From an uncultured Lachnospiraceae bacterium (GTDB lineage: Bacteria > Bacillota > Clostridia > Lachnospirales > Lachnospiraceae): a DNA stretch of 64,000 bases. The stretch is taken from contig CATKXR010000009.1 of NCBI GenBank assembly GCA_949840805.1, positions 1-64,000 of the forward strand, read 5' to 3'. This document shows positions 1 through 64,000 of the stretch, in pieces. The notes below the pieces were generated by a model. The model saw only the letters and a list, made by a program, of their open reading frames with translations, did no database searches and was not told the origin of the DNA. How positions within the stretch are numbered: position 1 is the first letter of the stretch; each line of letters opens with the position of its first letter. Position numbers and translations under genes: made by a program.

Positions 1-89
1 TGTGGAAGAAAGGGCAGTTCCTTTCACCGGTTATGAATCACTTTGTACGATATTTGAGAAATGCCGAAAAGGCATTAAATAGAATATAA
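1..89 (+). CDS. LysR-family regulator, C-terminal end only (partial)
   Basis: The open frame starting at base 3 reads through the window edge and ends with TAA at 87-89. It encodes 28 residues beginning WKKGQFLSP and continuing MNHFVRYLRNAE. An aromatic-basic stretch, then L-S-P, then a short amphipathic helix is the usual end of the effector-binding domain of LysR-type regulators. The start and DNA-binding domain lie outside the window. A second open frame, from base 2 to the TAG at 80-82, shows no family resemblance. The assignment is tentative because so little is visible. Confidence 0.5.
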   Translation, partial: WKKGQFLSPVMNHFVRYLRNAEKALNRI

Positions 90-317
90 TACAGGTATTA
101 GACTTATTTAACATACTGATTTAAAATGTAAGTACAGTCGGTTTTCATAGAGCGACTGGTGCAACGCTGGAAGCCGCAGGAAGAAAGTGGAAACCTGCAT
201 GCGCCCGGCAGAGGATGCGCCATCGCACATGAGAGTTTGGCTGACACATTGGGTATACCTAAATGTATGCCGTCTATTCGGCGGCGGGACTGTCATAGTA
301 GGAGGAAAAGAGACGAT
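90..317 (+). other. Long structured 5' leader of the MerR-like gene
   Basis: About 230 bases separate the upstream stop from the next start. They carry several complementary segments: ACAGTC near 132 with GACTGT near 289 (long range), GCAGG near 176 with CCTGC near 197, and GGTATAC with GTATGCC near 250-270. The reading frame that crosses this region has no protein-like character. It does not match any riboswitch class I know by sight. It may be a regulatory leader or simply spacer sequence. Confidence 0.3.
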
Positions 318-683
318 ATGACGATGGATGAGGTGGGCAGACAGTATCAGATTCCCCGGAACATTATGGAGGAATATGAGAGATGGGTAGGCTGCCATGC
401 AGGAAAGAAAGTGATGGGGGCATGGCAGTATGATGACCATGATTTGGAAAGCTTAAGTATGATGATGACGCTTTATGACATCGGTTTTGCCGGTGAGGAG
501 GTCGAAATGTATATGGGTCTGGTTTTTCAGGGCATAGACAGCAAAGAGGAACGCCTTCGGCTTTTGGAACAGAAGCGCCGCAGGCTGCTGGATGAGATTC
601 ATTTTCAGGAAAAGAAACTGGACCAATTGGATTATTTAAGGTATGAGATTAAAAATTTTGCACAGTCCGGCGGGAGGGGATAA
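318..683 (+). CDS. Small MerR-like regulator with coiled-coil tail
   Basis: The 121-residue product begins MTMDEVGRQYQIPRN, which resembles the winged-helix entry of MerR-type proteins. A middle segment follows (DLESLSMMMTLYDIGF, typical of MerR helices 3-4), and then a charged heptad-rich C-terminus of about 45 residues that should form the dimer coiled coil. The start at 318 is preceded by GTAGGAGG at 299-306. An upstream in-frame ATG at 159 lacks a ribosome site and would add unlikely sequence. No ligand-binding domain or metal-binding cysteine pair is present, so the signal sensed is unknown. It is probably a DNA-binding regulator acting on itself or on neighbouring genes. Confidence 0.65.
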   Translation: MTMDEVGRQYQIPRNIMEEYERWVGCHAGKKVMGAWQYDDHDLESLSMMMTLYDIGFAGEEVEMYMGLVFQGIDSKEERLRLLEQKRRRLLDEIHFQEKKLDQLDYLRYEIKNFAQSGGRG

Positions 684-884
684 GCAGACTCTTTTTTCTC
701 TAAAGGAATAAGGCTGGAAGACGGGGCGGACAGCAGCACTCATGCACAAGCCAACACGCCGCCCTGTGCTGTAAATAGCCCATATCAGTCCAAGATTCTG
801 TGTCAAATTTTCTTTTTTTGAAGTAGTAAATTCTATCTTCTTCCGTTATTTCCCGGATAACCTTGCAAGGATTCCCTTATGGTA

Positions 885-1140
885 AATGCCCGTCAAATGC
901 ACTATGGCTATTCCTATAAAGAGCAGAACTGCTGTTTTTTATGTATTTTGTTTCACCCGTCTTTATTTATCAACATTATGCGGAGCAAATATCATTGAAT
1001 GAAATTGCGGCTTCGGGTAATGTGAGCCGTAGTAAATGCTGCCTCTGATCTTCAAACGCTATTTGCAGCAGTCTCTGGTAGATTTTTTGAATATATTCAG
1101 GCTCAAAACAAGTTGCAGACGGCTTCGAAATAGTGTACGT
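885..1140 (+). pseudogene. Broken AraC-family regulator (cupin and HTH remnants)
   Basis: Three frames together spell a decayed AraC/XylS-type regulator. Frame 885 reads RQMHYGYSYKEQ and then ILFHPSLF, a typical end of the N-terminal cupin. Frame 974 reads HYAEQISLNEIAASGNVSRS, the first helix-turn-helix of the AraC domain. Frame 1045 continues LIFKRYLQQSLVDFLNIFRL, the second half of that domain. About 100 residues that normally join the cupin to the DNA-binding domain are missing, and there are two frameshifts (about 968-974 and 1043-1046). No intact start is seen. The fragment ends tail-to-tail with the minus-strand LysR gene. Confidence 0.75.
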
Positions 1141-1156
1141 GGTGCTGGCGGCCAAA

Positions 1157-2080
1157 TCATCCAGCCAGAATTTCTCTCATCATGGAGAGGAAATACTGGT
1201 CTGCTCTGGAAAGAAAGGCATTTTTTAATGTTGTAATACACAAGTCCCATCCCGGATCATATTTCTCATCAATGGAAAGTAGTGCAGGCGGGCAGTCCAT
1301 GGAAGTAATATCTGCATAGTCGTTAGGAAGGAAGGTAACGCCCATACCTTTGCCAGCTAGGCTTTGTGCAGTTTCATAATTTTTTAAGGTCAGGACAACG
1401 GGAGGGCTGATTCTGGCTTTTGCCAGGATTGCATCGGTTATGTGGCGGATACGCTGTTGCTTATGCAGCATGATAAACGGCTCGTTTTGCAATAATTTTA
1501 AGTCCAGGACAGGATAAGGATAGCCTTCTCTGGCCTGAGCTTTACTGATAAGCGGATGGTTACTGGCGATGGCAATGACAAATGGATCATTTGCCAAAGG
1601 TTCATAGGATAAGGCAGGGTGAGGGTTGTGTTTGGGGGCATGGAGAACAGCAAAATCAAGTTCGCCGGAAAGTAATTTTTCTTCCTGCTGTTGTGTAGTT
1701 CCTTCAAAGATTATCATTTCCACGGCAGGACACTCCTGGTTGAAGCGAGGCAGGATTTTAGGAAGGATGATCGTGCCAAGATGGTTTGTGATTCCCATAT
1801 GAATACGTCCTGTTTTCAGGTTGTTGATATCACTGATTTCTGTTTCAAAGTCATGATAAATTTTTAATATTCTGCAGGCAATCTGATAGTATCGTTCTCC
1901 TGCATAGGTCAACGTCAATCCTCCGATACTTCTCTTAAACAGTTGGGTGCCAAGGTGCTCTTCTATCCTCTGAAGGGATTGGCTAAGGGAAGGCTGTGCA
2001 ATAAAAAGTTTTTTGGCGGCCTGAGAAATACTATGTTCATCGGCTATTGTTTTTACATAAAGAAGTTCACGGCTGGTCAT
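1157..2080 (-). CDS. LysR-family transcriptional regulator
   Basis: The 307-residue protein has an N-terminal winged helix-turn-helix at residues 1-60 (SISQAAKKLFIAQPSLSQSL followed by LGTQLFKR). The rest is a periplasmic-binding-protein-like effector domain (residues about 90-300). I place the start at 2080 because AGGAGG lies 4 bases upstream; the ATG at 2116 has no such site. The gene is divergent from the aconitase-family hydratase at 2318. LysR regulators usually control the divergent neighbour, and the shared intergenic region has two ATAGG-N5 dyads. This is reminiscent of CcpC/CitR control of aconitase in Bacillus, but orthology is not shown. Confidence 0.9.
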   Translation of the reverse strand: MTSRELLYVKTIADEHSISQAAKKLFIAQPSLSQSLQRIEEHLGTQLFKRSIGGLTLTYAGERYYQIACRILKIYHDFETEISDINNLKTGRIHMGITNHLGTIILPKILPRFNQECPAVEMIIFEGTTQQQEEKLLSGELDFAVLHAPKHNPHPALSYEPLANDPFVIAIASNHPLISKAQAREGYPYPVLDLKLLQNEPFIMLHKQQRIRHITDAILAKARISPPVVLTLKNYETAQSLAGKGMGVTFLPNDYADITSMDCPPALLSIDEKYDPGWDLCITTLKNAFLSRADQYFLSMMREILAG

Positions 2081-2166
2081 GGGGCCTCCTGAGCGTTTTT
2101 TTACATTATTTTTCATTATAAAGAAAAAGTGAGGTATTGTAAAGATTAATTGCTAATTAATGATTA

Positions 2167-2219
2167 ATAGGTTTTTCCTATGTAAAGAATTACATTGGAA
2201 TAATATAGGAAAAATCTAT
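2167..2219. promoter_or_regulatory. Paired dyad operators, probable LysR sites
   Basis: Two 15-base dyads lie between the divergent LysR and hydratase genes. Bases 2167-2181 read ATAGG-TTTTT-CCTAT (perfect arms) and bases 2205-2219 read ATAGG-AAAAA-TCTAT (one mismatch). Their centres are 38 bases apart, compatible with a LysR tetramer touching two sites on one DNA face. The link to the neighbouring regulator is inference from position and symmetry. Confidence 0.55.
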
Positions 2220-2317
2220 GGATTTTATAACTTATATAGTATTTGAATTATATATTAATTTATTGTATAGTAAAGATACAAAGAAACGTTACAGACAAAA
2301 AACGAGGAGGAAATGTT

Positions 2318-4615
2318 ATGGTAAAGTTGTATGACGGCGGAGTTTACCTGGTTCACGGAAAAGAGATAGTCCCGGCAGAAGACACGGCGAAGGCGGAAGC
2401 ACTGACGGGAAAGGCTGTAGTTAAAGAAGAGGCAGTAAAAGGGACTATGGCCTATTCCATCATGAATGCACATAATACGTCCGGAGATATGGATCATTTA
2501 AAACTGAAATTTGACGCGATGGCTTCCCATGATATTACCTTTGTGGGGATTATCCAGACTGCAAAGGCTTCCGGAATGAAGAGATTTCCGATTCCTTATG
2601 TATTGACAAACTGCCATAACTCCTTGTGTGCAGTAGGCGGAACCATCAATGAGGACGACCATATGTTTGGTTTGTCCGCTGCGAAAAAATATGGCGGGAT
2701 CTATGTTCCTCCCCATATTGCCGTAATCCATCAATATATGAGGGAAATGCACGCGGGATGCGGAAGGATGATACTGGGCTCGGATTCCCATACCCGTTAT
2801 GGCGCATTGGGAACTATGGCTATCGGCGAAGGCGGCGGCGAACTGGTGAAACAGCTTTTGGAAGATACCTACGATGTAGCTTATCCCGGCGTGGTTGCAA
2901 TTTATCTGGACGGGAAGCCGAATCCCGGCGTAGGCCCGCAGGATATTGCCTTGGCGATTATCGGCGCGGTCTTTAAAAAGGGATATGTAAAGAATAAAGT
3001 GATGGAGTTTGTAGGACCGGGTATTGCTTCCATGTCTACTGATTTCAGAAACGGCATCGACGTTATGACGACGGAAACGACATGTTTGTCTTCGATCTGG
3101 AAAACGGATGAAGATACAAAGAGCTTTCTGGCGCTTCATGGAAGAGAAGAGGATTACCGGGAATTAAATCCGGCAGAGATTGCTTATTATGACGGATGTG
3201 TATATGTGGATTTAAGTACAATAAAGCCAATGATTGCTCTTCCTTTCCATCCCAGCAATACATATGAAATTGATGAGTTAAATGAAAATCTGGGAGACAT
3301 CCTGCGGGAAGTGGAAAAGGAAGCAGAAAAGGTAAGCGGCGGCAGGGCTCCGTTTACTTTGACAGAAAAGATTGTGGACGGAAAGCTTCAGGTACAGCAG
3401 GGGATAATCGCTGGATGTGCAGGCGGAAATTATACAAATGTGATCGAAGCTGCTCATATGCTTAAAGGAAAAAGCTGTGGAGCAGGGGAATTCTCTCTGG
3501 CAGTTTATCCTTCCTCACAGCCGGTATTTATCGATCTGACAAGAAAAGGCGTGATTGCCGATCTGATGGAGTCAGGCGCGATTATCCGCACGGCTTTCTG
3601 CGGCCCCTGTTTTGGCGCAGGGGATACACCGTGCCATAATGGATTAAGTATCCGTCATACTACCAGGAATTTCCCCAACCGGGAAGGTTCCAAGCCAGGT
3701 AACGGACAGATGTCAGCGGTAGCTTTAATGGATGCACGTTCTATTGCGGCAACGGCAGCAAACGGCGGGATTTTAACTTCTGCAACAAAGTATGACGGAT
3801 GGGGAGATGTTCCGGAATACAATTTTGATAAAACCGTTTATGACCGCCGGGTCTATCAGGGATTCGGAGAGGGAGAAGGGAGCCGGGAGCTGGTTTATGG
3901 CCCCAATATCAAAGACTGGCCAAAGATGAGTCCTCTGACGGATAATATCCTGTTAAAAGTATGTTCCAAGATACTTGATGAAGTGACCACAACAGATGAA
4001 TTGATTCCTTCCGGGGAAACTTCCTCTTTCCGTTCAAATCCTCTGGGGCTGGCAGAATTCACCTTATCCAGAAGAGATCCGGAATATGTAAAGAGGAGTA
4101 AAGAAGTAGATAAACTGGAGAAGGCAAGAGTAAACGGTGAGAATGTATTAACACTTGCCCCGGAACTGGAAGAAGTATTTGCTGCGATTCGGACGATTGC
4201 AGGACAGGAAAACGTGCAGATCCAGGAAACCGAGATTGGAAGCATGGTTTATGCCAATAAGCCGGGGGACGGTTCGGCCAGAGAGCAGGCAGCAAGCTGC
4301 CAGAGAGTGATCGGAGGTCTGGCAAATATTACCAGGGAGTATGCAACCAAGCGTTATCGTTCCAATGTGATGAACTGGGGAATGATTCCGTTCCAGACAA
4401 GGGATGAACTGGATTTTGAAGTGGGTGATTACATCTTTGTTCCGGGTGTGAAGGAAGCTCTGGACGGCGATTTGAAAGATATCCGGGCTTATGTGGTCAA
4501 AGGCGGTAAAGTAAAAGAAATGACGCTGTATGTGGCAGATATGACGAAAGAAGAACGGGAAATTGTAAAAGCAGGATGCCTGATTAATTATAATAAAAAC
4601 AGAAAAGGACTGTAA
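2318..4615 (+). CDS. Aconitase-family hydratase (YbhJ-like)
   Basis: The 765-residue protein belongs to the aconitase/homoaconitase superfamily of Fe-S hydro-lyases. Conserved elements are [16 protein letters not shown] in domain 1, [10 protein letters not shown] with Cys367, and [15 protein letters not shown] with Cys428 and Cys431. These three cysteines should hold the [4Fe-4S] cluster. A C-terminal swivel domain follows ([19 protein letters not shown]). Start 2318 has GAGGAGG 8 bases upstream. Overall length and wording resemble E. coli YbhJ and clostridial 'hydratase' proteins more than AcnA (about 890) or LeuC (about 420). The substrate is therefore uncertain. It is transcribed divergently from a LysR gene and ends before a bidirectional terminator, so it forms a single-gene unit. 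Confidence 0.88.
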
Positions 4616-4650
4616 GAAAAGATTACTGTTGAAATATCACTACAGATCGG

Positions 4651-4702
4651 AAAAAGTTGCTGCACCAATGATTGAAAAATCAAAGGTGCAGCAGTTGTTT
4701 TT
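4651..4702. terminator. Bidirectional intrinsic terminator
   Basis: The arms GCTGCACC (4659-4666) and GGTGCAGC (4685-4692) form a hairpin, with TTGTTTTT on the plus side and an AAAAAG block on the other. It sits between the convergent hydratase gene and the minus-strand wall-protein gene and can serve both. Confidence 0.8.
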
Positions 4703-4738
4703 AGAAAAGTAAAGGCTGATGGAGGAAACAGGCGATTG

Positions 4739-5497
4739 TTATATGGTAGGAGTCCAGTATTCTCCATAACCTACAAAAGCGCCCTGAGGATCTGCATATC
4801 CGGTCTGTCCGTCCATTTCGACAATCACCCATTGATGTCTGCCCTGGTTTTCATTTTTATGTGTCCAGGAAAATCCCATAAAATCCAGGACACGTCCAAG
4901 CGCCCGTGTTTCTCCGGCACAGGAATAACTTTTTGTTACAAAAACTCCGTAGGGAGAGCGGTAATCTCCTTCAACAGAATCATCATAAGGAGGTTTACTG
5001 CAATACAGGTTAATAAGCTGGGCCGCTTCCTTTACCTTTTTTAAATCCGTGTCATTGGCGGGATTATTCAGTACAATGGAGGCAAGAAGCTGGGCGTGAA
5101 GGTCTGCTTCCGCAGCCTGTGCTTCGCTTAGTCCCTTGTAATAATTGTGTCCGTTATCGCCAGGGTTCTGCACGGTGGGGATGGATGGAGAATAGACGCC
5201 GTTTTCGTCGAAACGGTAATGGCTGATGGTGGTATTGACTGCCATAGAGCCATCTGTGGTCATATAATACCATTTTCCTTCGCTCATGACCCAGCCCGTT
5301 ACCATCCAGCCGTCTTCCTGGAAATAATACCGTTTTCCCTGGTCGTCCAGCCATCCCGTAGTCTTGGAGCCATCGTCCTTCAGATAAATGTATTCTTCTC
5401 CCTCTTTGGACCATCCGGCGCCGTAAGCGGAGATGGATAAGGCGCCAAGACACAGGGCAGAAAAAAGAGATAAGATTGCTGCTTTTTTCAAGTTCAT
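4739..5497 (-). CDS. Secreted wall-binding protein with transglutaminase-like domain
   Basis: The 252-residue product has a signal peptide (residues 1-26, MNLKKAAILSLF, cut near AYG-AG). Three choline-binding-like repeats at about 29-90 follow (WSKEGEEYIYLKDDG, GWLDDQGKRYYF, GWVMSEGKWYYM). The C-terminal domain carries a transglutaminase/protease-like triad: Cys193 in SYSCAGETRALG, His221 in RHQWV and Asp236 in YADP. It is likely attached non-covalently to the cell surface; whether the domain cross-links or hydrolyses is not known. AGGAGG precedes the start. The gene follows its paralogue-like neighbour (5522-6337) by 24 bases, probably as the last gene of the minus-strand unit that ends at the 4651 terminator. 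Confidence 0.85.
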   Translation of the reverse strand: MNLKKAAILSLFSALCLGALSISAYGAGWSKEGEEYIYLKDDGSKTTGWLDDQGKRYYFQEDGWMVTGWVMSEGKWYYMTTDGSMAVNTTISHYRFDENGVYSPSIPTVQNPGDNGHNYYKGLSEAQAAEADLHAQLLASIVLNNPANDTDLKKVKEAAQLINLYCSKPPYDDSVEGDYRSPYGVFVTKSYSCAGETRALGRVLDFMGFSWTHKNENQGRHQWVIVEMDGQTGYADPQGAFVGYGEYWTPTI

Positions 5498-5521
5498 ATT
5501 TGATTTCCTCCTTTTATTCTT

Positions 5522-6337
5522 TTAGATGGAGATCCATTGGCCGTTTTCATCAAAAAAGCCTTTTTCAGGTTCCCATTCCAGGTGCTTGACCGCAGAAGTC
5601 TGGGCATCTCCCTGAAACACGCCTTCATGGGTACAGGAAGATATGAAGTAATCGCGGCCATTATAAGTGAAGGTTGCAAAGTGCCGGTCTCCGATATAAG
5701 AAATATTAATGGTTATTTCCACGCCCAGAACTTCTTCCAGTTGTGCACAGGTAATGGTATCTGTCCCGCTGCAGGTAAAGAATGCGGCAAAGGGGCCGTA
5801 AGCACCGAGACAATAGCGGTCTTTATTTGTGGCGCTGTCAATTTGAAAAACCACGCTGGGATATTTTTCAAAAGAATAAAGCCTTTTATCCCCGTATATT
5901 CCGATGCACGGCTGTATTTTTCCCAAAGTGTTTATCATGTCTTTTTCATATTCGCCTACCTGGGAGCCTAATCCGGTATCTGCAAGGGTAGGCGCCTCGG
6001 CCTTTATAGTAGTTGGATAAAAAGGAAAAAGATCTTTCTCTCCCCCGTCATAGGCGATATGTCTTCCTTCTTTTGTCTTTGCGCCGGTTTTATCTACCGT
6101 GCTGCCGTCAGGGGTGGTGGTGTCGGTGAGAATATGGCCGCTCTCGTCAAAGTAATAGAATTTGCCGTCAATCACTTCCCAAGTATTAGTTGGCGTTGTT
6201 CCGTCCCTGTTTATAAAAGTCCAGCCTTGAGAATCATTGACCCATGACCCGCCGGAAGGCGCCGCTCCAAAGGAAGTGAGCACAGGTGTTAAGGCAAGGA
6301 CCGTAACAAGCAACATCGAAAAAATAGATTTTTTCAT
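5522..6337 (-). CDS. Secreted protein with cell wall-binding repeat
   Basis: The 271-residue product starts MKKSIFSMLLVTVLALTPV, a clear signal peptide. Cell wall-binding repeat units follow (GGSWVNDSQGWTFINRDG, WEVIDGKFYYFDESGH). The remaining roughly 180 residues include YSFEKYPSVVFQID and FTYNGRDYFISS and match no family I recognise. The start at 6337 is chosen because GGAGG lies just upstream and the signal peptide begins there; a longer frame to 6379 lacks both features. It lies 57 bases after pyrC and directly before the transglutaminase-like protein, so the two wall proteins are probably made together. Confidence 0.8.
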   Translation of the reverse strand: MKKSIFSMLLVTVLALTPVLTSFGAAPSGGSWVNDSQGWTFINRDGTTPTNTWEVIDGKFYYFDESGHILTDTTTPDGSTVDKTGAKTKEGRHIAYDGGEKDLFPFYPTTIKAEAPTLADTGLGSQVGEYEKDMINTLGKIQPCIGIYGDKRLYSFEKYPSVVFQIDSATNKDRYCLGAYGPFAAFFTCSGTDTITCAQLEEVLGVEITINISYIGDRHFATFTYNGRDYFISSCTHEGVFQGDAQTSAVKHLEWEPEKGFFDENGQWISI

Positions 6338-6394
6338 AAGTGGTTCCTCCATTTCAATTGATATTGCTAATTTTATCACTATAAGTCAGAATAT

Positions 6395-7663
6395 TCAAGT
6401 TGAGTGGTAAACAATTTCGCCATTGCAGATCGTGTATTTTACTTTTCCGAACAGGCGCTCCCCAATAAAAGGCGAGTTGGCGGATTTGGAGGCAAATTCT
6501 GTTACAGTCCAAATTTCGTTGGGATCAAAGATAACAATATCGGCGTCAGCCCCGGGAGCCAGGAAGCCTTTATCCAGCCGGTAAAGCCGTGCCGGGTTCA
6601 GTGTCATTTTTTCTATGAGCTGCAGCAGAGATAAACGACCCGGATGAACCAGATTTGTAATTCCAAGAGCCAGAGAAGTTTCCAGCCCTATGATGCCGCT
6701 GGGGGCTTCTGTCAGAGGGCGGTTCTTTTCCTCCGTGCTGTGAGGGGCATGGTCTGTTGCAATGATATCGATGGTATTATCCTGAAGTCCCTGAAGGATT
6801 TCTTCCCGGTCAGCTTCTGTGCGCAGGGGAGGATTCATCTTTGCCAGTGTTTTATGTTTCAGGACTGCCGTTTCATCCAGGGAAAAATGGTGGGGCGTAA
6901 CCTCAGCCATGATCTTTGCCCCCAAATGTTTTGCTAGCCTGACCATCTGCACGGAATTGCCGGAGCTGATGTGCTGAATATCAATGGTTGCCCCGGTGTG
7001 AAGGGCAAGCATACAGTCTCTTGCGACCATCACGTCTTCTGCCAGAGCAGGAGAACCGCCAATGCCGAGCTTATCGGATACGTCTCCCTGATTGATGCCG
7101 TTATTTTCAATAAAAGCAGGGTCTTCTTCATGAAAACTTAAAGGAACATCCAGCCGGACAGCTTCCTCCATGGCGCGTTTTGCCAGGAGAGCATCCTTTA
7201 TGGGAAGCCCGTCGTCAGTAAATCCCACGGCGCCGCATTTTTTTAATTCTTCCATATTGACCAGTTCGCTCCCTTTCATGCCTACGGTTATCGCGGCGGC
7301 AGGAAGTACGTGGATTCCGGTTTTTCTGCCCTGGGCCAGAATATATTCGAGAGTCTCCTGATTATCTACAGGAGGGCGGGTGTTTGCCATACAGACAACC
7401 GTGGTGAAACCTCCCTTTGCCGCCGCCTTAGCGCCGGTCTGAATATCCTCTTTATAAGTAAGGCCCGGATCACGAAAATGTACGTGGACATCGATAAGGC
7501 CAGGGGCTACAGACAAGCCGCTGGCATCAATAACAATATCTTTTTCATCAGGAGCAATATTTGTTTCCATAGCAATGATTTTTCCCTGATGGATCATGAG
7601 ATCCATCACTGCATTTGTTTGGGATTTTGGATCCAGGACCTTGCCGTTTTGAATGATAATCAT
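6395..7663 (-). CDS. pyrC: Dihydroorotase
   Basis: The 422-residue enzyme cyclises N-carbamoyl-aspartate to dihydroorotate in pyrimidine synthesis. The metal ligands are visible as DVHVHFRDPG (His60, His62), the GFTTVVCMANTRPPVDN block, the SFHEED and DIQHIS histidines, and IIATDHAPH near residue 303. Length and motifs fit type I dihydroorotase. GGGAGG precedes the start. It follows the ThrE-type exporter genes by 21 bases in a minus-strand run, with no other pyr genes nearby, so it is unlinked from a classical pyr operon here. Confidence 0.95.
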   Translation of the reverse strand: MIIIQNGKVLDPKSQTNAVMDLMIHQGKIIAMETNIAPDEKDIVIDASGLSVAPGLIDVHVHFRDPGLTYKEDIQTGAKAAAKGGFTTVVCMANTRPPVDNQETLEYILAQGRKTGIHVLPAAAITVGMKGSELVNMEELKKCGAVGFTDDGLPIKDALLAKRAMEEAVRLDVPLSFHEEDPAFIENNGINQGDVSDKLGIGGSPALAEDVMVARDCMLALHTGATIDIQHISSGNSVQMVRLAKHLGAKIMAEVTPHHFSLDETAVLKHKTLAKMNPPLRTEADREEILQGLQDNTIDIIATDHAPHSTEEKNRPLTEAPSGIIGLETSLALGITNLVHPGRLSLLQLIEKMTLNPARLYRLDKGFLAPGADADIVIFDPNEIWTVTEFASKSANSPFIGERLFGKVKYTICNGEIVYHST

Positions 7664-7684
7664 TGTGTTGTCCTCCCTATAGGT

Positions 7685-8122
7685 TTATTGTCTGCTTTTT
7701 TTGTGGAACCATTTTTCCGGCAATTCAAATACAAATACAATCCCCAGCACAATGGCTACGGCGGCTTTTACGGCACCATAGCCGGTTTCTAACGCCATCT
7801 GAAGCTGGTTGCTTACCGTATAATAGGCGGCCCAGTAGATGCCTGCCCCCGGCACCAAAGGAAAAATCCCGGAAATTAAAAATAATGTGGCGGGGCAGCG
7901 TTTGCGCACGGCAAACCATCGTGACAGCAGTATAACCACTACCGTTGCGCAGAAGGTTGCTACGGAAGCAGAAGTGTAAGACAAACAGCAGAGATAGACC
8001 AGCCATCCAATACCTCCAATAAACCCGCAATAAGGATAATAACGGGCAGGAACGCCAAACAGAAGGGAAAAGCCTACGGTTCCCACAGCGGCAGCCAATA
8101 CCTGCAAGATCAGTTTTACCAT
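7685..8122 (-). CDS. ThrE-type exporter, small C-terminal component
   Basis: The 145-residue protein has four or five hydrophobic helices and matches the short half of split threonine/serine exporters (DUF3815/ThrE_2). Typical wording includes VPARYYPYCGFIGGIGWLVY and FLISGIFPLVPGAGIYWAAY. I choose the start at 8122 (MVKLILQV), which has GAGAGGAGG upstream; the frame is open to 8143. It begins 21 bases after the larger component (8144-8935) on the same strand. The two should form one inner-membrane transporter for threonine, serine or related small molecules. The substrate is not shown. Confidence 0.85.
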   Translation of the reverse strand: MVKLILQVLAAAVGTVGFSLLFGVPARYYPYCGFIGGIGWLVYLCCLSYTSASVATFCATVVVILLSRWFAVRKRCPATLFLISGIFPLVPGAGIYWAAYYTVSNQLQMALETGYGAVKAAVAIVLGIVFVFELPEKWFHKKSRQ

Positions 8123-8143
8123 GATTTTTCTGCCTCCTCTCAA

Positions 8144-8935
8144 TTAAAGCAGGACACCGCCTGTTACGCCGTTATAGATTGCCATCATAAAGCCTACCCC
8201 CATGGCAATGCAAAAAAATACCAGTATTGCATCCAGCATACGAACAGAACCGGAGATATAATCTCCGTCCGCCATATCCCGGATCGCGTTTGTAAAAGCC
8301 ACTCCCGGCACCATGATAATGATTCCGCCTATTAACATGGATTCTAAATGTGTTTCCGGGAGAAGGCGATGGCAGAGGATGCTTAAAAAAGTCACCCAGG
8401 CGCTTCCCACAATGTTGCAGACAATCTTTGAAAAATGTGGTTTTCCAAGCTTCAGCAGATAAAAGTAAAGTAAAATTCCGATTCCTATTGTGCAGAGGGC
8501 TTCCCTCCACCCGCCTCCAAAGAGATAGCTGAAACATGCTCCTGAAATACCTGCGGCGGCAATCTGCATTTTTTCCGGAAATTCCGGCATATGCTGAATC
8601 CGCTTTAATTCCCGGCGAATTTGTTCTAAGGTGTAGTCGCCGTTTTCAATCTGGCGGGAGAGCTGGTTTACCTCTGCTACCCGCCCAAGATTTGCCCGAT
8701 TGACAGGGATCAGAAGCACCTTGGCAAAATGAACTTCTTTTTCTTCTTCATCTCCAGATGTGAGAAATATGCCGTTGCTGAGGACAAAAACACTGGCTGA
8801 CGTAAGACCGAAATGCCGGCATATCCGGTAAATGGTATCTTCAACACGAAAGATTTCCGCGCCATTTTCCAATAGAAGCTTTCCTGCTTCCAATGCAGCC
8901 AAAAGAATCTCAGGGTCTTGTTTTGAATGTTCCAT
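8144..8935 (-). CDS. ThrE-type exporter, large component (DUF1212)
   Basis: The 263-residue protein has a soluble N-terminal region (LLAALEAGKLLLENGAEI, a hallmark of the ThrE/DUF1212 family). About five membrane helices follow from residue 120 on, including GIIIMVPGVAFTNAIRDM. It pairs with the short component immediately downstream; in Corynebacterium ThrE both halves are fused in one chain. The ribosome site is weak (AGAAAG). It is predicted to be a membrane exporter of threonine/serine-like solutes. Confidence 0.88.
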   Translation of the reverse strand: MEHSKQDPEILLAALEAGKLLLENGAEIFRVEDTIYRICRHFGLTSASVFVLSNGIFLTSGDEEEKEVHFAKVLLIPVNRANLGRVAEVNQLSRQIENGDYTLEQIRRELKRIQHMPEFPEKMQIAAAGISGACFSYLFGGGWREALCTIGIGILLYFYLLKLGKPHFSKIVCNIVGSAWVTFLSILCHRLLPETHLESMLIGGIIIMVPGVAFTNAIRDMADGDYISGSVRMLDAILVFFCIAMGVGFMMAIYNGVTGGVLL

Positions 8936-8976
8936 AATTTGAAATCTTTCTTCGTGATGGTAAAAGTTAAAATATA

Positions 8977-9687
8977 TCAGAGCAGAAAAGCTTGTCCTTC
9001 CTTTTGGATATCTGCAATTTTATTCCTGTAATTTTCGGAACAAGGCAGCTTTTTTAAACGGCTGATAACCTCGTAATCTTCCCAAAAGTGCATGGGAAAT
9101 ACCATTTTGGCTCCGACTGTTTCCATAAATTCATGAAGTCCCAGATAAAACCACTCTTCCTGGCGTCCGTCCAAAGGCAGCATGGCGGCATCCGGAATGA
9201 CTTTGAGCTGGCAGATTTTTTCCAGCTCCCTGTGGTAGTTGGCATTCATATCGTTGTTCCAGGCTTTTGTTTCCCCGTTCCATCTCCAGTTATTTAAGTC
9301 GCCGGCATGATAAAGAAAATGGCCGTCGTTTTCCACAAGAAAGGCTACTCCTTCATCAGTGGAATGAAAAGCAGTTACGCGGGTTCCTCCTCCTTCTTTC
9401 AAAGTAAGGGTGGTTCCTGCGTCAATGTATTCAGTCCGGCAGAAATGTTTTTCCGGCACTCTGTTTTGCCAGATGTCATCAGACAATATATACCGGATTT
9501 TTGGATATTGATCGGCCAGCCCCCATATTACCGGTGAAAAATGGTCCTCATGCCGATGGCTGACAAAGACTAAAAGTTCCTTGTCCTGAGAAAGTGCCGG
9601 GAGAGGGCCTTGAATATAATCAAACAGCAGATACACCTCATCTAGTTCGGCAAGAAAGCTGCTGTGGTGAATATAGGTTATCTTCAT
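8977..9687 (-). CDS. MBL-fold metallo-hydrolase
   Basis: The 236-residue protein shows the metallo-beta-lactamase zinc motif SHRHEDHF (His44, His46, Asp48, His49), then FLYHAGDLNNW and FPMHFWEDYEV, which supply the later His and Asp ligands. It is cytoplasmic, with no signal peptide. Related proteins (UlaG/YhfI-like) hydrolyse varied phosphoesters or lactones, so the substrate cannot be named. GGAGGC precedes the start. It is the first gene of the minus-strand run leading into the exporter pair and pyrC, 41 bases ahead of the next start. Confidence 0.85.
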   Translation of the reverse strand: MKITYIHHSSFLAELDEVYLLFDYIQGPLPALSQDKELLVFVSHRHEDHFSPVIWGLADQYPKIRYILSDDIWQNRVPEKHFCRTEYIDAGTTLTLKEGGGTRVTAFHSTDEGVAFLVENDGHFLYHAGDLNNWRWNGETKAWNNDMNANYHRELEKICQLKVIPDAAMLPLDGRQEEWFYLGLHEFMETVGAKMVFPMHFWEDYEVISRLKKLPCSENYRNKIADIQKEGQAFLL

Positions 9688-9772
9688 ATATGAGCCTCCA
9701 TGGATTAAAATTTTCTAGCTGTATTTTAACATAGAAAAAGAGAAAAAAATAGTAGGGAATCAGGAATCCTAT

Positions 9773-9819
9773 AAAAAAGGCAGTAATCTCTTTAATGAAA
9801 GAAGATTACTGCCCTTTTA
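9773..9819. terminator. Intrinsic terminator after DUF378 gene
   Basis: The arms GGCAGTAATCT (9779-9789) and AGATTACTGCC (9803-9813) are perfect. On the minus strand they are followed by TTTTTT, and on the plus strand by CTTTTAT. It ends the minus-strand DUF378/pot transcript and insulates the MBL gene. Confidence 0.85.
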
Positions 9820-9831
9820 TAAGTTTTATCT

Positions 9832-10047
9832 TCAGGACTGCGCGCGGCTGTCGTTATTCTGAATATAAAAGCTGATCAGATAAAGTCCGCACAGGCCTAC
9901 CAGGCCATAGATGATCCGGGAGATCCAGCTCATGCCTCCAAATATGGAAGCTACCAGATTAAAATCAAAAAATCCGATCAGCCCCCAGTTTACCGCACCA
10001 ATGATGGCCAGGGTCAGTGCCGTGTAATCTAAAGCTTTATTTCTCAT
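9832..10047 (-). CDS. DUF378 family small membrane protein
   Basis: The 71-residue protein has two hydrophobic helices and the family's characteristic LTLAIIGAVNWGLIGFF and GLCGLYLISFY. The DUF378 (YuzA-like) family is widespread in Firmicutes, with no assigned function. AGGAGGTG lies just upstream of the start. It is downstream of potD without an obvious terminator between them, so it may be read from the pot promoter, though its own role need not be linked. Confidence 0.9.
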   Translation of the reverse strand: MRNKALDYTALTLAIIGAVNWGLIGFFDFNLVASIFGGMSWISRIIYGLVGLCGLYLISFYIQNNDSRAQS

Positions 10048-10118
10048 GATGCCACCTCCTATGACAATAGTATGGACGGCTGATGAGAAAATTATACGAA
10101 TTATATTTTAATCGGTTT

Positions 10119-11261
10119 TTAGTTGGATTTTACTTCTTTCCAAAGGTCATTGTAAATTCCGTCCACCTCATCGCCGAGATAACGGAATACCTCGCAGTTT
10201 ACAAGAGAATCCGTATCCGGAAATACGGATTTATTGTTCTGAAGTTCCTCATCCAGCAAATCAAAAGCTCCTTTGTTAGGTGTAGGATAGGTGATATATT
10301 CAAAATTTGCTTTTGCTATTTCCGGGCGGCATAGAAAATTTATCCATTTTTCGGCATTTTCTTTATTTTTGGCGTTTTTCGGAATGACCCAGGAATCCAG
10401 CCATAAATTGGTGCCTTCTTCCGGAAGTACATATTCTAAAGTATAGTCCAATCCAAGATTTTCCACTTCTTCCTGGATATAAAGCATTTCTCCGGAATAA
10501 ATCACTCCTACGGCAGCCTCGCCGCCGATCATCTTGTCTCTTACCTGGTCAATGACGTAAGCCTGTACCAGGGGTTTCTGGCTGATAAGCGCCTGCTTTG
10601 CCTGTTCAAGTTCGTTTTTATCACTGCTGTTCATGGAAAATCCGTCTTTTTTTAATGCTACCATGAAAGCATCCCGGACGCTGTCCTGCATGAGAATCTC
10701 GCCGCTGAGTTTTTCATCCCACAAATCCGACCATTTGGCGGGAGGCGCTACGCCCAGTTCCTCTAGACGTTTGGTGTTATATAAAATGCCTACGGTTCCC
10801 CAGCAGTAAGGTACGGAAAATTTGTTCTCGGGGTCGAAGGCCTTTGACATTTCCATATAGGCCGGATCAATCTGGTCTATATTGGGGACATTGTCAAGAT
10901 TGATTTCTGCCAGCAGGTCATTTTCCACCATTTTCTGGATCATGTAGTCAGAAGGGCAGACCACGTCATAGGTGACGGCGCCTGCTTCAATAATGGGATA
11001 CATTTCTTCGTTGGTTTCAAACAGGTCATAAATAACCTGGATTCCGGTCTCATCCTCAAACTGGCTGATCACGTCCTCGTCAATATATTCTCCCCAATTG
11101 TATACATACAATTCATCTGAGCTTTCTGTGTTTTTGGCAGCAGAGTCAGCTTCTCCGCCTGAAGAATTACCGGCATTATTGGAAGATTCTCCTCCGCAGC
11201 CGGTAAGGCATACAGCCATGGCGGCTGCGGCCAGGCCGCATACGATCAGATTTTTTTTCAT
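10119..11261 (-). CDS. potD: Spermidine/putrescine ABC transporter, substrate-binding lipoprotein
   Basis: The 380-residue lipoprotein has a signal peptide ending in CLTGCGG, with Cys22 as lipidation site and a short S/G/N-rich linker after it. The mature part begins LYVYNWGEYIDEDVISQFE, the signature of PotD/PotF proteins, and includes YDVVCPSDYMIQKM and WLDSWVIPKNAKN. It captures polyamines outside the membrane for PotB/PotC. It is the fourth gene of the potABCD operon, 27 bases after potC. Confidence 0.95.
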   Translation of the reverse strand: MKKNLIVCGLAAAAMAVCLTGCGGESSNNAGNSSGGEADSAAKNTESSDELYVYNWGEYIDEDVISQFEDETGIQVIYDLFETNEEMYPIIEAGAVTYDVVCPSDYMIQKMVENDLLAEINLDNVPNIDQIDPAYMEMSKAFDPENKFSVPYCWGTVGILYNTKRLEELGVAPPAKWSDLWDEKLSGEILMQDSVRDAFMVALKKDGFSMNSSDKNELEQAKQALISQKPLVQAYVIDQVRDKMIGGEAAVGVIYSGEMLYIQEEVENLGLDYTLEYVLPEEGTNLWLDSWVIPKNAKNKENAEKWINFLCRPEIAKANFEYITYPTPNKGAFDLLDEELQNNKSVFPDTDSLVNCEVFRYLGDEVDGIYNDLWKEVKSN

Positions 11262-11288
11262 AACATTCTCCTCCTTGATTCTCAGAAT

Positions 11289-12083
11289 TCATTTTTCTGC
11301 TTTTTTTCTTGGCACAAAATTTGTAAAAATTAAAAGTGTCAGTACCGTCAGGAAAATTACGGTAGACAAAGCATACATGGACGGCCGGATTCCCCTGCGC
11401 ACTTCGCTGTAGATCAGGGTGGACAGAGTATTGATTCCGGCTCCTTTTGTAAAATGGGTGATAATAAAATCATCCAGTGACATGGTGAAAGCCAGAAGAA
11501 AACCGGAAAGCACGCCTGGAAGGATATCAGGAAACACTACCTTGAAAAATGCATAGACAGGACCTGCTCCCAAATCCATGGCGGCTTCGTATGTGGAACG
11601 GTTGGTCTGTTTTAGCTTTGGCATTACACTTAAGATTACATAAGGAATATTAAATGTTATATGAGAGATCAATATGGTCTTAAAGCCCAGGGAAATTCCA
11701 AAGGCAATAAAAGCCAGCATTAAGGAAATCCCGGTGACAATATCTGCATTCAGCATAGGAATGTTGGTAATACCCATAACAATAGCCCTGGGGACGGTCT
11801 TCATGCTGTTGATGGCAATACAGGCGGCCACGCCGATTATGGTGGCGATAAGGGCGGACAAAAAGGCGATCAGCAGCGTGTTGTGCAGGGCAGATATAAT
11901 GTTGCGGCTGGCAAACATGTCTGCATACCAGTTCAAGGTAAATCCTCCCCATTGGGTACGGGATTTGGAGGAATTGAAGGAAAGAACCATCATGGTTCCA
12001 ATAGGTGCATATAAAAAGACCATAATCAGTACCAGGTAGAAATCCTGCCAGGTGCGTTTAAAAAAACGCCGCATTCCATTCAT
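11289..12083 (-). CDS. potC: Spermidine/putrescine ABC transporter permease
   Basis: The 264-residue inner-membrane protein has six predicted helices. The coupling-loop sequence is EAAMDLGAGPVYAFFKVVFPDILPG, shown here as EAAMDLGAGPVYAFF and VVFPDILPG. FNSSKSRTQWGGFTLNWY near the N-terminus is typical of PotC. It overlaps or abuts potB at base 12083, indicating translational coupling, and precedes potD. Confidence 0.95.
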   Translation of the reverse strand: MNGMRRFFKRTWQDFYLVLIMVFLYAPIGTMMVLSFNSSKSRTQWGGFTLNWYADMFASRNIISALHNTLLIAFLSALIATIIGVAACIAINSMKTVPRAIVMGITNIPMLNADIVTGISLMLAFIAFGISLGFKTILISHITFNIPYVILSVMPKLKQTNRSTYEAAMDLGAGPVYAFFKVVFPDILPGVLSGFLLAFTMSLDDFIITHFTKGAGINTLSTLIYSEVRRGIRPSMYALSTVIFLTVLTLLIFTNFVPRKKAEK

Positions 12084-12895
12084 TAAAATGCACTCCCTTC
12101 TCCGTTTTTATCATATTTGGCGATTACAGCCATACTGATCAAAATGAAGACCATCAACACCAGGGAAAGGCCGGCGCCCAGATGCCAGTTGCTTCCTCTG
12201 GTAAATTCCTGTTCGATCACATTTCCGATCAGAAGGATCTTGCTTCCTCCCAACAGATTGGAGATGACAAAGGTAGTCAGCGCCGGGACGAATACCATGG
12301 TAATTCCGCTGATCACTCCGGGGACGCTTAAGGGAAACCATATCCTGAACAAGGTCTGCAGGGAATTGGCCCCCAGATCCCTTGCTGCGTTGATAGTGTC
12401 GTCATCAATCTTGCAAAGTGTGTTATAAATAGGCAGTACCATAAAGGGCAGAAAATTGTATACCATACCAAGGATGATGGCGCCTGAAGTGTTGATCAGG
12501 TTCTGGCCCGGAAGATGAAGAAACGTTAAAATGCCGTTGATCACCCCGTTCTTTTCCAGTAATGTCTGCCATGCCATGGTACGCAGCAGAAAGTTCATCC
12601 ACATTGGCAGGATAAAGATAAAAACAATAAAGCTTCCCCGCCCAACGCCCCGGTTGCGCAGAATCATTGCAAGAGGGTAGGCAAGGATCAGGCAGACAAC
12701 CGTGCTGATTAAAGACAGCCATAAGGATAACCACAGAGCCTTAATATGTTCCGGTGAATTAACGGACATCACATTTGCCATAGTAAAAGCGCCGTTTCGG
12801 TCAGTCAGCCCGTAATATACGATGAGTGCCAGAGGAATGATGATAAATCCTGTCATCCACACCAGATAGGGGGCGGCTAATAATTTTTTACTCAT
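12083..12895 (-). CDS. potB: Spermidine/putrescine ABC transporter permease
   Basis: The 270-residue protein has six membrane helices and the EAA-like loop [18 protein letters not shown] followed by [25 protein letters not shown] matches the PotB family. It shares one base with potC and overlaps the end of potA (12888-12895), so the three are tightly coupled. It forms the membrane channel together with PotC. Confidence 0.95.
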
Positions 12896-13964
12896 TGATT
12901 CCCACAGCCTCCTCGTCTTCTGAAGCCGGTTTGTTCATGATCTGAATATCAAAAGGGTCTACATGGATCCCCACCTCTTTGCCTACAGGGCAAAGGTCGG
13001 TACTGTGAACCAGCCATTCAAAGCCATCGGGAGTGGTTACTTCCATCTCATAATGGACGCCTTTAAAAATCAGGTGGGTACAGATACCGGTAAGGGTTCC
13101 GGCAGACGGTTCCACCAGATCGATGTCCTCCGGGCGGATTACCACATCTACAGGGCGGTTGCTTCCAAAGCCTTTATCCACACAGGCAAACCGCGCGCCG
13201 AAAATCTCTACCAGTTCATCCCGGATCATGATGCCGGGGACAATGTTGCTTTCACCGATGAAATCCGCTACAAAGGCATTTTCCGGCTCATTGTAGATCT
13301 GTTCGGGAGTGCCCATCTGCTGTATGTAGCCCTGGTTCATGACTACAATCGTATCGGACATGGTCAAAGCCTCTTCCTGGTCATGGGTTACATAGATAAA
13401 TGTGATCCCCAGCTCATTTTTTAAGCGGATCAGCTCATACTGCATATCCTGGCGCAGTTTTAAGTCAAGGGCGCCTAACGGCTCGTCTAAGAGCAGGACC
13501 CGAGGTTCGTTGACAATGGCGCGGGCTATGGCGATCCGCTGCTGCTGGCCGCCGCTTAAAGAACTGACCGAACGGCTGCCATATCCGTCCAGATTTACCA
13601 GTTTCAGGGCGTATTGAATCTTATCCTGGATGTAAGATTTGGATTTGCCCTTGATTTTCAGTCCAAAGGCAATATTTTCTGCTATATTCATATGGGAAAA
13701 CAGGGCATACTTCTGGAATACGGTATTAAGCTGCCGTTTATTGGGAGGCAGTTTGCTGATGTCTTCTCCGTCAAAGATCACCTGGCCCTGGTCGGCGGTC
13801 TCAAAACCGCCTATGATCCGCAATGTGGTGGTCTTGCCGCAGCCGCTGGGACCAAGGAGAGTCACAAAAGTATTCTCTGCCACGGCAAGGTTCAGGTCAT
13901 CTAAGACTACCGTCCCATCAAAGCTTTTGGTGATATTTTTTAAATCAATCAAAGGCTGGCTCAT
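12888..13964 (-). CDS. potA: Spermidine/putrescine ABC transporter ATPase
   Basis: The 358-residue ATPase has Walker [10 protein letters not shown] (38-46), the signature [14 protein letters not shown], Walker [13 protein letters not shown] and the H-loop [13 protein letters not shown]-terminal TOBE domain follows (about 270-345; [11 protein letters not shown]). It energises polyamine uptake. Start 13964 ([10 protein letters not shown]) has AGGAGG upstream; the open frame to 14024 would run into the regulator gene. It is the first transporter gene after the XRE-cupin regulator, 32 bases away. Confidence 0.94.
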
Positions 13965-13996
13965 AGTAGGTTCCTCCTGTGTATTGAAGATCCGGG

Positions 13997-14530
13997 TTAA
14001 AAGCTTGGCGGCGAACTGACCCACAAAAGAACGGCGCCTGCCTTGCTGGAAAGAAAATGCTTTTTGTCCGGAACAAAATAAAAGGATTCTCCTTTTTTGG
14101 CCCGAAACACCTGGTTTCCAATATGGATGGTCACGGCGCCTTGGAGAACATAACCGAATTCCTCGCCTTCATGAGGGTTATCCGGATAGGTTTCGCCGCC
14201 TGCCTCCAGGGTAAGAAGGATGGGTTCCATCACATTTTTCTGGGCGTTGGGAATAATCCATTTAATTTCATTTTTCAGTTCCGGGTCGTATTTTTCAAAG
14301 TAGTCTGCCTTTCCGAATACGATCTGCTCATCAGGGCCTTCATAGAAAAATTCACCCAGGGTCGTGCCTAAGCACTGAAGGATGTCTGTCAAGGTCGCGA
14401 TGGAGGGCGATGTCAGGTTCCGTTCCACCTGGGAAATAAATCCCTTGGAAAGCTCGGAGCGGTCGGCAAGCTCTTCCTGGGTAAGCCCTTTTAACACCCG
14501 GAGTTCTTTTAATTTTAAACCGATATTCAT
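13997..14530 (-). CDS. XRE-family regulator with cupin domain (PuuR-like)
   Basis: The 177-residue protein has an N-terminal XRE helix-turn-helix (residues 5-60; [20 protein letters not shown], then GFISQVER) and a C-terminal cupin at about 105-175 ([18 protein letters not shown]). This domain order is typical of PuuR-type regulators that sense polyamines or related effectors. The start at 14530 has GCGGAGG upstream. It heads the pot operon, so it probably represses polyamine uptake when polyamines are plentiful. Two GTTTA-based dyads lie upstream as candidate operators. Confidence 0.9.
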
Positions 14531-14611
14531 ATACTGCCTCCGCTTTTTGCCGTGTGTAGAAAGAAGAGTCCGGCACAATCCGGCAAATGATTTATAAACA
14601 GTCTCTAATCT

Positions 14612-14670
14612 AAAAGTTTACCAATACTAACTGATTGTGAAAATAAGTAAAAAGTTTAGTAATAATAAAC
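14612..14670. promoter_or_regulatory. Repeated GTTTA dyads upstream of the pot regulator
   Basis: AAAAGTTTA occurs at 14612-14620 and again at 14650-14658, 38 bases apart. Each opens a dyad: GTTTA-CCAATA-CTAAC, and GTTTA-GTAATAA-TAAAC. The rest of the 14531-14888 gap has no gene. These are the best operator candidates for the XRE-cupin repressor and could affect the divergent lactonase gene as well. Binding is inferred only. Confidence 0.5.
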
Positions 14671-14888
14671 AGACAGCAACTACCATTATACAGAAAAATA
14701 TTTCCATGTCAATACATTGTGAATGGATTTTTTGAGAAATATGTGGTATGATGATAACAGTTCGTTACAATTTAAACAGGCTTGCGCGTTTTATGCGCCG
14801 GCCGCAGGGTATCGTACCCTTGGGGTAAGTATAATAGCCGGGTGCAGAAAACATGTGGCCGGCAATCATATGAGGAGGAGAGAGAATT

Positions 14889-15941
14889 ATGGCAAAGTAT
14901 ATGGCGTATGTAGGTTCTTATTCCTACACGGGCAAGGCAAAGGGAATCACGGTTTATGATGTGGATGTGGAGAAGGGGAAATTTGTGGAGCGTTGTGAGG
15001 TGGAGGTGGACAACTCTTCTTATGTTATTGCTTCCAAAAACGGGGATACGCTGTATTCAATTGCAGATGAAGGCGTGGTGGCATTCCGTATTCTCCAGAA
15101 CGGAAGCCTGTCCCGTCTGAACAGTACTAAGATTAACGGGATGAGAGGCTGTCATCTGTCAACGGATACAGGAGACAAGTACATTTTTGTTTCCGGTTAT
15201 CATGACGGCAAGACCACGGTCCTGCGGCTGCGCAGGGACGGAGGCGTGGGAGAGATTGTGGACGGCGTGTTCCACAAGGGAATGGGGAGCGTCGCAGAGC
15301 GTAATTTCCGGCCTCATATTACCTGCACCCGGCGGACCCCGGACCATAAGTATGTGCTTACGGCAGATTCCGGTATGGATCAGGTCCAGATATACCGTTT
15401 TAATGAAAAGGAGGAGCATCTGGTCCAGGTGGACGCCATCCGCTGTGAGCTGGAGTCAGCGCCGAGACATTTCCGGTTCAGCAAAGACGGAAAGTTTATC
15501 TATCTGATGTATGAGCAGAAAAATGTAATAGATGTTTTTACTTATGAGGGAAAAGACCGCGTGCCTGCCATTGAAAAGATCCAGACTATCTCTACCATGG
15601 GACCGAAAGGAAAGAAGATTGCAGCGGCCTGCTGTATGCGTTTTTCGGAGGATCAGCAGTATGTATACTGCGGAAATGCAGGAGACGAGACGGTTTCCAT
15701 ATTTAAAAGAGATGCCGGGACAGGCATGCTGGAGCTTTTGTGCAGCCTTCCGCCCAGCGGAGAGTATCCGAAGGATATTGCAGTGTTCCCGGATAATAAG
15801 CATATTGCGGTGATGAATCATGAGAGCGGAAATATCACGTTTTTTGCAGTAGATTATGAGAAAGGGCTGATGGTGATGTGTGCCAAAGAGCTAAAATGCA
15901 ATCAGCCTAACTGCTGTGCGATTGTGAGAGTAGCGCCGTAG
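14889..15941 (+). CDS. Lactonase family beta-propeller protein
   Basis: The 350-residue protein has seven-bladed propeller repeats of the 6-phosphogluconolactonase (YbhE/Pgl) type. Visible motifs are YVGSYSYTGKAKGITVYDVD at the start, RPHITCTRRTPDHKYVLTAD, PRHFRFSKDGKFIYLMYEQ and GEYPKDIAVFPDNKHIAVMNH. It probably hydrolyses 6-phosphogluconolactone or another lactone in the cytoplasm; no signal peptide is seen. GAGGAGGAGAG precedes the start. It stands alone, divergent from the pot regulator and 97 bases before aroC. Confidence 0.87.
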   Translation: MAKYMAYVGSYSYTGKAKGITVYDVDVEKGKFVERCEVEVDNSSYVIASKNGDTLYSIADEGVVAFRILQNGSLSRLNSTKINGMRGCHLSTDTGDKYIFVSGYHDGKTTVLRLRRDGGVGEIVDGVFHKGMGSVAERNFRPHITCTRRTPDHKYVLTADSGMDQVQIYRFNEKEEHLVQVDAIRCELESAPRHFRFSKDGKFIYLMYEQKNVIDVFTYEGKDRVPAIEKIQTISTMGPKGKKIAAACCMRFSEDQQYVYCGNAGDETVSIFKRDAGTGMLELLCSLPPSGEYPKDIAVFPDNKHIAVMNHESGNITFFAVDYEKGLMVMCAKELKCNQPNCCAIVRVAP

Positions 15942-16038
15942 AAGCAAAAGATTGGGTCTCGGCAGGATCAAAATTCCTGTTAAAAAAAGGGAAGTTTGAT
16001 CCTGCCAGGGCCGGCATATAAGCTTGGAGGAGGGAAAT

Positions 16039-17136
16039 ATGGCAGGATCGACTTTTGGTACGGTATTCCGGATCATGACATGGGGAGAGTCCCACGGAGC
16101 GGGCGTTGGTGTCACCATTGACGGCTGTCCGGCGGGGCTTTCTTTGTGTGAACAAGATATTAAACGGTATCTGGACAGGAGAAAGCCCGGACAAAGTAAG
16201 TTTACTACCGCGCGGCAGGAGGGAGACGAAGTCGAACTTTTGTCAGGGGTATTTGACGAAAAGACGACAGGGACGCCGATTGCGCTTATGGTAAGAAATA
16301 TGGATCAGCGTTCCCGGGATTATACGGCGATTATGGATGTGTACCGTCCGGGCCACGGCGATTACTGTTTTGACGCCAAGTATGGATTTCGGGACTACCG
16401 GGGCGGCGGGCGGTCTTCAGGAAGGGAGACAATCGGCAGAGTAGCGGCGGGCGCTGTGGCCTGTAAGTTTCTTTCTTCTTATGGAATTACAGTGGATGCG
16501 TATACGAAAAGCATTGGGGAGATCGAGATCAGTCCTGAGCGGTTTGATCTGGCAAAGCGGGATGAGAACAAGCTGTACATGCCGGATGATATAGCTGCAG
16601 AGAAAGCTGCCGCATATTTGGAACAGCTTATGGAAGAGAAGGATTCTGCGGGAGGTGTGGTAGAATGTGTGATACGCGGCCTTCCGGCCGGGGTGGGAGA
16701 ACCTGTGTTTGATAAGCTGGATGCCTGTCTGGCAAAGGCCGTTATGTCCATAGGGGCGGTAAAGGGGTTTGAGATTGGAGACGGCTTTGAGGCTGCAAAA
16801 AGCCGTGGTTCTGTCAATAATGACGAATTTTATATAGATCCGGAAGGAAAAGTAAGAAAAAGGACGAATCATTCCGGCGGGATATTAGGCGGGATCAGTG
16901 ACGGAAGCGATGTTATATTCAGGGCGGCATTTAAGCCGACGCCATCTATTGCAAGGCCGCAGCAGACCGTGAACCGGGCCGGAGAAAATGTGGAAATTAT
17001 AGTTAAGGGACGCCATGACCCGGTAGTGGTGCCTCGCGCGGTGGTAGTGGTGGAGGCCATGGCAGCTTTGGCTATAGCAGATCTTTTGCTGACAGGGAGA
17101 AGCGCAAGGGCAGATGGGGCAGCTTTGGTTCTTTGA
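16039..17136 (+). CDS. aroC: Chorismate synthase
   Basis: The 365-residue enzyme makes chorismate from EPSP with reduced FMN. Motifs are GESHGAGVGVTIDGCPAG, the RPGHGDYCFDAKYGFRDYRG block with GGRSSGRET, and the C-terminal RHDPVVVPRAVVVVEAM. Start 16039 has GGAGGAGG 6 bases upstream. It is followed 29 bases later by rpiB; the two are probably transcribed together and end at the terminator at 17635. PheA at the other end of the window uses its product. Confidence 0.96.
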   Translation: MAGSTFGTVFRIMTWGESHGAGVGVTIDGCPAGLSLCEQDIKRYLDRRKPGQSKFTTARQEGDEVELLSGVFDEKTTGTPIALMVRNMDQRSRDYTAIMDVYRPGHGDYCFDAKYGFRDYRGGGRSSGRETIGRVAAGAVACKFLSSYGITVDAYTKSIGEIEISPERFDLAKRDENKLYMPDDIAAEKAAAYLEQLMEEKDSAGGVVECVIRGLPAGVGEPVFDKLDACLAKAVMSIGAVKGFEIGDGFEAAKSRGSVNNDEFYIDPEGKVRKRTNHSGGILGGISDGSDVIFRAAFKPTPSIARPQQTVNRAGENVEIIVKGRHDPVVVPRAVVVVEAMAALAIADLLLTGRSARADGAALVL

Positions 17137-17165
17137 TGAAAATGAAATGGGAAAAGGAGATTGCC

Positions 17166-17606
17166 ATGAAAATAGCAATGGGAAATGATCACTCTGCGGT
17201 GGAGATGAAAAGAATTATCAGGGAATACGTTGAGGCAAAGGGATATGAGGTAATCGATTTTGGAACGGATTCCGGTGAGAGCTGTGATTACCCGGAGTAT
17301 GGGGAGAAGGTGGGCCGTGCCGTGGCGTCAGGGGAAGCAGATTATGGGATTGCAATCTGCGGTACCGGGATCGGAATCGGAATCGCCGCTGGAAAAGTTA
17401 AGGGGGTCAGAGTATGCACCTGCAGCGAACCTTACAGCGCTCGTTTGTCACGGATGCACAACAATACCAATGTGCTGACTTTCGGGGCAAGAGTAGTCGG
17501 AGCGGAGATGGCGAAAATGATTGTGGATGAATGGCTGGACAATGATTATGAAGGAGGGCGCCATGAGCGCCGGGTGGCGCAATTGATGGAGATTGAGGAG
17601 CGGTAG
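17166..17606 (+). CDS. rpiB: Ribose-5-phosphate isomerase B
   Basis: The 146-residue RpiB/LacAB-type sugar-phosphate isomerase starts MKIAMGNDHSAVEMK. It holds GTDSGESCDYPEYG and the active-site segment AICGTGIGIGIAAGKV. It interconverts ribose 5-phosphate and ribulose 5-phosphate. Start 17166 has AAAGGAG upstream; earlier in-frame ATGs at 17133 and 17136 overlap the end of aroC. It sits 29 bases after aroC, before a terminator. Confidence 0.94.
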   Translation: MKIAMGNDHSAVEMKRIIREYVEAKGYEVIDFGTDSGESCDYPEYGEKVGRAVASGEADYGIAICGTGIGIGIAAGKVKGVRVCTCSEPYSARLSRMHNNTNVLTFGARVVGAEMAKMIVDEWLDNDYEGGRHERRVAQLMEIEER

Positions 17607-17634
17607 ATTATTAGGATTTAAATATCTGAACAAT

Positions 17635-17658
17635 AAAAAGGGGCTTTTGCCCCTTTTT
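17635..17658. terminator. Bidirectional terminator between rpiB and asnA
   Basis: AAAAAGGGG-cttttg-CCCCTTTTT forms a compact hairpin with A and T tracts on both sides. It serves the convergent rpiB (plus) and asnA (minus) genes. Confidence 0.9.
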
Positions 17659-17659
17659 A

Positions 17660-18667
17660 TTACAATAACAAGATCCCGTTCTCGCGGCATGCTTTTCGCA
17701 TGTCTTTTGGCCAAAGACTGGCCTGGACCTCGCCTACATGGGCGCGGTTTAAGAGAAGCATGCACAGGCGGGACTGGCCGATACCGCCGCCGATGGTATA
17801 GGGAAGCTGCCCGTCCAGAAGCATTTTATGGTAGGGAAGTTTCCGGCGCTCATCACATCCTGCTTTGGTAAGCTGTTCGTCTAAGGATTTTTCATCTACA
17901 CGGATCCCCATGCTGGAGATTTCCAGAGCGCAGCCTAACAGGTCATACCAGAACAAAATATCTCCGTTAAGCTGCCAGTCATCATAATCCGGCGCCCTGC
18001 CGTCGTGGGGTTTTCCGTTTTTCAATTTTTCACCGATCTTCATCAAAAATACACAGCCGTGCTCCCTGGTAATTATGTTTTCCCGCTCTTTGGGAGTTTT
18101 GTCAGGGTAGCGTTCTTCCAATTCCTCAGTGGTGACAAAGGCAATATCTTTTGGAAGATGTTTGACAGCGTCCGGATATTTGTACCAGACCTCATGCTGC
18201 ATATGTTTGATGATCTTGAAGATGGTTTGTACGGTCTCTTTTAAGGTTTGTTCATTCCTCTGTTCTCTGGTGATCACCTTCTCCCAATCCCACTGGTCTA
18301 CATAGCAGGAGTGAAGGTTATCCAGTTCCTCATCCCTGCGGATGGCGTTCATATTTGTGTAAAGGCCTTCTCCTGGCCGGAAGCCATATTCTTTAAGAGC
18401 CATCCTTTTCCATTTGGCAAGAGACTGGACTACCTCAATATTTTCGCCGGGAAATGCGTACATATCAAAGCTTACCGGGCGTTCTACCCCATTAAGGTTG
18501 TCGTTAAGGCCGCTGGATTGTTCTACGAACAAAGGAGCGGAAATCCGTTCTAAATGCATCTCCCGGCCGAATTCTTTCTGAAAGGTGTCACGAATGTATT
18601 TGATTGCCTCCTGGGTCTCGCGGACCGTAAGATGAGGGTCGTAATCTTTGGGTATGATCAGTCCCAT
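17660..18667 (-). CDS. asnA: Aspartate--ammonia ligase
   Basis: The 335-residue AsnA-type asparagine synthetase is ammonia-dependent and related to class II aminoacyl-tRNA synthetases. Visible motifs are [26 protein letters not shown], the DQWDWEKVI block, [12 protein letters not shown] and the C-terminal [18 protein letters not shown]. It makes asparagine from aspartate, ammonia and ATP. It is a single-gene minus unit, with asnS and an asparaginase elsewhere in the window. A GGAGG-like site (TTTGGAGGAAAAC) precedes the start. Confidence 0.96.
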
Positions 18668-18763
18668 ATGTTTTCCTCCAAAGTGATTTCCTGTATAAAT
18701 TTATCCTGCTTATCGTAACATTATTCCTTCAATTATACAAGTATTATTTTAAAATACCGTGTA

Positions 18764-19402
18764 TCAGCTGCGACGGTCTTCCACGAGGAAGGTCTGGATG
18801 GCATCGGCAGAGCTGTTCCAGTTCATTATATATAAGGTGTAGATCCGATTGGAATTTAAGTTGAGCGGTACGGAAAGCAGTATATTATTGGGACGCTGCG
18901 GGCGGCTGATCTGGGCAGTGTAACTGCCGGATGAGACGCGGCTGAAGGAGGTTACATCCTGGAATGGAACGGAGGAAAAGATCACATTGCCAAGTTTGAC
19001 ATTGACCGGGCCGCTGTAATAGGCCATGTTGGCTACACGGATACAGGAACTGAAGGAATTGGTGGCGCAGGCCGTATCCGATACGGATAAAAGATCAAGG
19101 CCGGAGGCCGAATTGACAATGACGATCGTACTCATGCCATCGCCAATATACATTTGTTTCTGTACATAAATATACCCGTTGGAGCCGGACAGGGTGACAG
19201 TCTGATACCCCTGATTGACCTGGCTGTAGCGGGTAATTGAGCCTTGGTCAAGACTTGTGGCAACTGTGGTGTTGCCTATACTGACAGAAAAGGGATTGTA
19301 ATTGACGGCAGCATTTAAAACCCGGACGCCTGCGGGCATCCATTGATTGAAATTACAGAAACGGCAATTGCTGTTGACCTGGGGCAGTAAAACATCATTC
19401 AT
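18764..19402 (-). CDS. DUF4397 domain protein
   Basis: The 212-residue protein is built of beta-rich repeats with the DUF4397 look: VRVLNAAVNYNPFSVSIGN, later IRVANMAYYSGPVNVKLGN. There is no signal peptide or membrane helix. The N-terminus has an unusual NCRFCNF cysteine pair, and the body is rich in S, N and V. Its function is unknown. In spore-formers such proteins may be surface or coat related, but nothing here proves it. GAGAGGA lies upstream. It is a single gene, divergent from the SGNH cluster. Confidence 0.75.
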   Translation of the reverse strand: MNDVLLPQVNSNCRFCNFNQWMPAGVRVLNAAVNYNPFSVSIGNTTVATSLDQGSITRYSQVNQGYQTVTLSGSNGYIYVQKQMYIGDGMSTIVIVNSASGLDLLSVSDTACATNSFSSCIRVANMAYYSGPVNVKLGNVIFSSVPFQDVTSFSRVSSGSYTAQISRPQRPNNILLSVPLNLNSNRIYTLYIMNWNSSADAIQTFLVEDRRS

Positions 19403-19528
19403 AGAAAAATCCTCTCATGGGTTGAATTATACTGTATGATATTCCGCAGGATTTGCTGTGTGTGACACCATTTACAAGATTAAATGATTTTATTATCATA
19501 ATTTTGAAAATCGTAATAGGAATCTTGC

Positions 19529-19557
19529 TTGAAAAAGATGTCTATTCGCGGTATACT
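19529..19557 (+). promoter_or_regulatory. Sigma-A-type promoter of the O-acylation cluster
   Basis: TTGAAA (19529-19534) and TATACT (19552-19557) are separated by 17 bases, about 30 bases ahead of the SGNH gene start. It would drive the SGNH-DUF4358-MBOAT genes. Confidence 0.65.
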
Positions 19558-19587
19558 ATTAAGACAAATTTCGCGGAGGAGAGGATT

Positions 19588-20388
19588 ATGAAAAAAGGAT
19601 GGAAATACCGCCTGTTCAGTGTAATAACTGCAGTTGTTATTGCAGGTTCTGCCCCCGGGGCAGTATATGCTGAGGAGGAGACAACCCAGGAAGCCCAGGA
19701 ATCTTCCATAGAGTCTTCCATTGACAATTATTTTGCCGGAAGTGTCTTTGTCGGAGATTCGGTTATGAAGGGATTTCAGAATTACGCCATGGGCAGGAGG
19801 ACTACTTATCTGGGAGGAATACAGTTTTTGGCTTCCGGCAGTTTTTCGGTCCATAATGCCCTGTGGCCTGTTTCTTCAAAAAGCGTACATCCGATCTACC
19901 AGGGGCAGCAGCGGCCTGTATGGGAATCCATAGGGATGATGCAGGCGAAAAGGGTCTTTATGTTTTTTGGCCTGAATGACATGAATATAGGAACCCTGGA
20001 AGATACCTGCAGCTGTTACGCACAGGTGATTGCAAACATTAAGGCTGTCTGTCCGGAGACGGAGATCCATATTATCAGCATGACTTATACCAAGCAGGGA
20101 AAAGGGAAGGGAAAGCTGAATAATGACAATATCCGTCAGTTCAATGAGCTTTTGAAACAGATGGCAGTGGAGAACGGATGGGGATTTGTGGATCTTGCAT
20201 CAGCATTGTCAGATGACAATGGAGACCTTCCGGCGGCATACTGCAGCGATAATTACGTTCATCAGACTACGGAGGCATATGATATATGGTCGGCAGTTTT
20301 GAGAGAATATGCCAGAACCCAGATTGAAGGCGCGGATCCGAATCCGGTAAATGAACAGACACCGCCGGAAGAAACCGGGGAACAATAA
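19588..20388 (+). CDS. Secreted SGNH/GDSL-type hydrolase
   Basis: The 266-residue protein has a signal peptide (1-28, ending VYAEE). The SGNH catalytic blocks are GDSVMKG (nucleophile Ser58), FGLNDMN (128-132), and a C-terminal Asp221/His225 pair in SDNYVHQT. These enzymes add or remove acyl groups on carbohydrates. As it precedes an MBOAT acyltransferase in one run of genes, a role in O-acetylating or deacetylating a wall or exopolysaccharide is likely. GGAGGAG precedes start 19588; the longer frame to 19453 has no ribosome site. Confidence 0.85.
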   Translation: MKKGWKYRLFSVITAVVIAGSAPGAVYAEEETTQEAQESSIESSIDNYFAGSVFVGDSVMKGFQNYAMGRRTTYLGGIQFLASGSFSVHNALWPVSSKSVHPIYQGQQRPVWESIGMMQAKRVFMFFGLNDMNIGTLEDTCSCYAQVIANIKAVCPETEIHIISMTYTKQGKGKGKLNNDNIRQFNELLKQMAVENGWGFVDLASALSDDNGDLPAAYCSDNYVHQTTEAYDIWSAVLREYARTQIEGADPNPVNEQTPPEETGEQ

Positions 20389-20416
20389 AATTAAGTTGAA
20401 AGGGATAGAGATCATT

Positions 20417-21190
20417 ATGAAAAAAGCAGATAATATAAAGAGAAGCGTATGCCTCTTGGCAGTTGTTTTGATGATGGGGGCGTGTGGAAAAGCAGAGACA
20501 ACAGATACGTCTGCTGCCGATACCACGGCGGCAGAATCTTCTGTGGAAGAAACATCCGCAGCAGAATCTACAGAAAAAGAAAGCGAAGAAGAGACAAAGG
20601 AAGAAGAGACAAAAGAAGAATCCTCCGAAGAAAGTACAAAAGCTGAGGAGACCGAGGCTCCCGAAAGGGAAGAAAGTTCTGTTTCCAGCACAGAAACCAC
20701 CTCCAAAGAAACAGAAGCTTCTTCAGAAGCCGCTCCGACAACAGAGGCCGTTCCGGAGACGTCTCCTGAGACAGTTCCGGAGACGACTGCCCCTCAGAGC
20801 ACGGGGAAAGGCGTGAAGGAGATTTACGGTGAGATTACGCAGAAGGTAGCTCTTGTTTCACCTATGGTTGTTCCTGATGAATATATAGCCAACTATTATG
20901 GTATTGATTTGGGGTCTCTCGACGAATATGTATTTTCTATGTCAGAACAGGCGATTTCTGCAGAAACCGTTGCGATTCTGAAAGCAAAAGATGCAGGAAG
21001 CACCGGGACTTTAAGTGCCGCGCTTCAGACAGTAATTGACCAAAAGCGGTCTGAAATGGAAAATTACCTTCCGGACCAGTTTCAGATCGTGGACAGAAGC
21101 ACCGTTCAGGTAAAGGGAAATTATGTGTATCTGGTGATTTCTGATAAAGCAGATGCTATTAATCAGATTATTCAGGCAGGGATTCAATAG
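20417..21190 (+). CDS. DUF4358 lipoprotein with low-complexity linker
   Basis: The 257-residue protein has a lipobox LMMGACGK (Cys23). About 110 residues made almost only of E, T, S, A and P follow. A folded C-terminal domain comes last (about 138-257) with EYIANYYGIDLGSLDEYVF and VKGNYVYLVISDKAD, the DUF4358 pattern. It should be anchored on the outer face of the membrane with the domain held away by the linker. Its function is unknown; DUF4358 genes often accompany MBOAT/SGNH genes. Codon-repetitive GAA/ACA tracts in the linker invite slippage. AAAGGGA precedes start 20417. Confidence 0.75.
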   Translation: MKKADNIKRSVCLLAVVLMMGACGKAETTDTSAADTTAAESSVEETSAAESTEKESEEETKEEETKEESSEESTKAEETEAPEREESSVSSTETTSKETEASSEAAPTTEAVPETSPETVPETTAPQSTGKGVKEIYGEITQKVALVSPMVVPDEYIANYYGIDLGSLDEYVFSMSEQAISAETVAILKAKDAGSTGTLSAALQTVIDQKRSEMENYLPDQFQIVDRSTVQVKGNYVYLVISDKADAINQIIQAGIQ

Positions 21191-21204
21191 GGCGGGGGAA
21201 AGAT

Positions 21205-22701
21205 ATGGTTTTTAGCAGTATTCCGTTTTTGTTTTTCTTTCTTCCCCTCTGCCTGCTTTTATATTATGCCATATCATGTTTACCATGCGTTCTGCATGGT
21301 AAACATTCTTATGTTATGGGCCGGCCGGGGGAGAATTCCTCTAAGGGGAGATATCAAATTCCATTACAAAATGGTATATTACTTATTTTCAGCTTGATTT
21401 TTTATGCGTGGGGAGAACCGGTTTATATTCTTTTAATGTTGTTTGCCTCAGCAGTGGATTTTGTGAATGGGCTTCTTATGGAGCGTTTTGGAACCAGCCA
21501 GGGAAGAAGGCGGATTTTTTTGATTTGTTCTGTAGTGATTAATCTTTCCGTGCTGGCTTTTTTTAAATATGCAGATTTTGTAATCGGAACCATAAATGGA
21601 ATATTCAGGGCAGAGTTTCCTCTTTTGAATATCGGGCTTCCCATTGGAATCAGTTTTTTTACTTTTCAGACTATGAGCTATATAATAGACCTGTATCGGA
21701 GGGAAGTTCCTGCAGAGAGGAATTATCTTACCTATCTTACATATGTGTCTATGTTTCCCCAGTTGGTGGCAGGGCCTATTGTCAGGTTTTCCACAGTAAA
21801 TGAGGAGCTGCATCAAAGGAAAGTCAGTCCGCAGGGATTTCAAAGGGGACTTTTTCGTTTCATGCAGGGGTTGTTTAAGAAGGTATTGATTGCCAATCAG
21901 GCAGGGGCATTGTGGGAGGAAATCCGTGTTTTGGAATCAGGACAAGCTCCGGTAATTCTTTGCTGGATGGGAGCCGCGGCGTTTACCCTGCAGCTTTATT
22001 TCGATTTCAGCGCGTACAGCGATATGGCTATAGGTATGGGATGGATGCTGGGATTTCACTTTTCAGAAAATTTCCAATATCCTTTGTGGGCGGTATCGGT
22101 TACGGATTTTTGGAGAAGATGGCATATTTCCTTGTCTACATGGTTTCGTGATTATGTATATATTCCGCTTGGGGGCAACCGGCGGGGAGTAAAAAGACAT
22201 TTGTTCAACATGATGGTAGTCTGGTTTTTGACCGGACTGTGGCATGGGGCGGCATGGAATTTTGTCCTTTGGGGGCTTTATTATGGCATCTTATTGATAT
22301 TGGAAAAATACGTCTGGGGGAAAAAACTGGAAAAGTTGCCGTCTCTTTTCCGTCATTTTTACACAATTGTGATTGTAGTGACAGGTTTTGTCCTTTTTGT
22401 GTTTGATGATGTGCAGATGTTGAGAAATTATCTGTGTTCCATGGCCGGATGTGCGGGAAATGCCTGGTGGGGGACAGAATGTCTGTGGTATATGCAAAAC
22501 TACGGCGCAGTGCTTTTGTCCGCCCTGGTCCTTGCGGTTCCTTTTTATCCGTGGATGTGTAAAAAAAGGGAAGCACTGGGAGACAGGGGAAAAATGTTCT
22601 TTTCTCTGCTGGAGATGGCAGGGTGCCTTATGTTGTTTGTACTGACTGTGGCTTATCTGGTTAATGATACTTATAATCCGTTTTTGTATTTCCGTTTCTA
22701 A
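21205..22701 (+). CDS. MBOAT-family O-acyltransferase (AlgI/PatA-like)
   Basis: The 498-residue membrane protein has about ten helices. MBOAT hallmarks are WRRWHISLSTWFRDYVYIPL with GGNR, and LTGLWHGAAWNFVLWG holding the invariant histidine (about residue 346). Such proteins move acetyl groups across the membrane to polysaccharide acceptors. It begins 14 bases after the DUF4358 gene, preceded by GGGGGAAAG. Its expected partner, a DHHW/AlgJ-like protein, starts 507 bases downstream, beyond an inserted palindromic repeat. Confidence 0.93.
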   Translation: MVFSSIPFLFFFLPLCLLLYYAISCLPCVLHGKHSYVMGRPGENSSKGRYQIPLQNGILLIFSLIFYAWGEPVYILLMLFASAVDFVNGLLMERFGTSQGRRRIFLICSVVINLSVLAFFKYADFVIGTINGIFRAEFPLLNIGLPIGISFFTFQTMSYIIDLYRREVPAERNYLTYLTYVSMFPQLVAGPIVRFSTVNEELHQRKVSPQGFQRGLFRFMQGLFKKVLIANQAGALWEEIRVLESGQAPVILCWMGAAAFTLQLYFDFSAYSDMAIGMGWMLGFHFSENFQYPLWAVSVTDFWRRWHISLSTWFRDYVYIPLGGNRRGVKRHLFNMMVVWFLTGLWHGAAWNFVLWGLYYGILLILEKYVWGKKLEKLPSLFRHFYTIVIVVTGFVLFVFDDVQMLRNYLCSMAGCAGNAWWGTECLWYMQNYGAVLLSALVLAVPFYPWMCKKREALGDRGKMFFSLLEMAGCLMLFVLTVAYLVNDTYNPFLYFRF

Positions 22702-22738
22702 ATGATACTTTGTCGTGCAGTACTGTCCGTAGGTCAAT

Positions 22739-23125
22739 ATTGTTAAGTTAAAGATTTTTCCAAAGGGTCCGCAGGAGAAGAGGGACAGAACGTTTTCAGA
22801 CACGTTCTCACTCCGTTTTTCACGTAGCGGTACTAAGGCTGTAAAAGACACAGCCTAAGTGCCGACGTGAAAAGAGGGTCTTCAAACGTTCTGTCCCTCT
22901 TCTCCTGCTACGTTACCGGCACTGTTTAATGGAAGGCGTTGCTCCCATAAAATAGCCGATAACGTAGCCTGGTCTGTTACCCGTACCCCGGGAAACCCTC
23001 GAAGAACGTCGGCGCTTAATGAGCCGGAATGATTTTCCCGGCGAATTTAGCGTCCGCTACGTTCTTCACGGAGCGGGAGCGCGTTTTCCGGGGTACGGGT
23101 AACAGACCAGGCGGACCTTTCGGAA
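22739..23125. repeat. Nested-palindrome repeat element, long form
   Basis: A non-coding block holds two long hairpins in tandem. Hairpin 1 has perfect 24-base arms at 22771-22794 and 22885-22908, enclosing smaller hairpins (TCACGT/ACGTGA, AGGCTGT/ACAGCCT). Hairpin 2 has perfect 24-base arms at 22968-22991 and 23088-23111, enclosing GAAGAACGT/ACGTTCTTC. Imperfect terminal inverted repeats (TTCCAAAGGGTCCGC and GCGGACCTTTCGGAA) bracket the whole. A shorter relative lies at 53852-54008. It looks like a MITE or other small mobile repeat. No transposase is encoded, and target-site duplications are not obvious. Confidence 0.85.
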
Positions 23126-23208
23126 TCACTGTAAAAAGCGTCATGTGCTGCGCGAAAAGATATACCGTACCAGTTATGGATATAATTGATATAAGAGGAT
23201 ATGATACT

Positions 23209-24339
23209 ATGAGAAAAGATATAATCCGCACATTAACCGCCGCCCTTCTGACTGCGGTAATCCTGTCTCTTTCCATTGGATTTTTGTTTTATGAAAAGGA
23301 AGAATTCTCAGAAAATGAAAACAGGTATCTGGCGTCGTTCCCGGTCTTTACGTGGCAGGCTGTGGAAAGCGGGCAATATATGGATGATATAAATTCCTAT
23401 CTATGTGACCACTTTCCTTTCCGGGATTTTTTTATCAGCCTGAAAACAAGGATGGAGATAGGGCTTGGCAGAAAGGAGATCAACCAGGTCTATATCAGTG
23501 AGGACGGATATTTAATTGAAGATTATCACAAGCCTGTTAATACGGAGCAGATTTCCGGGATTTTAAAGGCTTTTGGGCAGAAGGAGGAGCTTAGCCATAC
23601 AAAGCTTCGTTTGATGCTGGTACCCACAGCCATTTATACCTGTCAGGATAAGCTTCCCCAATTTGCACCGGTATTAGATCAGATGGAAACGGCAAGGAAA
23701 ATTTATCAGGATTCACAGATTCCCGCTATTGACTGCAGCCAGGATTTGCTGGCGCATCGGGAAGAAGGCCAGCTCTACTACAGGACGGACCATCACTGGA
23801 CTACCTACGGGGCCTATATCGGATATCTGGCTTTTTGCCGGGAGACAGGATTCACCCCGATAGATCTTGAGGAGCTGGAAGCAGAGACCGCGGCGGAAAA
23901 TTTTTGCGGAACTATTTATTCCAAGGTTAATGATTACAGCCAGAAGGGGGATATGATTACCATTTACCGGAATCCGGCAGATAATCTGACGGTGTTTTAT
24001 GAGGATACCAAGGAAAGTTTTCATAGCCTTTATAACCTGGAATACGCGGAAAAGAAAGATAAATATTCATTGTTTTTAAATAATCTCCATTCGTTGATTG
24101 AGATTACCAATGAGAATGCGGAATCCGAAAGAGAGCTGGTTTTGATAAAAGACAGCTATGCCAATTCCATGGTTCCGTTTTTAGCTCATCACTTTCAGAA
24201 AATATATGTGCTTGATACCCGGTATTATAAATGGGGGCCATCCACATTTATTAAAGAGCACCAGGGTGTGACGGATGTGCTGATTCTTTATAATATGAAT
24301 ACATTAGATACGGATTTGGGGATTCGGGCAATTTATTAA
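23209..24339 (+). CDS. DHHW-family secreted protein (AlgJ/AlgX-like)
   Basis: The 376-residue protein has one N-terminal membrane anchor (IIRTLTAALLTAVILSLSIG) and a catalytic-looking RTDHHWTTYGAY near residue 194, plus LIKDSYANSMVPFLAHHF. The DHHW family takes its name from that motif. It is related to AlgJ/AlgX SGNH-like acetyltransferases that work with MBOAT proteins outside the membrane. Start 23209 follows AAGAGGA. The open frame extends upstream to 23029, but that part lies in the palindromic repeat and is not protein-like. It completes the SGNH-DUF4358-MBOAT cluster. Confidence 0.85.
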   Translation: MRKDIIRTLTAALLTAVILSLSIGFLFYEKEEFSENENRYLASFPVFTWQAVESGQYMDDINSYLCDHFPFRDFFISLKTRMEIGLGRKEINQVYISEDGYLIEDYHKPVNTEQISGILKAFGQKEELSHTKLRLMLVPTAIYTCQDKLPQFAPVLDQMETARKIYQDSQIPAIDCSQDLLAHREEGQLYYRTDHHWTTYGAYIGYLAFCRETGFTPIDLEELEAETAAENFCGTIYSKVNDYSQKGDMITIYRNPADNLTVFYEDTKESFHSLYNLEYAEKKDKYSLFLNNLHSLIEITNENAESERELVLIKDSYANSMVPFLAHHFQKIYVLDTRYYKWGPSTFIKEHQGVTDVLILYNMNTLDTDLGIRAIY

Positions 24340-24392
24340 GCAGCAGTCAAAGAATATCCGAAAACAGTTATTCTATGAGGGAGATAAGCGCC

Positions 24393-25067
24393 ATGCCGGT
24401 ATTTCGATTGAATAATAAGGAAATCAGCTTTCCGGATCCTCGTCTGGCAAGAGAGGACGGGCTTCTTGCCGTTGGCGGCGATCTGAGTGTGGAACGTCTG
24501 CTTTTGGCCTATACACATGGGATTTTTCCCTGGTTTAATCCTGGGGAAGAAATTTTATGGTGGTGTCCCCATGAGCGTTACCTGATCTTTCCGGAAAGGG
24601 TCCATGTTTCAAAATCCATGAAAAAATATATGAAAAGGCATGATTTTCGTATAGCCGTAAACAGGGATTTTTCTGATACTATGCATCGGTGCAGGATGAA
24701 GCGGGAAGATGACGAGGGAACCTGGATCGGGGATGAGATGGAAAAGGCATATCTGGAGCTTCATAAGAGGGGATTTGCAGCCAGCGTGGAGGTCTATGAG
24801 GAAAATGAGCTGGCAGGCGGACTTTATGGGGTTGTGATTGGGAAGTGTTTTTTTGGAGAAAGTATGTTTTCGGAGAAGAAGAACGGTTCTAAAGCTGCTC
24901 TGATTGCTTTTTCCAGAATTCTGCAAAATATGGAATTTTGTTTTATTGACTGTCAGTTTTATACAGAGCATCTGGAGAGTATGGGCGGGGAATATGTGAG
25001 CTGGGATAGGTATGAAGAGCTTCTTGGGGAGGGTCTGAATCCGGGCGGACAAGAAAATAATGATTGA
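24393..25067 (+). CDS. aat: Leucyl/phenylalanyl-tRNA--protein transferase
   Basis: The 224-residue transferase adds Leu or Phe to N-terminal Arg/Lys of proteins, marking them for ClpS/ClpAP breakdown. Family motifs are MPVFRLNNKEISFPDPRLA, GLLAVGGDLSVERLLLAY, GIFPWF, WWCPHERYLIFP, GTWIGDEMEKAYLELHKRG, LAGGLYGVVIGKCFFGESMF and FIDCQF. Start 24393 (MPVF) has GAGGGAG 9 bases upstream; the ATG at 24375 lacks a site. The enzyme is common in Proteobacteria but less so in Firmicutes. No clpS lies in the window. Confidence 0.93.
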   Translation: MPVFRLNNKEISFPDPRLAREDGLLAVGGDLSVERLLLAYTHGIFPWFNPGEEILWWCPHERYLIFPERVHVSKSMKKYMKRHDFRIAVNRDFSDTMHRCRMKREDDEGTWIGDEMEKAYLELHKRGFAASVEVYEENELAGGLYGVVIGKCFFGESMFSEKKNGSKAALIAFSRILQNMEFCFIDCQFYTEHLESMGGEYVSWDRYEELLGEGLNPGGQENND

Positions 25068-25203
25068 TGGACAGAAAGAAGTGTGATATACTGGACAACA
25101 GAAACCATTACGAGACAGAGAAGCAGTCTCTTAATTGAAAAGCGTCCCCGGGAAGCCTGTGTGTGCCTGGCAAAAGATCAGAGGACGGAACCAGGAGGAA
25201 AAA

Positions 25204-25329
25204 ATGGAATTGATGTATTTTATGGGCGGAGTGCTGTTGATCATTATATTCGCAGTAGTTGCTGCCGTGACCACTGTGGCGACTTCGGCTGCCGCCATAG
25301 CCATGGAAGAGGAAGATGAGGAAGACTGA
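25204..25329 (+). CDS. Small single-span membrane protein, 41 residues
   Basis: An ATG at 25204 with CCAGGAGG upstream opens a 41-codon frame. It encodes a short polar start, one hydrophobic helix (FMGGVLLIIIFAVVAAVTTV) and an acidic tail (EEEDEED). Composition and ribosome site argue that it is real. The function is unknown. It ends 34 bases before an intrinsic terminator, lies after aat, and could share its transcript. Confidence 0.6.
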   Translation: MELMYFMGGVLLIIIFAVVAAVTTVATSAAAIAMEEEDEED

Positions 25330-25362
25330 CACAGAGAAGTTTGCTCAAGACGGTTCCTAAGC

Positions 25363-25400
25363 CCGGTGATTCTTCGGAAGAAGATTGCCGGACTTTTTCA
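25363..25400 (+). terminator. Intrinsic terminator
   Basis: CCGG (25363-25366) with TTCTTC pairs to GAAGA with CCGG (25388-25391), followed by ACTTTTTC. It ends the aat/small-protein transcript and lies head-on to feoA. Confidence 0.65.
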
Positions 25401-25458
25401 TTGGTTTTAAAGGTTTTTTAAAGTACATCCGAAGAAAGATTTGGCCTGGCTTCTATAG

Positions 25459-25704
25459 TTAATTCCGGCCGGTTTTTAAGATTTCTACAAAGATTTCATT
25501 GGCATTTTCCTGGCGTATGGCGATGGCAGTATTGTGGATAAAATAAGCCCCCATACTGCCGCGGGACGGTTGAATCATGCAGGACAGGGTTTCTTTCGGG
25601 CGAAAGCCCAGGATCATAAGGCGCTGTTTAAAATCAGGTTTACTGGCGATCCAGACAATACGGGCCCGTTCGCCTTGTTTTATATGGCTTAAGGGGAGTA
25701 CCAT
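25459..25704 (-). CDS. feoA: FeoA-domain protein
   Basis: The 81-residue beta-barrel (SH3-like) protein matches FeoA: IKQGERARIVWIAS, RLMILGFRPKETL, and C-terminal GAYFIHNTAIAIRQENANEI. FeoA accessories help the FeoB ferrous iron transporter. No feoB follows; downstream is only the convergent terminator, so this is an orphan copy. It may serve a feoB elsewhere or another role. The ribosome site is weak (AAGAG). A promoter and three palindromes lie on the same strand upstream. Confidence 0.8.
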   Translation of the reverse strand: MVLPLSHIKQGERARIVWIASKPDFKQRLMILGFRPKETLSCMIQPSRGSMGAYFIHNTAIAIRQENANEIFVEILKTGRN

Positions 25705-25789
25705 GGAACACTCTTTTTGTTTTGGATGTTGTAGGCAGTATATGCGGCAAGGGGAATCTGGGTGCTGTTATGGATGTGCTATTTTTAAA

Positions 25790-25985
25790 GTTTAAAAAAA
25801 TAATACAGAAAATCCACCGAGGGGTCGGTGGATTTTCTGTATTACTTTTGGGAATGGTAGGTATACAAATAAAAGAAAATGGTTTTAGGGGGGCCTGCCA
25901 GAATCGCTTCTGGCAGGTATGAGTATGAAAAAGCTTTACAATTTCAAGTGTCAACTTGAAACAAAGGCTCATTACCCTTTCGGAT
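25790..25985 (-). ncRNA. Candidate small RNA or attenuated feoA leader
   Basis: On the minus strand a promoter at 26019-25992 should start transcription near 25985. The transcript would pass a palindrome TTTCAAGT-N4-ACTTGAAA (25961-25942) and a 10-base-arm hairpin CCTGCCAGAA/TTCTGGCAGG (25917-25894). It would end at a perfect 20-base-arm hairpin (25844-25801) followed by seven T. This gives a transcript of about 190 bases with a strong intrinsic terminator and no good open frame. It is either a free-standing small RNA or a leader terminated before feoA, whose start is about 90 bases further on. Confidence 0.5.
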
Positions 25986-25991
25986 AATGTA

Positions 25992-26019
25992 TTTATAGTA
26001 TAAATAGTATTTGTGTCAA
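25992..26019 (-). promoter_or_regulatory. Strong minus-strand promoter
   Basis: On the minus strand, TTGACA (26019-26014) and TATAAA (25997-25992) are 16 bases apart. It faces the palindrome cluster and feoA. Confidence 0.65.
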
Positions 26020-26073
26020 AATTGTGTCTCCATAATAAAAAAAATATAAAAAAAATAAAAAATAAAAAAACCC

Positions 26074-26152
26074 TTTCAAAATAGGGTATCTTTGTATATA
26101 ATAAAAAGAACCAGATATAGTAAAAAATAATTGTTTTATTATAAGATTGACA
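26074..26152 (+). promoter_or_regulatory. AT-rich upstream region of mreB/mbl gene
   Basis: The gap before the actin gene is extremely A/T rich. Candidate elements are TTTCAA (26074) with TATAAT (26097-26102) at 17 bases, and a consensus TTGACA at 26147-26152 with a poor -10. It is not possible to choose between them by eye. Confidence 0.4.
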
Positions 26153-26216
26153 TTGAAAATATTGTAAATACTGTAAATGACGGAAACGGAAGGAACGATC
26201 AGGAGGAAGAATAAGA

Positions 26217-27221
26217 ATGTTAGTGTCCAATGATATTGGAATTGATCTGGGTACAGCAAGTATTTTAGTATATATCAAGGGAAAAGGCGTGGTGCTGAAG
26301 GAACCGTCAGTGGTAGCCATAGACCGTGATTCCAGTAAAATTATGGCTATAGGAGAGGAAGCGCGCCTGATGATCGGCCGGACACCAGGAAATATTATTG
26401 CCATACGTCCTCTGCGGCAGGGAGTGATCTCTGATTATACGGTGACAGAGAAGATGCTGAAGTATTTTATTACCAAGGCAGTGGGCAAGAGGACGCTGCG
26501 CAAGCCCCGAATTGCGGTCTGTATCCCCAGCGGCGCTACCGAGGTAGAGCGGAAGGCTGTGGAGGACGCCACGTATAATGCCGGCGCCCGGGATGTGGTG
26601 ATTATTGAGGAGCCGGTGGCGGCTGCCATTGGTGCGGGAGTGGATATTTCCAAGGCCTGCGGCAATATGATAGTGGATATCGGCGGCGGCACGGCGGATA
26701 TCGCAGTGATTTCTTTGGGCGGCCCGGTAGTGAGTACATCGATTAAGGTGGCCGGGGATGATTTTGATGAGGCGTTAGTACGCTACATGCGTAAGAAGCA
26801 TAATCTTTTGATCGGCGAGCGGACGGCTGAGGAGATCAAGATCAATATTGGCGCAGCATACCGCCGGCCGGAGGTGCTGACTATGGAAGTGCGCGGGAGG
26901 AATCTGGTAACTGGCCTTCCGAAGACCATTATGGTGACTTCTGATGAAACCCTGGAGGCGCTCAGGGAGCCGGCTATGCAGATCGTAGACGCAGTCCACA
27001 ATGTATTGGAAAGGACCCCGCCGGAATTGGCGGCGGATATTTTTGACCGGGGGATTGTGATGACCGGAGGCGGCGCGCTTTTGAACGGACTGGACCAGCT
27101 TATCGAGGAAAAGTCAGGCATCACGACCATGGTGGCAGAGGAGCCGCTGACAGCGGTAGCCATCGGCACAGGCAAGTTTATTGAGTTTCAGCACGGGGAT
27201 CTCAAAGCCCGTGAATATTGA
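26217..27221 (+). CDS. MreB/Mbl-type bacterial actin
   Basis: The 334-residue actin-fold protein has phosphate loop 1 IGIDLGTASILVYIKG, connect 1 SGATEVERKAVEDATYNAG, IIEEPVAAAIGAG, phosphate loop 2 IVDIGGGTADIAVISL, and adenosine loop VMTGGGALLNGLDQLI. It forms filaments under the membrane that guide side-wall synthesis. GGAGGAAG precedes the start. No mreC or mreD follows, so it is more like the unlinked Mbl/MreBH paralogues than the mreBCD copy. It ends at the 27292 terminator. Confidence 0.93.
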   Translation: MLVSNDIGIDLGTASILVYIKGKGVVLKEPSVVAIDRDSSKIMAIGEEARLMIGRTPGNIIAIRPLRQGVISDYTVTEKMLKYFITKAVGKRTLRKPRIAVCIPSGATEVERKAVEDATYNAGARDVVIIEEPVAAAIGAGVDISKACGNMIVDIGGGTADIAVISLGGPVVSTSIKVAGDDFDEALVRYMRKKHNLLIGERTAEEIKINIGAAYRRPEVLTMEVRGRNLVTGLPKTIMVTSDETLEALREPAMQIVDAVHNVLERTPPELAADIFDRGIVMTGGGALLNGLDQLIEEKSGITTMVAEEPLTAVAIGTGKFIEFQHGDLKAREY

Positions 27222-27291
27222 TCTTAACTTATATCTTAACAGACTTCGGATATCTGGAATTCGGGACATACATGACAACAGGCGAAAGGCT

Positions 27292-27326
27292 GCTCCGCAC
27301 CGGGTATATGGTGCGGGGCTTTTTCT
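27292..27326 (+). terminator. Intrinsic terminator after mreB/mbl
   Basis: CCGCACC (27295-27301) and GGTGCGG (27310-27316) form the stem, extended by flanking GC pairs, then CTTTTTCTC. It lies 70 bases past the actin stop. Confidence 0.85.
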
Positions 27327-27352
27327 CTTCGCAAAAGTAAGGTGGCACAGGC

Positions 27353-29593
27353 ATGGCGACAGTAAAAGGATATGTGGAAAAGATAAAATACCGGAACGAA
27401 GAAAATGGATATTCCGTCCTGGAGGTGGGATATGAAGGCCAGGATTACGTGCTGGTGGGGATCTTTCCCTATATTAGTGAGGGAGATCTGATGGAAGCAG
27501 AAGGACGGATGACAGAGCATTCCCTTTATGGGGAACAGCTTCAGGTAGAAAAATATGAATTGAAAGCTCCGGAGGATACGGCATCCATGGAGCGTTATCT
27601 GGGTTCCGGCGCAATCAAGGGAGTAGGGATGGCCCTGGCGGCGAGGATTGTCCGAAAATTCAAATCGGACACTTTCCGCATTATAGAAGAAGAACCTGAG
27701 CGCCTGGCAGAAGTCAAAGGGATCAGCGAAAAGCTGGCTCGGGCGATCTCAGAACAGATGGAAGAAAAAAAGGAAATGCGCCAGGCTATGATGTTTCTCC
27801 AAGGCTATGGAATATCCATGAACCTGGCATTGAAGATTTATCAGGAATACGGCCAGGAAATGTATGGGATTATCCGGGAAAATCCTTATAGGCTGGCAGA
27901 TGATATTCAGGGTGTCGGCTTTAAGATAGCAGATGAGATTGCCCAGCGTGCAGGGATTTTTATGGATTCGGATTATCGGATTCACAGCGGGATATTTTAT
28001 TGCCTTCTGCAGTCCGTGGCGAACGGACATACTTATCTGCCTCAGGAAGAGCTGTTGAAAAACGCATCGGAACTTCTCCATGTAGACTGCAGCACGATGG
28101 AAAAACATTTGATGGATCTGCAGATGGAAAAAAAGATTGTGGTGAAAGTCGGAGAGAAAAACAACCCACATATTTATGCAGCCCAATATTATTATATGGA
28201 ATTAAATACAGCCCGGATGCTTCATGACTTAAATCTTCGCGGCACAGAGCCGGAAGACGATATTCGGAAAAAACTTGAGTATATCTGCCAGGAAGAGGGA
28301 ATTGAAGCTGACCAGATGCAGATCCAGGCAGTGATGAAGGCGGTGAACAGCGGGCTGTTGATTATAACAGGCGGTCCTGGTACTGGAAAGACTACCACAA
28401 TCAATACGATTATCCGCTATTTTGAGCAGGAAGAGATGACCATTCTTCTGGCAGCCCCCACAGGGAGGGCTGCAAAACGGATGACAGAGGCTACCGGTTA
28501 TGAGGCGAAGACGATTCACCGTCTGTTGGAACTGAATGGGGCGCCGGATGATAACGGCGGAACTTCAGGGATGCATTTTGAGAGGGGAGAGGAAAATCCT
28601 CTGGAGGCGGATGCCGTTATTATTGATGAGACTTCCATGGTGGATATATATCTGATGAATGCCCTCTTAAAAGCAATCAGCCCGGGAACCAGGCTGATTC
28701 TGGTGGGAGATGTGAACCAGCTTCCCAGCGTAGGGGCGGGGAATGTGCTGCGGGATATTATTGAGTCAGAGCAGTTTCAGGTAGTGCGTCTGAATCGTAT
28801 TTTCCGCCAGGCGGCGGAGAGCGATATTATCGTAAATGCCCACAAGATCAACGGCGGGGAAAAGATTCCATTAGGAAAGAAAAGCCGTGATTTTTTGTTT
28901 ATCCGCGGAGAGCAGCCGGATAGCATTATCCGCTCTATGATTGCCCTGGTGAGAGAAAAGCTGCCTGGGTATGTAAAAGCGGATCCTTTTGATATCCAGA
29001 TTATGACGCCTATGAGAAAAGGCGCCCTGGGGGTAGAACGGCTTAACGGAATTTTGCAGGAGCATCTGAATCCAAAATCTGCCGAAAAAGCAGAAAAAGA
29101 AGCGGGGGGAACCTTGTACCGTGTAGGGGATAAGGTGATGCAGGTGAAAAACAACTATCAGTTGGAATGGGAGGTGAGAGGGAGCCATGGAACCGTATCG
29201 GATTCCGGCACAGGTGTTTTTAACGGAGATATAGGGATTATCCGTCAGATTAACATGTTTTCAGAAGAGATGACAGTAGAATTTGATGAGGGACGGATGG
29301 TGGATTATGGGTTCCGGCAGTTGGAGGAGCTGGAGCTTGCCTATGCCATTACCATACATAAGTCCCAGGGAAGCGAATACCCTGCAGTGGTTATTCCGGT
29401 ACATTCAGGACCTCGTATGCTGATGACACGGAACCTGATCTATACGGCAGTGACCCGTGCCCGCGCTTGCGTCTGTCTGGTGGGAAATCCGGAAATATTT
29501 CAGTCAATGGTAGATAATGAGGCGGAGCAAAGAAGATATACAGGGCTTGAAGAGCGTATCAGGGAGATTAGTATCCAGTCATTGGGCAGATAG
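27353..29593 (+). CDS. recD2: RecD2-type ATP-dependent DNA helicase
   Basis: The 746-residue SF1 helicase works without RecBC. An N-terminal OB/HhH region (about 1-190; ERLAEVKGISEKLARAISEQ) precedes Walker A GGPGTGKTTTIN (about 341), Walker B VIIDETSMVD, motif III LVGDVNQLPSVGAG, and C-terminal AITIHKSQGSEYPAVVIP with YTAVTRARACVCLVG. RecD2 unwinds DNA 5'-3' in repair. The ribosome site AAGGTGG is modest. It lies 43 bases ahead of comF, and the two may be transcribed together. Confidence 0.95.
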   Translation: MATVKGYVEKIKYRNEENGYSVLEVGYEGQDYVLVGIFPYISEGDLMEAEGRMTEHSLYGEQLQVEKYELKAPEDTASMERYLGSGAIKGVGMALAARIVRKFKSDTFRIIEEEPERLAEVKGISEKLARAISEQMEEKKEMRQAMMFLQGYGISMNLALKIYQEYGQEMYGIIRENPYRLADDIQGVGFKIADEIAQRAGIFMDSDYRIHSGIFYCLLQSVANGHTYLPQEELLKNASELLHVDCSTMEKHLMDLQMEKKIVVKVGEKNNPHIYAAQYYYMELNTARMLHDLNLRGTEPEDDIRKKLEYICQEEGIEADQMQIQAVMKAVNSGLLIITGGPGTGKTTTINTIIRYFEQEEMTILLAAPTGRAAKRMTEATGYEAKTIHRLLELNGAPDDNGGTSGMHFERGEENPLEADAVIIDETSMVDIYLMNALLKAISPGTRLILVGDVNQLPSVGAGNVLRDIIESEQFQVVRLNRIFRQAAESDIIVNAHKINGGEKIPLGKKSRDFLFIRGEQPDSIIRSMIALVREKLPGYVKADPFDIQIMTPMRKGALGVERLNGILQEHLNPKSAEKAEKEAGGTLYRVGDKVMQVKNNYQLEWEVRGSHGTVSDSGTGVFNGDIGIIRQINMFSEEMTVEFDEGRMVDYGFRQLEELELAYAITIHKSQGSEYPAVVIPVHSGPRMLMTRNLIYTAVTRARACVCLVGNPEIFQSMVDNEAEQRRYTGLEERIREISIQSLGR

Positions 29594-29635
29594 GTATGCT
29601 TGTCAGTATAGGAACGGTTTGGGAAAAGGAGGAGA

Positions 29636-30397
29636 ATGAAAGATTTAATATATGAAAAGACCCTGGCGGCAGGGATGGCTCTGGTGAATGTGTTATTTCC
29701 GCGGAGATGTCCGGTTTGCGGAAGGATCGTATATCCGGAAAGAGAGATGATCTGCCCGTCCTGTATCTCTCGTCTGTCGGTGGTAAAGCAGCCTGTATGT
29801 AAAAAGTGCGGTAAAGAGGTATTAAGTGATCAGATCGAGTACTGTCTGGATTGTACCCGCCACCATCGTACCTTTGATTCAGGAGCGGCGCTTCTGAATT
29901 ATAATGAAGCGGCAAAACATTCCATGGCTGCCATTAAGTATAAGAACAAAAGGGAATATCTTGACTTTTATGGCGCTGCCATGGTGAGCAGGTTCGGAAA
30001 GTTAATGAATCTCTGGCAGGCGGATGCGCTGATTCCTGTCCCGATTCATCCTTCCCGCCGGCGGGAGAGGGGATTTAACCAGGCCGAAGAACTGGCCAAA
30101 CGGCTTGGGCGGGGATGGGGGCTTCCTGTGGACCGTAAATTATTGATCCGCAGGAAAAAGACGGCGCCACAGAGAGAATTAAATCCATCACAGCGGCTGA
30201 GAAATCTCCAGGAGGCATTCCAGATTAACCCGTCTTATAAAGAGGAGGACAAAGAGGGAAAAGTTCCTCGCTGTGCAGTTTTAGTCGATGATATTTACAC
30301 GACCGGGAGCACGATAGAAGCGTGTTCCCGGGTGCTGAAGTCCGCAGGAGTGGAGGAAATCCATTTCTTGACGGTCTGTATCGGGATCGGGAGATAA
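29636..30397 (+). CDS. comF: ComF-family phosphoribosyltransferase-like protein
   Basis: The 253-residue protein has N-terminal zinc fingers (CPVCGRIVYP with CPSC; CKKCGKEVLSDQ with CLDC). A type I phosphoribosyltransferase fold follows, with PVPIHPSRRRERGFNQAEELA and the PRPP loop VLVDDIYTTGST near 216. ComF proteins act in DNA uptake or repair; the catalytic role is unclear. AAAGGAGGAG precedes the start. It lies just after recD2. Confidence 0.92.
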   Translation: MKDLIYEKTLAAGMALVNVLFPRRCPVCGRIVYPEREMICPSCISRLSVVKQPVCKKCGKEVLSDQIEYCLDCTRHHRTFDSGAALLNYNEAAKHSMAAIKYKNKREYLDFYGAAMVSRFGKLMNLWQADALIPVPIHPSRRRERGFNQAEELAKRLGRGWGLPVDRKLLIRRKKTAPQRELNPSQRLRNLQEAFQINPSYKEEDKEGKVPRCAVLVDDIYTTGSTIEACSRVLKSAGVEEIHFLTVCIGIGR

Positions 30398-30401
30398 ACC
30401 G

Positions 30402-30908
30402 TTATGACCTGCAGAATACCACAATAAGGTCAGGAGAGGTCTGGGCAGGGATGCTTCGGGTAGTAGCGCTGTAGATAACCAGAAGCATCTTACCAGATAA
30501 TATGCCGCCAAAGGGCTGGCCATTCGGAAGTGTCTTTTTCGTGTTGTCAGACACATTGAGACGCAGAGTGTCGTCAGAATTGGTTAGCTGGCCTGAGAAG
30601 GAAAGACGGGTAAAGGTGTCTAAAGCAGCGTAAATGCCGTTATAGCCAGGGACTATTGCCACCGCATGATAGAGAGGCGGATAAACCAGTAAGGCAGGAG
30701 CCAGCAGAGAATAAAAACAGGTTATCTGCTCACCTGCTTTTAAGGCATGATTATCCAGAACATAGGTCGAGCCGTCTACATGGATATTTACAATGCCCTG
30801 ATCCATGGTCTGCAAGGTGAGTTTTATTCCGCAGCCTGCCTGAGAAGGAGATGCATCCTGCCATTCTATCTGAAGAATGGTTCCGGTCGTTGGGGTATAT
30901 TGAGACAT
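30402..30908 (-). CDS. Hypothetical beta-rich protein, 168 residues
   Basis: I do not recognise a family. The product starts MSQYTPTTGTILQIEWQ and has no signal peptide or helix. It is rich in T, S, L and V with alternating patterns suggesting beta strands (an early half LTLQTMDQGIVNIHVDG, a late half FSGQLTNSDDTLRLNVSD). Start 30908 has CGGAGG upstream. It lies convergent to comF and before the ATPase/nuclease pair on the same strand, but 128 bases separate them. A spore or surface role would be a guess. Confidence 0.65.
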   Translation of the reverse strand: MSQYTPTTGTILQIEWQDASPSQAGCGIKLTLQTMDQGIVNIHVDGSTYVLDNHALKAGEQITCFYSLLAPALLVYPPLYHAVAIVPGYNGIYAALDTFTRLSFSGQLTNSDDTLRLNVSDNTKKTLPNGQPFGGILSGKMLLVIYSATTRSIPAQTSPDLIVVFCRS

Positions 30909-31035
30909 AAAAGCCTCCGATGTTTTTGTCATTATCATACTATGTTCAGAATGAAAAAAAGCAACCGCTCAGAATACTGAACGGTTGAAATATCAGGTCC
31001 GGGCCTGCAAAGAATCAGGGAATTCTTACGGCTGC

Positions 31036-32931
31036 CTAAATGGGGATTAAATGAAATGGTATCTGGTTCGCCGTCATCGTCTGGGATTCCCTTTGATGGC
31101 AGGTGAAGATAATGATCTGATTGTCGTAAGCCTGTGACAGCCATTCCAGAGCGGTCGCAAGCCTGTCATCGTCATATTGGACAAAGCTGTCGTCAAAGAC
31201 AAGAGGTATCTCATCATGGCCTGACTGGATCAGACGGGCGGCAGCCATGCGCAGGGCTAAATATACCTGGTCCATGGTTCCGCTGCTGACCTGGGATACC
31301 GGAACTAACTTGGTGCGGGTATTCATAAATAAATTCAGGTCTTCATCCACGCTCATACTGTCATATATCCCGCCTGTGATCTGGCCGATCATATCAGAGG
31401 CAGCCTTATTTAAGTAAAGGCCAAAAGAATCCCGGATGGTAGATGAAAGTCCGGTCATAGTCTCTAAGGCCAGGTCAATGGCAGCAATTTCTTCCCGGAT
31501 ACGGTCATTTTCTTCCAATACCTGCTGGAGAGATTCTACCTGGTCCTTGCATCTGGAAAGCTGTTCCAGCTTTTTTTCCAGTTCCCATTGAGAGCGCTGC
31601 TGTTTTGTGATGACCTCCTCGCAGGAAGCGGCCTGGGTTTTCAGGGAGGAGATCTCCTCTGCCTGAAGGGCTACGGACGCCTCTGAGCGGACCAACGTCT
31701 CACTTAACCGAATATACTCTTCCATCCGCGTAAGAAATGCTTCCATGGCTTCCTCGGAGATGGCAGAATCTCCTAAATGGCGGGAAAATACTTCCTGAAG
31801 CAGTTTGCCGGTATAGGAAAGGTTTCTCCGGTCATGCTTTCGTGCCAGAAGCAAGGCGGCGCCTGTGACAGAAAACAGCAGTGTAATTATTGCCAGGACA
31901 GAGATCAGCAGAAAGGCAGGATCTCCCAAGCCAGCCATAAAAGAATTGTCCAGCCTGCCGTTAGGAAGAGACAGACGGCGGGTATGTTCCTGGACCATAA
32001 TTATTATGGTAAAGATGCCGGTGACTACTGCCATGAAAAGTGCGAGGCCGGCCAGGACGGACATGGATTTTTTTTCACAGGCAGTTTTGGCAGCCTGGTA
32101 AGAATCATAGATGCCCAGGGTTTCATCCCGATATTGGGTAACGGATTCTTCATCGGTAAACTGAGCTCCGGAAAGGGCCTGCCGCCCGGAAGCAATCTTC
32201 TGAAGAAGGGTTTCCCGGTCTTCCTGCTTTTTTGATATCTGATTGTGAAATTCAGCACGTTTTTTTTGATAGGCCTGAAGCTGGTTTTCATATTCCGGCG
32301 CGGCGATATCCCGCTCTATAGTGCGGATCTCCCCCATCAGGGCCGTGTAGTTTCGGGCGGCATCCGGATCCAGCATCCGGTCAAATTCTTTGCGGCGGCT
32401 CCGAAGCTGGGAAGTCGCCCGGGTGATGTTTAAAGACATATTGCCGGTTGTATTCATGTTGGCAATGTAATTGCGCAGTTCGGATACCATGCCTCCGTCG
32501 GTAGCGCTTTTGAGCTGTCCTATGCTGATGGTATTCGTATAGGAGGTCTCGGTCAGGCCGCATAAAAGCTGATCTAAAAATGCTTTGGCAGGTTCGACCT
32601 GCTTTCCTTCCGTTTCGTTGACAATGGTCAGGGACTTTTTATCTTTGCGGAAATTGCGTTCAATCCGGTAGCGGTTTCCTTCCTGCTCCACCCGAAGCCA
32701 GCCCCCATAGGCAGCTTTGTTATCCCATGGTTCAAAATGGGACCAGGTATCATTTTTGGAGGCTCGCCCTCTGCCTCGCTCCAGTCCAAACAGCATGCAG
32801 CGGACAAAGGTGTGGATGGTGGATTTGCCTGCTTCGTTTTTGCCGTACACGATATTCAGACCGTCTGAAAAGGTCAGGTCACGGTCATGAAACTTACCGA
32901 ATCCGTCAATGTGTAAATCCAGAAATTTCAT
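31036..32931 (-). CDS. SbcC/YhaN-like AAA ATPase with internal membrane helices
   Basis: The 631-residue Rad50/SMC-type ATPase has Walker A GKNEAGKST (30-38), a central coiled coil (about 190-260 and 400-500), the signature SQVSSGTMDQVYLALRMA and Walker B IPLVFDDSF (about 575). Two hydrophobic segments interrupt the coil near 290-312 and 335-360 (LAGLALFMAVVTGIFTII; FLLISVLAIITLLFSVTG), predicting membrane attachment. Family members SbcC and YhaN are longer (about 950-1050). It is partner to the nuclease 15 bases upstream. Confidence 0.87.
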   Translation of the reverse strand: MKFLDLHIDGFGKFHDRDLTFSDGLNIVYGKNEAGKSTIHTFVRCMLFGLERGRGRASKNDTWSHFEPWDNKAAYGGWLRVEQEGNRYRIERNFRKDKKSLTIVNETEGKQVEPAKAFLDQLLCGLTETSYTNTISIGQLKSATDGGMVSELRNYIANMNTTGNMSLNITRATSQLRSRRKEFDRMLDPDAARNYTALMGEIRTIERDIAAPEYENQLQAYQKKRAEFHNQISKKQEDRETLLQKIASGRQALSGAQFTDEESVTQYRDETLGIYDSYQAAKTACEKKSMSVLAGLALFMAVVTGIFTIIIMVQEHTRRLSLPNGRLDNSFMAGLGDPAFLLISVLAIITLLFSVTGAALLLARKHDRRNLSYTGKLLQEVFSRHLGDSAISEEAMEAFLTRMEEYIRLSETLVRSEASVALQAEEISSLKTQAASCEEVITKQQRSQWELEKKLEQLSRCKDQVESLQQVLEENDRIREEIAAIDLALETMTGLSSTIRDSFGLYLNKAASDMIGQITGGIYDSMSVDEDLNLFMNTRTKLVPVSQVSSGTMDQVYLALRMAAARLIQSGHDEIPLVFDDSFVQYDDDRLATALEWLSQAYDNQIIIFTCHQRESQTMTANQIPFHLIPI

Positions 32932-32946
32932 CCTGTCAGATCCTCC

Positions 32947-34017
32947 TTATCTCCTCTCATCAGTGGTGCTAAGCAGCGCGTCTATTCCATAATAGAGAGC
33001 TTTTTTTTCTATGGGACTCATTTCCTCTTTCTGCAGAGTGCGAATATAAAATCCGATCATATCGCCGGGATGCTCGGCAAAAAGGCGGCTGAAATCATAT
33101 TCCGGTTCCGATTCATCGATGATTTCAATCACTTGCATCCGGCGCTCTAAGGGGCTCAAATCAAACTGAATGTCAGGATCCCGTTTCCCCCGGATGCGGA
33201 AGCGGTAGATATGCTCCAGCCCCCGCCTGGCCGCCTCGTCTGCAATCCGTGTACATAGCTCGCCATTGGTGGTGGCAGGAGTCACATGGATGACCAGGGG
33301 GATATATTGAGCCTGGGACATCGGGATAAATTCCAGATGAGTGACCTGGCGTGTGGACGGGCTGATCTCTCCCATCACAATGCCGTGGCGCCCGGTCTCG
33401 GTCTTGTCCAAGGGTTCGGGAGAGCCGGGAAATGCGTAGGAAAGGTCCGGGGCCAGTTCAGGTTTATGGATATGGCCTAAAGCGGCGTAGGAAAAACCTG
33501 CTTCGGCAAAATGTTTTTTGTCCATGGGAAGATGGGCGCTGTCGCCGCCGTGAGCCAGAAGAATGTGAATCCGAGGCGTTTCGGGCGGCCGGATATCCTT
33601 TAGCAAAGGTTCCGTGATTTCTGCCGTGTGGTAGGAAAAGCCGGTAACATCTACATTGAGCTTTTCAAAAGTAACGGTAGAGATTGTGTCTTCCATTAAG
33701 AAAGTTACATTGGAGCACCAGGTAAAGCTGCGTTGGGCGGAGCTTTTACGGATGCGGTCATGGTTGCCGGCGATAATGACGATCCGGATACCGGGGATGG
33801 TGGAAAACAGATAGTTTATTTCCTTTAAATCCCGCAATAAAGGCTGGCGGTGGAAGAGGTCGCCGGCAATAAAAAGGAAATCCACATCCCGCAGTTTGGC
33901 CTGGCGGATGATCTCTGCAAAGGTGTCACGGATTGCCTGAGCCCGGTCAGGGCTCCAGGGCTTGTCGCTGTCCGGGTTCATTCCCCAGTGAATGTCGGCG
34001 GTGTGGATAAATTTCAT
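32947..34017 (-). CDS. SbcD/YhaO-like DNA repair nuclease
   Basis: The 356-residue calcineurin-type metallophosphoesterase of the Mre11/SbcD group has HTADIHWG, FLFIAGDLFHRQP, VIIAGNHDRIR, LLAHGG and LGHIHKP, which provide the two-metal site. With the following ATPase it should act as a nuclease on broken or hairpin DNA ends. Start 34017 has AAAGGAG upstream; a frame to 34041 adds only eight residues. The gene is immediately upstream of the ATPase on the same strand. Confidence 0.9.
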   Translation of the reverse strand: MKFIHTADIHWGMNPDSDKPWSPDRAQAIRDTFAEIIRQAKLRDVDFLFIAGDLFHRQPLLRDLKEINYLFSTIPGIRIVIIAGNHDRIRKSSAQRSFTWCSNVTFLMEDTISTVTFEKLNVDVTGFSYHTAEITEPLLKDIRPPETPRIHILLAHGGDSAHLPMDKKHFAEAGFSYAALGHIHKPELAPDLSYAFPGSPEPLDKTETGRHGIVMGEISPSTRQVTHLEFIPMSQAQYIPLVIHVTPATTNGELCTRIADEAARRGLEHIYRFRIRGKRDPDIQFDLSPLERRMQVIEIIDESEPEYDFSRLFAEHPGDMIGFYIRTLQKEEMSPIEKKALYYGIDALLSTTDERR

Positions 34018-34079
34018 GGCAGCTCCTTTTGGTTGAGTCAATGGATCGTTAATGGGTTATTGGGTCGTGAAAGGTATGT

Positions 34080-35471
34080 TTATAATTCGCAGTTGTTGAC
34101 CGTGCGCGGGAAGGGAATTACATCGCGGATGTTGCCCATGCCGGTCAGGTACATGACGCAGCGTTCAAAGCCAAGGCCGAAGCCTGCATGGCGGGTGGAG
34201 CCATATCTGCGCAGGTCAAGATAAAACTTGTAGTCTTCTTCCTTAAGGTTTAATTCTTTCATTCGGGCAAGAAGCTTGTCATAATCGTCCTCACGCTGGC
34301 TGCCACCGATGATTTCGCCAATGCCAGGGACCAGACAGTCCATGGCAGCCACGGTCTTGCCGTCCGGGTTCATCTTCATGTAAAAGGCCTTGATTTCCTT
34401 GGGATAGTCGGTAACAAAGACAGGACGTTTGTATACCTGTTCGGTTAAATAGCGTTCGTGTTCTGTCTGCAGGTCGCATCCCCACGATACCTTATAGTCA
34501 AAGTTGTCATTGTTTTCAGACAGGATCTCGATGGCCTGGGTGTAGGTGACATGGGCAAATTCGGAATTGAGGACGCCGTTTAGCCTGTCCAATAATCCTT
34601 TGTCAATAAAATTGTTAAAAAAGGCCATCTCTTCCGGCGCATTTTCTAAAACATAACGGATGATGTGTTTGAGCATTCCTTCCGCAACGTCCATGTTATC
34701 CTCAAGATCTGCAAATGCCATCTCCGGCTCGATCATCCAGAATTCTGCGGCATGGCGGGTAGTATTGGAATTCTCCGCCCGGAACGTGGGGCCGAAGGTG
34801 TAAATATTCCGAAATGCCATGGCATAGGTTTCTCCGTTAAGCTGGCCGCTGACAGTCAGGTTGGTGGGTTTGGCGAAAAAGTCTTTGGTAAAATCAACGG
34901 AACCGTCTTCCTTTTTGGGGATATGATTCAAATCCATGGTAGTTACCTGGAACATTTCCCCGGCACCCTCGCAGTCGCTTCCGGTAATCAGGGGGGTATG
35001 CACGTAGACAAAATCCCTTTCCTGGAAATACTGGTGAATGGCGTAGGCTATCAGGGAGCGTACCCGGAATACGGCCTGGAACGTGTTGGTCCGGGGGCGA
35101 AGGTGGGTGATCGTGCGCAGGTATTCCAGGGTATGGCGTTTTTTCTGCAGAGGATAATCCGGGGCGGATGCGCCCTCCACGGTAACTTCCCGCGCCTGGA
35201 TCTCAAAAGGCTGCTTTGCGTCAGGGGTAGCTACGAGGGTTCCTTTTACGATGATGGCCGCGCCTACATTCAGTTTGCTGATCTCGGCAAAGTTCGGCAA
35301 GGTATCATGATAGACGACCTGAAGCGTTTCAAAATAACTGCCGTCGCTGACGACGACAAAGCCAAAAGCCTTGGAACCGCGGACACTGCGAACCCATCCG
35401 CCGACTGACAGCTCCTTATCCAGGTATTCTTCCCGATTTCGGTACAATTCTCTTACGGTAATTAAATCCAT
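34080..35471 (-). CDS. asnS: Asparagine--tRNA ligase
   Basis: The 463-residue class IIb synthetase has an N-terminal anticodon-binding OB fold ([22 protein letters not shown]). Its catalytic core has [18 protein letters not shown] (motif 1), [20 protein letters not shown] (motif 2) and [15 protein letters not shown] (motif 3). It charges tRNA-Asn. The start is preceded by AGGAGACG. It stands 63 bases upstream of the nuclease start on the same strand. Confidence 0.96.
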
Positions 35472-35700
35472 ATGGCGTCTCCTTTATTTTTTCGTTATTC
35501 TTTTCTTTATAATCTTAAAAATGGCAGGAATTGGCTGCCCTATGGGGATTATACTTTATTTTTTGGAATGATTCAAGGGTAAGCGGCGCCTTTCCGGAGT
35601 ACTTTTCCCGACTTTTTCCGCCGCTTTTCCAAAAGAATTGATTTCCTACAAAAGATGTCGGAAAATGCACAAAAAATCTTTGGATTAAGTATAAAATTTG

Positions 35701-35729
35701 TTCACTATTTTCGAATTATGTGGTATAAT
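35701..35729 (+). promoter_or_regulatory. Promoter of the glg genes
   Basis: TTCACT (35701-35706) and TATAAT (35724-35729, preceded by TGTGG) are 17 bases apart, about 38 bases before the GTG start of glgC. Confidence 0.65.
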
Positions 35730-35766
35730 CATATTTATCAGAAAATACAACAGCGAGGTGAGCAGC

Positions 35767-37041
35767 GTGATTAAGAAAGAAATGATTGCCATGCTATTGG
35801 CGGGAGGACAGGGGAGCCGTCTGGGAGTACTGACGCAGAAGGTAGCAAAGCCTGCGGTTTCGTTTGGCGGAAAGTACAGGATCATTGACTTTCCTTTAAG
35901 CAACTGCATCAATTCCGGCGTCGATACGGTGGGAGTATTGACCCAGTATCAGCCTTTACGTTTAAATACTCATATCGGGATCGGTATTCCGTGGGACTTG
36001 GACCGCAATGTGGGAGGCGTCACGATTCTCCCGCCCTATGAACGGAGCAAGGGCAGTGACTGGTATACCGGTACCGCCAACGCAATCTTCCAGAATTTGG
36101 AGTATATGGAAACATATAACCCGGATTATGTGCTGATTTTGTCCGGAGACCACATATATAAGATGGACTATGAGGTGATGCTGGAATACCATAAAGCAAA
36201 TAATGCAGATGTCACGATCGCAGCCATGCCGGTGCCTATCGAGGAAGCAAGCCGTTTTGGCATTGTCATTACGGATGAGGCTAACCGTATTACCGAGTTC
36301 GAGGAGAAGCCGGCAAATCCAAGGAGCAACCTGGCTTCCATGGGGATCTATATATTCAGCTGGCCGGTGCTGAGAGAGGCTTTGATCCATTTGTCCGAGG
36401 AGCCGGGCTGTGATTTCGGCAAGCATATTATTCCTTACTGCCACAGCGGCGGCAGAAGAATTTTTGCTTATGAGTATAACGGATACTGGAAGGATGTAGG
36501 TACTTTAGGTTCTTACTGGGAGGCGAACATGGAATTGATCGACATCATCCCGGAGTTCAACCTGTATGAAGAGTACTGGAAGGTCTACACCAAGAGCGAT
36601 ATTATCCCGCCTCAGTATGTGGCTGAAGACGCGGTGATTGAGCGCAGCATTATCGGCGAAGGCACGGAAATTTACGGGGAGGTGCATAATTCTGTCATTG
36701 GCGCCGGGGTTATCGTCAAAAAAGGAGCCGTGATCCGTGATTCCATTATTATGCGGAACTGTGTGATAGGAGAGGATACCCAGGTAGTTAAGGCAATTGT
36801 GGCTGAGGATACGGTGATAGGTGCAGGTGCGGTCCTTGGCGCCGGGGAATATGCCCCAAGCAAATATGATCCCAAAGTATATCAGTTTGATCTGGTTACG
36901 GTGGGAGAACACAGCGTAATTCCGGATCATGTGAAGATCGGAAAGAATACGGCCATATCCGGCGTTACCGCGCCGGAAGACTATCCTGACGGAAGTCTGG
37001 CAAGCGGAGAATCCATTATAAAGGCAGGTGGTTTACAATGA
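35767..37041 (+). CDS. glgC: Glucose-1-phosphate adenylyltransferase, catalytic subunit
   Basis: The 424-residue enzyme makes ADP-glucose for glycogen synthesis. Motifs are [63 protein letters not shown] and ITEFEEKP, followed by C-terminal left-handed beta-helix repeats. I choose the GTG start at 35767 ([10 protein letters not shown]) because GAGGTGA lies upstream and this is where the family begins. An ATG at 35698 is upstream of the promoter. It overlaps glgD by four bases. Confidence 0.94.
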
Positions 37042-38159
37042 GAGCGATAGGTATTGTTCTGGCAGGCGGAAACAGCAAGAGGATGCGTGAATTGTCTAAC
37101 AGGCGGGCCATATCCGCCATGCCTGTTGCCGGCAGCTACAGGGGAATCGATTTTGTCTTAAGCAATATGACGAATTCTCATATACAGAATGTAGCTGTGT
37201 TCACCCAGTATAATTCCCGTTCGCTGAATGAGCATTTAAGCTCTTCTAAATGGTGGGATTTTGGAAGAAAGCAGGGAGGGCTTTACGTGTTCACGCCGAC
37301 TATTACGGCGGAGAACAGCGACTGGTACAGAGGAACTGCTGATGCATTGTATCAGAACCTGTCGTTTCTAAAGAACAGCCATGAGCCGTATGTGGTGATT
37401 ACATCCGGGGATGGCGTCTACAAGCTGGATTACAATAAGGTGCTGGAGTACCATATTGAGAAGAAGGCAGATATAACGATTGTGTGTAAAGAGCTGCCGG
37501 AAGGTGAGGATGCCACCCGGTTTGGTGTTATAAAGACAAATGAAGACGGGCGAATTATCGAATTTGAAGAAAAGCCTATGGTGGCGGAAAGCAATATGGT
37601 GTCTTGCGGGATCTATGTGATCCGCAGGCGTCAGCTTATTGAACTGATCGAGCGGTGTGCAGCAGAGGACCGGGTGGATTTTGTACGGGATATCCTGGTG
37701 CGCTATAAGAATTTGAAAAAGATTTATGCGTACCGGTTAAATACCTACTGGAGCAATATTGCGTCAGTGGATTCTTATTATCGAACCAATATGGATTTCT
37801 TGAAGCCGGAGGTTCGGAACTATTTCTTTAAAGAGTATCCGGATGTGTATTCCAAGGTAGACGATCTGCCGCCTGCCAAATACAATCCGGGGGCATTGGT
37901 GAAGAACAGCCTTGTATCCAGCGGTTCTATCATCAACGGAACAGTGGAGAATTCTATTTTATTTAAGAAGGCGTATGTGGGAAATAACTGCGTGATCAAG
38001 AATTCTATCATATTGAACGATGTCTATATTGGGGATAATACAGTTATTGAGAATTGTATTGTGGAAAGCCGTGACACCATCCGCGCAAATACGACTTATA
38101 TCGGCGAACCAGGCAATATCCGGATCGTAGTTGAAAAGAACGAGAGATACACGCTGTAA
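37038..38159 (+). CDS. glgD: Glucose-1-phosphate adenylyltransferase subunit GlgD
   Basis: The 373-residue paralogue of GlgC lacks the full catalytic loop: [20 protein letters not shown] replaces the GGQGSRL pattern, and [10 protein letters not shown] replaces SGDHIYK. In Firmicutes GlgD acts as the modulating subunit of a GlgC/GlgD heterotetramer. Its ATG overlaps the glgC stop (ATGA), giving coupled translation and balanced amounts. It is followed 18 bases later by spoVG. Confidence 0.93.
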
Positions 38160-38177
38160 AAGGAAAGGGTTTATGAG

Positions 38178-38450
38178 ATGCAGATAACAGATGTACGAGT
38201 GAGAAGAATCGAAAAAGAAGGTAAGATGAAAGCAATCGTTTCCATTACTCTGGATAATGAATTTGTAATTCATGACATTAAAGTGATTGAGGGGGAGAAA
38301 GGACTTTTTATCGCCATGCCCAGCAGAAAGGCATCCGATGGGGAGTACCGGGATATCGCCCACCCGATCAATTCGGAAACACGGGATATGATTCAGAATG
38401 TGATTCTGAATAAATATGAGACTACGGCGCTGGAGAGCCAGGAGGAATAG
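38178..38450 (+). CDS. spoVG: Septation/sporulation regulator SpoVG
   Basis: The 90-residue SpoVG protein has [40 protein letters not shown] and [14 protein letters not shown]. SpoVG binds nucleic acid and influences septation, sporulation and surface gene expression. AGGAAAGGG precedes the start. The gene directly follows glgD and closes the unit before a strong terminator; linkage to glycogen genes suggests shared timing of expression. Confidence 0.96.
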
Positions 38451-38465
38451 CAGAACTGGCATAAG

Positions 38466-38508
38466 AAAAAGACAGCAGGCTTCAGGAAAAAGCCTGCTGT
38501 CTTTTTTC
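38466..38508 (+). terminator. Intrinsic terminator after spoVG
   Basis: AGACAGCAGGCTT (38470-38482) pairs perfectly with AAGCCTGCTGTCT (38490-38502), then TTTTTT. Confidence 0.93.
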
Positions 38509-38529
38509 ATATATATTCTAATGTAAGCC

Positions 38530-38558
38530 TTTACTTTTTTTTCATTACCTGATAAAAT
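38530..38558 (+). promoter_or_regulatory. Probable promoter of pth-mfd
   Basis: TTTACT (38530-38535) and TAAAAT (38553-38558) are separated by 17 bases, 60 bases upstream of pth. Confidence 0.5.
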
Positions 38559-38618
38559 GAAACGGCTTTATAGGGAAGATGTTCCTGGCAGGCGTGGAAT
38601 AGGGGGAAAGGAAAGAAA

Positions 38619-39200
38619 ATGTATATAATAGCAGGGCTTGGAAATCCCACAAAGGAATATGATAAAACAAGACATAATGCAGGTTTTGGAGTGGTCGATG
38701 AGCTGGCAGAACGATATAATATTGATATTGGCGAAAGAAAGCATCGTGCATTGTGCGGTAAGGGCGTGATTGAGGGACATAAGGTGCTGCTTGTAAAGCC
38801 TCAGACTTTTATGAATCTCAGCGGGGAAAGTGTGCGGGCCGTGGTGGATTATTATAAGATACGGCCGGAGGAACTGATTGTCATTTATGACGATATCAGC
38901 CTGGCGCCCGGGCAGCTCCGTATTCGAAGAAAAGGCAGCGCAGGGGGACATAATGGGATTAAAAACATTATTGCCCATTTGGGAACCCAGGAGTTTTCCA
39001 GGATCAAAGTAGGAGTGGGGGAAAAGCCGCCTCGTATGGATTTAAAGGATTATGTGCTGAGCCGTTTTTCCAAAGGAGAACAGGAGCAGATGGACCAGGC
39101 GTTTAAGGAAGCGGCCCAGGCTGCGGTGATGATGATGACAGAAGGCGTGGACAAGGCAATGAATCATTTTAATATGAAGAAAAAAGTGGAGGAAGAATGA
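38619..39200 (+). CDS. pth: Peptidyl-tRNA hydrolase
   Basis: The 193-residue enzyme frees peptides from stalled peptidyl-tRNA. Motifs are IAGLGNPTKEYDKTRHNAGF (catalytic His in RHNAGF), LVKPQTFMNLSGESV, VIYDDISLAPGQLRIRRKG and SAGGHNGIKNIIAHLGT. AAAGGAAAG lies upstream of the start. Its stop overlaps the mfd start (ATGA), the classic Firmicutes pth-mfd pairing. Confidence 0.97.
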   Translation: MYIIAGLGNPTKEYDKTRHNAGFGVVDELAERYNIDIGERKHRALCGKGVIEGHKVLLVKPQTFMNLSGESVRAVVDYYKIRPEELIVIYDDISLAPGQLRIRRKGSAGGHNGIKNIIAHLGTQEFSRIKVGVGEKPPRMDLKDYVLSRFSKGEQEQMDQAFKEAAQAAVMMMTEGVDKAMNHFNMKKKVEEE

Positions 39201-42200
39201 GCAGGTTGTTTGCAAATCCACTGACAGAGCTGATCGAATACGAGGAGATGAACCAGGAACTGGAACAGGGAAGGGGGCCGGTGCAGGTCAGCGGCTGCAT
39301 GGATTCCCAAAAGGTGCATCTGATCCAGGAGACGGCTTCTTCGTTTCCCTGGAAGCTGGTGGTCACGTATGATGATTCCAGGGCAAGAGAAATTTATGAG
39401 GATTTTGGCTGCTTCAGGCAGGATGTGTGGCTGTATCCGGCAAAGGATCTGTTGTTTTACAGCGCAGATATCCATGGGAACCTGATGGCAAGACAGAGAA
39501 TCCAGGTGCTGCGCCATCTTCTGGAAGATGATTCCGGTGTGGTGGTGACTACGCTGGACGGTCTGATGGACCATCTCCTTCCCTTGAGCCAGTTTGAGAG
39601 CCAGGTGGCAGTGGTGCAGACCGGGCAGGAGCTGAATCTGGAGGAATGGAAAGAACGTCTGGTAAGGCTGGGGTATGAGCGTACCGGCCAGGTGGATGGC
39701 ATGGGACAGTTCTCCATACGGGGGGGAATACTGGATATATTTCCTCTCACGGAGGAGCAGCCGGTAAGGATTGAGCTTTGGGATACAGAGGTGGATTCCA
39801 TCCGTACCTTTGACCTGGAAAGCCAGCGTTCCGTGGAACAGTTGGAGGAGATTGCCATCTATCCTGCAGTGGAGATCGTGCTGACGGAAAAGCAGAGGAA
39901 AACTGGGGCTGTCCGGCTGAAAGAAGAGATGAAAACGTCAGGAGAAAAACTGAGAAAGGAGAGGCTGACGGAGGAGGCGGCCCGGCTGTATGGAATTGTA
40001 GGAGAGCTGGTGGAAGGGATTGAAGAGGGGTGGAAGGTAAACGGGCTGGACGGATATCTTTCTTATTTCTGCAGTGAGACGGTTTCGTTTTTGGATTATT
40101 TTCAGGAAAAAAACGGAATGATAATCTTAGATGAACCGGCCCGGCTGCAGGAAAAGGGCGGAGCGGTGGAAACAGAGTTTCGGGAGAGTATGTCCCACCG
40201 GCTGGAAAAGGGATATCTGCTGCCGGGACAGACCGGGCTTTTATATACGGTAAAGGAGCTGATGGTACGGGCGCAGAGGAACAATACCCTGTATCTGACC
40301 GGCCTGGAGCAGAAATTGCCGGGAATGACCGTGAGAAACCAGTATCGGATCAGCGTAAAAAATGTTAATTCCTATCAGAGCAGTTTTGAACTTTTGATTA
40401 AAGATCTCCAGAGATGGAAGCGGGAAAAGTATCGGGTTATCCTGCTTTCCGGTTCCCGTACCAGGGCAAGCAGGCTGGCCGGCGACTTGCGGGAATATGA
40501 TTTAAGCGCGTTTTGTCCGGATAATGAAGAACGGCAGGTGTGTCCGGGGGAAATCCTGGTGACTTACGGAAATCTCCATCGCGGATTTGAGTATCCCCAG
40601 ATCAAGTTTGTGGTCATTACGGAAGGGGATATGTTCGGCACAGAGAAGAAAAAACGGAAACGGAAGAAGGCTTCCTATGAGGGAAACAAGATTCAAAGTT
40701 TTTCTGAGCTTTCTGTGGGAGATTATGTGGTACATGAGGAGCATGGACTGGGTATTTACCGGGGAATCGAGAAGATTGAACGGGATAAGATCACCAAGGA
40801 TTATCTGAAAATCGAATATGCAGACGGCGGTAATCTTTATCTTCCGGCCACCCGGCTGGACGGAATCCAGAAATATGCAGGGGGCGATGCCAAGGCGCCA
40901 AAGTTAAATAAACTGGGAGGAGAGCAGTGGAAAAAAACAAGGAGCCGTGTAAAGAGTGCGGTAAAAGAGATTGCCAGGGACCTGGTAGAGCTTTATGCGG
41001 CACGACAGGAAAGCACAGGCTTCCAATATGGTCCTGATACGGTGTGGCAGAGGGAATTCGAAGAACTGTTCCCCTATGAGGAGACGGAAGACCAGGAGGA
41101 AGCCATAGAGGCGGCCAAACGGGATATGGAGAGTAAAAAGATCATGGACCGGCTCATTTGCGGGGATGTGGGCTACGGAAAGACCGAAGTGGCGCTGCGC
41201 GTGGCTTTTAAAGCTGTTCAGGAAAGCAAGCAGGTGGTATATCTTGTTCCCACTACCATTCTTGCCCAACAGCATTATAATACTTTTTTACAGAGAATGA
41301 AAGATTTTCCGATACGGGTAGATTTGATGTCCAGGTTCCGAACCCCTGCACAGATCAAGAAAACCCTGACAGATTTGCATAAAGGGATGGTGGATATTGT
41401 GATCGGAACCCACCGTGTTTTATCCAAGGACGTGAAATTTAAAGACCTGGGGCTTCTGATCATTGACGAAGAACAGCGGTTTGGGGTGGCCCATAAGGAA
41501 AAAATCAAGAAACTCAAGGAAAATGTGGATGTTCTTGCTCTAACGGCTACGCCTATTCCCAGGACGCTCCATATGAGCCTGGTGGGAATCCGGGATATGA
41601 GCGTGCTGGAGGAGCCGCCGGTGGACCGTCTTCCTATCCAGACTTACGTGATGGAGTATAATGACGAGATGGTCAGGGAAGCCATCAACCGGGAGCTGGC
41701 ACGGGACGGGCAGGTGTATTATGTATTTAACCGGGTCAAAGGGATTGATGAGATTGCCGCCCATATCCAGGAATTAGTGAAGGACGCGGTGGTGGTGTAT
41801 GCCCATGGGCAGATGCAGGAGCGGCAGTTGGAGAAGATCATGTTTGATTTTGTTAATGGGGAGATTGATGTCCTGGTATCGACCACAATCATTGAGACCG
41901 GGCTTGATATTCCCAATGCCAATACCATGATCATCCATGATGCGGACCGTATGGGATTGTCACAGCTTTATCAGCTTCGGGGACGTGTGGGGCGGTCGAA
42001 CCGGACATCCTATGCTTTTCTGATGTATAAGCGGGATAAGCTTTTGAAAGAAGAGGCGGAGAAACGGCTTCAGGCGATCCGGGAATTTACGGAGCTGGGA
42101 TCCGGGATCAAGATTGCCATGCGTGACCTGGAGATCCGCGGGGCCGGAAACGTGTTGGGAGCAGAGCAGCACGGCCATATGGAGGCAGTGGGGTATGATC

Positions 42201-42757
42201 TGTATTGTAAATTGCTGAACCAGGCTGTCCAGGCGCTCCGTGGGAAGCGGACTGTGGAGGATGAGGTTGAAACCGTGGTGGACTGTGATATTGATGCTTA
42301 TATTCCTTCTTCTTATATTCGGAACGAATATCAAAAGCTGGATATCTATAAAAGGATTTCCGGTATTGAAAATGAAGAAGAGCATATGGATATGCAGGAT
42401 GAGCTGATGGACCGTTTCGGGGACATCCCGAAACCGGTGGAAAATCTTCTTAAAGTGGCGGAATTGAAGGCATTGGCCCATCGCGCTTATGTGACGGAGG
42501 TAAAGGTAAACCGGCAGGAAGTGCGGCTGACCATGTATCCTGACGCAAAGCTGAATACGGAAGGGATCCCGGATCTGATACAGGACTATAAAGGGGATCT
42601 CAGGTTTCAGATGGGTGATGTGCCGTATTTTCATTATACGGACCGGAAAAATATTCATAAAGATTGTGAGGCAATGCTGAAAAAAGCACAGGAAGTGATC
42701 GAAAAGGTTACAGAACTGGCAGAAAAATCGGAGAAGACAGGAAACGGCAATACTTAA
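39197..42757 (+). CDS. mfd: Transcription-repair coupling factor
   Basis: The 1186-residue Mfd protein frees stalled RNA polymerase and recruits UvrA. It has an N-terminal UvrB-like region (1-350) and an RNA polymerase interaction domain (about 510-580; GDYVVHEEHGLGIYRGI). A RecG-like translocase follows, with GDVGYGKTEVALR (about 655), LLIIDEEQRFGV (about 756), LTATPIPRTLHMSL and the helicase end QLRGRVGRSNR. A TRCF domain forms the C-terminus. It begins by overlap with pth. Confidence 0.97.
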   Translation: MSRLFANPLTELIEYEEMNQELEQGRGPVQVSGCMDSQKVHLIQETASSFPWKLVVTYDDSRAREIYEDFGCFRQDVWLYPAKDLLFYSADIHGNLMARQRIQVLRHLLEDDSGVVVTTLDGLMDHLLPLSQFESQVAVVQTGQELNLEEWKERLVRLGYERTGQVDGMGQFSIRGGILDIFPLTEEQPVRIELWDTEVDSIRTFDLESQRSVEQLEEIAIYPAVEIVLTEKQRKTGAVRLKEEMKTSGEKLRKERLTEEAARLYGIVGELVEGIEEGWKVNGLDGYLSYFCSETVSFLDYFQEKNGMIILDEPARLQEKGGAVETEFRESMSHRLEKGYLLPGQTGLLYTVKELMVRAQRNNTLYLTGLEQKLPGMTVRNQYRISVKNVNSYQSSFELLIKDLQRWKREKYRVILLSGSRTRASRLAGDLREYDLSAFCPDNEERQVCPGEILVTYGNLHRGFEYPQIKFVVITEGDMFGTEKKKRKRKKASYEGNKIQSFSELSVGDYVVHEEHGLGIYRGIEKIERDKITKDYLKIEYADGGNLYLPATRLDGIQKYAGGDAKAPKLNKLGGEQWKKTRSRVKSAVKEIARDLVELYAARQESTGFQYGPDTVWQREFEELFPYEETEDQEEAIEAAKRDMESKKIMDRLICGDVGYGKTEVALRVAFKAVQESKQVVYLVPTTILAQQHYNTFLQRMKDFPIRVDLMSRFRTPAQIKKTLTDLHKGMVDIVIGTHRVLSKDVKFKDLGLLIIDEEQRFGVAHKEKIKKLKENVDVLALTATPIPRTLHMSLVGIRDMSVLEEPPVDRLPIQTYVMEYNDEMVREAINRELARDGQVYYVFNRVKGIDEIAAHIQELVKDAVVVYAHGQMQERQLEKIMFDFVNGEIDVLVSTTIIETGLDIPNANTMIIHDADRMGLSQLYQLRGRVGRSNRTSYAFLMYKRDKLLKEEAEKRLQAIREFTELGSGIKIAMRDLEIRGAGNVLGAEQHGHMEAVGYDLYCKLLNQAVQALRGKRTVEDEVETVVDCDIDAYIPSSYIRNEYQKLDIYKRISGIENEEEHMDMQDELMDRFGDIPKPVENLLKVAELKALAHRAYVTEVKVNRQEVRLTMYPDAKLNTEGIPDLIQDYKGDLRFQMGDVPYFHYTDRKNIHKDCEAMLKKAQEVIEKVTELAEKSEKTGNGNT

Positions 42758-42799
42758 AGCCGTCTGAACGGGTTCAGATAATACGAGGAGGTATGGAGG

Positions 42800-43894
42800 A
42801 TGAATAAAAATGATATTCTTCTTATTCACGGCACAGATTATAAGGAGATGACAAAACGTCTGCTGGAGCAGGCGGATTTGGCGGCGGATATCGGAGATAA
42901 GGGAAAACATATTGCGTTAAAACCCAATCTGGTCACTTCGGCATTACCTTCCGAAGGGGCTACGACCCATGGTGAATTGCTGGCAGGAACCATCGAGTAT
43001 CTGCAGGAACATGGCTTTGAAAAGATCACGATCATGGAGGGCTCCTGGGTCGGTGATAAAACCGATCGGGCTTTTCGGACGGCAGGATATGATCGTGTAT
43101 GCCGGAAATACGGAGTGCCTTTTACGGATCTCCAGAAGGATTCATCCACGGAATATAACGCGGCAGGTATGAAGATACGGCTGTGTGATAAGGCGGCGGC
43201 TGTTGACTATATGATTAATATGCCGGTGTTGAAGGGACACTGTCAGACCACGGTGACTTGTGCATTGAAGAATAATAAAGGGGTAATCCCCAACTCGGAA
43301 AAACGTCGTTTTCATACGTTGGGACTCCATAAACCCATTGCCCACCTGAATACGATTGCAAAGAATGATTTTATTTTGGTGGATAATATCTGCGGGGACC
43401 TTGATTTTGAAGAAGGCGGAAATCCTGTGGTTATGAACCGGATATTAGGATTTAAGGATCCGGTGCTCTGTGATGCATTTGTCTGCGACTGTATGGGGTA
43501 TGACGTGGAAGACGTGCCTTATATCGGCCTGGCAGAGCGCCTGGGAGTGGGAAGCACGGATGTGGCCCATGCCAATGTAATCTGCATGAATCCTCCCACG
43601 GAGGCGGAAGGCGGATTTCACGGAACAAGGAGGGTCCAGAAGCTGGCGCAGTTTGCCTGTCCTAAGGATGCCTGCAGTGCTTGTTATGGTTCTTTGATTT
43701 ATGCATTGGATCGGCTGAATGATGCCGGAAGGCTGAAAAAGGGGCTGCCGCCGGTGGCGATCGGGCAGGGGTATCAGGGCGAGAGCGGGGAGATCGGTGT
43801 AGGAAAATGCACATCCTGCTTTCAGAAGAGCCTGGCTGGGTGTCCGCCGAAGGCAGCGGATATGGTGGATTTTTTAATGAAAAATTGGGGGTAG
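42800..43894 (+). CDS. DUF362 domain protein
   Basis: The 364-residue protein matches DUF362: IALKPNLVTSALPSEGATTH, MINMPVLKGHCQTTVTCALK and NNKGVIPNSEKRRFH. Its C-terminal region has clustered cysteines (CPKDACSACYG; GKCTSCFQKSLAGCPPK) that could hold a metal or Fe-S centre. DUF362 proteins are often fused to ferredoxin domains; the function is unknown. GAGGAGG precedes the start. It follows mfd by 42 bases. Confidence 0.85.
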   Translation: MNKNDILLIHGTDYKEMTKRLLEQADLAADIGDKGKHIALKPNLVTSALPSEGATTHGELLAGTIEYLQEHGFEKITIMEGSWVGDKTDRAFRTAGYDRVCRKYGVPFTDLQKDSSTEYNAAGMKIRLCDKAAAVDYMINMPVLKGHCQTTVTCALKNNKGVIPNSEKRRFHTLGLHKPIAHLNTIAKNDFILVDNICGDLDFEEGGNPVVMNRILGFKDPVLCDAFVCDCMGYDVEDVPYIGLAERLGVGSTDVAHANVICMNPPTEAEGGFHGTRRVQKLAQFACPKDACSACYGSLIYALDRLNDAGRLKKGLPPVAIGQGYQGESGEIGVGKCTSCFQKSLAGCPPKAADMVDFLMKNWG

Positions 43895-43933
43895 CCCCGG
43901 GAAAAGCAGTATTGTTTTGAAATTAAAAAAATC

Positions 43934-43962
43934 TTGATTTTTCTCGTAAACAGCACTATAAT
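43934..43962 (+). promoter_or_regulatory. Promoter of the FMN-riboswitch transcript
   Basis: TTGATT (43934-43939) and TATAAT (43957-43962) are 17 bases apart, just upstream of the RFN element. Confidence 0.8.
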
Positions 43963-43983
43963 AAACAATATGAATTGACAATC

Positions 43984-44096
43984 GTTCTTCAGGGCAGGGT
44001 GAGATTCCCTACCGGCGGTACAGTCCGCGAACCGCGCAGGCGGCTGATCCGGTGAGATTCCGGAACCGACAGTATAGTCTGGATGAGAGAAGAATT
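43984..44096 (+). ncRNA. FMN riboswitch (RFN element)
   Basis: Conserved RFN blocks appear in order: TTCTTCAGGGCAGGGTGAGA, CCCTACCGGCGGTA, AGTCCGCGA, GATCCGGTGAGATTCCGGAA, CCGACAGTATAGTCTGGATG and GAGAAGAA, the last closing the P1 stem with TTCTTC. It senses FMN. A terminator hairpin lies 45 bases further on and the riboflavin transporter gene follows, so FMN binding should stop transcription before ribU. Confidence 0.97.
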
Positions 44097-44141
44097 GTGC
44101 GGATGTCGAAACTGACTGTAGTATTTTCAGCGAACGATCTG

Positions 44142-44182
44142 TGAACGCCCTGGATGGATTAGAGCATCCGGGGCGTTTTTTG
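44142..44182 (+). terminator. Riboswitch-controlled terminator
   Basis: AACGCCC-t-GGATG and CATCC-g-GGGCGTT form a long hairpin followed by TTTTTT, between the RFN element and ribU. It is the likely expression platform of the FMN riboswitch. Confidence 0.9.
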
Positions 44183-44242
44183 GCACATTCCTTAGGGAAA
44201 CCGGAGGCGAAGGAGAACGGAATATTTAAGGAGGAGAGAAAA

Positions 44243-44875
44243 ATGAGAGAGAATCGGTTATTGTCTACAAGAAATGTTGCGGTGATGGGGATGTTCGGCG
44301 CGTTGGCTGCAGTGCTTATGCTGTTTGAAATCCCTCTTCCTTTTCTTGCGCCTAGTTTTTACGGATTGGATTTAAGCGAAGTGCCGATTTTGGTGGGAAC
44401 TTTTGCGTTGGGTCCTGTGGCAGGCGTGGTGATGGAAGTGGTGAAGATTCTGATTAAGCTGGTGTTAAAGCCTACTTCCACAGGATTTGTAGGAGAGTTT
44501 GCAAATCTGGTATTTGGCTGCTCAATGGTGGTTCCTGCCGGGATGATCTATCAAATATACAAAACAAAGAAGGGAGCTATGGCCGCAATGGCAGCGGGAA
44601 CGGTAATCATGTCCCTGATCGGGATTGCCGGGAACGCTTTGGTTATGATTCCTTTTTATGCAAATTTTATGCCGCTTGACAATATTTTGGCAGCAGGAGC
44701 GGCGATCAATCCGGCTGTGGGAAATGTGTGGACGTTTGCATTGTTTTGTGTAGGACCCTTTAATGTGGTCAAAGGATGTATAGTCTCGTTGATCACGGCA
44801 GTGGTTTATAAGAGAATCAGCAGTGTGATACATAGTGTCGGCACTGAGAGAAGGAAAAGAAGAGTTCATATTTAA
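44243..44875 (+). CDS. ribU: Riboflavin ECF transporter substrate component
   Basis: The 210-residue membrane protein has six helices typical of RibU S components: TRNVAVMGMFGALAAVLMLF, FYGLDLSEVPILVGTFALGP, GPFNVVKGCIVSLI. It binds riboflavin and works with a shared EcfAA'T module encoded elsewhere. The FMN riboswitch upstream supports the substrate. Start 44243 has AAGGAGGAG; the frame open from 44141 would begin inside the terminator hairpin. Confidence 0.95.
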   Translation: MRENRLLSTRNVAVMGMFGALAAVLMLFEIPLPFLAPSFYGLDLSEVPILVGTFALGPVAGVVMEVVKILIKLVLKPTSTGFVGEFANLVFGCSMVVPAGMIYQIYKTKKGAMAAMAAGTVIMSLIGIAGNALVMIPFYANFMPLDNILAAGAAINPAVGNVWTFALFCVGPFNVVKGCIVSLITAVVYKRISSVIHSVGTERRKRRVHI

Positions 44876-44939
44876 GTTGGAGTAATGGGCAGACAGATGG
44901 AATCCTGCCTGCAAAAAGCGCCGGAGATGGTTTTGATGC

Positions 44940-44968
44940 TTGTACCGCTTCGGCGCTTGTGTTATGAT
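44940..44968 (+). promoter_or_regulatory. Probable promoter of the Sua5 gene
   Basis: TTGTAC (44940-44945) and TATGAT (44963-44968) are 17 bases apart. The -35 and spacer lie in an AAGCGCCG/CGGCGCTT inverted repeat (44915-44958). Confidence 0.45.
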
Positions 44969-45024
44969 AGGGGATAGCTCCAGGAATGGTTTTCAAACAA
45001 CGGTAAGGGTAAGGGGTGATAAGG

Positions 45025-46086
45025 ATGAATACAAAGCTGGTGCTGATCGACGAAACCCAGAGGGAGGAAGAGATTCAGAAGGCTCTTTGGGAGGCTGCAG
45101 ATATTTTGAGAAAAGGCGGGCTGGTGGCATTTCCTACAGAGACAGTCTATGGATTGGGTGCCAACGCCCTTGACGAAAAAGCTGCCGGAAAGATTTATGC
45201 AGCCAAGGGGCGGCCGTCTGATAATCCCCTGATTGCCCACATTTCCTGCATGGAGGAGCTGAGACCGTTGACAGCAAAGATTCCGGAAATCGGAATACGC
45301 CTGGCTGAAAGGTTTTGGCCAGGGCCTCTGACCATGGTGTTTTTGAAAAGCGACAGAGTGCCTTACGGGACTACAGGAGGGTTGGATACCGTGGCGGTGA
45401 GGATGCCGGAAAGGGAAGAAGCCAGAAGGCTGATTGCCATGGCAGGGGTGCCTGTGGCTGCTCCCAGCGCCAACCTTTCAGGCAGGCCCAGCCCTACTAC
45501 CGCGCAGCATGTATGGCAGGATTTGAACGGCCGGATAGAGATGATATTGGACGGAGGCCCGGTGGGGATCGGGCTGGAATCTACGATTGTGGATGTGTCA
45601 GGGGAAAGGCCTGTGCTGCTGCGTCCGGGGGCGGTGACACTGGAGATGCTGGAAGAGGTGGTGGGGAAAGTAGAAGTGGATCCGGCCATTTCAGGGATTC
45701 CCGGAGAGGATGTGAGGCCTAAGGCACCGGGGATGAAATACCGGCATTACGCGCCCAGGGCAGAGATGGTTCTGGTGGAAGGGGAAATAAAGGCGGTTGT
45801 GGATAAGATTAACAGTCTGGTAAAGAGCCGGGAGGAGGAAGGCTGCACGGCCGGGATTATTTGTACAGAGGAGACAAGGAGGCAGTATTGGCGGGGAATT
45901 GTGCGCAGCGTTGGGAAACGGAGCCAGGAGGAGACGATTGCCCACAATCTGTTTGCCGTGCTGAGGGAATTTGACGACCTGGGAGTGGATTATATTTATT
46001 CGGAAAGTTTTTCCCAGGATCATTTAGGATATGCAATTATGAACCGGATGAAAAAGGCGGCAGGATATCGAAGAATTTCTGTTTAG
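45025..46086 (+). CDS. Threonylcarbamoyl-AMP synthase (Sua5 type)
   Basis: The 353-residue enzyme makes threonylcarbamoyl-AMP for tRNA t6A37. The YrdC domain (1-200) shows LRKGGLVAFPTETVYGLGAN, KAAGKIYAAKGRPSDNPLI, VPVAAPSANLSGRPSPT and STIVDVSGERPVLLRPGAV. A Sua5 C-terminal domain follows after the APGMKYRHYAP linker. Start 45025 is preceded by AAGGGG. The neighbouring genes downstream (dCMP deaminase) follow after 52 bases. Confidence 0.93.
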   Translation: MNTKLVLIDETQREEEIQKALWEAADILRKGGLVAFPTETVYGLGANALDEKAAGKIYAAKGRPSDNPLIAHISCMEELRPLTAKIPEIGIRLAERFWPGPLTMVFLKSDRVPYGTTGGLDTVAVRMPEREEARRLIAMAGVPVAAPSANLSGRPSPTTAQHVWQDLNGRIEMILDGGPVGIGLESTIVDVSGERPVLLRPGAVTLEMLEEVVGKVEVDPAISGIPGEDVRPKAPGMKYRHYAPRAEMVLVEGEIKAVVDKINSLVKSREEEGCTAGIICTEETRRQYWRGIVRSVGKRSQEETIAHNLFAVLREFDDLGVDYIYSESFSQDHLGYAIMNRMKKAAGYRRISV

Positions 46087-46138
46087 AATTGTCTCTTTAT
46101 TGAAATCAGAAAGCATAGAAGGCTGGAGGTAGAAAGGA

Positions 46139-46639
46139 ATGGAAAATTTGAGAAAACGGGAAGATTATATTTCCTGGGACGAGTATTTTATGGGAGTTGC
46201 AGAACTGTCGGGAATGCGTTCGAAAGATCCGAATACACAGGTGGGGGCCTGCATTGTAAGTGATGACAACAAGATACTTTCCATGGGATATAACGGTTTT
46301 CCAAGGGGATGTTCCGATGATGATTTTCCATGGGGAAAACAGCTTGAGACAGAGGATCCTTATAATGCCAAATATCTGTATGTGACACACAGCGAATTGA
46401 ATGCGATTTTGAATTACCGTGGCGGGAGCCTGGAGGGGAGCAGGCTGTATGTGACGCTGTTTCCCTGTAATGAATGCGCCAAAGCCATTATTCAGGCAGG
46501 AATTAAAACCGTGATCTACAAGGAGGATAAATATCAGGATTCGCCTTCGATGCGGGCTTCTAAAAGAATGCTCAATGCGGCCGGGGTGCGTTATTACCAG
46601 TATGAGACCACGGGAAGAATCATCAAAATTCAGGTTTAG
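46139..46639 (+). CDS. Deoxycytidylate deaminase
   Basis: The 166-residue zinc deaminase has the N-terminal DEYFMGVAELSGMRSKDPNT and zinc ligands HSELNAI (His, Glu) and PCNECAK (two Cys). It converts dCMP to dUMP for thymidylate synthesis. The relative ComEB sits in Bacillus competence operons, but here context gives no such link. GAAAGGA precedes the start. It lies 12 bases ahead of the radical SAM gene. Confidence 0.93.
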   Translation: MENLRKREDYISWDEYFMGVAELSGMRSKDPNTQVGACIVSDDNKILSMGYNGFPRGCSDDDFPWGKQLETEDPYNAKYLYVTHSELNAILNYRGGSLEGSRLYVTLFPCNECAKAIIQAGIKTVIYKEDKYQDSPSMRASKRMLNAAGVRYYQYETTGRIIKIQV

Positions 46640-46651
46640 GCGGCAGAGAAG

Positions 46652-48397
46652 ATGAAGATTCTGCTGGTGGCAGTCAATGCAAAGTATATTCACTCCAATC
46701 CGGGAGTGTACAGTCTGAAGATGTATGCAGAAAACATACAAAAATTGCGGGAATATGCCGGGAGTAGTGTGGATATTGATCTTGCCGAATATACGATCAA
46801 TAACCAGACAGAACAGATCTTGGAGGATATTTTTAAAAGAAAGCCGGATGTGGTGGGATTTTCCTGCTATATCTGGAATATATCCTGCATATTGGAACTG
46901 GTGCAGGACCTCCATAAAATATTGCCGGACACGGATATCTGGCTGGGCGGTCCGGAGGTGTCTTTTGATACAAAAGAACTGTTGGAGAATGAGCCGGAAA
47001 TATTGGGGGCAATGAGGGGCGAGGGAGAGGAGATTTTTGCAGATCTGACGGTTTTCTACCGGAAACTGGGATGCGCCGTGCGATGTTTTGACAGAAGATA
47101 TACAGAAGGAACAGAAGAAAGTTGGGAAAGAAGGCTGAATAAAATTCCGGGGCTGGTCTTTCGCGGGAATAATGGGGAAATACGGGAGCGGGAGACAAAG
47201 AAAGCCATGAATATGGACCGGCTTCCGTTTTTATACCTGGGGCAGGATGGATTTGAACACAGGATTATCTATTATGAAAGCAGCAGAGGATGTCCGTTTT
47301 CCTGCAGTTATTGCTTGTCTTCTATCGAGAAGTCCGTTCGTTTCCGAAGCTTAGAGCTGGTCAGGAGAGACCTGGATTTCTTTTTAGAAAAGAAGGTTCC
47401 CCAGGTAAAATTTGTGGACAGGACATTTAACTGTAAGAAAAGTCATGCCTTAGCTATCTGGCGTCATATCTTAGAACATGACAACGGGGTGACAAATTTT
47501 CATTTTGAGGTGGCGGCGGATCTCATGGATGAAGAAGAAATAAATCTGATTGGAAAAATGCGTCCCGGGCTGATTCAGTTGGAAATTGGAGTACAAAGCA
47601 CGAATCCACGGACGATTTGTGAGATACGGCGCAAAATGGATTTGGAAAAGGTGCGGCAGGTAACAGCAAAGATCCATGAAGGAAGAAGGATTCACCAGCA
47701 TTTGGATCTGATTGCAGGGCTTCCTTATGAAGATTATGAAAGTTTTCACGGTTCTTTTAATGATGTGTATGCCATGGCGCCGGATCAGCTTCAATTGGGG
47801 TTTTTAAAGGTACTTAAGGGTTCTTACATGTACGAGAAGGCCGAAGAGTACGGATTGGTCCGTACAGAAAAGCCGCCTTATGAGGTGCTTGCCACCCGCT
47901 GGCTTCCTTATGAGGATGTGAGGCGTTTAAAGGGAATAGAAAATATGGTAGAGGTCTACTATAACAGCGGCCAGTTTGCCAATACATTAAAATTGCTTGC
48001 TGATAAATTTTCCGATGCCTTTGTGATGTATGAACGGTTGGCACAATATTATGAGGAGCGGAAGCTTAACGGGAAAAATCACAGCAGGATGGCCCGATAT
48101 GAGATCCTATATGAATTTATTGTGGAAACGGGTCCGGAAGCGGATTTTTTTGAGAAGATCCAGGACGCATTGGTGTGTGATTGTTATCTTCGGGAAAACT
48201 GTAAAAGCCGTCCGCCCTTTGCCTTGGAGCAGGCGCCTTATAAAGAGAAAATCAGATGCCTGGTGCCGGAACTGCGCCGTCTGGGAACCCGGATTCATAT
48301 TGAAGTGCTGCGATGCGGGGAAATATGGCTGTTTGATTACAGAAGCAGGGACCCTTTGAGCGGGAATGCTTTGATGGTGCGAATAGGGGAAATATGA
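46652..48397 (+). CDS. B12-binding radical SAM protein with DUF4080 tail
   Basis: The 581-residue protein has an N-terminal cobalamin-binding domain (1-170; MKILLVAVNAKYIHSNPG, IWLGGPEVSFD). The radical SAM core holds SRGCPFSCSYCLSS (the three Cys at about 214, 218, 221). A C-terminal DUF4080 region of about 180 residues follows. Class B radical SAM enzymes commonly methylate unreactive carbons; the target here is unknown. The ribosome site is weak. It follows the deaminase closely. Confidence 0.9.
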   Translation: MKILLVAVNAKYIHSNPGVYSLKMYAENIQKLREYAGSSVDIDLAEYTINNQTEQILEDIFKRKPDVVGFSCYIWNISCILELVQDLHKILPDTDIWLGGPEVSFDTKELLENEPEILGAMRGEGEEIFADLTVFYRKLGCAVRCFDRRYTEGTEESWERRLNKIPGLVFRGNNGEIRERETKKAMNMDRLPFLYLGQDGFEHRIIYYESSRGCPFSCSYCLSSIEKSVRFRSLELVRRDLDFFLEKKVPQVKFVDRTFNCKKSHALAIWRHILEHDNGVTNFHFEVAADLMDEEEINLIGKMRPGLIQLEIGVQSTNPRTICEIRRKMDLEKVRQVTAKIHEGRRIHQHLDLIAGLPYEDYESFHGSFNDVYAMAPDQLQLGFLKVLKGSYMYEKAEEYGLVRTEKPPYEVLATRWLPYEDVRRLKGIENMVEVYYNSGQFANTLKLLADKFSDAFVMYERLAQYYEERKLNGKNHSRMARYEILYEFIVETGPEADFFEKIQDALVCDCYLRENCKSRPPFALEQAPYKEKIRCLVPELRRLGTRIHIEVLRCGEIWLFDYRSRDPLSGNALMVRIGEI

Positions 48398-48427
48398 ACG
48401 GTTTGCTGCAGAAGGGAATAGGGAAAA

Positions 48428-49192
48428 TTGGAGAGAAGTTATGTGGCGGTGGATCTGGAGACTACCGGCCTGGAGGCAAAGAGGGAGAAGATTATAGAGA
48501 TCGGGGCAATCCGTGTTGTGGACGGAAGAGAAACGGACACATATCATTCCATGGTAAATCCCTGGCGGAGCCTGGAAGAACGGATTACGGAGCTGACCGG
48601 TATCACAGACGAAATGGTAGAACATGCGCCGGATATTGGGGATATTATCGAGGAGTTTGTGGAATTCTGCGGACAGTTTCCGCTGCTTGGACACCGCATT
48701 ATGTTTGATTATGGTTTTTTGAAACGGGCGGCGGTGAACCATGGGATTTCATTTGAGAAAAGCGGAATCGACACGCTGAAGCTGTGTCGTCGTTTCATGC
48801 CGGAGGATCAGCCGAAAAATCTGTCAGCGGCATGTGCCTTTTTTGGAATAAAACGCAAAACGGCTCATCGGGCATTGGAAGATGCCCGGGATGCCCACCT
48901 TTTATATCAACAGCTTGCAGGCCGGTTTTTAAAAAGATGGGAACCTGATTTTGTGGAAGAGGCAGCAGAAGAAAAAAAGAAGTTTTCGGAAGATCAGGAA
49001 GCATTTGCGGCAAAACCCATGATCTGCAAAGTAAAAAAAGAAGTGCCGGCAACGAAAAAGCAAAAAGAGGACTTGCGGTATTTAATAAAATATCATAAAA
49101 TAGATGTGCCTGTGGAAATCGACCGTCTAAGCCGCAACGAGGTGTCCCGGCTTAAAGATCGGATTATTTTTCAATATGGCAGGATACAATAA
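48428..49192 (+). CDS. DnaQ-like 3'-5' exonuclease
   Basis: The 254-residue DEDDh exonuclease has motif I AVDLETTGLEAKREKIIE, motif II HRIMFDYGFLKRA and motif III HRALEDARDAHLL. A C-terminal extension (KQKEDLRYLIKYHKIDVPV) resembles small helical add-ons in clostridial PolC-epsilon-like proteins. The start is uncertain: TTG at 48428 keeps the family N-terminus, whereas a GTG at 48443 has GGAGAG at the better distance. Role is in DNA proofreading or repair. Confidence 0.87.
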   Translation: MERSYVAVDLETTGLEAKREKIIEIGAIRVVDGRETDTYHSMVNPWRSLEERITELTGITDEMVEHAPDIGDIIEEFVEFCGQFPLLGHRIMFDYGFLKRAAVNHGISFEKSGIDTLKLCRRFMPEDQPKNLSAACAFFGIKRKTAHRALEDARDAHLLYQQLAGRFLKRWEPDFVEEAAEEKKKFSEDQEAFAAKPMICKVKKEVPATKKQKEDLRYLIKYHKIDVPVEIDRLSRNEVSRLKDRIIFQYGRIQ

Positions 49193-49226
49193 ATTAAAAG
49201 CACAGCAAAAGAGGTGAAATGCAATC

Positions 49227-49334
49227 ATGATGAACAATAAAAAGAAAAAAATGTTTTCCACGATTATGGTCGTTATTCTGGTGCTTGCCATGATCATACC
49301 TACAATAGCAGGCGCGTTGACAATGTTTAATTAA
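49227..49334 (+). CDS. Small single-span membrane peptide, 35 residues
   Basis: ATG at 49227 (or 49230) is preceded by GAGGTGA at 9 bases. The product is MMNNKKKKMFSTIM, then a hydrophobic helix VVILVLAMIIPTIAG and a short end ALTMFN. Size, lysine-rich start and single helix resemble the small DUF4044-type family, though that match is by eye only. It lies 34 bases after the exonuclease gene and before the VanW gene. Confidence 0.6.
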   Translation: MMNNKKKKMFSTIMVVILVLAMIIPTIAGALTMFN

Positions 49335-49359
49335 ATGAAAGAGTATCTGAGGAGTGATC

Positions 49360-51024
49360 ATGAAAAAGGTTAATATATGGGGCACCCTTTTTGCCGCGGT
49401 CACCGCGGCTGTATTTTTTGCAGGGCCGGTATATGCAAGAGAGAGAACGTTTCCGGACGGATTTTTTGTGGGGGAGATCGGCCTTGGAGGAATGACGCGC
49501 GAGGAAGCCAGGCAGGCCATCGAGGCAGAAATCGAGAGACTGGCAGACCGGAAAGTGATCCTGGATATTGCAGGCAATACGGCTTTTGTGACGGCAGAAA
49601 AGCTTGGGCTGTCCTGGACGAATATGGACGTGGTGGATAAGGCAATGGAACAGGTTTCATCAGGAAATCTGGTACGGCAGTATATGGTACGCAAGGATAT
49701 GATGAAAAGACCGGCGCATATTCCGCTGGAAACCAGTGTGGAAGAAGAAAAAGTCGAAAAATTTGTGAGGGATCAGACGGAAGGGCTGATGGAGGAGCCG
49801 CAGAATGCTTCTATTGTCCGGGAGAACGGGGCCTTTATGATAACTCCGGGAGTGTCCGGAAAAGTGGTGGATGTGGCGGCTACGAAGCAGGCCCTGGATG
49901 AGGCTTTTATGAACCAGACAGGGAATGAGGTCATGGTGGCAGCGGCAGTGGAGCAGAAGCAGCCGGATATTACAGAGGAAGATCTGGCATCAATCGGAGA
50001 TGTGCTGGGAACCTTTACTACGGATTTCAGCAGCAGCGGCTCATCACGTTCAGGAAATCTGGCCAACGGGGCGTCCAAGATCAATGGCCATGTGCTGATG
50101 CCTGGGGAAACTTTGTCAGGATACGAATGTATGCATCCGTTTACAACGGCCAACGGCTATTATACGGCAGCAGCTTATGAGGGCGGCAGAGTTGTGGATA
50201 GTGTGGGGGGAGGCGTGTGCCAGATCGCAACGACTCTCTATAATGCGGCTTTGCGGGCAGAGCTGGAGATCACCCAGCGGCAGAACCATTCCATGGTTGT
50301 AGGGTATGTAAAGCCCTCCATGGATGCAGCCATTGCAGGGACGGTAAAAGACATTAAAATTACCAACAATTACAGCACACCCATCTTTGTGGAGGGATAT
50401 ACGGCGAACCGGAAACTCACTTTTACCATTTACGGAAAAGAGACCAGGCCGGGGAACCGGACTGTGGAATATGTATCGGAGACGTTAAGTTCCATCAGCC
50501 CGGGGGCACCGACGGAACAGGTAAACCCATCTATGGCCCCGGGAAGCAGAAAGCAGGTTCAGTCAGCCCATCGGGGTGTAAAATCAAGGCTCTGGAAAGT
50601 GGTTACGGTAGACGGGGTGGAGACAGAACGGACCTTGCTTCACACAGACACATACAATGCGTCTAAAGCAATCGTGATGGTGGGGCCGCCTGTAGCAGCG
50701 CCTGATCCTGCAGATGTGCCTGTTCCGGGGGAGATTTTGTCTCATCCGGGGCAGGAGAACACAACAGGACAACCGGAAACAGTAAATCCGGACAACCATC
50801 CTGACGTGCCGGGCTCAGGAACAGCCCAGGATCCGTCCGCGGCAGGCTCGGAATCTCCGGCCCAGCCAGAAAGTTCTGCCCCGTCTTCTGCCACAGAGGC
50901 ACCTGCCCCGGCGGAGAATCCTGCACCTGTCCCGGCGGAGACATCGGCGCCTACGGGAATATCGGTGCCTGCTCCGGCGGAGCCGCCGGCAATGGCGTCA
51001 TCACCTGAGGAACCGGCTGCATGA
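49360..51024 (+). CDS. VanW-family protein with Pro/Ala-rich tail
   Basis: The 554-residue product has a signal peptide (1-25, ending VYARE), a peptidoglycan-binding-4 type region (about 30-200), and the VanW domain with VDSVGGGVCQIATTLYNAAL and RQNHSMVVGYVKPS. A G5-like strand region follows, then a roughly 110-residue tail rich in P, A, E and S. It is probably secreted and wall-associated. VanW was first seen in vancomycin-resistance clusters but the role is unknown. GAGGAG precedes start 49360. Its stop overlaps the next start. Confidence 0.88.
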   Translation: MKKVNIWGTLFAAVTAAVFFAGPVYARERTFPDGFFVGEIGLGGMTREEARQAIEAEIERLADRKVILDIAGNTAFVTAEKLGLSWTNMDVVDKAMEQVSSGNLVRQYMVRKDMMKRPAHIPLETSVEEEKVEKFVRDQTEGLMEEPQNASIVRENGAFMITPGVSGKVVDVAATKQALDEAFMNQTGNEVMVAAAVEQKQPDITEEDLASIGDVLGTFTTDFSSSGSSRSGNLANGASKINGHVLMPGETLSGYECMHPFTTANGYYTAAAYEGGRVVDSVGGGVCQIATTLYNAALRAELEITQRQNHSMVVGYVKPSMDAAIAGTVKDIKITNNYSTPIFVEGYTANRKLTFTIYGKETRPGNRTVEYVSETLSSISPGAPTEQVNPSMAPGSRKQVQSAHRGVKSRLWKVVTVDGVETERTLLHTDTYNASKAIVMVGPPVAAPDPADVPVPGEILSHPGQENTTGQPETVNPDNHPDVPGSGTAQDPSAAGSESPAQPESSAPSSATEAPAPAENPAPVPAETSAPTGISVPAPAEPPAMASSPEEPAA

Positions 51025-51632
51025 AGCCCCTTTCTCCCCATGGCCATTTTGGTTTTATGGAAGAAGGGCAGGATCTGGTAGCGGCAGGATTTGCAGGATT
51101 ATCAGGAACCAGGATGATCCTGAATTCCAGGAACCAGGATTTGAGACATCGTTTTTCAGAAGAATATCTGGAAACTTTGGCCATGTGCGGCGGAGAATGT
51201 GGAAGGATACGAAAAGAAGAATTTCGAACATTAAAATATTGGAAATCTTTTGGCGCGGCAGAGTTTGAACCGGCAGGGGAAGGAGGCATTTTGACGGCGC
51301 TCTGGAACCTGTCGGGGGCATACCGGCTCGGTGTGGAGTTTTCTTTGAAAAAAATTCCCATCATGCAGGGAACGATTGAGATTTGTGAGTTTTTCGGACT
51401 GAATCCTTATCGTCTGCACAGTGACGGATGCTGGGTTCTTGTATCGGAAAATGGCGGGAGAACGGTGGCAAGACTGGAAGAAAAAGGAATCAGAGGAGCA
51501 GTGATCGGAAGTGTTACCAAGGGAATTGCCCGGGTGATTACAGATGTAGGAGAACGAAGTTTTCTGAATCGCCCCCAGCCGGATGAACTGGAAAAGGTAA
51601 TGGTGCAGAGAAGGGAACAAGAATCAGATTAG
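51021..51632 (+). CDS. HypE/AIR synthase C-terminal-like protein
   Basis: The 203-residue protein resembles only the second half of AIR-synthase-like proteins such as HypE: GGILTALWNLSGAYRLGVEF, GTIEICEFFGLNPYRLHSDG, then GIRGAVIGSVTKG. The N-terminal half with the ATP site is absent, and no hyp genes are present. The first 70 residues match nothing I know. It starts by ATGA overlap with the VanW gene, so translation is coupled. The function is unknown; it could be a small-molecule-binding domain. Confidence 0.7.
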   Translation: MKPLSPHGHFGFMEEGQDLVAAGFAGLSGTRMILNSRNQDLRHRFSEEYLETLAMCGGECGRIRKEEFRTLKYWKSFGAAEFEPAGEGGILTALWNLSGAYRLGVEFSLKKIPIMQGTIEICEFFGLNPYRLHSDGCWVLVSENGGRTVARLEEKGIRGAVIGSVTKGIARVITDVGERSFLNRPQPDELEKVMVQRREQESD

Positions 51633-51674
51633 AACGGTTGCAGATCGATTTGAGGGAAAAGGAGGCAGTTGGCC

Positions 51675-52157
51675 ATGAGAGAAAAAATTTTGGCAGTAAT
51701 AGAAAAGAACAGCAGGATCGATATCCATGATCTGGCAATATTGCTGGGGGAAAGTGAAGTGGCAGTGGCAAATGAAATCGCCGAGATGGAGCGAGAGAGG
51801 ATTATCTGCGGTTATCATACGTTGATTAACTGGGAAAATACAAGTGAGGAGAAGGTGATTGCCTTGATCGAGGTAAAGGTGACACCTCAGCGCGGCATGG
51901 GATTTGACAAGATTGCCGAGCGTATTTACCAGTACAGTGAGGTAAACGCCGTGTATCTGATGTCCGGCGCCTATGATTTTACAGTGATTTTAGAAGGCAA
52001 GACCATGCGTCAGGTGGCGCAGTTTGTCTCGGATAAGCTGTCGCCCCTTGATTCGGTCTTAAGTACTGCCACTCATTTTGTGTTGAAAAAATATAAGGAC
52101 CACGGCACGATTCTTTGTGACGAGATCCAGGATGAAAGGATGCTGATCACGCCGTGA
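51675..52157 (+). CDS. Lrp/AsnC-family regulator
   Basis: The 160-residue protein has an N-terminal helix-turn-helix (REKILAVIEKNSRIDIHDLA, ESEVAVANEIAEMER) and a C-terminal RAM effector domain (ALIEVKVTPQRGMGFD, VYLMSGAYDFTVILEG). It probably senses an amino acid. Start 51675 has AAAGGAGG upstream. It overlaps the aminotransferase (GTGA), so the regulator and enzyme are co-made and the enzyme may be its target. Confidence 0.92.
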   Translation: MREKILAVIEKNSRIDIHDLAILLGESEVAVANEIAEMERERIICGYHTLINWENTSEEKVIALIEVKVTPQRGMGFDKIAERIYQYSEVNAVYLMSGAYDFTVILEGKTMRQVAQFVSDKLSPLDSVLSTATHFVLKKYKDHGTILCDEIQDERMLITP

Positions 52158-53320
52158 GAAACCCACTATCAGAAAAAATTGTGACGATTCCGCCTTCAGG
52201 AATACGGAAGTTCTTTGATATAGTAAGCGAGATGAAGGATGCAATCTCTCTGGGCGTTGGCGAGCCGGATTTTGATACCCCGTGGCATATCCGGGAAGAG
52301 GGAATCTATTCGCTGGAAAAGGGGCGTACTTTTTATACGGCAAATGCGGGTCTGCGGGATCTGCGGGTAGAGATACATAATTATCTGAAACGCAGGTGTG
52401 ATTTGAGCTATGACCCGGACAAGGAGATCCTGGTAACGGTGGGAGGCAGTGAGGCCATTGATATTGCTCTTCGCGCCATGCTGGATCCCGGAGATGAAGT
52501 GCTGGTGCCTCAGCCCAGTTTTGTTTCTTATGTACCCTGCGCGGTACTCGCAGGCGGTGTGGCGGTTCCCATCGAGCTGGAGGATAAAGACGAGTTCCGC
52601 CTGACGCCGGAAAAACTGCTGGAAAAGATTACGCCGAAGACCAAGATACTGGTGCTGCCCTTTCCCAACAATCCTACGGGAGCAGTCATGCGGCGGGAAC
52701 ATTTAGTCGAGATAGCAAAAATCGTGGAGGAACATGATCTGTTTGTGCTGTCAGATGAGATTTATGGAGAGCTGACGTATGGAGAGGAGCATGTGTCTAT
52801 AGCGTCAATTCCGGGCATGAGAGAGAGAACCGTGCTGATCAACGGTTTTTCCAAAGCGTTTGCCATGACAGGGTGGCGTCTGGGATATGCCTGCGCGCCT
52901 GAGATTATTTTAAAACAAATGCTGAAAATCCATCAGTTTGCGATTATGTGCGCCCCCACTACCAGCCAATATGCAGCCATTGACGCTATGAAAAACAGTG
53001 ATGAGGATGTGAGCCACATGCGGGAATCCTATGACCAGCGGCGGAGGTATCTGCTCCATGCTTTTGAAGAGATGAGGCTGGAGTGTTTTGAGCCGTTGGG
53101 AGCTTTTTATGCTTTCCCCAGCATTAAGCGTTTTGGGATGACTTCTGATGAATTTGCCAACCGGCTTCTTCAGGAAGAAAAGGTAGCGGTGGTGCCAGGC
53201 ACGGCCTTTGGCGACAGTGGGGAAGGATATCTTCGGATTTCTTATGCCTATTCTCTTAAAAGCCTGAAGGAAGCTCTTGGGCGCATTGAACGGTTTGTGA
53301 AACGGCTGGACGGGGAATGA
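52154..53320 (+). CDS. PLP-dependent aminotransferase, class I/II
   Basis: The 388-residue fold-type I enzyme has SLGVGEPDFDTPWHIRE, LPFPNNPTGAVM, FVLSDEIYGELTYG and the PLP lysine in NGFSKAFAMTGWRLGYACAP (Lys near 234). It matches the aspartate/aromatic aminotransferase group often seen beside Lrp genes in clostridia. The GTG start at 52154 overlaps the regulator's stop. The substrate is not certain. Confidence 0.93.
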   Translation: MRNPLSEKIVTIPPSGIRKFFDIVSEMKDAISLGVGEPDFDTPWHIREEGIYSLEKGRTFYTANAGLRDLRVEIHNYLKRRCDLSYDPDKEILVTVGGSEAIDIALRAMLDPGDEVLVPQPSFVSYVPCAVLAGGVAVPIELEDKDEFRLTPEKLLEKITPKTKILVLPFPNNPTGAVMRREHLVEIAKIVEEHDLFVLSDEIYGELTYGEEHVSIASIPGMRERTVLINGFSKAFAMTGWRLGYACAPEIILKQMLKIHQFAIMCAPTTSQYAAIDAMKNSDEDVSHMRESYDQRRRYLLHAFEEMRLECFEPLGAFYAFPSIKRFGMTSDEFANRLLQEEKVAVVPGTAFGDSGEGYLRISYAYSLKSLKEALGRIERFVKRLDGE

Positions 53321-53324
53321 TCGG

Positions 53325-53840
53325 ATGAACAGGATGAATGTAGTGCTTTTTGAGCCGGAAATGCCTTTAAACACGGGGAATATCGGAAGAACCTGTGTGG
53401 CTACCAATACCCGGCTTCATCTGATTGAACCGCTGGGATTTAAGCTGAATGAAAAAGCTGTCAGGCGGGCCGGGCTGGATTACTGGGATAAACTGGACGT
53501 GACGGTTTATTGTGATTTTCAGGATTTTATGGAAAAAAATCCCGGAGCGAAGATCTATATGGCTTCAACCAAGGCGAAAAAAGTATACACGGAAGCCGTG
53601 TATGAGCCGGATTGTTATCTGATGTTCGGCAAGGAGAGCGGGGGTATTCCAGAGGAGATTTTGATAAAAAACAGAGAAAATTGTGTGAGGATTCCTATGT
53701 GGGGGGAGATTCGTTCTTTAAATCTGGCCAATTCCGTGGCGGTTTTGCTGTATGAGGCGCTGCGGCAGAACGGGTTTGAGAGGATGACGAAGGAAGGGAA
53801 ACTGCATCGGCTGAAGTGGGAAGAGGGGAGGCAGGGATAG
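53325..53840 (+). CDS. trmL: tRNA (cytidine34-2'-O)-methyltransferase
   Basis: The 171-residue SPOUT methyltransferase has MNVVLFEPEMPLNTGNIGRT, LIEPLGFKLNEKAVRRAGLD, LMFGKESGGIPEEIL and IPMWGEIRSLNLANSVAVLL. It methylates the wobble base of tRNA-Leu. The start may be 53325 or the ATG at 53334, where the family begins. It lies 4 bases after the aminotransferase stop. A repeat element follows directly. Confidence 0.93.
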   Translation: MNRMNVVLFEPEMPLNTGNIGRTCVATNTRLHLIEPLGFKLNEKAVRRAGLDYWDKLDVTVYCDFQDFMEKNPGAKIYMASTKAKKVYTEAVYEPDCYLMFGKESGGIPEEILIKNRENCVRIPMWGEIRSLNLANSVAVLLYEALRQNGFERMTKEGKLHRLKWEEGRQG

Positions 53841-53851
53841 GTATTTGTTGT

Positions 53852-54008
53852 TATTTCGGAAGATCCGCCAGGTCAGTTTCCCGGGGTACGGGTAACTGAC
53901 CTGGCTACGTTATTGGCCGGTTTATAGGGGTGGGAACGTGTCTGAAAACGTTCTATCCTTCTTCTCCTGCGGATCTTTCGGAGAATGAATCCCTAACTAA
54001 ACAATAAT
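53852..54008. repeat. Nested-palindrome repeat element, short form
   Basis: A 155-base block is related to the long repeat at 22739-23125, in the opposite orientation. Shared blocks are CCCGGGGTACGGGTAAC followed by GCTACGTTAT, then GAACGTGTCTGAAAACGTTC, CTTCTCCTGCGGA and the terminal part ending TAGTTA-like sequence. The terminal repeats here are TTCGGAAGATCCGC and GCGGATCTTTCGGA. The loops of both long hairpins are missing, so it looks like an internal deletion derivative. It contains a small dyad CCAGGTCAG/CTGACCTGG. It fills the gap between trmL and the convergent reductase gene. Confidence 0.8.
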
Positions 54009-54010
54009 TT

Positions 54011-55048
54011 TTAGAAATTTGTCGCCGTCATTTCTTTTCCCGCAAGAACTTCCTCATAGTCCTTTAAGTTTCTTTCCAACAGCTCAGGAGTGTTTAAGCC
54101 GTAGGGGCATTTTGCGGCACATTGGCCACAGTGGAGGCATTCTTTGATTTTCATCATTTTTTCCTGGCCTTCTTGGGAAAGGTGGGAGGCAGAAGGGGAA
54201 CGGCGCAGCAGCAGGGACATCCGGGCGCAGTTATTGATTTCGATGCCTGCCGGGCAGGGCATACAGTAACCACAACCCCTGCAGAAACTTCCGCAAAGCT
54301 GTTCGCGGTCTTGTGCAATCATCGTCCGGATTTCTTCTGTCATTACAGGAGGATGTTCTATGTAGCTTAAAAATTCATCCAATTCCTGTTCTTTCTGGAT
54401 ACCCCAAATAGGAAGCACATCCGGGTATTGGGCGGCAAAAGCATAGGCGGCCGCCGAGTTGGTAATCAGTCCGCCGGAAAGGGATTTCATAGCAATAAAG
54501 CCTATGTTATGTTTCTGGCAGTCAGAAACCAGTCCAAGTTCCGGTTCGCCGGAAAGGTAGCAGAAGGGGAACTGCAGCGTGTCATACAGGCCACAGGCAA
54601 CGGCTTCCCGGGCGACAGAAAGGCGATGGTTTGTGATAGAAATAAAGCGGATTTTCCCTTGTTCTTTTGCTTTTAATGCTGCTTCATAAAGTCCGCTTCT
54701 ATCATCAGGTTTGGGGCAGAAGGAAGGGTTGTGGAACTGGTAGATGTCTATGTAATCTGTTTTTAAGAGGGTCAGGCTGCTGTGCAGATCTTTCCAGAAC
54801 TCTTCGGCCTTTTCGGCTGCTGTCTTGGTGGCAATGTATATGTGGCTGCGGATATCACTTAATGCCTGGCCGAGTTTTTCTTCGCTGTCTGTGTAGGCCC
54901 GGGCCGTATCAAAAAAGGTTATACCGCCGTCATAGGCTTTTCTCAGAAGCTTTACGGCATCTCCAATAGGAATACGCTGAATGGGAAGGGCGCCGAAGCC
55001 GTTTCGGTCTGTGGTGATACCGGTTCTGCCTAATGTGATTTTTGCCAT
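54011..55048 (-). CDS. Aldo/keto reductase with two 4Fe-4S motifs
   Basis: The 345-residue protein has an N-terminal TIM-barrel aldo/keto reductase (FFDTARAYTDSEEKLGQAL, DYIDIYQFHNPSF). The C-terminal region has two cysteine clusters, CRGCGYCMPCPAGIEI and CLHCGQCAAKCPYG, for iron-sulfur centres. Such fusions are common in anaerobes and may pass electrons between a pyridine nucleotide and a redox partner. AAGGAGG precedes the start. The substrate is unknown. Confidence 0.93.
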   Translation of the reverse strand: MAKITLGRTGITTDRNGFGALPIQRIPIGDAVKLLRKAYDGGITFFDTARAYTDSEEKLGQALSDIRSHIYIATKTAAEKAEEFWKDLHSSLTLLKTDYIDIYQFHNPSFCPKPDDRSGLYEAALKAKEQGKIRFISITNHRLSVAREAVACGLYDTLQFPFCYLSGEPELGLVSDCQKHNIGFIAMKSLSGGLITNSAAAYAFAAQYPDVLPIWGIQKEQELDEFLSYIEHPPVMTEEIRTMIAQDREQLCGSFCRGCGYCMPCPAGIEINNCARMSLLLRRSPSASHLSQEGQEKMMKIKECLHCGQCAAKCPYGLNTPELLERNLKDYEEVLAGKEMTATNF

Positions 55049-55082
55049 AAAAAATCCTCCTTGCGTTGTTTCACATAGTTTA

Positions 55083-55349
55083 TCACAATTTTTTTGCTTT
55101 TTCCATATTGTTTATTCTCATGTAACGGATTCCTTTATCATACATTCTATCTGATTCTATCAATCCGTCCAATGCCTTTACAAGCCGTCTGATATCCTGG
55201 TCAGTTCCCTGGCAGCCGTTGGCGGCTTTCATTTCATATCTTCTGAGTTCATCCTCAAATTTGTCTGTATACCGGTCGGCTTCATAAAACAAGGCTCTTG
55301 CTTTCTCATTACCCCATTTTCTGAAATTGATAATGTTCTGATTCCCCAT
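55083..55349 (-). CDS. Hypothetical helical protein, 88 residues
   Basis: No family is recognised. The protein is charged and helical (EKARALFYEADRYTDKFEDE, RRLVKALDGLIESDRMYDKG) with no signal or membrane helix. Start 55349 (MGNQNI) has GGAGG 5 bases upstream; the frame runs to 55367. It sits 34 bases downstream of the reductase start, on the same strand, so it would be transcribed just ahead of the reductase gene. A small regulator or partner protein are both possible. Confidence 0.65.
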   Translation of the reverse strand: MGNQNIINFRKWGNEKARALFYEADRYTDKFEDELRRYEMKAANGCQGTDQDIRRLVKALDGLIESDRMYDKGIRYMRINNMEKAKKL

Positions 55350-55526
55350 ATGTTCCTCCATGACCATTATTTCGTCTTTGAAAAGATGTTTTTCCTTATC
55401 ATGTGTTCTAAAGACTATTTTTATACCTTTGAGAATCCTTAAAAAACAAAGGAGAAATTACATGCAGTCCAACAGGGATTAATGAACCGTGTATTCAAAA
55501 GGGGAAAGTGTTTTATTTCAATGGGA

Positions 55527-56603
55527 TCAGCGTGTATGGACAGAACGAAAATGTTCGTAAATCCATTTTCCGCATTCGCTCAATTCATCTTTGCTCCACC
55601 CGGATACTTTGCTGCAGCCGGGAGAGATTACGCTGCTGGTTTCGGCCTTATTGGCAAGATTCCAACAGCAATAGCTGATCTGACAGTCGTCCAGTAACCG
55701 GAGCCACAGGGCAGACTGTTGGAAGTCATTGCGTCCGTTTCCGGAGGCATCACAAGTGCCGAACTCGCTGACAAATACAGGCAGTCCATGCTCCACGCAG
55801 GCTGAAAGGCGCTGGCGCAGCCAGTCAGTATGAGTGGCGGCATAAAAATGAAGTGCATACAGAAGATTGTCATATTCCAGAGGAGAAGCAGCAGCCTGGT
55901 CGATATCCTGGCTCCAGGTGGGAGTTCCTACGATGATAACAGCATCGCTGTCATTGGCCCGGATCACGGGAATGACTTCTCTGGCATAGTTTTTAATGCT
56001 GTCCCAGGAGACAGAAGAATTCGGTTCATTACAGATCTCGTACAGCACATTGGTATGGTCTTTGTACAATGCGGACATTTCCTGAAAGAATTGCAGCGCC
56101 TCTTCTTTGTGGATATTAGGGTCACGGTCATTTAAGACATGCCAGTCAATGATTACATACATTCCAAGTTCCGTTGCATAGTCAACTCCCTTTTGGACAA
56201 GGGATTTAAGCTCATCCTGGCTGCCGCCGCTGCAGTAGCCGTTATATTCCTCTGTGTACATGGCAAGGCGGATGCAGTTGGTGTTCCAGTCATCCCGAAG
56301 AGTGCGGAAAGTGTCTAAAGTGATATATTGGGGGAACCAGGCAATCCCGTGGGTGGACATCCCCCGAAGCTGATATTTTTCACCGTGGCAGTCATACAGG
56401 CTGGGACCGTTTACATGAAGCTTTCCATGGACAGCAGCAGGGGTGTCGGGTACGGCAGTAAAAGAATTTTCAGATACTGCTTTTGGATCGGTAGTGCCAT
56501 GAGCTGCCAGCGCAGCCGGTATGTTGCCGGGAAAAACATTCACGGTCAACAGAACGGCCATTATAAGTCCGGTAAGTAATGAACGGTATTTTTTAACAAG
56601 CAT
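55527..56603 (-). CDS. Secreted glycoside hydrolase family 5 glycanase
   Basis: The 358-residue product has a signal peptide (1-34, ending AALAA). The GH5 barrel has the acid/base Glu193 in YEICNEPNSS and the nucleophile Glu280 in FVSEFGTCD, plus RGMSTHGIAWFPQY and VIIDWHVLNDRDPN. It is likely an endo-beta-glucanase or mannanase acting outside the cell; no binding module is attached. AGGAGG precedes the start. A 200-base leader with its own promoter and a terminator/antiterminator lies upstream, so expression is probably controlled by transcription attenuation. Confidence 0.93.
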   Translation of the reverse strand: MLVKKYRSLLTGLIMAVLLTVNVFPGNIPAALAAHGTTDPKAVSENSFTAVPDTPAAVHGKLHVNGPSLYDCHGEKYQLRGMSTHGIAWFPQYITLDTFRTLRDDWNTNCIRLAMYTEEYNGYCSGGSQDELKSLVQKGVDYATELGMYVIIDWHVLNDRDPNIHKEEALQFFQEMSALYKDHTNVLYEICNEPNSSVSWDSIKNYAREVIPVIRANDSDAVIIVGTPTWSQDIDQAAASPLEYDNLLYALHFYAATHTDWLRQRLSACVEHGLPVFVSEFGTCDASGNGRNDFQQSALWLRLLDDCQISYCCWNLANKAETSSVISPGCSKVSGWSKDELSECGKWIYEHFRSVHTR

Positions 56604-56674
56604 GAAAGATTCCTCCTATGAAAAAAATCATATGGCCCATAAGTATGGAATGTTTTTGGTTTCGTAAAACTGCT

Positions 56675-56806
56675 AAAAAGAAAGAACTGCTTTTCCCCCA
56701 TAGAAAGCAGTCCCTCCGGTCACGATCAAAAACCGTTACACTATAAAGCTTTGCTTGGTATCCCCATACCAGATAAAATGTAATCGGCACTGAGTGCGTC
56801 TTACTA
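56675..56806 (-). ncRNA. Riboswitch-like leader of the GH5 gene (orphan class)
   Basis: On the minus strand, downstream of a strong promoter, the RNA has a hairpin GGTAT-GGGG-ATACC (56770-56757). A closing helix AAGCA (56756-56752) with TGCTT (56709-56705) follows, enclosing GCAAAGC and CGGT/ACCG segments. A terminator hairpin ACTGCTTT (56711-56704) with AAAGCAGT (56693-56686) comes next, then TTCTTTCTTTTT. TGCTT is shared by both helices, so they exclude each other, which is the classic riboswitch layout. The GCAAAGC box recalls c-di-GMP-I aptamers, but the rest does not fit that class. Confidence 0.55.
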
Positions 56807-56812
56807 ATGTAG

Positions 56813-56841
56813 AATATACCATTTTTTGAAGAAATAGTCAA
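56813..56841 (-). promoter_or_regulatory. Promoter of the GH5 leader
   Basis: On the minus strand, TTGACT (56841-56836) and TATATT (56818-56813) are 17 bases apart, placing the transcript start near 56806. Confidence 0.8.
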
Positions 56842-56933
56842 TGATTTTTGTGCAAAAATGCAGAAGGCCGGATAAATTCCTTTCAAACGGTACATACTGA
56901 TTGAATAAAAACAGAAAATGTGGAGGGAGCGGC

Positions 56934-58355
56934 ATGGACGAATTTTCCAAATCTCTTTCAGAAAATGTGGAACGGCTGAAACAAGTGCTGCAGGCAGATA
57001 AGAATTTTGATATTGTATATAGAACCTTTACCATAGCCGGAAGGAAGGCGGCCCTGTTCTTTGTAGACGGATTTACCAAGGACGAAGTGTTGTTGAAAAT
57101 GATGCAGTCCTGGTGGTCGGTCAAAGAGGAGGACATGCCGGAGGACGCCTATGGTTTTTCTAAGAAATATCTGCCTTATGGGGAGATCGGGCTGGTAAAA
57201 AAAGAAGAGGATATGCTGGTACAGTTATTAACGGGTATATCCTGCCTGTTTATTGACGGTTTTGAGGTGTGCATGACCATTGACTGCCGGACATATCCTG
57301 CCAGAAGCGTGGGAGAGCCGGAAAAGGATAAGGTCATGCGGGGATCACGGGACGGATTTGTGGAGACTCTGATCTTCAATACGGCATTGATCCGGCGGAG
57401 AATTCGTGATCCGAGACTGACCATGGAGATTCTGACGGCAGGGGAAAGCTCCCACACGGATATTGCCGTGTGCTATATGGACGGAAGGCAGGATCAGAAT
57501 TTGCTGGATAAAATCAAAGGCAGGATTCAGAATTTGAAGGTAGACGCCCTGACCATGAATCAGGAAAGCCTGGCAGAATGCATTTACCCTCATAAATGGT
57601 ACAATCCGTTTCCGAAGTTTAAGTTTTCCGAACGTCCGGATACGGCGGCGGCATGTATTTTGGAGGGTAATATAGTGATTCTTGTGGACAACTCTCCTGC
57701 AGCCATGATTCTGCCTTCTTCGGTATTTGATGTCATAGAGGAGGCAGATGATTACTATTTTCCGCCCATTACAGGAACCTATCTGCGTCTTTCCCGGATG
57801 GCGACGGCTATTTTATGTCTGCTGTTTACGCCTACCTGGCTGCTTTTGATGATGAATCCCGGCATAATCCCGCCCTGGCTGGAATTCATCCGTATTGAGG
57901 ATCCCTCTTTTGTGCCGCTGATTTATCAGCTTTTGATTTTGGAATTTGCCATTGACGGACTGCGGCTGGCTGCTATCAATACGCCGAATATGCTGACCAC
58001 GCCTTTAAGCGTTATTGCCGGTATTGTGTTAGGTGAATACTCGGTAAAGTCAGGATGGTTTAACAGTGAGACCATGCTTTATATGGCTTTTGTGACAGTG
58101 GCTAATTACAGCCAGTCCAGTTTTGAACTGGGTTATGCGCTGAAATTTATGAGAGTCATGATCTTAATATTGACGGCCATATTTAACGTGTGGGGATATG
58201 GAGCAGGGATAATCATCTCATTATGTGCCGTCATATTTAACAGGACTATCGCGGGAAAGAGCTATATCTACCCATTGATCCCGTTTAAATGGGGTGAATT
58301 AAAAAAGCGTTTCCTGCGGGGGCGGCTTCCGCTTTCGGGAGAAGGAAGGAGTTAG
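56934..58355 (+). CDS. GerA/SpoVAF-type spore germination protein
   Basis: The 473-residue protein has a soluble N-terminal domain (1-280; MDEFSKSLSENVERLKQVL, GITGTYLRLSR-like ITGTYLRLSRMATAIL). Five or so membrane helices follow, including NTPNMLTTPLSVIAGIVLGE. The lone-gene context and N-terminal form fit SpoVAF better than a GerAA receptor subunit, because no gerAB or gerAC follows. It is expected in the inner spore membrane. GGAGGGAG precedes start 56934; it is divergent from the GH5 leader. Confidence 0.9.
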   Translation: MDEFSKSLSENVERLKQVLQADKNFDIVYRTFTIAGRKAALFFVDGFTKDEVLLKMMQSWWSVKEEDMPEDAYGFSKKYLPYGEIGLVKKEEDMLVQLLTGISCLFIDGFEVCMTIDCRTYPARSVGEPEKDKVMRGSRDGFVETLIFNTALIRRRIRDPRLTMEILTAGESSHTDIAVCYMDGRQDQNLLDKIKGRIQNLKVDALTMNQESLAECIYPHKWYNPFPKFKFSERPDTAAACILEGNIVILVDNSPAAMILPSSVFDVIEEADDYYFPPITGTYLRLSRMATAILCLLFTPTWLLLMMNPGIIPPWLEFIRIEDPSFVPLIYQLLILEFAIDGLRLAAINTPNMLTTPLSVIAGIVLGEYSVKSGWFNSETMLYMAFVTVANYSQSSFELGYALKFMRVMILILTAIFNVWGYGAGIIISLCAVIFNRTIAGKSYIYPLIPFKWGELKKRFLRGRLPLSGEGRS

Positions 58356-58376
58356 TGCAGTATTGCCGTACCGGGC

Positions 58377-59387
58377 TCACCATTTTGCAGTATACAGAAT
58401 GTCCCGGTTTATGGTCTGATAAAACATCCGGCGGATTTCTTGCGGGTCCTTGGTCTGGCCAAGAATCCACATGAGTTTGGTGACAGTGGCTTCCAAGGTC
58501 ATGTCGTAGGCTTCTAGAAGCCCAAGCTCTTGTTTGATGGTTTTACCGACTTCGTAGACAGACATATTACTGCCTTCGTTGGTCACTTGGGTGGTCATGA
58601 CTACGGTTTTTCCGGCATCGATCCATTGTTCAATCGCCTTGTGGAAGTCGCCGGATTCATAAGAGGGAAGTCCTCCTACGCCAAAAGATTCGATAATCAC
58701 GGCATCATAGCAGCCGGAAAGGTAGGACAGCACTCCGGCTTCCATGGAAGGAATTAATTTTAAAAGAGCTACCCGCGGATTCAGATTTTCATAGAAAAAT
58801 ACTGGTTCGGCAAGAAGCGCTTTGTCATCCAGATAGAAGATCACATGCTGGTCCTGAATGGTGGCAATATAGGGGAAATTAATGCTGGAGAATGCGTTGT
58901 AGCTTTTCGTGCGCTCCTTTTTTCCCCTGGTTCCGGCAATGACCTTGCCGTCAAAGACAATGGTTATGCCATGGGCGTGGTCATGGGAGGCAAAGCGCAG
59001 ACTGTCCGTAAGGTTGGTCTTCGCATCGGTGATTTCCAAATCAATGGGCCTTTGCGCTCCTGTAATGACAATAGGTTTTGGAGAATTCTGGATCAGATAA
59101 GACAAGGCGGCTGCAGTATAAGCCATTGTATCGGTCCCGTGACAGATTACGAAACCGTCATAGGCATCGTAGCGCTCACGGATTGCAGAAGCAATTTTCA
59201 GCCAATGGGAGGGCTGCATGTTAGTGCTGTCGATATTTAAAAGCTGCAGGGTGTCTGCCTGGCAAAACCGGCGGGCATCGGGAACGTAGCTTAAAAGTTC
59301 ATCAGAAGTGATGAGGGGTTTTAAGCCGGTTTCGCTGCTTTTGGAAGCGATAGTTCCGCCGGTGGCAATCATCAGGATATGTTTCAT
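58377..59387 (-). CDS. ansA: L-asparaginase, type I
   Basis: The 336-residue asparaginase has the nucleophile motif IATGGTIASKSS (Thr12) and the second site VICHGTDTMAYTAAAL, with TITGAQRPIDLEITDA as VITGAQRPIDLEITDA here. No signal peptide is seen, so it is a cytoplasmic AnsA-like enzyme hydrolysing asparagine to aspartate and ammonia. The start is preceded by AAAGGAGCC. It is a single gene, convergent with the SpoVAF-like gene, and balances asnA (18 kb) and asnS (35 kb) in asparagine metabolism. Confidence 0.94.
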   Translation of the reverse strand: MKHILMIATGGTIASKSSETGLKPLITSDELLSYVPDARRFCQADTLQLLNIDSTNMQPSHWLKIASAIRERYDAYDGFVICHGTDTMAYTAAALSYLIQNSPKPIVITGAQRPIDLEITDAKTNLTDSLRFASHDHAHGITIVFDGKVIAGTRGKKERTKSYNAFSSINFPYIATIQDQHVIFYLDDKALLAEPVFFYENLNPRVALLKLIPSMEAGVLSYLSGCYDAVIIESFGVGGLPSYESGDFHKAIEQWIDAGKTVVMTTQVTNEGSNMSVYEVGKTIKQELGLLEAYDMTLEATVTKLMWILGQTKDPQEIRRMFYQTINRDILYTAKW

Positions 59388-59557
59388 AAAAATAGGCTCC
59401 TTTCGTTTTGGGCGGCCGCTATTTACATTTCCCGAAAATCATTGTATGATGATAGCGGTGATTGATTGTGGTATAAAGTTTTTTATCACTATTAAATAAT
59501 ATTACCACAAATTTTATCAGGAAGACAATCAAATATAAAAAATATGGGGAAGAAATC

Positions 59558-59737
59558 ATGACGCAAATTCCAAAGGATCCTATCATGTTAGTCAGTTATG
59601 TAAATATGCAATTAAGGGATTTTTATCCGTCCATGGAAGAGCTGTGCAAGGCGCTCGGCCTGGATAAGAGCCGGTTGGAGGAAAAGCTGGGAGCAGTGGA
59701 TTATCACTACAGCCCGGAGCGGAATCAGTTTGTGTGA
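59558..59737 (+). CDS. DUF4250 family small protein, 59 residues
   Basis: An ATG at 59558 opens a 59-codon frame ending in TGA at 59735-59737. The product MTQIPKDPIMLVSYVNMQLR continues DFYPSMEELCKALGLD and ends SPERNQFV. This matches DUF4250, a small cytoplasmic helical family found across clostridia. GGGGAAG precedes the start. The function is unknown. It stands between asparaginase and cardiolipin synthase. Confidence 0.85.
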   Translation: MTQIPKDPIMLVSYVNMQLRDFYPSMEELCKALGLDKSRLEEKLGAVDYHYSPERNQFV

Positions 59738-59912
59738 TTATACTCGCGAGCATACTTATTTGCCAAATGATTCGGTGCATTTATGGAAAGGTGGGAACTG
59801 TGTTGGCAAATCATTTGGCTCACGGGTATAGGTTTGTGTGTGCGGATGTTGGCAGCAGTTATGCCTGCGATCGTTCAGGGTCATGGCTGCTGCAGATGAC
59901 GAGAGGGTGGCT

Positions 59913-61397
59913 ATGGCGCAGGCGGTGTTAATATGGGACTGGCTGATGGAACATTTGCTTTATGTGAATCTGGTTCTGTCAGTCGCCATCGTATTTTTTC
60001 AGAGACGGGATCCGAAGGCAGTCTGGACCTGGCTTATGATTCTCTATTTTATTCCGGTATTCGGTTTTTTCTTTTATCTGATATTTGCCCAGGATTACCA
60101 TAGGAGCAGAATGTTCCGCGTCAAAGAAGTGGAGGACCGGCTGCGTGTAAATGCCCGGTGTCAGGAACATAGATTAAAAAATAATGTGCAGTATTTGGAT
60201 AAACAGCTTGCAGAAGATTATGGGGATCTGATTTATTATAATCTGGAGCAGGCAGGTTCTGTGCTGACATTGGAAAATCAGGTGGAGATCTTTACAGACG
60301 GGGAAGAGAAGTTTGCAGATCTGTGCCGGGAGCTGAAACAAGCCCGGTATTTTATTCATATTCAGTATTATATTATTAAAGACGATGAACTTTTTGGCAG
60401 TATCATACCTGTGCTGAAGGAGAGGGTACAGGCAGGAGTCCAGGTAAGGATACTCTATGACGGGATGGGCAGCAGGCTTGTGCCGGGACGCCGGTGGAAG
60501 GAGTTAGAGCAGGCAGGGGTGAAAATTTCCTGCTTTTTCCCGCCTCTTTTTGGACGGGTAAACCTGCGGATGAATTACAGGAACCATCGGAAGATTGTAG
60601 TGATTGACGGTCAGGTGGGGTATGTAGGCGGATTTAATATTGGCAGGGAGTATTTAGGAAGGAGTCCTCGATTCGGTTATTGGAGAGACACTCATTTAAA
60701 ACTGACAGGGGATGCCGTTATCAGCCTGCAGATACGGTTTGCTCTTGACTGGAATTATGCAGGGAAAGAAAATCTGTTTTTAAATGGCAGGTACTTTGAA
60801 AACTGCAGAGGCAGTATAAAGGGTGCAAAAGAAAGGCGGGAAGCAGGACAAATAGGGATACAGATAATTGCCAGCGGGCCGGATTCTGCATGCAGGCAGG
60901 TCCGGGATAATTATCTGCGACTGATCCACAAGGCGAGGCATCATATATATATCCAGACGCCGTATTTTATTCCGGACGAGGCAGTGCTGAGCGCGCTTAC
61001 GGTAGCGGCCGGATCGGGAATTGATGTGCGGCTGATGATTCCCTGCATGCCGGATCACCTTTTTGTCTATTGGGCAACTTATTCTTATATGGGAGAGCTG
61101 GCGGCAGCCGGCGCCCGCTGCTATACTTATGAAAATGGTTTTCTTCATGCCAAAGGCGTGATGGTGGACGGCCGTGTCAGTTGCTGCGGTACAGCTAATA
61201 TGGATATTCGTAGTTTTGAGCTGAATTTTGAGGTAAATGCTGTGATTTATGATGAGCAGACTACAAAAATTCTGGAGAATGCTTTTTTGGAGGACCTAAA
61301 ATTCTGTCAGGAAGTGACCAGGGAGATCTATGACAGACGGAGCCTGTGGGTGCGGTTTCGGGAACAGGGCAGCCGCCTTTTGTCACCGTTGTTGTAA
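59913..61397 (+). CDS. cls: Cardiolipin synthase (PLD family)
   Basis: The enzyme is 494 residues long from this start. It has two N-terminal membrane helices (LLYVNLVLSVAIVFF, WTWLMILYFIPVFGFFFYLI) and two HKD motifs, NHRKIVVIDGQVGYVGGFN (about 225) and HAKGVMVDGRVSCCGTANMD (about 411). It joins two phosphatidylglycerols to form cardiolipin. Start 59913 has GAGAGGGTGG upstream; the frame runs back to 59838 with poorer N-terminal sequence, so the start is uncertain. Confidence 0.92.
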   Translation: MAQAVLIWDWLMEHLLYVNLVLSVAIVFFQRRDPKAVWTWLMILYFIPVFGFFFYLIFAQDYHRSRMFRVKEVEDRLRVNARCQEHRLKNNVQYLDKQLAEDYGDLIYYNLEQAGSVLTLENQVEIFTDGEEKFADLCRELKQARYFIHIQYYIIKDDELFGSIIPVLKERVQAGVQVRILYDGMGSRLVPGRRWKELEQAGVKISCFFPPLFGRVNLRMNYRNHRKIVVIDGQVGYVGGFNIGREYLGRSPRFGYWRDTHLKLTGDAVISLQIRFALDWNYAGKENLFLNGRYFENCRGSIKGAKERREAGQIGIQIIASGPDSACRQVRDNYLRLIHKARHHIYIQTPYFIPDEAVLSALTVAAGSGIDVRLMIPCMPDHLFVYWATYSYMGELAAAGARCYTYENGFLHAKGVMVDGRVSCCGTANMDIRSFELNFEVNAVIYDEQTTKILENAFLEDLKFCQEVTREIYDRRSLWVRFREQGSRLLSPLL

Positions 61398-61438
61398 AAA
61401 AGAGAATAAGTTTTTGCCTGTTTGTTTATAATATCCCC

Positions 61439-61876
61439 ATGAGCAGATTAAAAGACCTACCTGTTAATTTTTTTAAATGCGGCGTCACGGGATGGTGCCT
61501 GGAGGTAATGTTTACCTCTGTAGAATCTGTTTTAGCCCATGACTGGCGCCTGATCGGAAGGACCTCACTTTTGATGTTTCCGATTTACGGGATGGGGGCG
61601 CTTTTGTCGCCGATCGGAACAGCTGTAGACCGTTGGATCGGGGAAATTCAAATGCGTCCCGCAGATCGGTTTGTGCGTCATGGAATGCTGGATATGGTAT
61701 TGATTTTTACGGCAGAATATTTGTCGGGAATGTGGCTGAGGGCAAGGGGAATGTGTCCCTGGGATTACAGCGGGAGACAAGCCAGTATTAACGGATTGAT
61801 TCGATTGGATTTTGCGCCGCTGTGGTTTATGACAGGATTACTGTTTGAACAGATTACAAAAAAGAAAGGAAGGTGA
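61439..61876 (+). CDS. Small multi-span membrane protein (putative ABC transporter type IV)
   Basis: The 145-residue membrane protein has about four helices and the wording FFKCGVTGWCLEVMFTSVES, LLMFPIYGMGALLSPIG and LRARGMCPWDYSG. It resembles Firmicutes 'putative ABC-transporter permease' (PF06541-like) proteins. The function is unproven. There is no ribosome site before ATG 61439; TATAAT sits at 61428-61433 instead. Its stop lies inside the terminator stem at 61872. Confidence 0.75.
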   Translation: MSRLKDLPVNFFKCGVTGWCLEVMFTSVESVLAHDWRLIGRTSLLMFPIYGMGALLSPIGTAVDRWIGEIQMRPADRFVRHGMLDMVLIFTAEYLSGMWLRARGMCPWDYSGRQASINGLIRLDFAPLWFMTGLLFEQITKKKGR

Positions 61877-61909
61877 GCCGGCAGATAACAACTGCCGGCT
61901 CACCTTTTC
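61871..61909 (+). terminator. Intrinsic terminator overlapping the stop codon
   Basis: GGTGAGCCGGCAG (61872-61884) and CTGCCGGCTCACC (61892-61904) form a perfect 13-base stem followed by TTTT. The TGA stop at 61874-61876 lies within the first arm. Confidence 0.9.
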
Positions 61910-62082
61910 CGATATTTGAATTATGGCGGCAGGATTAATATACAGGAATGCAGCAATTATAATTTTGGAATGTTATCTAAAATATACAAACAAATTATAA
62001 AAAAGGAAGGTAAGTACTTGTTTTTGCCTTTCTTTTTTTATATACTGAAAAAGACAGGAATTGAATGGAAAGGGAAAAACAA

Positions 62083-62862
62083 ATGATACGTTTTATACTG
62101 GTAGTGGTTGCGTTGCTGGGGTTTTTGACTGCCAGCATTCCGCTTGTGGCAGGAGAATATGTGGTGGCAAAATTTAATCCAAAAAGGCAGCAGGAACACA
62201 GCCTGCGGATTGTCCAGGCCATGTTTCGTATGATTTTCCGCCTGACAGGTTCAACCCTGACCATAAAAGGGCAGGATCAGGTGCCGGAGGGGGCAGTTCT
62301 GTATGTGGGGAACCACAGAAGCTATTTCGATATTATTGTAGGCTATACGGTGGTGCCGAACCTGGCAGGATTCGTGGCTAAAAAAGAGATGACCCGGTAT
62401 CCGGTACTGGTAAACTGGATGAGGCTGGTCAACTGCCTTTTTCTCAACCGGGATGATATTAAGGAAGGGCTGAAAACGATCCTGGAAGGGATTGAAAAGG
62501 TAAAGCAGGGTATTTCTATCTGGATCTTTCCTGAAGGAACCCGCAATGAAAATGAAGATATTCTGGAGCTTCTTCCTTTTAAGGAGGGAAGCTTAAAGAT
62601 TGCGGAAAAGAGCGGATGCCCGGTGATACCGGTGGCGATTACGGGGACTGCGGATATTTTTGAAAGTCATATTCCTTTTATGCGGCCCTCCCATGTGACT
62701 ATCGAGTTCGGAGAGCCGATCTATGTGAAAAAGCTGCCGCCGGAGATCAGAAAACGTTCCGGCGCATACATCAGGGATCTGATCATTGAGATGCTGAAAA
62801 ATGAACAGAGGGAACGGGCGGACGCTGTGGAGCCGGAGGCGAGAATCATTAAGAAGGCATAA
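62083..62862 (+). CDS. plsC: 1-acyl-glycerol-3-phosphate acyltransferase
   Basis: The 259-residue enzyme has an N-terminal membrane helix (MIRFILVVVALLGFLTA), the acyltransferase motif GNHRSYFDIIVGY (HX4D, His near 77), and the FPEGTRNENEDILELLPFKEGS block with PVIPVAITGT. It makes phosphatidic acid. Start 62083 is preceded by AAAGGGA; an ATG at 62065 has a weaker site. It lies 19 bases before pheA and shares its strand with cardiolipin synthase, another lipid enzyme. Confidence 0.92.
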   Translation: MIRFILVVVALLGFLTASIPLVAGEYVVAKFNPKRQQEHSLRIVQAMFRMIFRLTGSTLTIKGQDQVPEGAVLYVGNHRSYFDIIVGYTVVPNLAGFVAKKEMTRYPVLVNWMRLVNCLFLNRDDIKEGLKTILEGIEKVKQGISIWIFPEGTRNENEDILELLPFKEGSLKIAEKSGCPVIPVAITGTADIFESHIPFMRPSHVTIEFGEPIYVKKLPPEIRKRSGAYIRDLIIEMLKNEQRERADAVEPEARIIKKA

Positions 62863-62881
62863 TACGGAGGACATCAGGATT

Positions 62882-64000
62882 ATGGATTTACAGGAATGCA
62901 GGATGAAGCTGGATGAGATTGACGGCCAGCTTGTCAGGTTGTTTGAAGAGCGGATGAAGATTTGTAAAAATGTGGCTGAATATAAGATCAGCGTGGGAAA
63001 GCCGGTCTACGACGGAGAGAGGGAGAAGCAGAAGCTTTCGGCAGTCGGCAGCATGGTTTATGGGGAATATAACCAGACAGCTATCCGGGAGCTGTTTACC
63101 CAGATTATGACGATCAGCCGCCGGTATCAGTACAGAATGATGGCGGAGCAGGGAAAGCAGCAGGAGCTTGGATACAGGCAGGTGGAGAAGCTTCCTGTGG
63201 ACGGGGTACGGGTAGTCTATCAGGGGGTAGAAGGGGCTTACAGCCATGGGGCTGCACAGCAGTTTTTTTGTGGCCAGGCAGAACTTTGTCCTGTACCTGC
63301 TTTTGAAGACGCCATGCAGCAGGTGCAGGAGGGAAAGGCAGATTATGCCGTGCTTCCTATTGAGAATTCTTCAGCCGGTGCAGTGATTGATAATTATGAC
63401 CTGCAGATCAAATATGCAAACCATATTGTGGCCGAGACCTTTGTAAAAGTCAATCATGCCTTGCTGGGGATGCCGGATGCGGAGTTTTCAGATATCAGAA
63501 CTGTGTTTTCCCATCCGCAGGCTCTGATGCAGTGCTCCCGGTTTTTGGGCAGCCATAAGGATATACGGCAGGTAAGCCTGGAGAATACGGCGGTAGCGGC
63601 GAAAAAGATAGTGGAAGACGGTGACAGGACCCAGGCAGCGATAGCAAGCGAGACTGCAGGAGAGAAGTATGGGCTAAAGGTACTTCAGCCGTGCCTTCAG
63701 GACAGCAAAAATAATACGACCCGCTTCATTGTTTTATCTAATCGTCCTATATACCGCAAGGATGCATCTAAAGTCAGCATTACTTTTGAACTGCCCCACC
63801 GCAGCGGAACGCTTTACAACATTTTAGGGCATTTTATTTTTAACGGGGTGAATATGCGTATGATCGAATCCCGGCCGATTCCGGGGAGGAGCTGGGAATA
63901 CCGGTTTTTTGTTGATATAGAAGGGAACCTGTCAGACGCAGCCATACAAAATGCGTTAAACGGGGTATCCGCGGAGGCGCAGAATATGAGAATTCTTGGT
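62882..64000 (+). CDS. pheA: Chorismate mutase/prephenate dehydratase (3' end beyond window)
   Basis: The bifunctional P-protein is open for 373 codons to the last base, so the stop lies just outside. The N-terminal chorismate mutase (1-90) has CRMKLDEIDGQLVRLFEERM. The prephenate dehydratase (about 105-290) has GAYSHGAA, VLPIENSSAGAV and DSKNNTTRFIVLS. A C-terminal ACT domain follows (ITFELPHRSGTLYNILGHF, ESRPIPGRSWEYRFFVD), the usual site of phenylalanine feedback. GGAGG precedes start 62882. It uses the chorismate made by aroC at 16 kb. Confidence 0.96.
   Translation, partial: MDLQECRMKLDEIDGQLVRLFEERMKICKNVAEYKISVGKPVYDGEREKQKLSAVGSMVYGEYNQTAIRELFTQIMTISRRYQYRMMAEQGKQQELGYRQVEKLPVDGVRVVYQGVEGAYSHGAAQQFFCGQAELCPVPAFEDAMQQVQEGKADYAVLPIENSSAGAVIDNYDLQIKYANHIVAETFVKVNHALLGMPDAEFSDIRTVFSHPQALMQCSRFLGSHKDIRQVSLENTAVAAKKIVEDGDRTQAAIASETAGEKYGLKVLQPCLQDSKNNTTRFIVLSNRPIYRKDASKVSITFELPHRSGTLYNILGHFIFNGVNMRMIESRPIPGRSWEYRFFVDIEGNLSDAAIQNALNGVSAEAQNMRILG

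Follow-up and report, generated by a model that had tools for sequence, protein, structure and literature searches.

Organization of the locus

The window, by which we mean the whole stretch of 64 000 nucleotides that was analyzed, contains a structured RNA element on the minus strand, between a glycanase gene and a spore germination gene. Its sequence and comparative features are those expected of a small RNA gene that stands by itself, and do not suggest a riboswitch dedicated to the glycanase. The features of the locus are listed here in order of position.

55527-56603, minus strand: GH5 (cellulase family) gene, downstream of the RNA (Pfam PF00150, E 1.2e-64)
56675-56806, minus strand: small RNA gene of about 130 nt, predicted from sequence (R1 and R2 model matches, fold z -3.1)
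56682-56715, minus strand: intrinsic terminator hairpin, with a conserved loop U(A/G)UGGGG at 56702-56696 (covariation)
56719-56739, minus strand: P3 region GUAACGGUUUUUGAUCGUGAC, highly conserved in sequence (conservation)
56756-56771, minus strand: P2 hairpin, loop UGGGGA (covariation)
56780-56804, minus strand: P1 hairpin GTAA-GAC-GCAC..GTGC-CGA-TTAC at the 5' end of the RNA (pairing counts in chosen loci)
56813-56841, minus strand: RNA promoter of the sigma-70 type, TTGACT, 17-base spacer, TATATT (10 of 12 matches, TG preceding the -10)
56937-58355, plus strand: GerA-family spore germination protein, divergent neighbour (Pfam PF03323, E 4.5e-136)

The 5' end of the RNA (56806-56804) was inferred from the promoter and the 3' end was placed at the T tract (near 56675). 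The divergent neighbour at 56937-58355 is presumably SpoVAF or SpoVAF-like; its best match in NCBIfam is GerXA, far below the cut-off for that family. The GH5 protein appears, by eye, to be secreted. As a separate observation, the GerA-family gene contains one in-frame stop in four of the 24 genomes of the window's genus (G005:C12, G023:C39, G006:C32, and G020:C33). Elsewhere in the window, an ordinary FMN riboswitch (43981-44098, plus strand, 117.9 bits) precedes a membrane protein frame at 44141-44875, which resembles a riboflavin transporter.

The original prediction placed a near-consensus promoter ahead of a roughly 200-base minus-strand leader. The promoter is confirmed, and the same hexamers with the 17-base spacer are found in 62 of 64 loci, as judged from sequence, which is the pattern of an RNA with a promoter of its own (17 was the first spacer length tried, ahead of 18, 16, and 19; the exceptions are L021 and L050). 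Taken alone, a match of this kind is at chance level, with five promoter-like sites in a scan of 2501 bases compared with 4.8 in shuffled sequence, and the terminator rule of the same scan did not pick up the terminator hairpin of the RNA. It is conservation, in the recurrence of hexamers and spacer and in the covariation of the hairpin, and not any single sequence, that indicates both elements are real. What stands of the predicted leader is a structured minus-strand RNA with a promoter; its extent, about 130 nt, and its independence of the GH5 gene point to a different kind of element. Directly upstream of the -35 hexamer, TTGCACAA or a similar sequence recurs by eye in many loci (in the window at 56855-56848, minus strand); on the other strand it could belong to the promoter of the germination gene.

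The genes beside the RNA differ in how constantly they accompany it. The divergent GerA-family gene is present in 59 of 63 distinct loci, and in the available DNA of the other four (L008, L009, L018, and L042) no GerA-family gene was found next to the RNA. Downstream, up to a distance of 700 bases, the closest of the tested genes is a same-strand YitT in 17 loci, GH5 in 10, malic enzyme in two, and a TcdA-like gene and OGG in one each. It is convergent in 14 of the 63 (TcdA-like in 10, malic enzyme in three, rpiB in one), and none of the tested genes was found within this distance in a further 18. This count drops L050, which is weak and lacks the promoter, and the duplicates L056 and L075; the TcdA-like label denotes a ThiF-family match together with an NCBIfam match below its cut-off. 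The original prediction had called for conserved copies ahead of related genes; copies exist, but the genes behind them vary, with GH5 in only 10 of 63 loci. In four of 160 loci, CATAGGAGTTGAGTC lies beside a hairpin downstream of the RNA (L002:1418-1432, L016:1677-1691, L107:694-708, and L108:1375-1389) and together they may be a small mobile repeat; the window has no occurrence of CATAGGAGTTGAGTC, even when one mismatch is allowed.

Structure and conservation of the RNA

Two covariance models were used to follow the element, R1 being the first model (22 sequences) and R2 a core model (50 sequences). The copy in the window, which was included in building both, matches R1 at 56774-56677 with 111 bits and R2 at 56752-56677 with 89 bits. 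The 129-nt RNA has a predicted folding energy of -39.2 kcal/mol compared with -28.85 for shuffled sequences (z -3.1), and none of 200 shuffles was as stable; for the 208-nt leader the z value is -2.2 and five of 200 shuffles were as stable. From 5' to 3', the full form consists of P1 (of the type GTRAG..CTTRC), P2 with the loop UGGGGA, the conserved P3, and the terminator with the loop UGUGGGG.

Homologous sequences had been proposed as a source of covariation, and they provide it for two of the four parts. In P2, both sides changed in all five pairs of alignment A4 and in two of five pairs of A3; in the terminator, this was so for eight of 13 pairs in A5 and 11 of 13 in A4. The hairpin that had been read as a terminator is therefore real by covariation, and an intrinsic terminator is a conserved part of the element, as far as sequence and covariation can indicate. 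P1 gives slight covariation, one pair in each of two sets. Its pairing is intact in 64 of 64 cells in eight chosen loci of the GH5 type and in 102 of 108 cells in 12 chosen others, a count that omitted five of 25 aligned sequences and all forms of odd length. P3 has almost none, with both-side changes in zero of five pairs in A5 and one of six in A4, and its hairpin is not proven, although the stretch itself, GTRACGG-TTTT-GATCGTGAC, is conserved across loci. Alignments A3 and A5 were made with MAFFT, and A4 is larger and model-fitted, and so biased towards the model. Across A4, 159 cells have both sides changed compared with 34.5 in shuffles, and none of 500 shuffles was as high, a lenient control in that related sequences can exceed shuffles without any structure. 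Slid versions of the same alignment, which keep relatedness, reach at most 0.148 compared with 0.434 for the true alignment.

While the stems of P2 and the terminator covary, their UGGGG loops are unchanged, and CT[GA]TGGGG is present in 58 of 63 loci. Loops of the GGG type also recur in P1 of several genera. There are departures from the full form: L010 no longer has GGGG in its P2 loop, P1 is absent in L044 and L046-L049, and both P1 and P2 are absent in L042 and L043, where the RNA starts just before P3. In the latter two, the R1 match 5' of P3 overlaps the promoter and their P2 is spurious. A reading of the element as a gene for a small protein was rejected, since length changes of one base between conserved blocks, seen by eye, break the frames. 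As a side observation, the minimum free energy fold of the window copy offers UUACA, the 3' arm of P1, a second partner in the UGUAA that opens P3 (56783-56736, minus strand), a predicted alternative to both the P1 and the P3 hairpins.

Distribution and inheritance

Where present in the genomes searched with the models, the RNA is a single-copy element. Of 145 genomes compared at the DNA level, 22 had matches with E <= 2.6e-8, including the window's own. With R1, 20 of 397 genomes of the family had a match at E up to 0.01, one copy each; 18 of these are strong besides the window's own (19 in all), and the weakest, L050, is doubtful. Within the window's genus, 22 of 24 genomes have one copy that R2 recognizes strongly, at an E of 1.4e-13 or better. 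The two exceptions, G009 (E 0.53 at best) and G007 (no match), both have the germination gene, but other genes occupy the place beside it. Among 295 genomes of the order, strong matches were the window's own and three from one genus of the same family. Five more genomes gave matches at E 4.8e-5 to 0.009 that aligned mostly in the terminator, and the weak matches at this level (L090-L095) were judged to be due to chance on account of that alignment, with L092 set apart by its P3 letters. This match (L092:1501-1585, minus strand, 28 bits), from another family of the order, has the P3 letters GGTTTTGGATCGTG in common but not the terminator loop, and is due to chance or is a distant relative. A narrow exact pattern, searched in a collection with one genome per species (84 980 species), was present in at least 35 contigs. 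The carriers include [Clostridium] asparagiforme, citroniae, and clostridioforme as well as Lacrimispora, Enterocloster, and Hungatella; the last three form spores, and several of them come from the gut.

The germination gene offers a way to trace the history of the RNA. A quick tree of this neighbour was made from 57 carriers and 20 non-carriers, the latter with long branches, and G007, G009, G006, and G020 were omitted, their fragments being too short. All 57 carriers and a single non-carrier, G082, fall in one clade with a support of 100, and two changes suffice to explain the pattern of carriers compared with 18.0 in shuffles. There is no copy at the germination-gene site of G082. Furthermore, 20 non-carrier loci, out of 22 retrieved from 30 genomes, hold no credible diverged copy next to the germination gene, the best reaching 21 bits. 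The plain reading of these sequences would be a single gain followed by no fewer than three losses in all. The RNA is dispensable, because G007 and G009 lack a strong copy anywhere and G082 lacks one at this site.

Relationship to riboswitches and to the GH5 gene

According to the original prediction, the fold matches no known aptamer that was considered and has only GCAAAGC in common with the c-di-GMP-I class, and both statements hold. A search of the whole window against Rfam at the gathering level found nothing in the leader and one unrelated hit, the FMN riboswitch described above. For 601 bases at the leader, nothing credible and no match to c-di-GMP-I appeared at E up to 10, and eight relatives searched at E up to 5 gave just FMN riboswitch, tRNA, and sub-threshold matches, again without c-di-GMP-I. 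The RNA matches no family in Rfam. The letters GCAAAGC, which it has in common with c-di-GMP-I, are present in the window copy and its close relatives; here, in contrast to that class, they sit in a linker of variable sequence and length, and no constant gene follows.

The proposed switch fares less well. The segment TGCTT (56709-56705) can pair, by its letters, with AAGCA (56756-56752) instead of entering the terminator, and with G-U pairs allowed this is possible in eight of 10 GH5-linked loci, which are close relatives, compared with 1.4 expected from shuffled linkers. Beyond these relatives it is not conserved, occurring in eight of 46 loci compared with 3.1 expected (L042, L043, L050, L107, and L108 were left out), and L008 and L009, both GH5-linked, break it. 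Like GCAAAGC, the antiterminator arm lies in the variable linker. The compact fold said to be enclosed by this pairing is not conserved either, since of 63 loci just 10 have its CGGT/ACCG pairing in the strict form and 20 in a looser one. Thus a conserved, mutually exclusive pairing was not found, and neither was a consistent gene downstream on the same strand. An RNA cannot lead the convergent TcdA-like, malic enzyme, and rpiB neighbours, which argues against a riboswitch dedicated to GH5, and the claim of a complete terminator/antiterminator switch fails.

One part of the proposed link to GH5 is retained. The distance from the terminator to the GH5 start is 27-78 bases in eight of the 10 GH5-linked loci, 245 in L002, and 302 in L004, and in none of the 10 does the gap between the RNA and GH5 contain a promoter-like site above 8 of 12 matches or better than shuffles. 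In the window, the best such site (8 of 12) was matched by 168 of 300 shuffles. Because the gap lacks a promoter-like site of its own, the GH5 gene may depend in this lineage on transcription that leaks past the terminator of the RNA. Other genes behind the RNA differ in this respect. A promoter-like site with 10-11 of 12 matches precedes YitT in 16 of 17 loci (the remaining one, L054, having a truncated gap) and one with 10 of 12 precedes both same-strand malic enzyme genes; most of these sites were matched by 0-6 of 300 shuffles, and by 20 of 300 in L019. For L036 and L063, the YitT site (11 of 12) comes from an earlier scan, and the gaps of L036, L054, and L063 were shortened by start placement in the shuffle scan. 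With promoter-like sites of their own, YitT and malic enzyme look independent of the RNA. The gap before OGG in L021 has no visible promoter.

Possible partners and targets

Loops that are kept while their stems change are likely to have a partner, which could be a C-rich RNA or a protein. Hfq was found in none of 40 genomes of the family, compared with five of 14 control genomes, and an Hfq-dependent sRNA was rejected on this basis. Of the genomes tested for CsrA, 20 of 42 carriers and 11 of 25 non-carriers gave a score above the cut-off, so the idea of a CsrA sponge was set aside, CsrA being excluded as a general partner. With regard to RNA targets, no complementarity above chance was detected between the RNA and the start of the germination-gene mRNA across 57 loci, using a crude measure (means of -44.7 for matched, -44.8 for mismatched, and -45.3 for shuffled pairs).

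Comparison with characterized RNAs is instructive. Clostridioides difficile has two sporulation sRNAs, SpoX and SpoY, that target spo0A and whose discovery and testing involved Hfq (PMC10267692). They resemble the present RNA as short clostridial sRNAs, and SpoX has an intrinsic terminator and both a short main form and a longer one, where here a longer form would arise from read-through into GH5 (PMC10267692). The C. difficile RNAs are linked to Hfq, whereas Hfq was not found here. As for their target, at spo0A starts placed by a rough rule we found a run of four C in just one of 22. Runs of at least three C were present in seven of the 22; the scan covered 22 of 23 main loci, leaving out L139, with doubtful placements in L132, L137, L144, L153, and L154. 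No match to Spo0A was found in the window's own genome.

Protein-sequestering RNAs of the CsrB/RsmZ type are similar in combining covarying hairpins with constant G-rich loops. The loops of such RNAs are of the ANGGA type. Those described here are UGGGG, and CsrA was not found in 22 of 42 carriers.

No description of the present RNA was found among the literature matches listed, and passages of PMC8040213, PMC5171806, and PMC10267692 contain nothing tied to this locus. The first of these reports candidate structured RNAs of human microbiomes; its main text has no occurrence of spore, germination, Enterocloster, sRNA, or Lachno-, and its supplements may list the present RNA unnamed (PMC8040213).

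Proposed role and alternative explanations

Taken together, these observations suggest the following model, which as a whole we consider somewhat probable. A sigma-A-type promoter would produce a short, self-terminating, structured RNA. A single origin is probable for this RNA, within one Lachnospiraceae clade and next to a GerA-family gene with which it would have been inherited. The RNA itself would be the product: comparison of loci shows its independence of the downstream gene, and we infer that it is transcribed alone. Its conserved G-rich loops may pair with C-rich stretches of target RNAs or bind a protein, acting in trans and without Hfq. In the window's lineage, the GH5 gene behind the terminator is probably transcribed by read-through, as suggested by its missing promoter. 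The likeliest function is that of a trans-acting, Hfq-independent sRNA.

Different explanations can be offered for some of the same data. A ligand-sensing leader that controls GH5 by exchange between terminator and antiterminator would account for a terminator lying directly upstream of GH5, for the gap without a visible promoter in 10 of 10 loci, and for the AAGCA/TGCTT pairing that is possible in eight of 10. Yet elsewhere this RNA precedes genes of unrelated kinds or has a convergent neighbour, eight of 46 other loci contain the antiterminator arm (3.1 expected), no aptamer in Rfam matches, and shorter forms exist without P1 or without P1 and P2, all of which makes a riboswitch very improbable. 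What is left of the proposed control of GH5 is the absence of a visible promoter before that gene. Nor is it probable, though the chance is less slight, that conservation reflects a terminator and promoter region used by the divergent germination gene or by a convergent neighbour, the RNA being a by-product. As this explanation would suggest, 59 of 63 loci have the germination gene adjoining the RNA, and eight, with the duplicates L056 and L075 set aside, have a convergent tcdA-like gene whose end is 3-63 bases away from that of the match; against it, the loop letters and P3 are more conserved than a terminator requires, and the RNA is kept where the germination gene was not found adjacent (L008, L009, L018, and L042).

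A protein-binding decoy of CsrB/RsmZ-like design, in which GGGG-loop hairpins capture an RNA-binding protein other than CsrA, merits more weight, while still being unlikely. The constancy of the UGGGG loops on covarying stems fits a decoy, as do the GGG-type loops in P1 of several genera, but CsrA, in just 20 of 42 carriers, is not a general partner, and two loci retain only one such loop.

Significance

A trans-acting sRNA of the kind favoured here would be a conserved, single-copy gene with a clear structure and a clean promoter, and would provide a direct way into RNA regulation in this group of bacteria, Hfq having been found in none of the 40 family genomes tested. A more specific version can be put forward as a tentative proposal, which in its full form is doubtful: an RNA acquired at the founding of a Lachnospiraceae clade, working without Hfq or CsrA through repeated UGGGG loops, tied to germination or dormancy, and with a leaky terminator that has captured a GH5 gene. 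The locus may also illustrate the capture of a gene by an sRNA terminator lying ahead of it.
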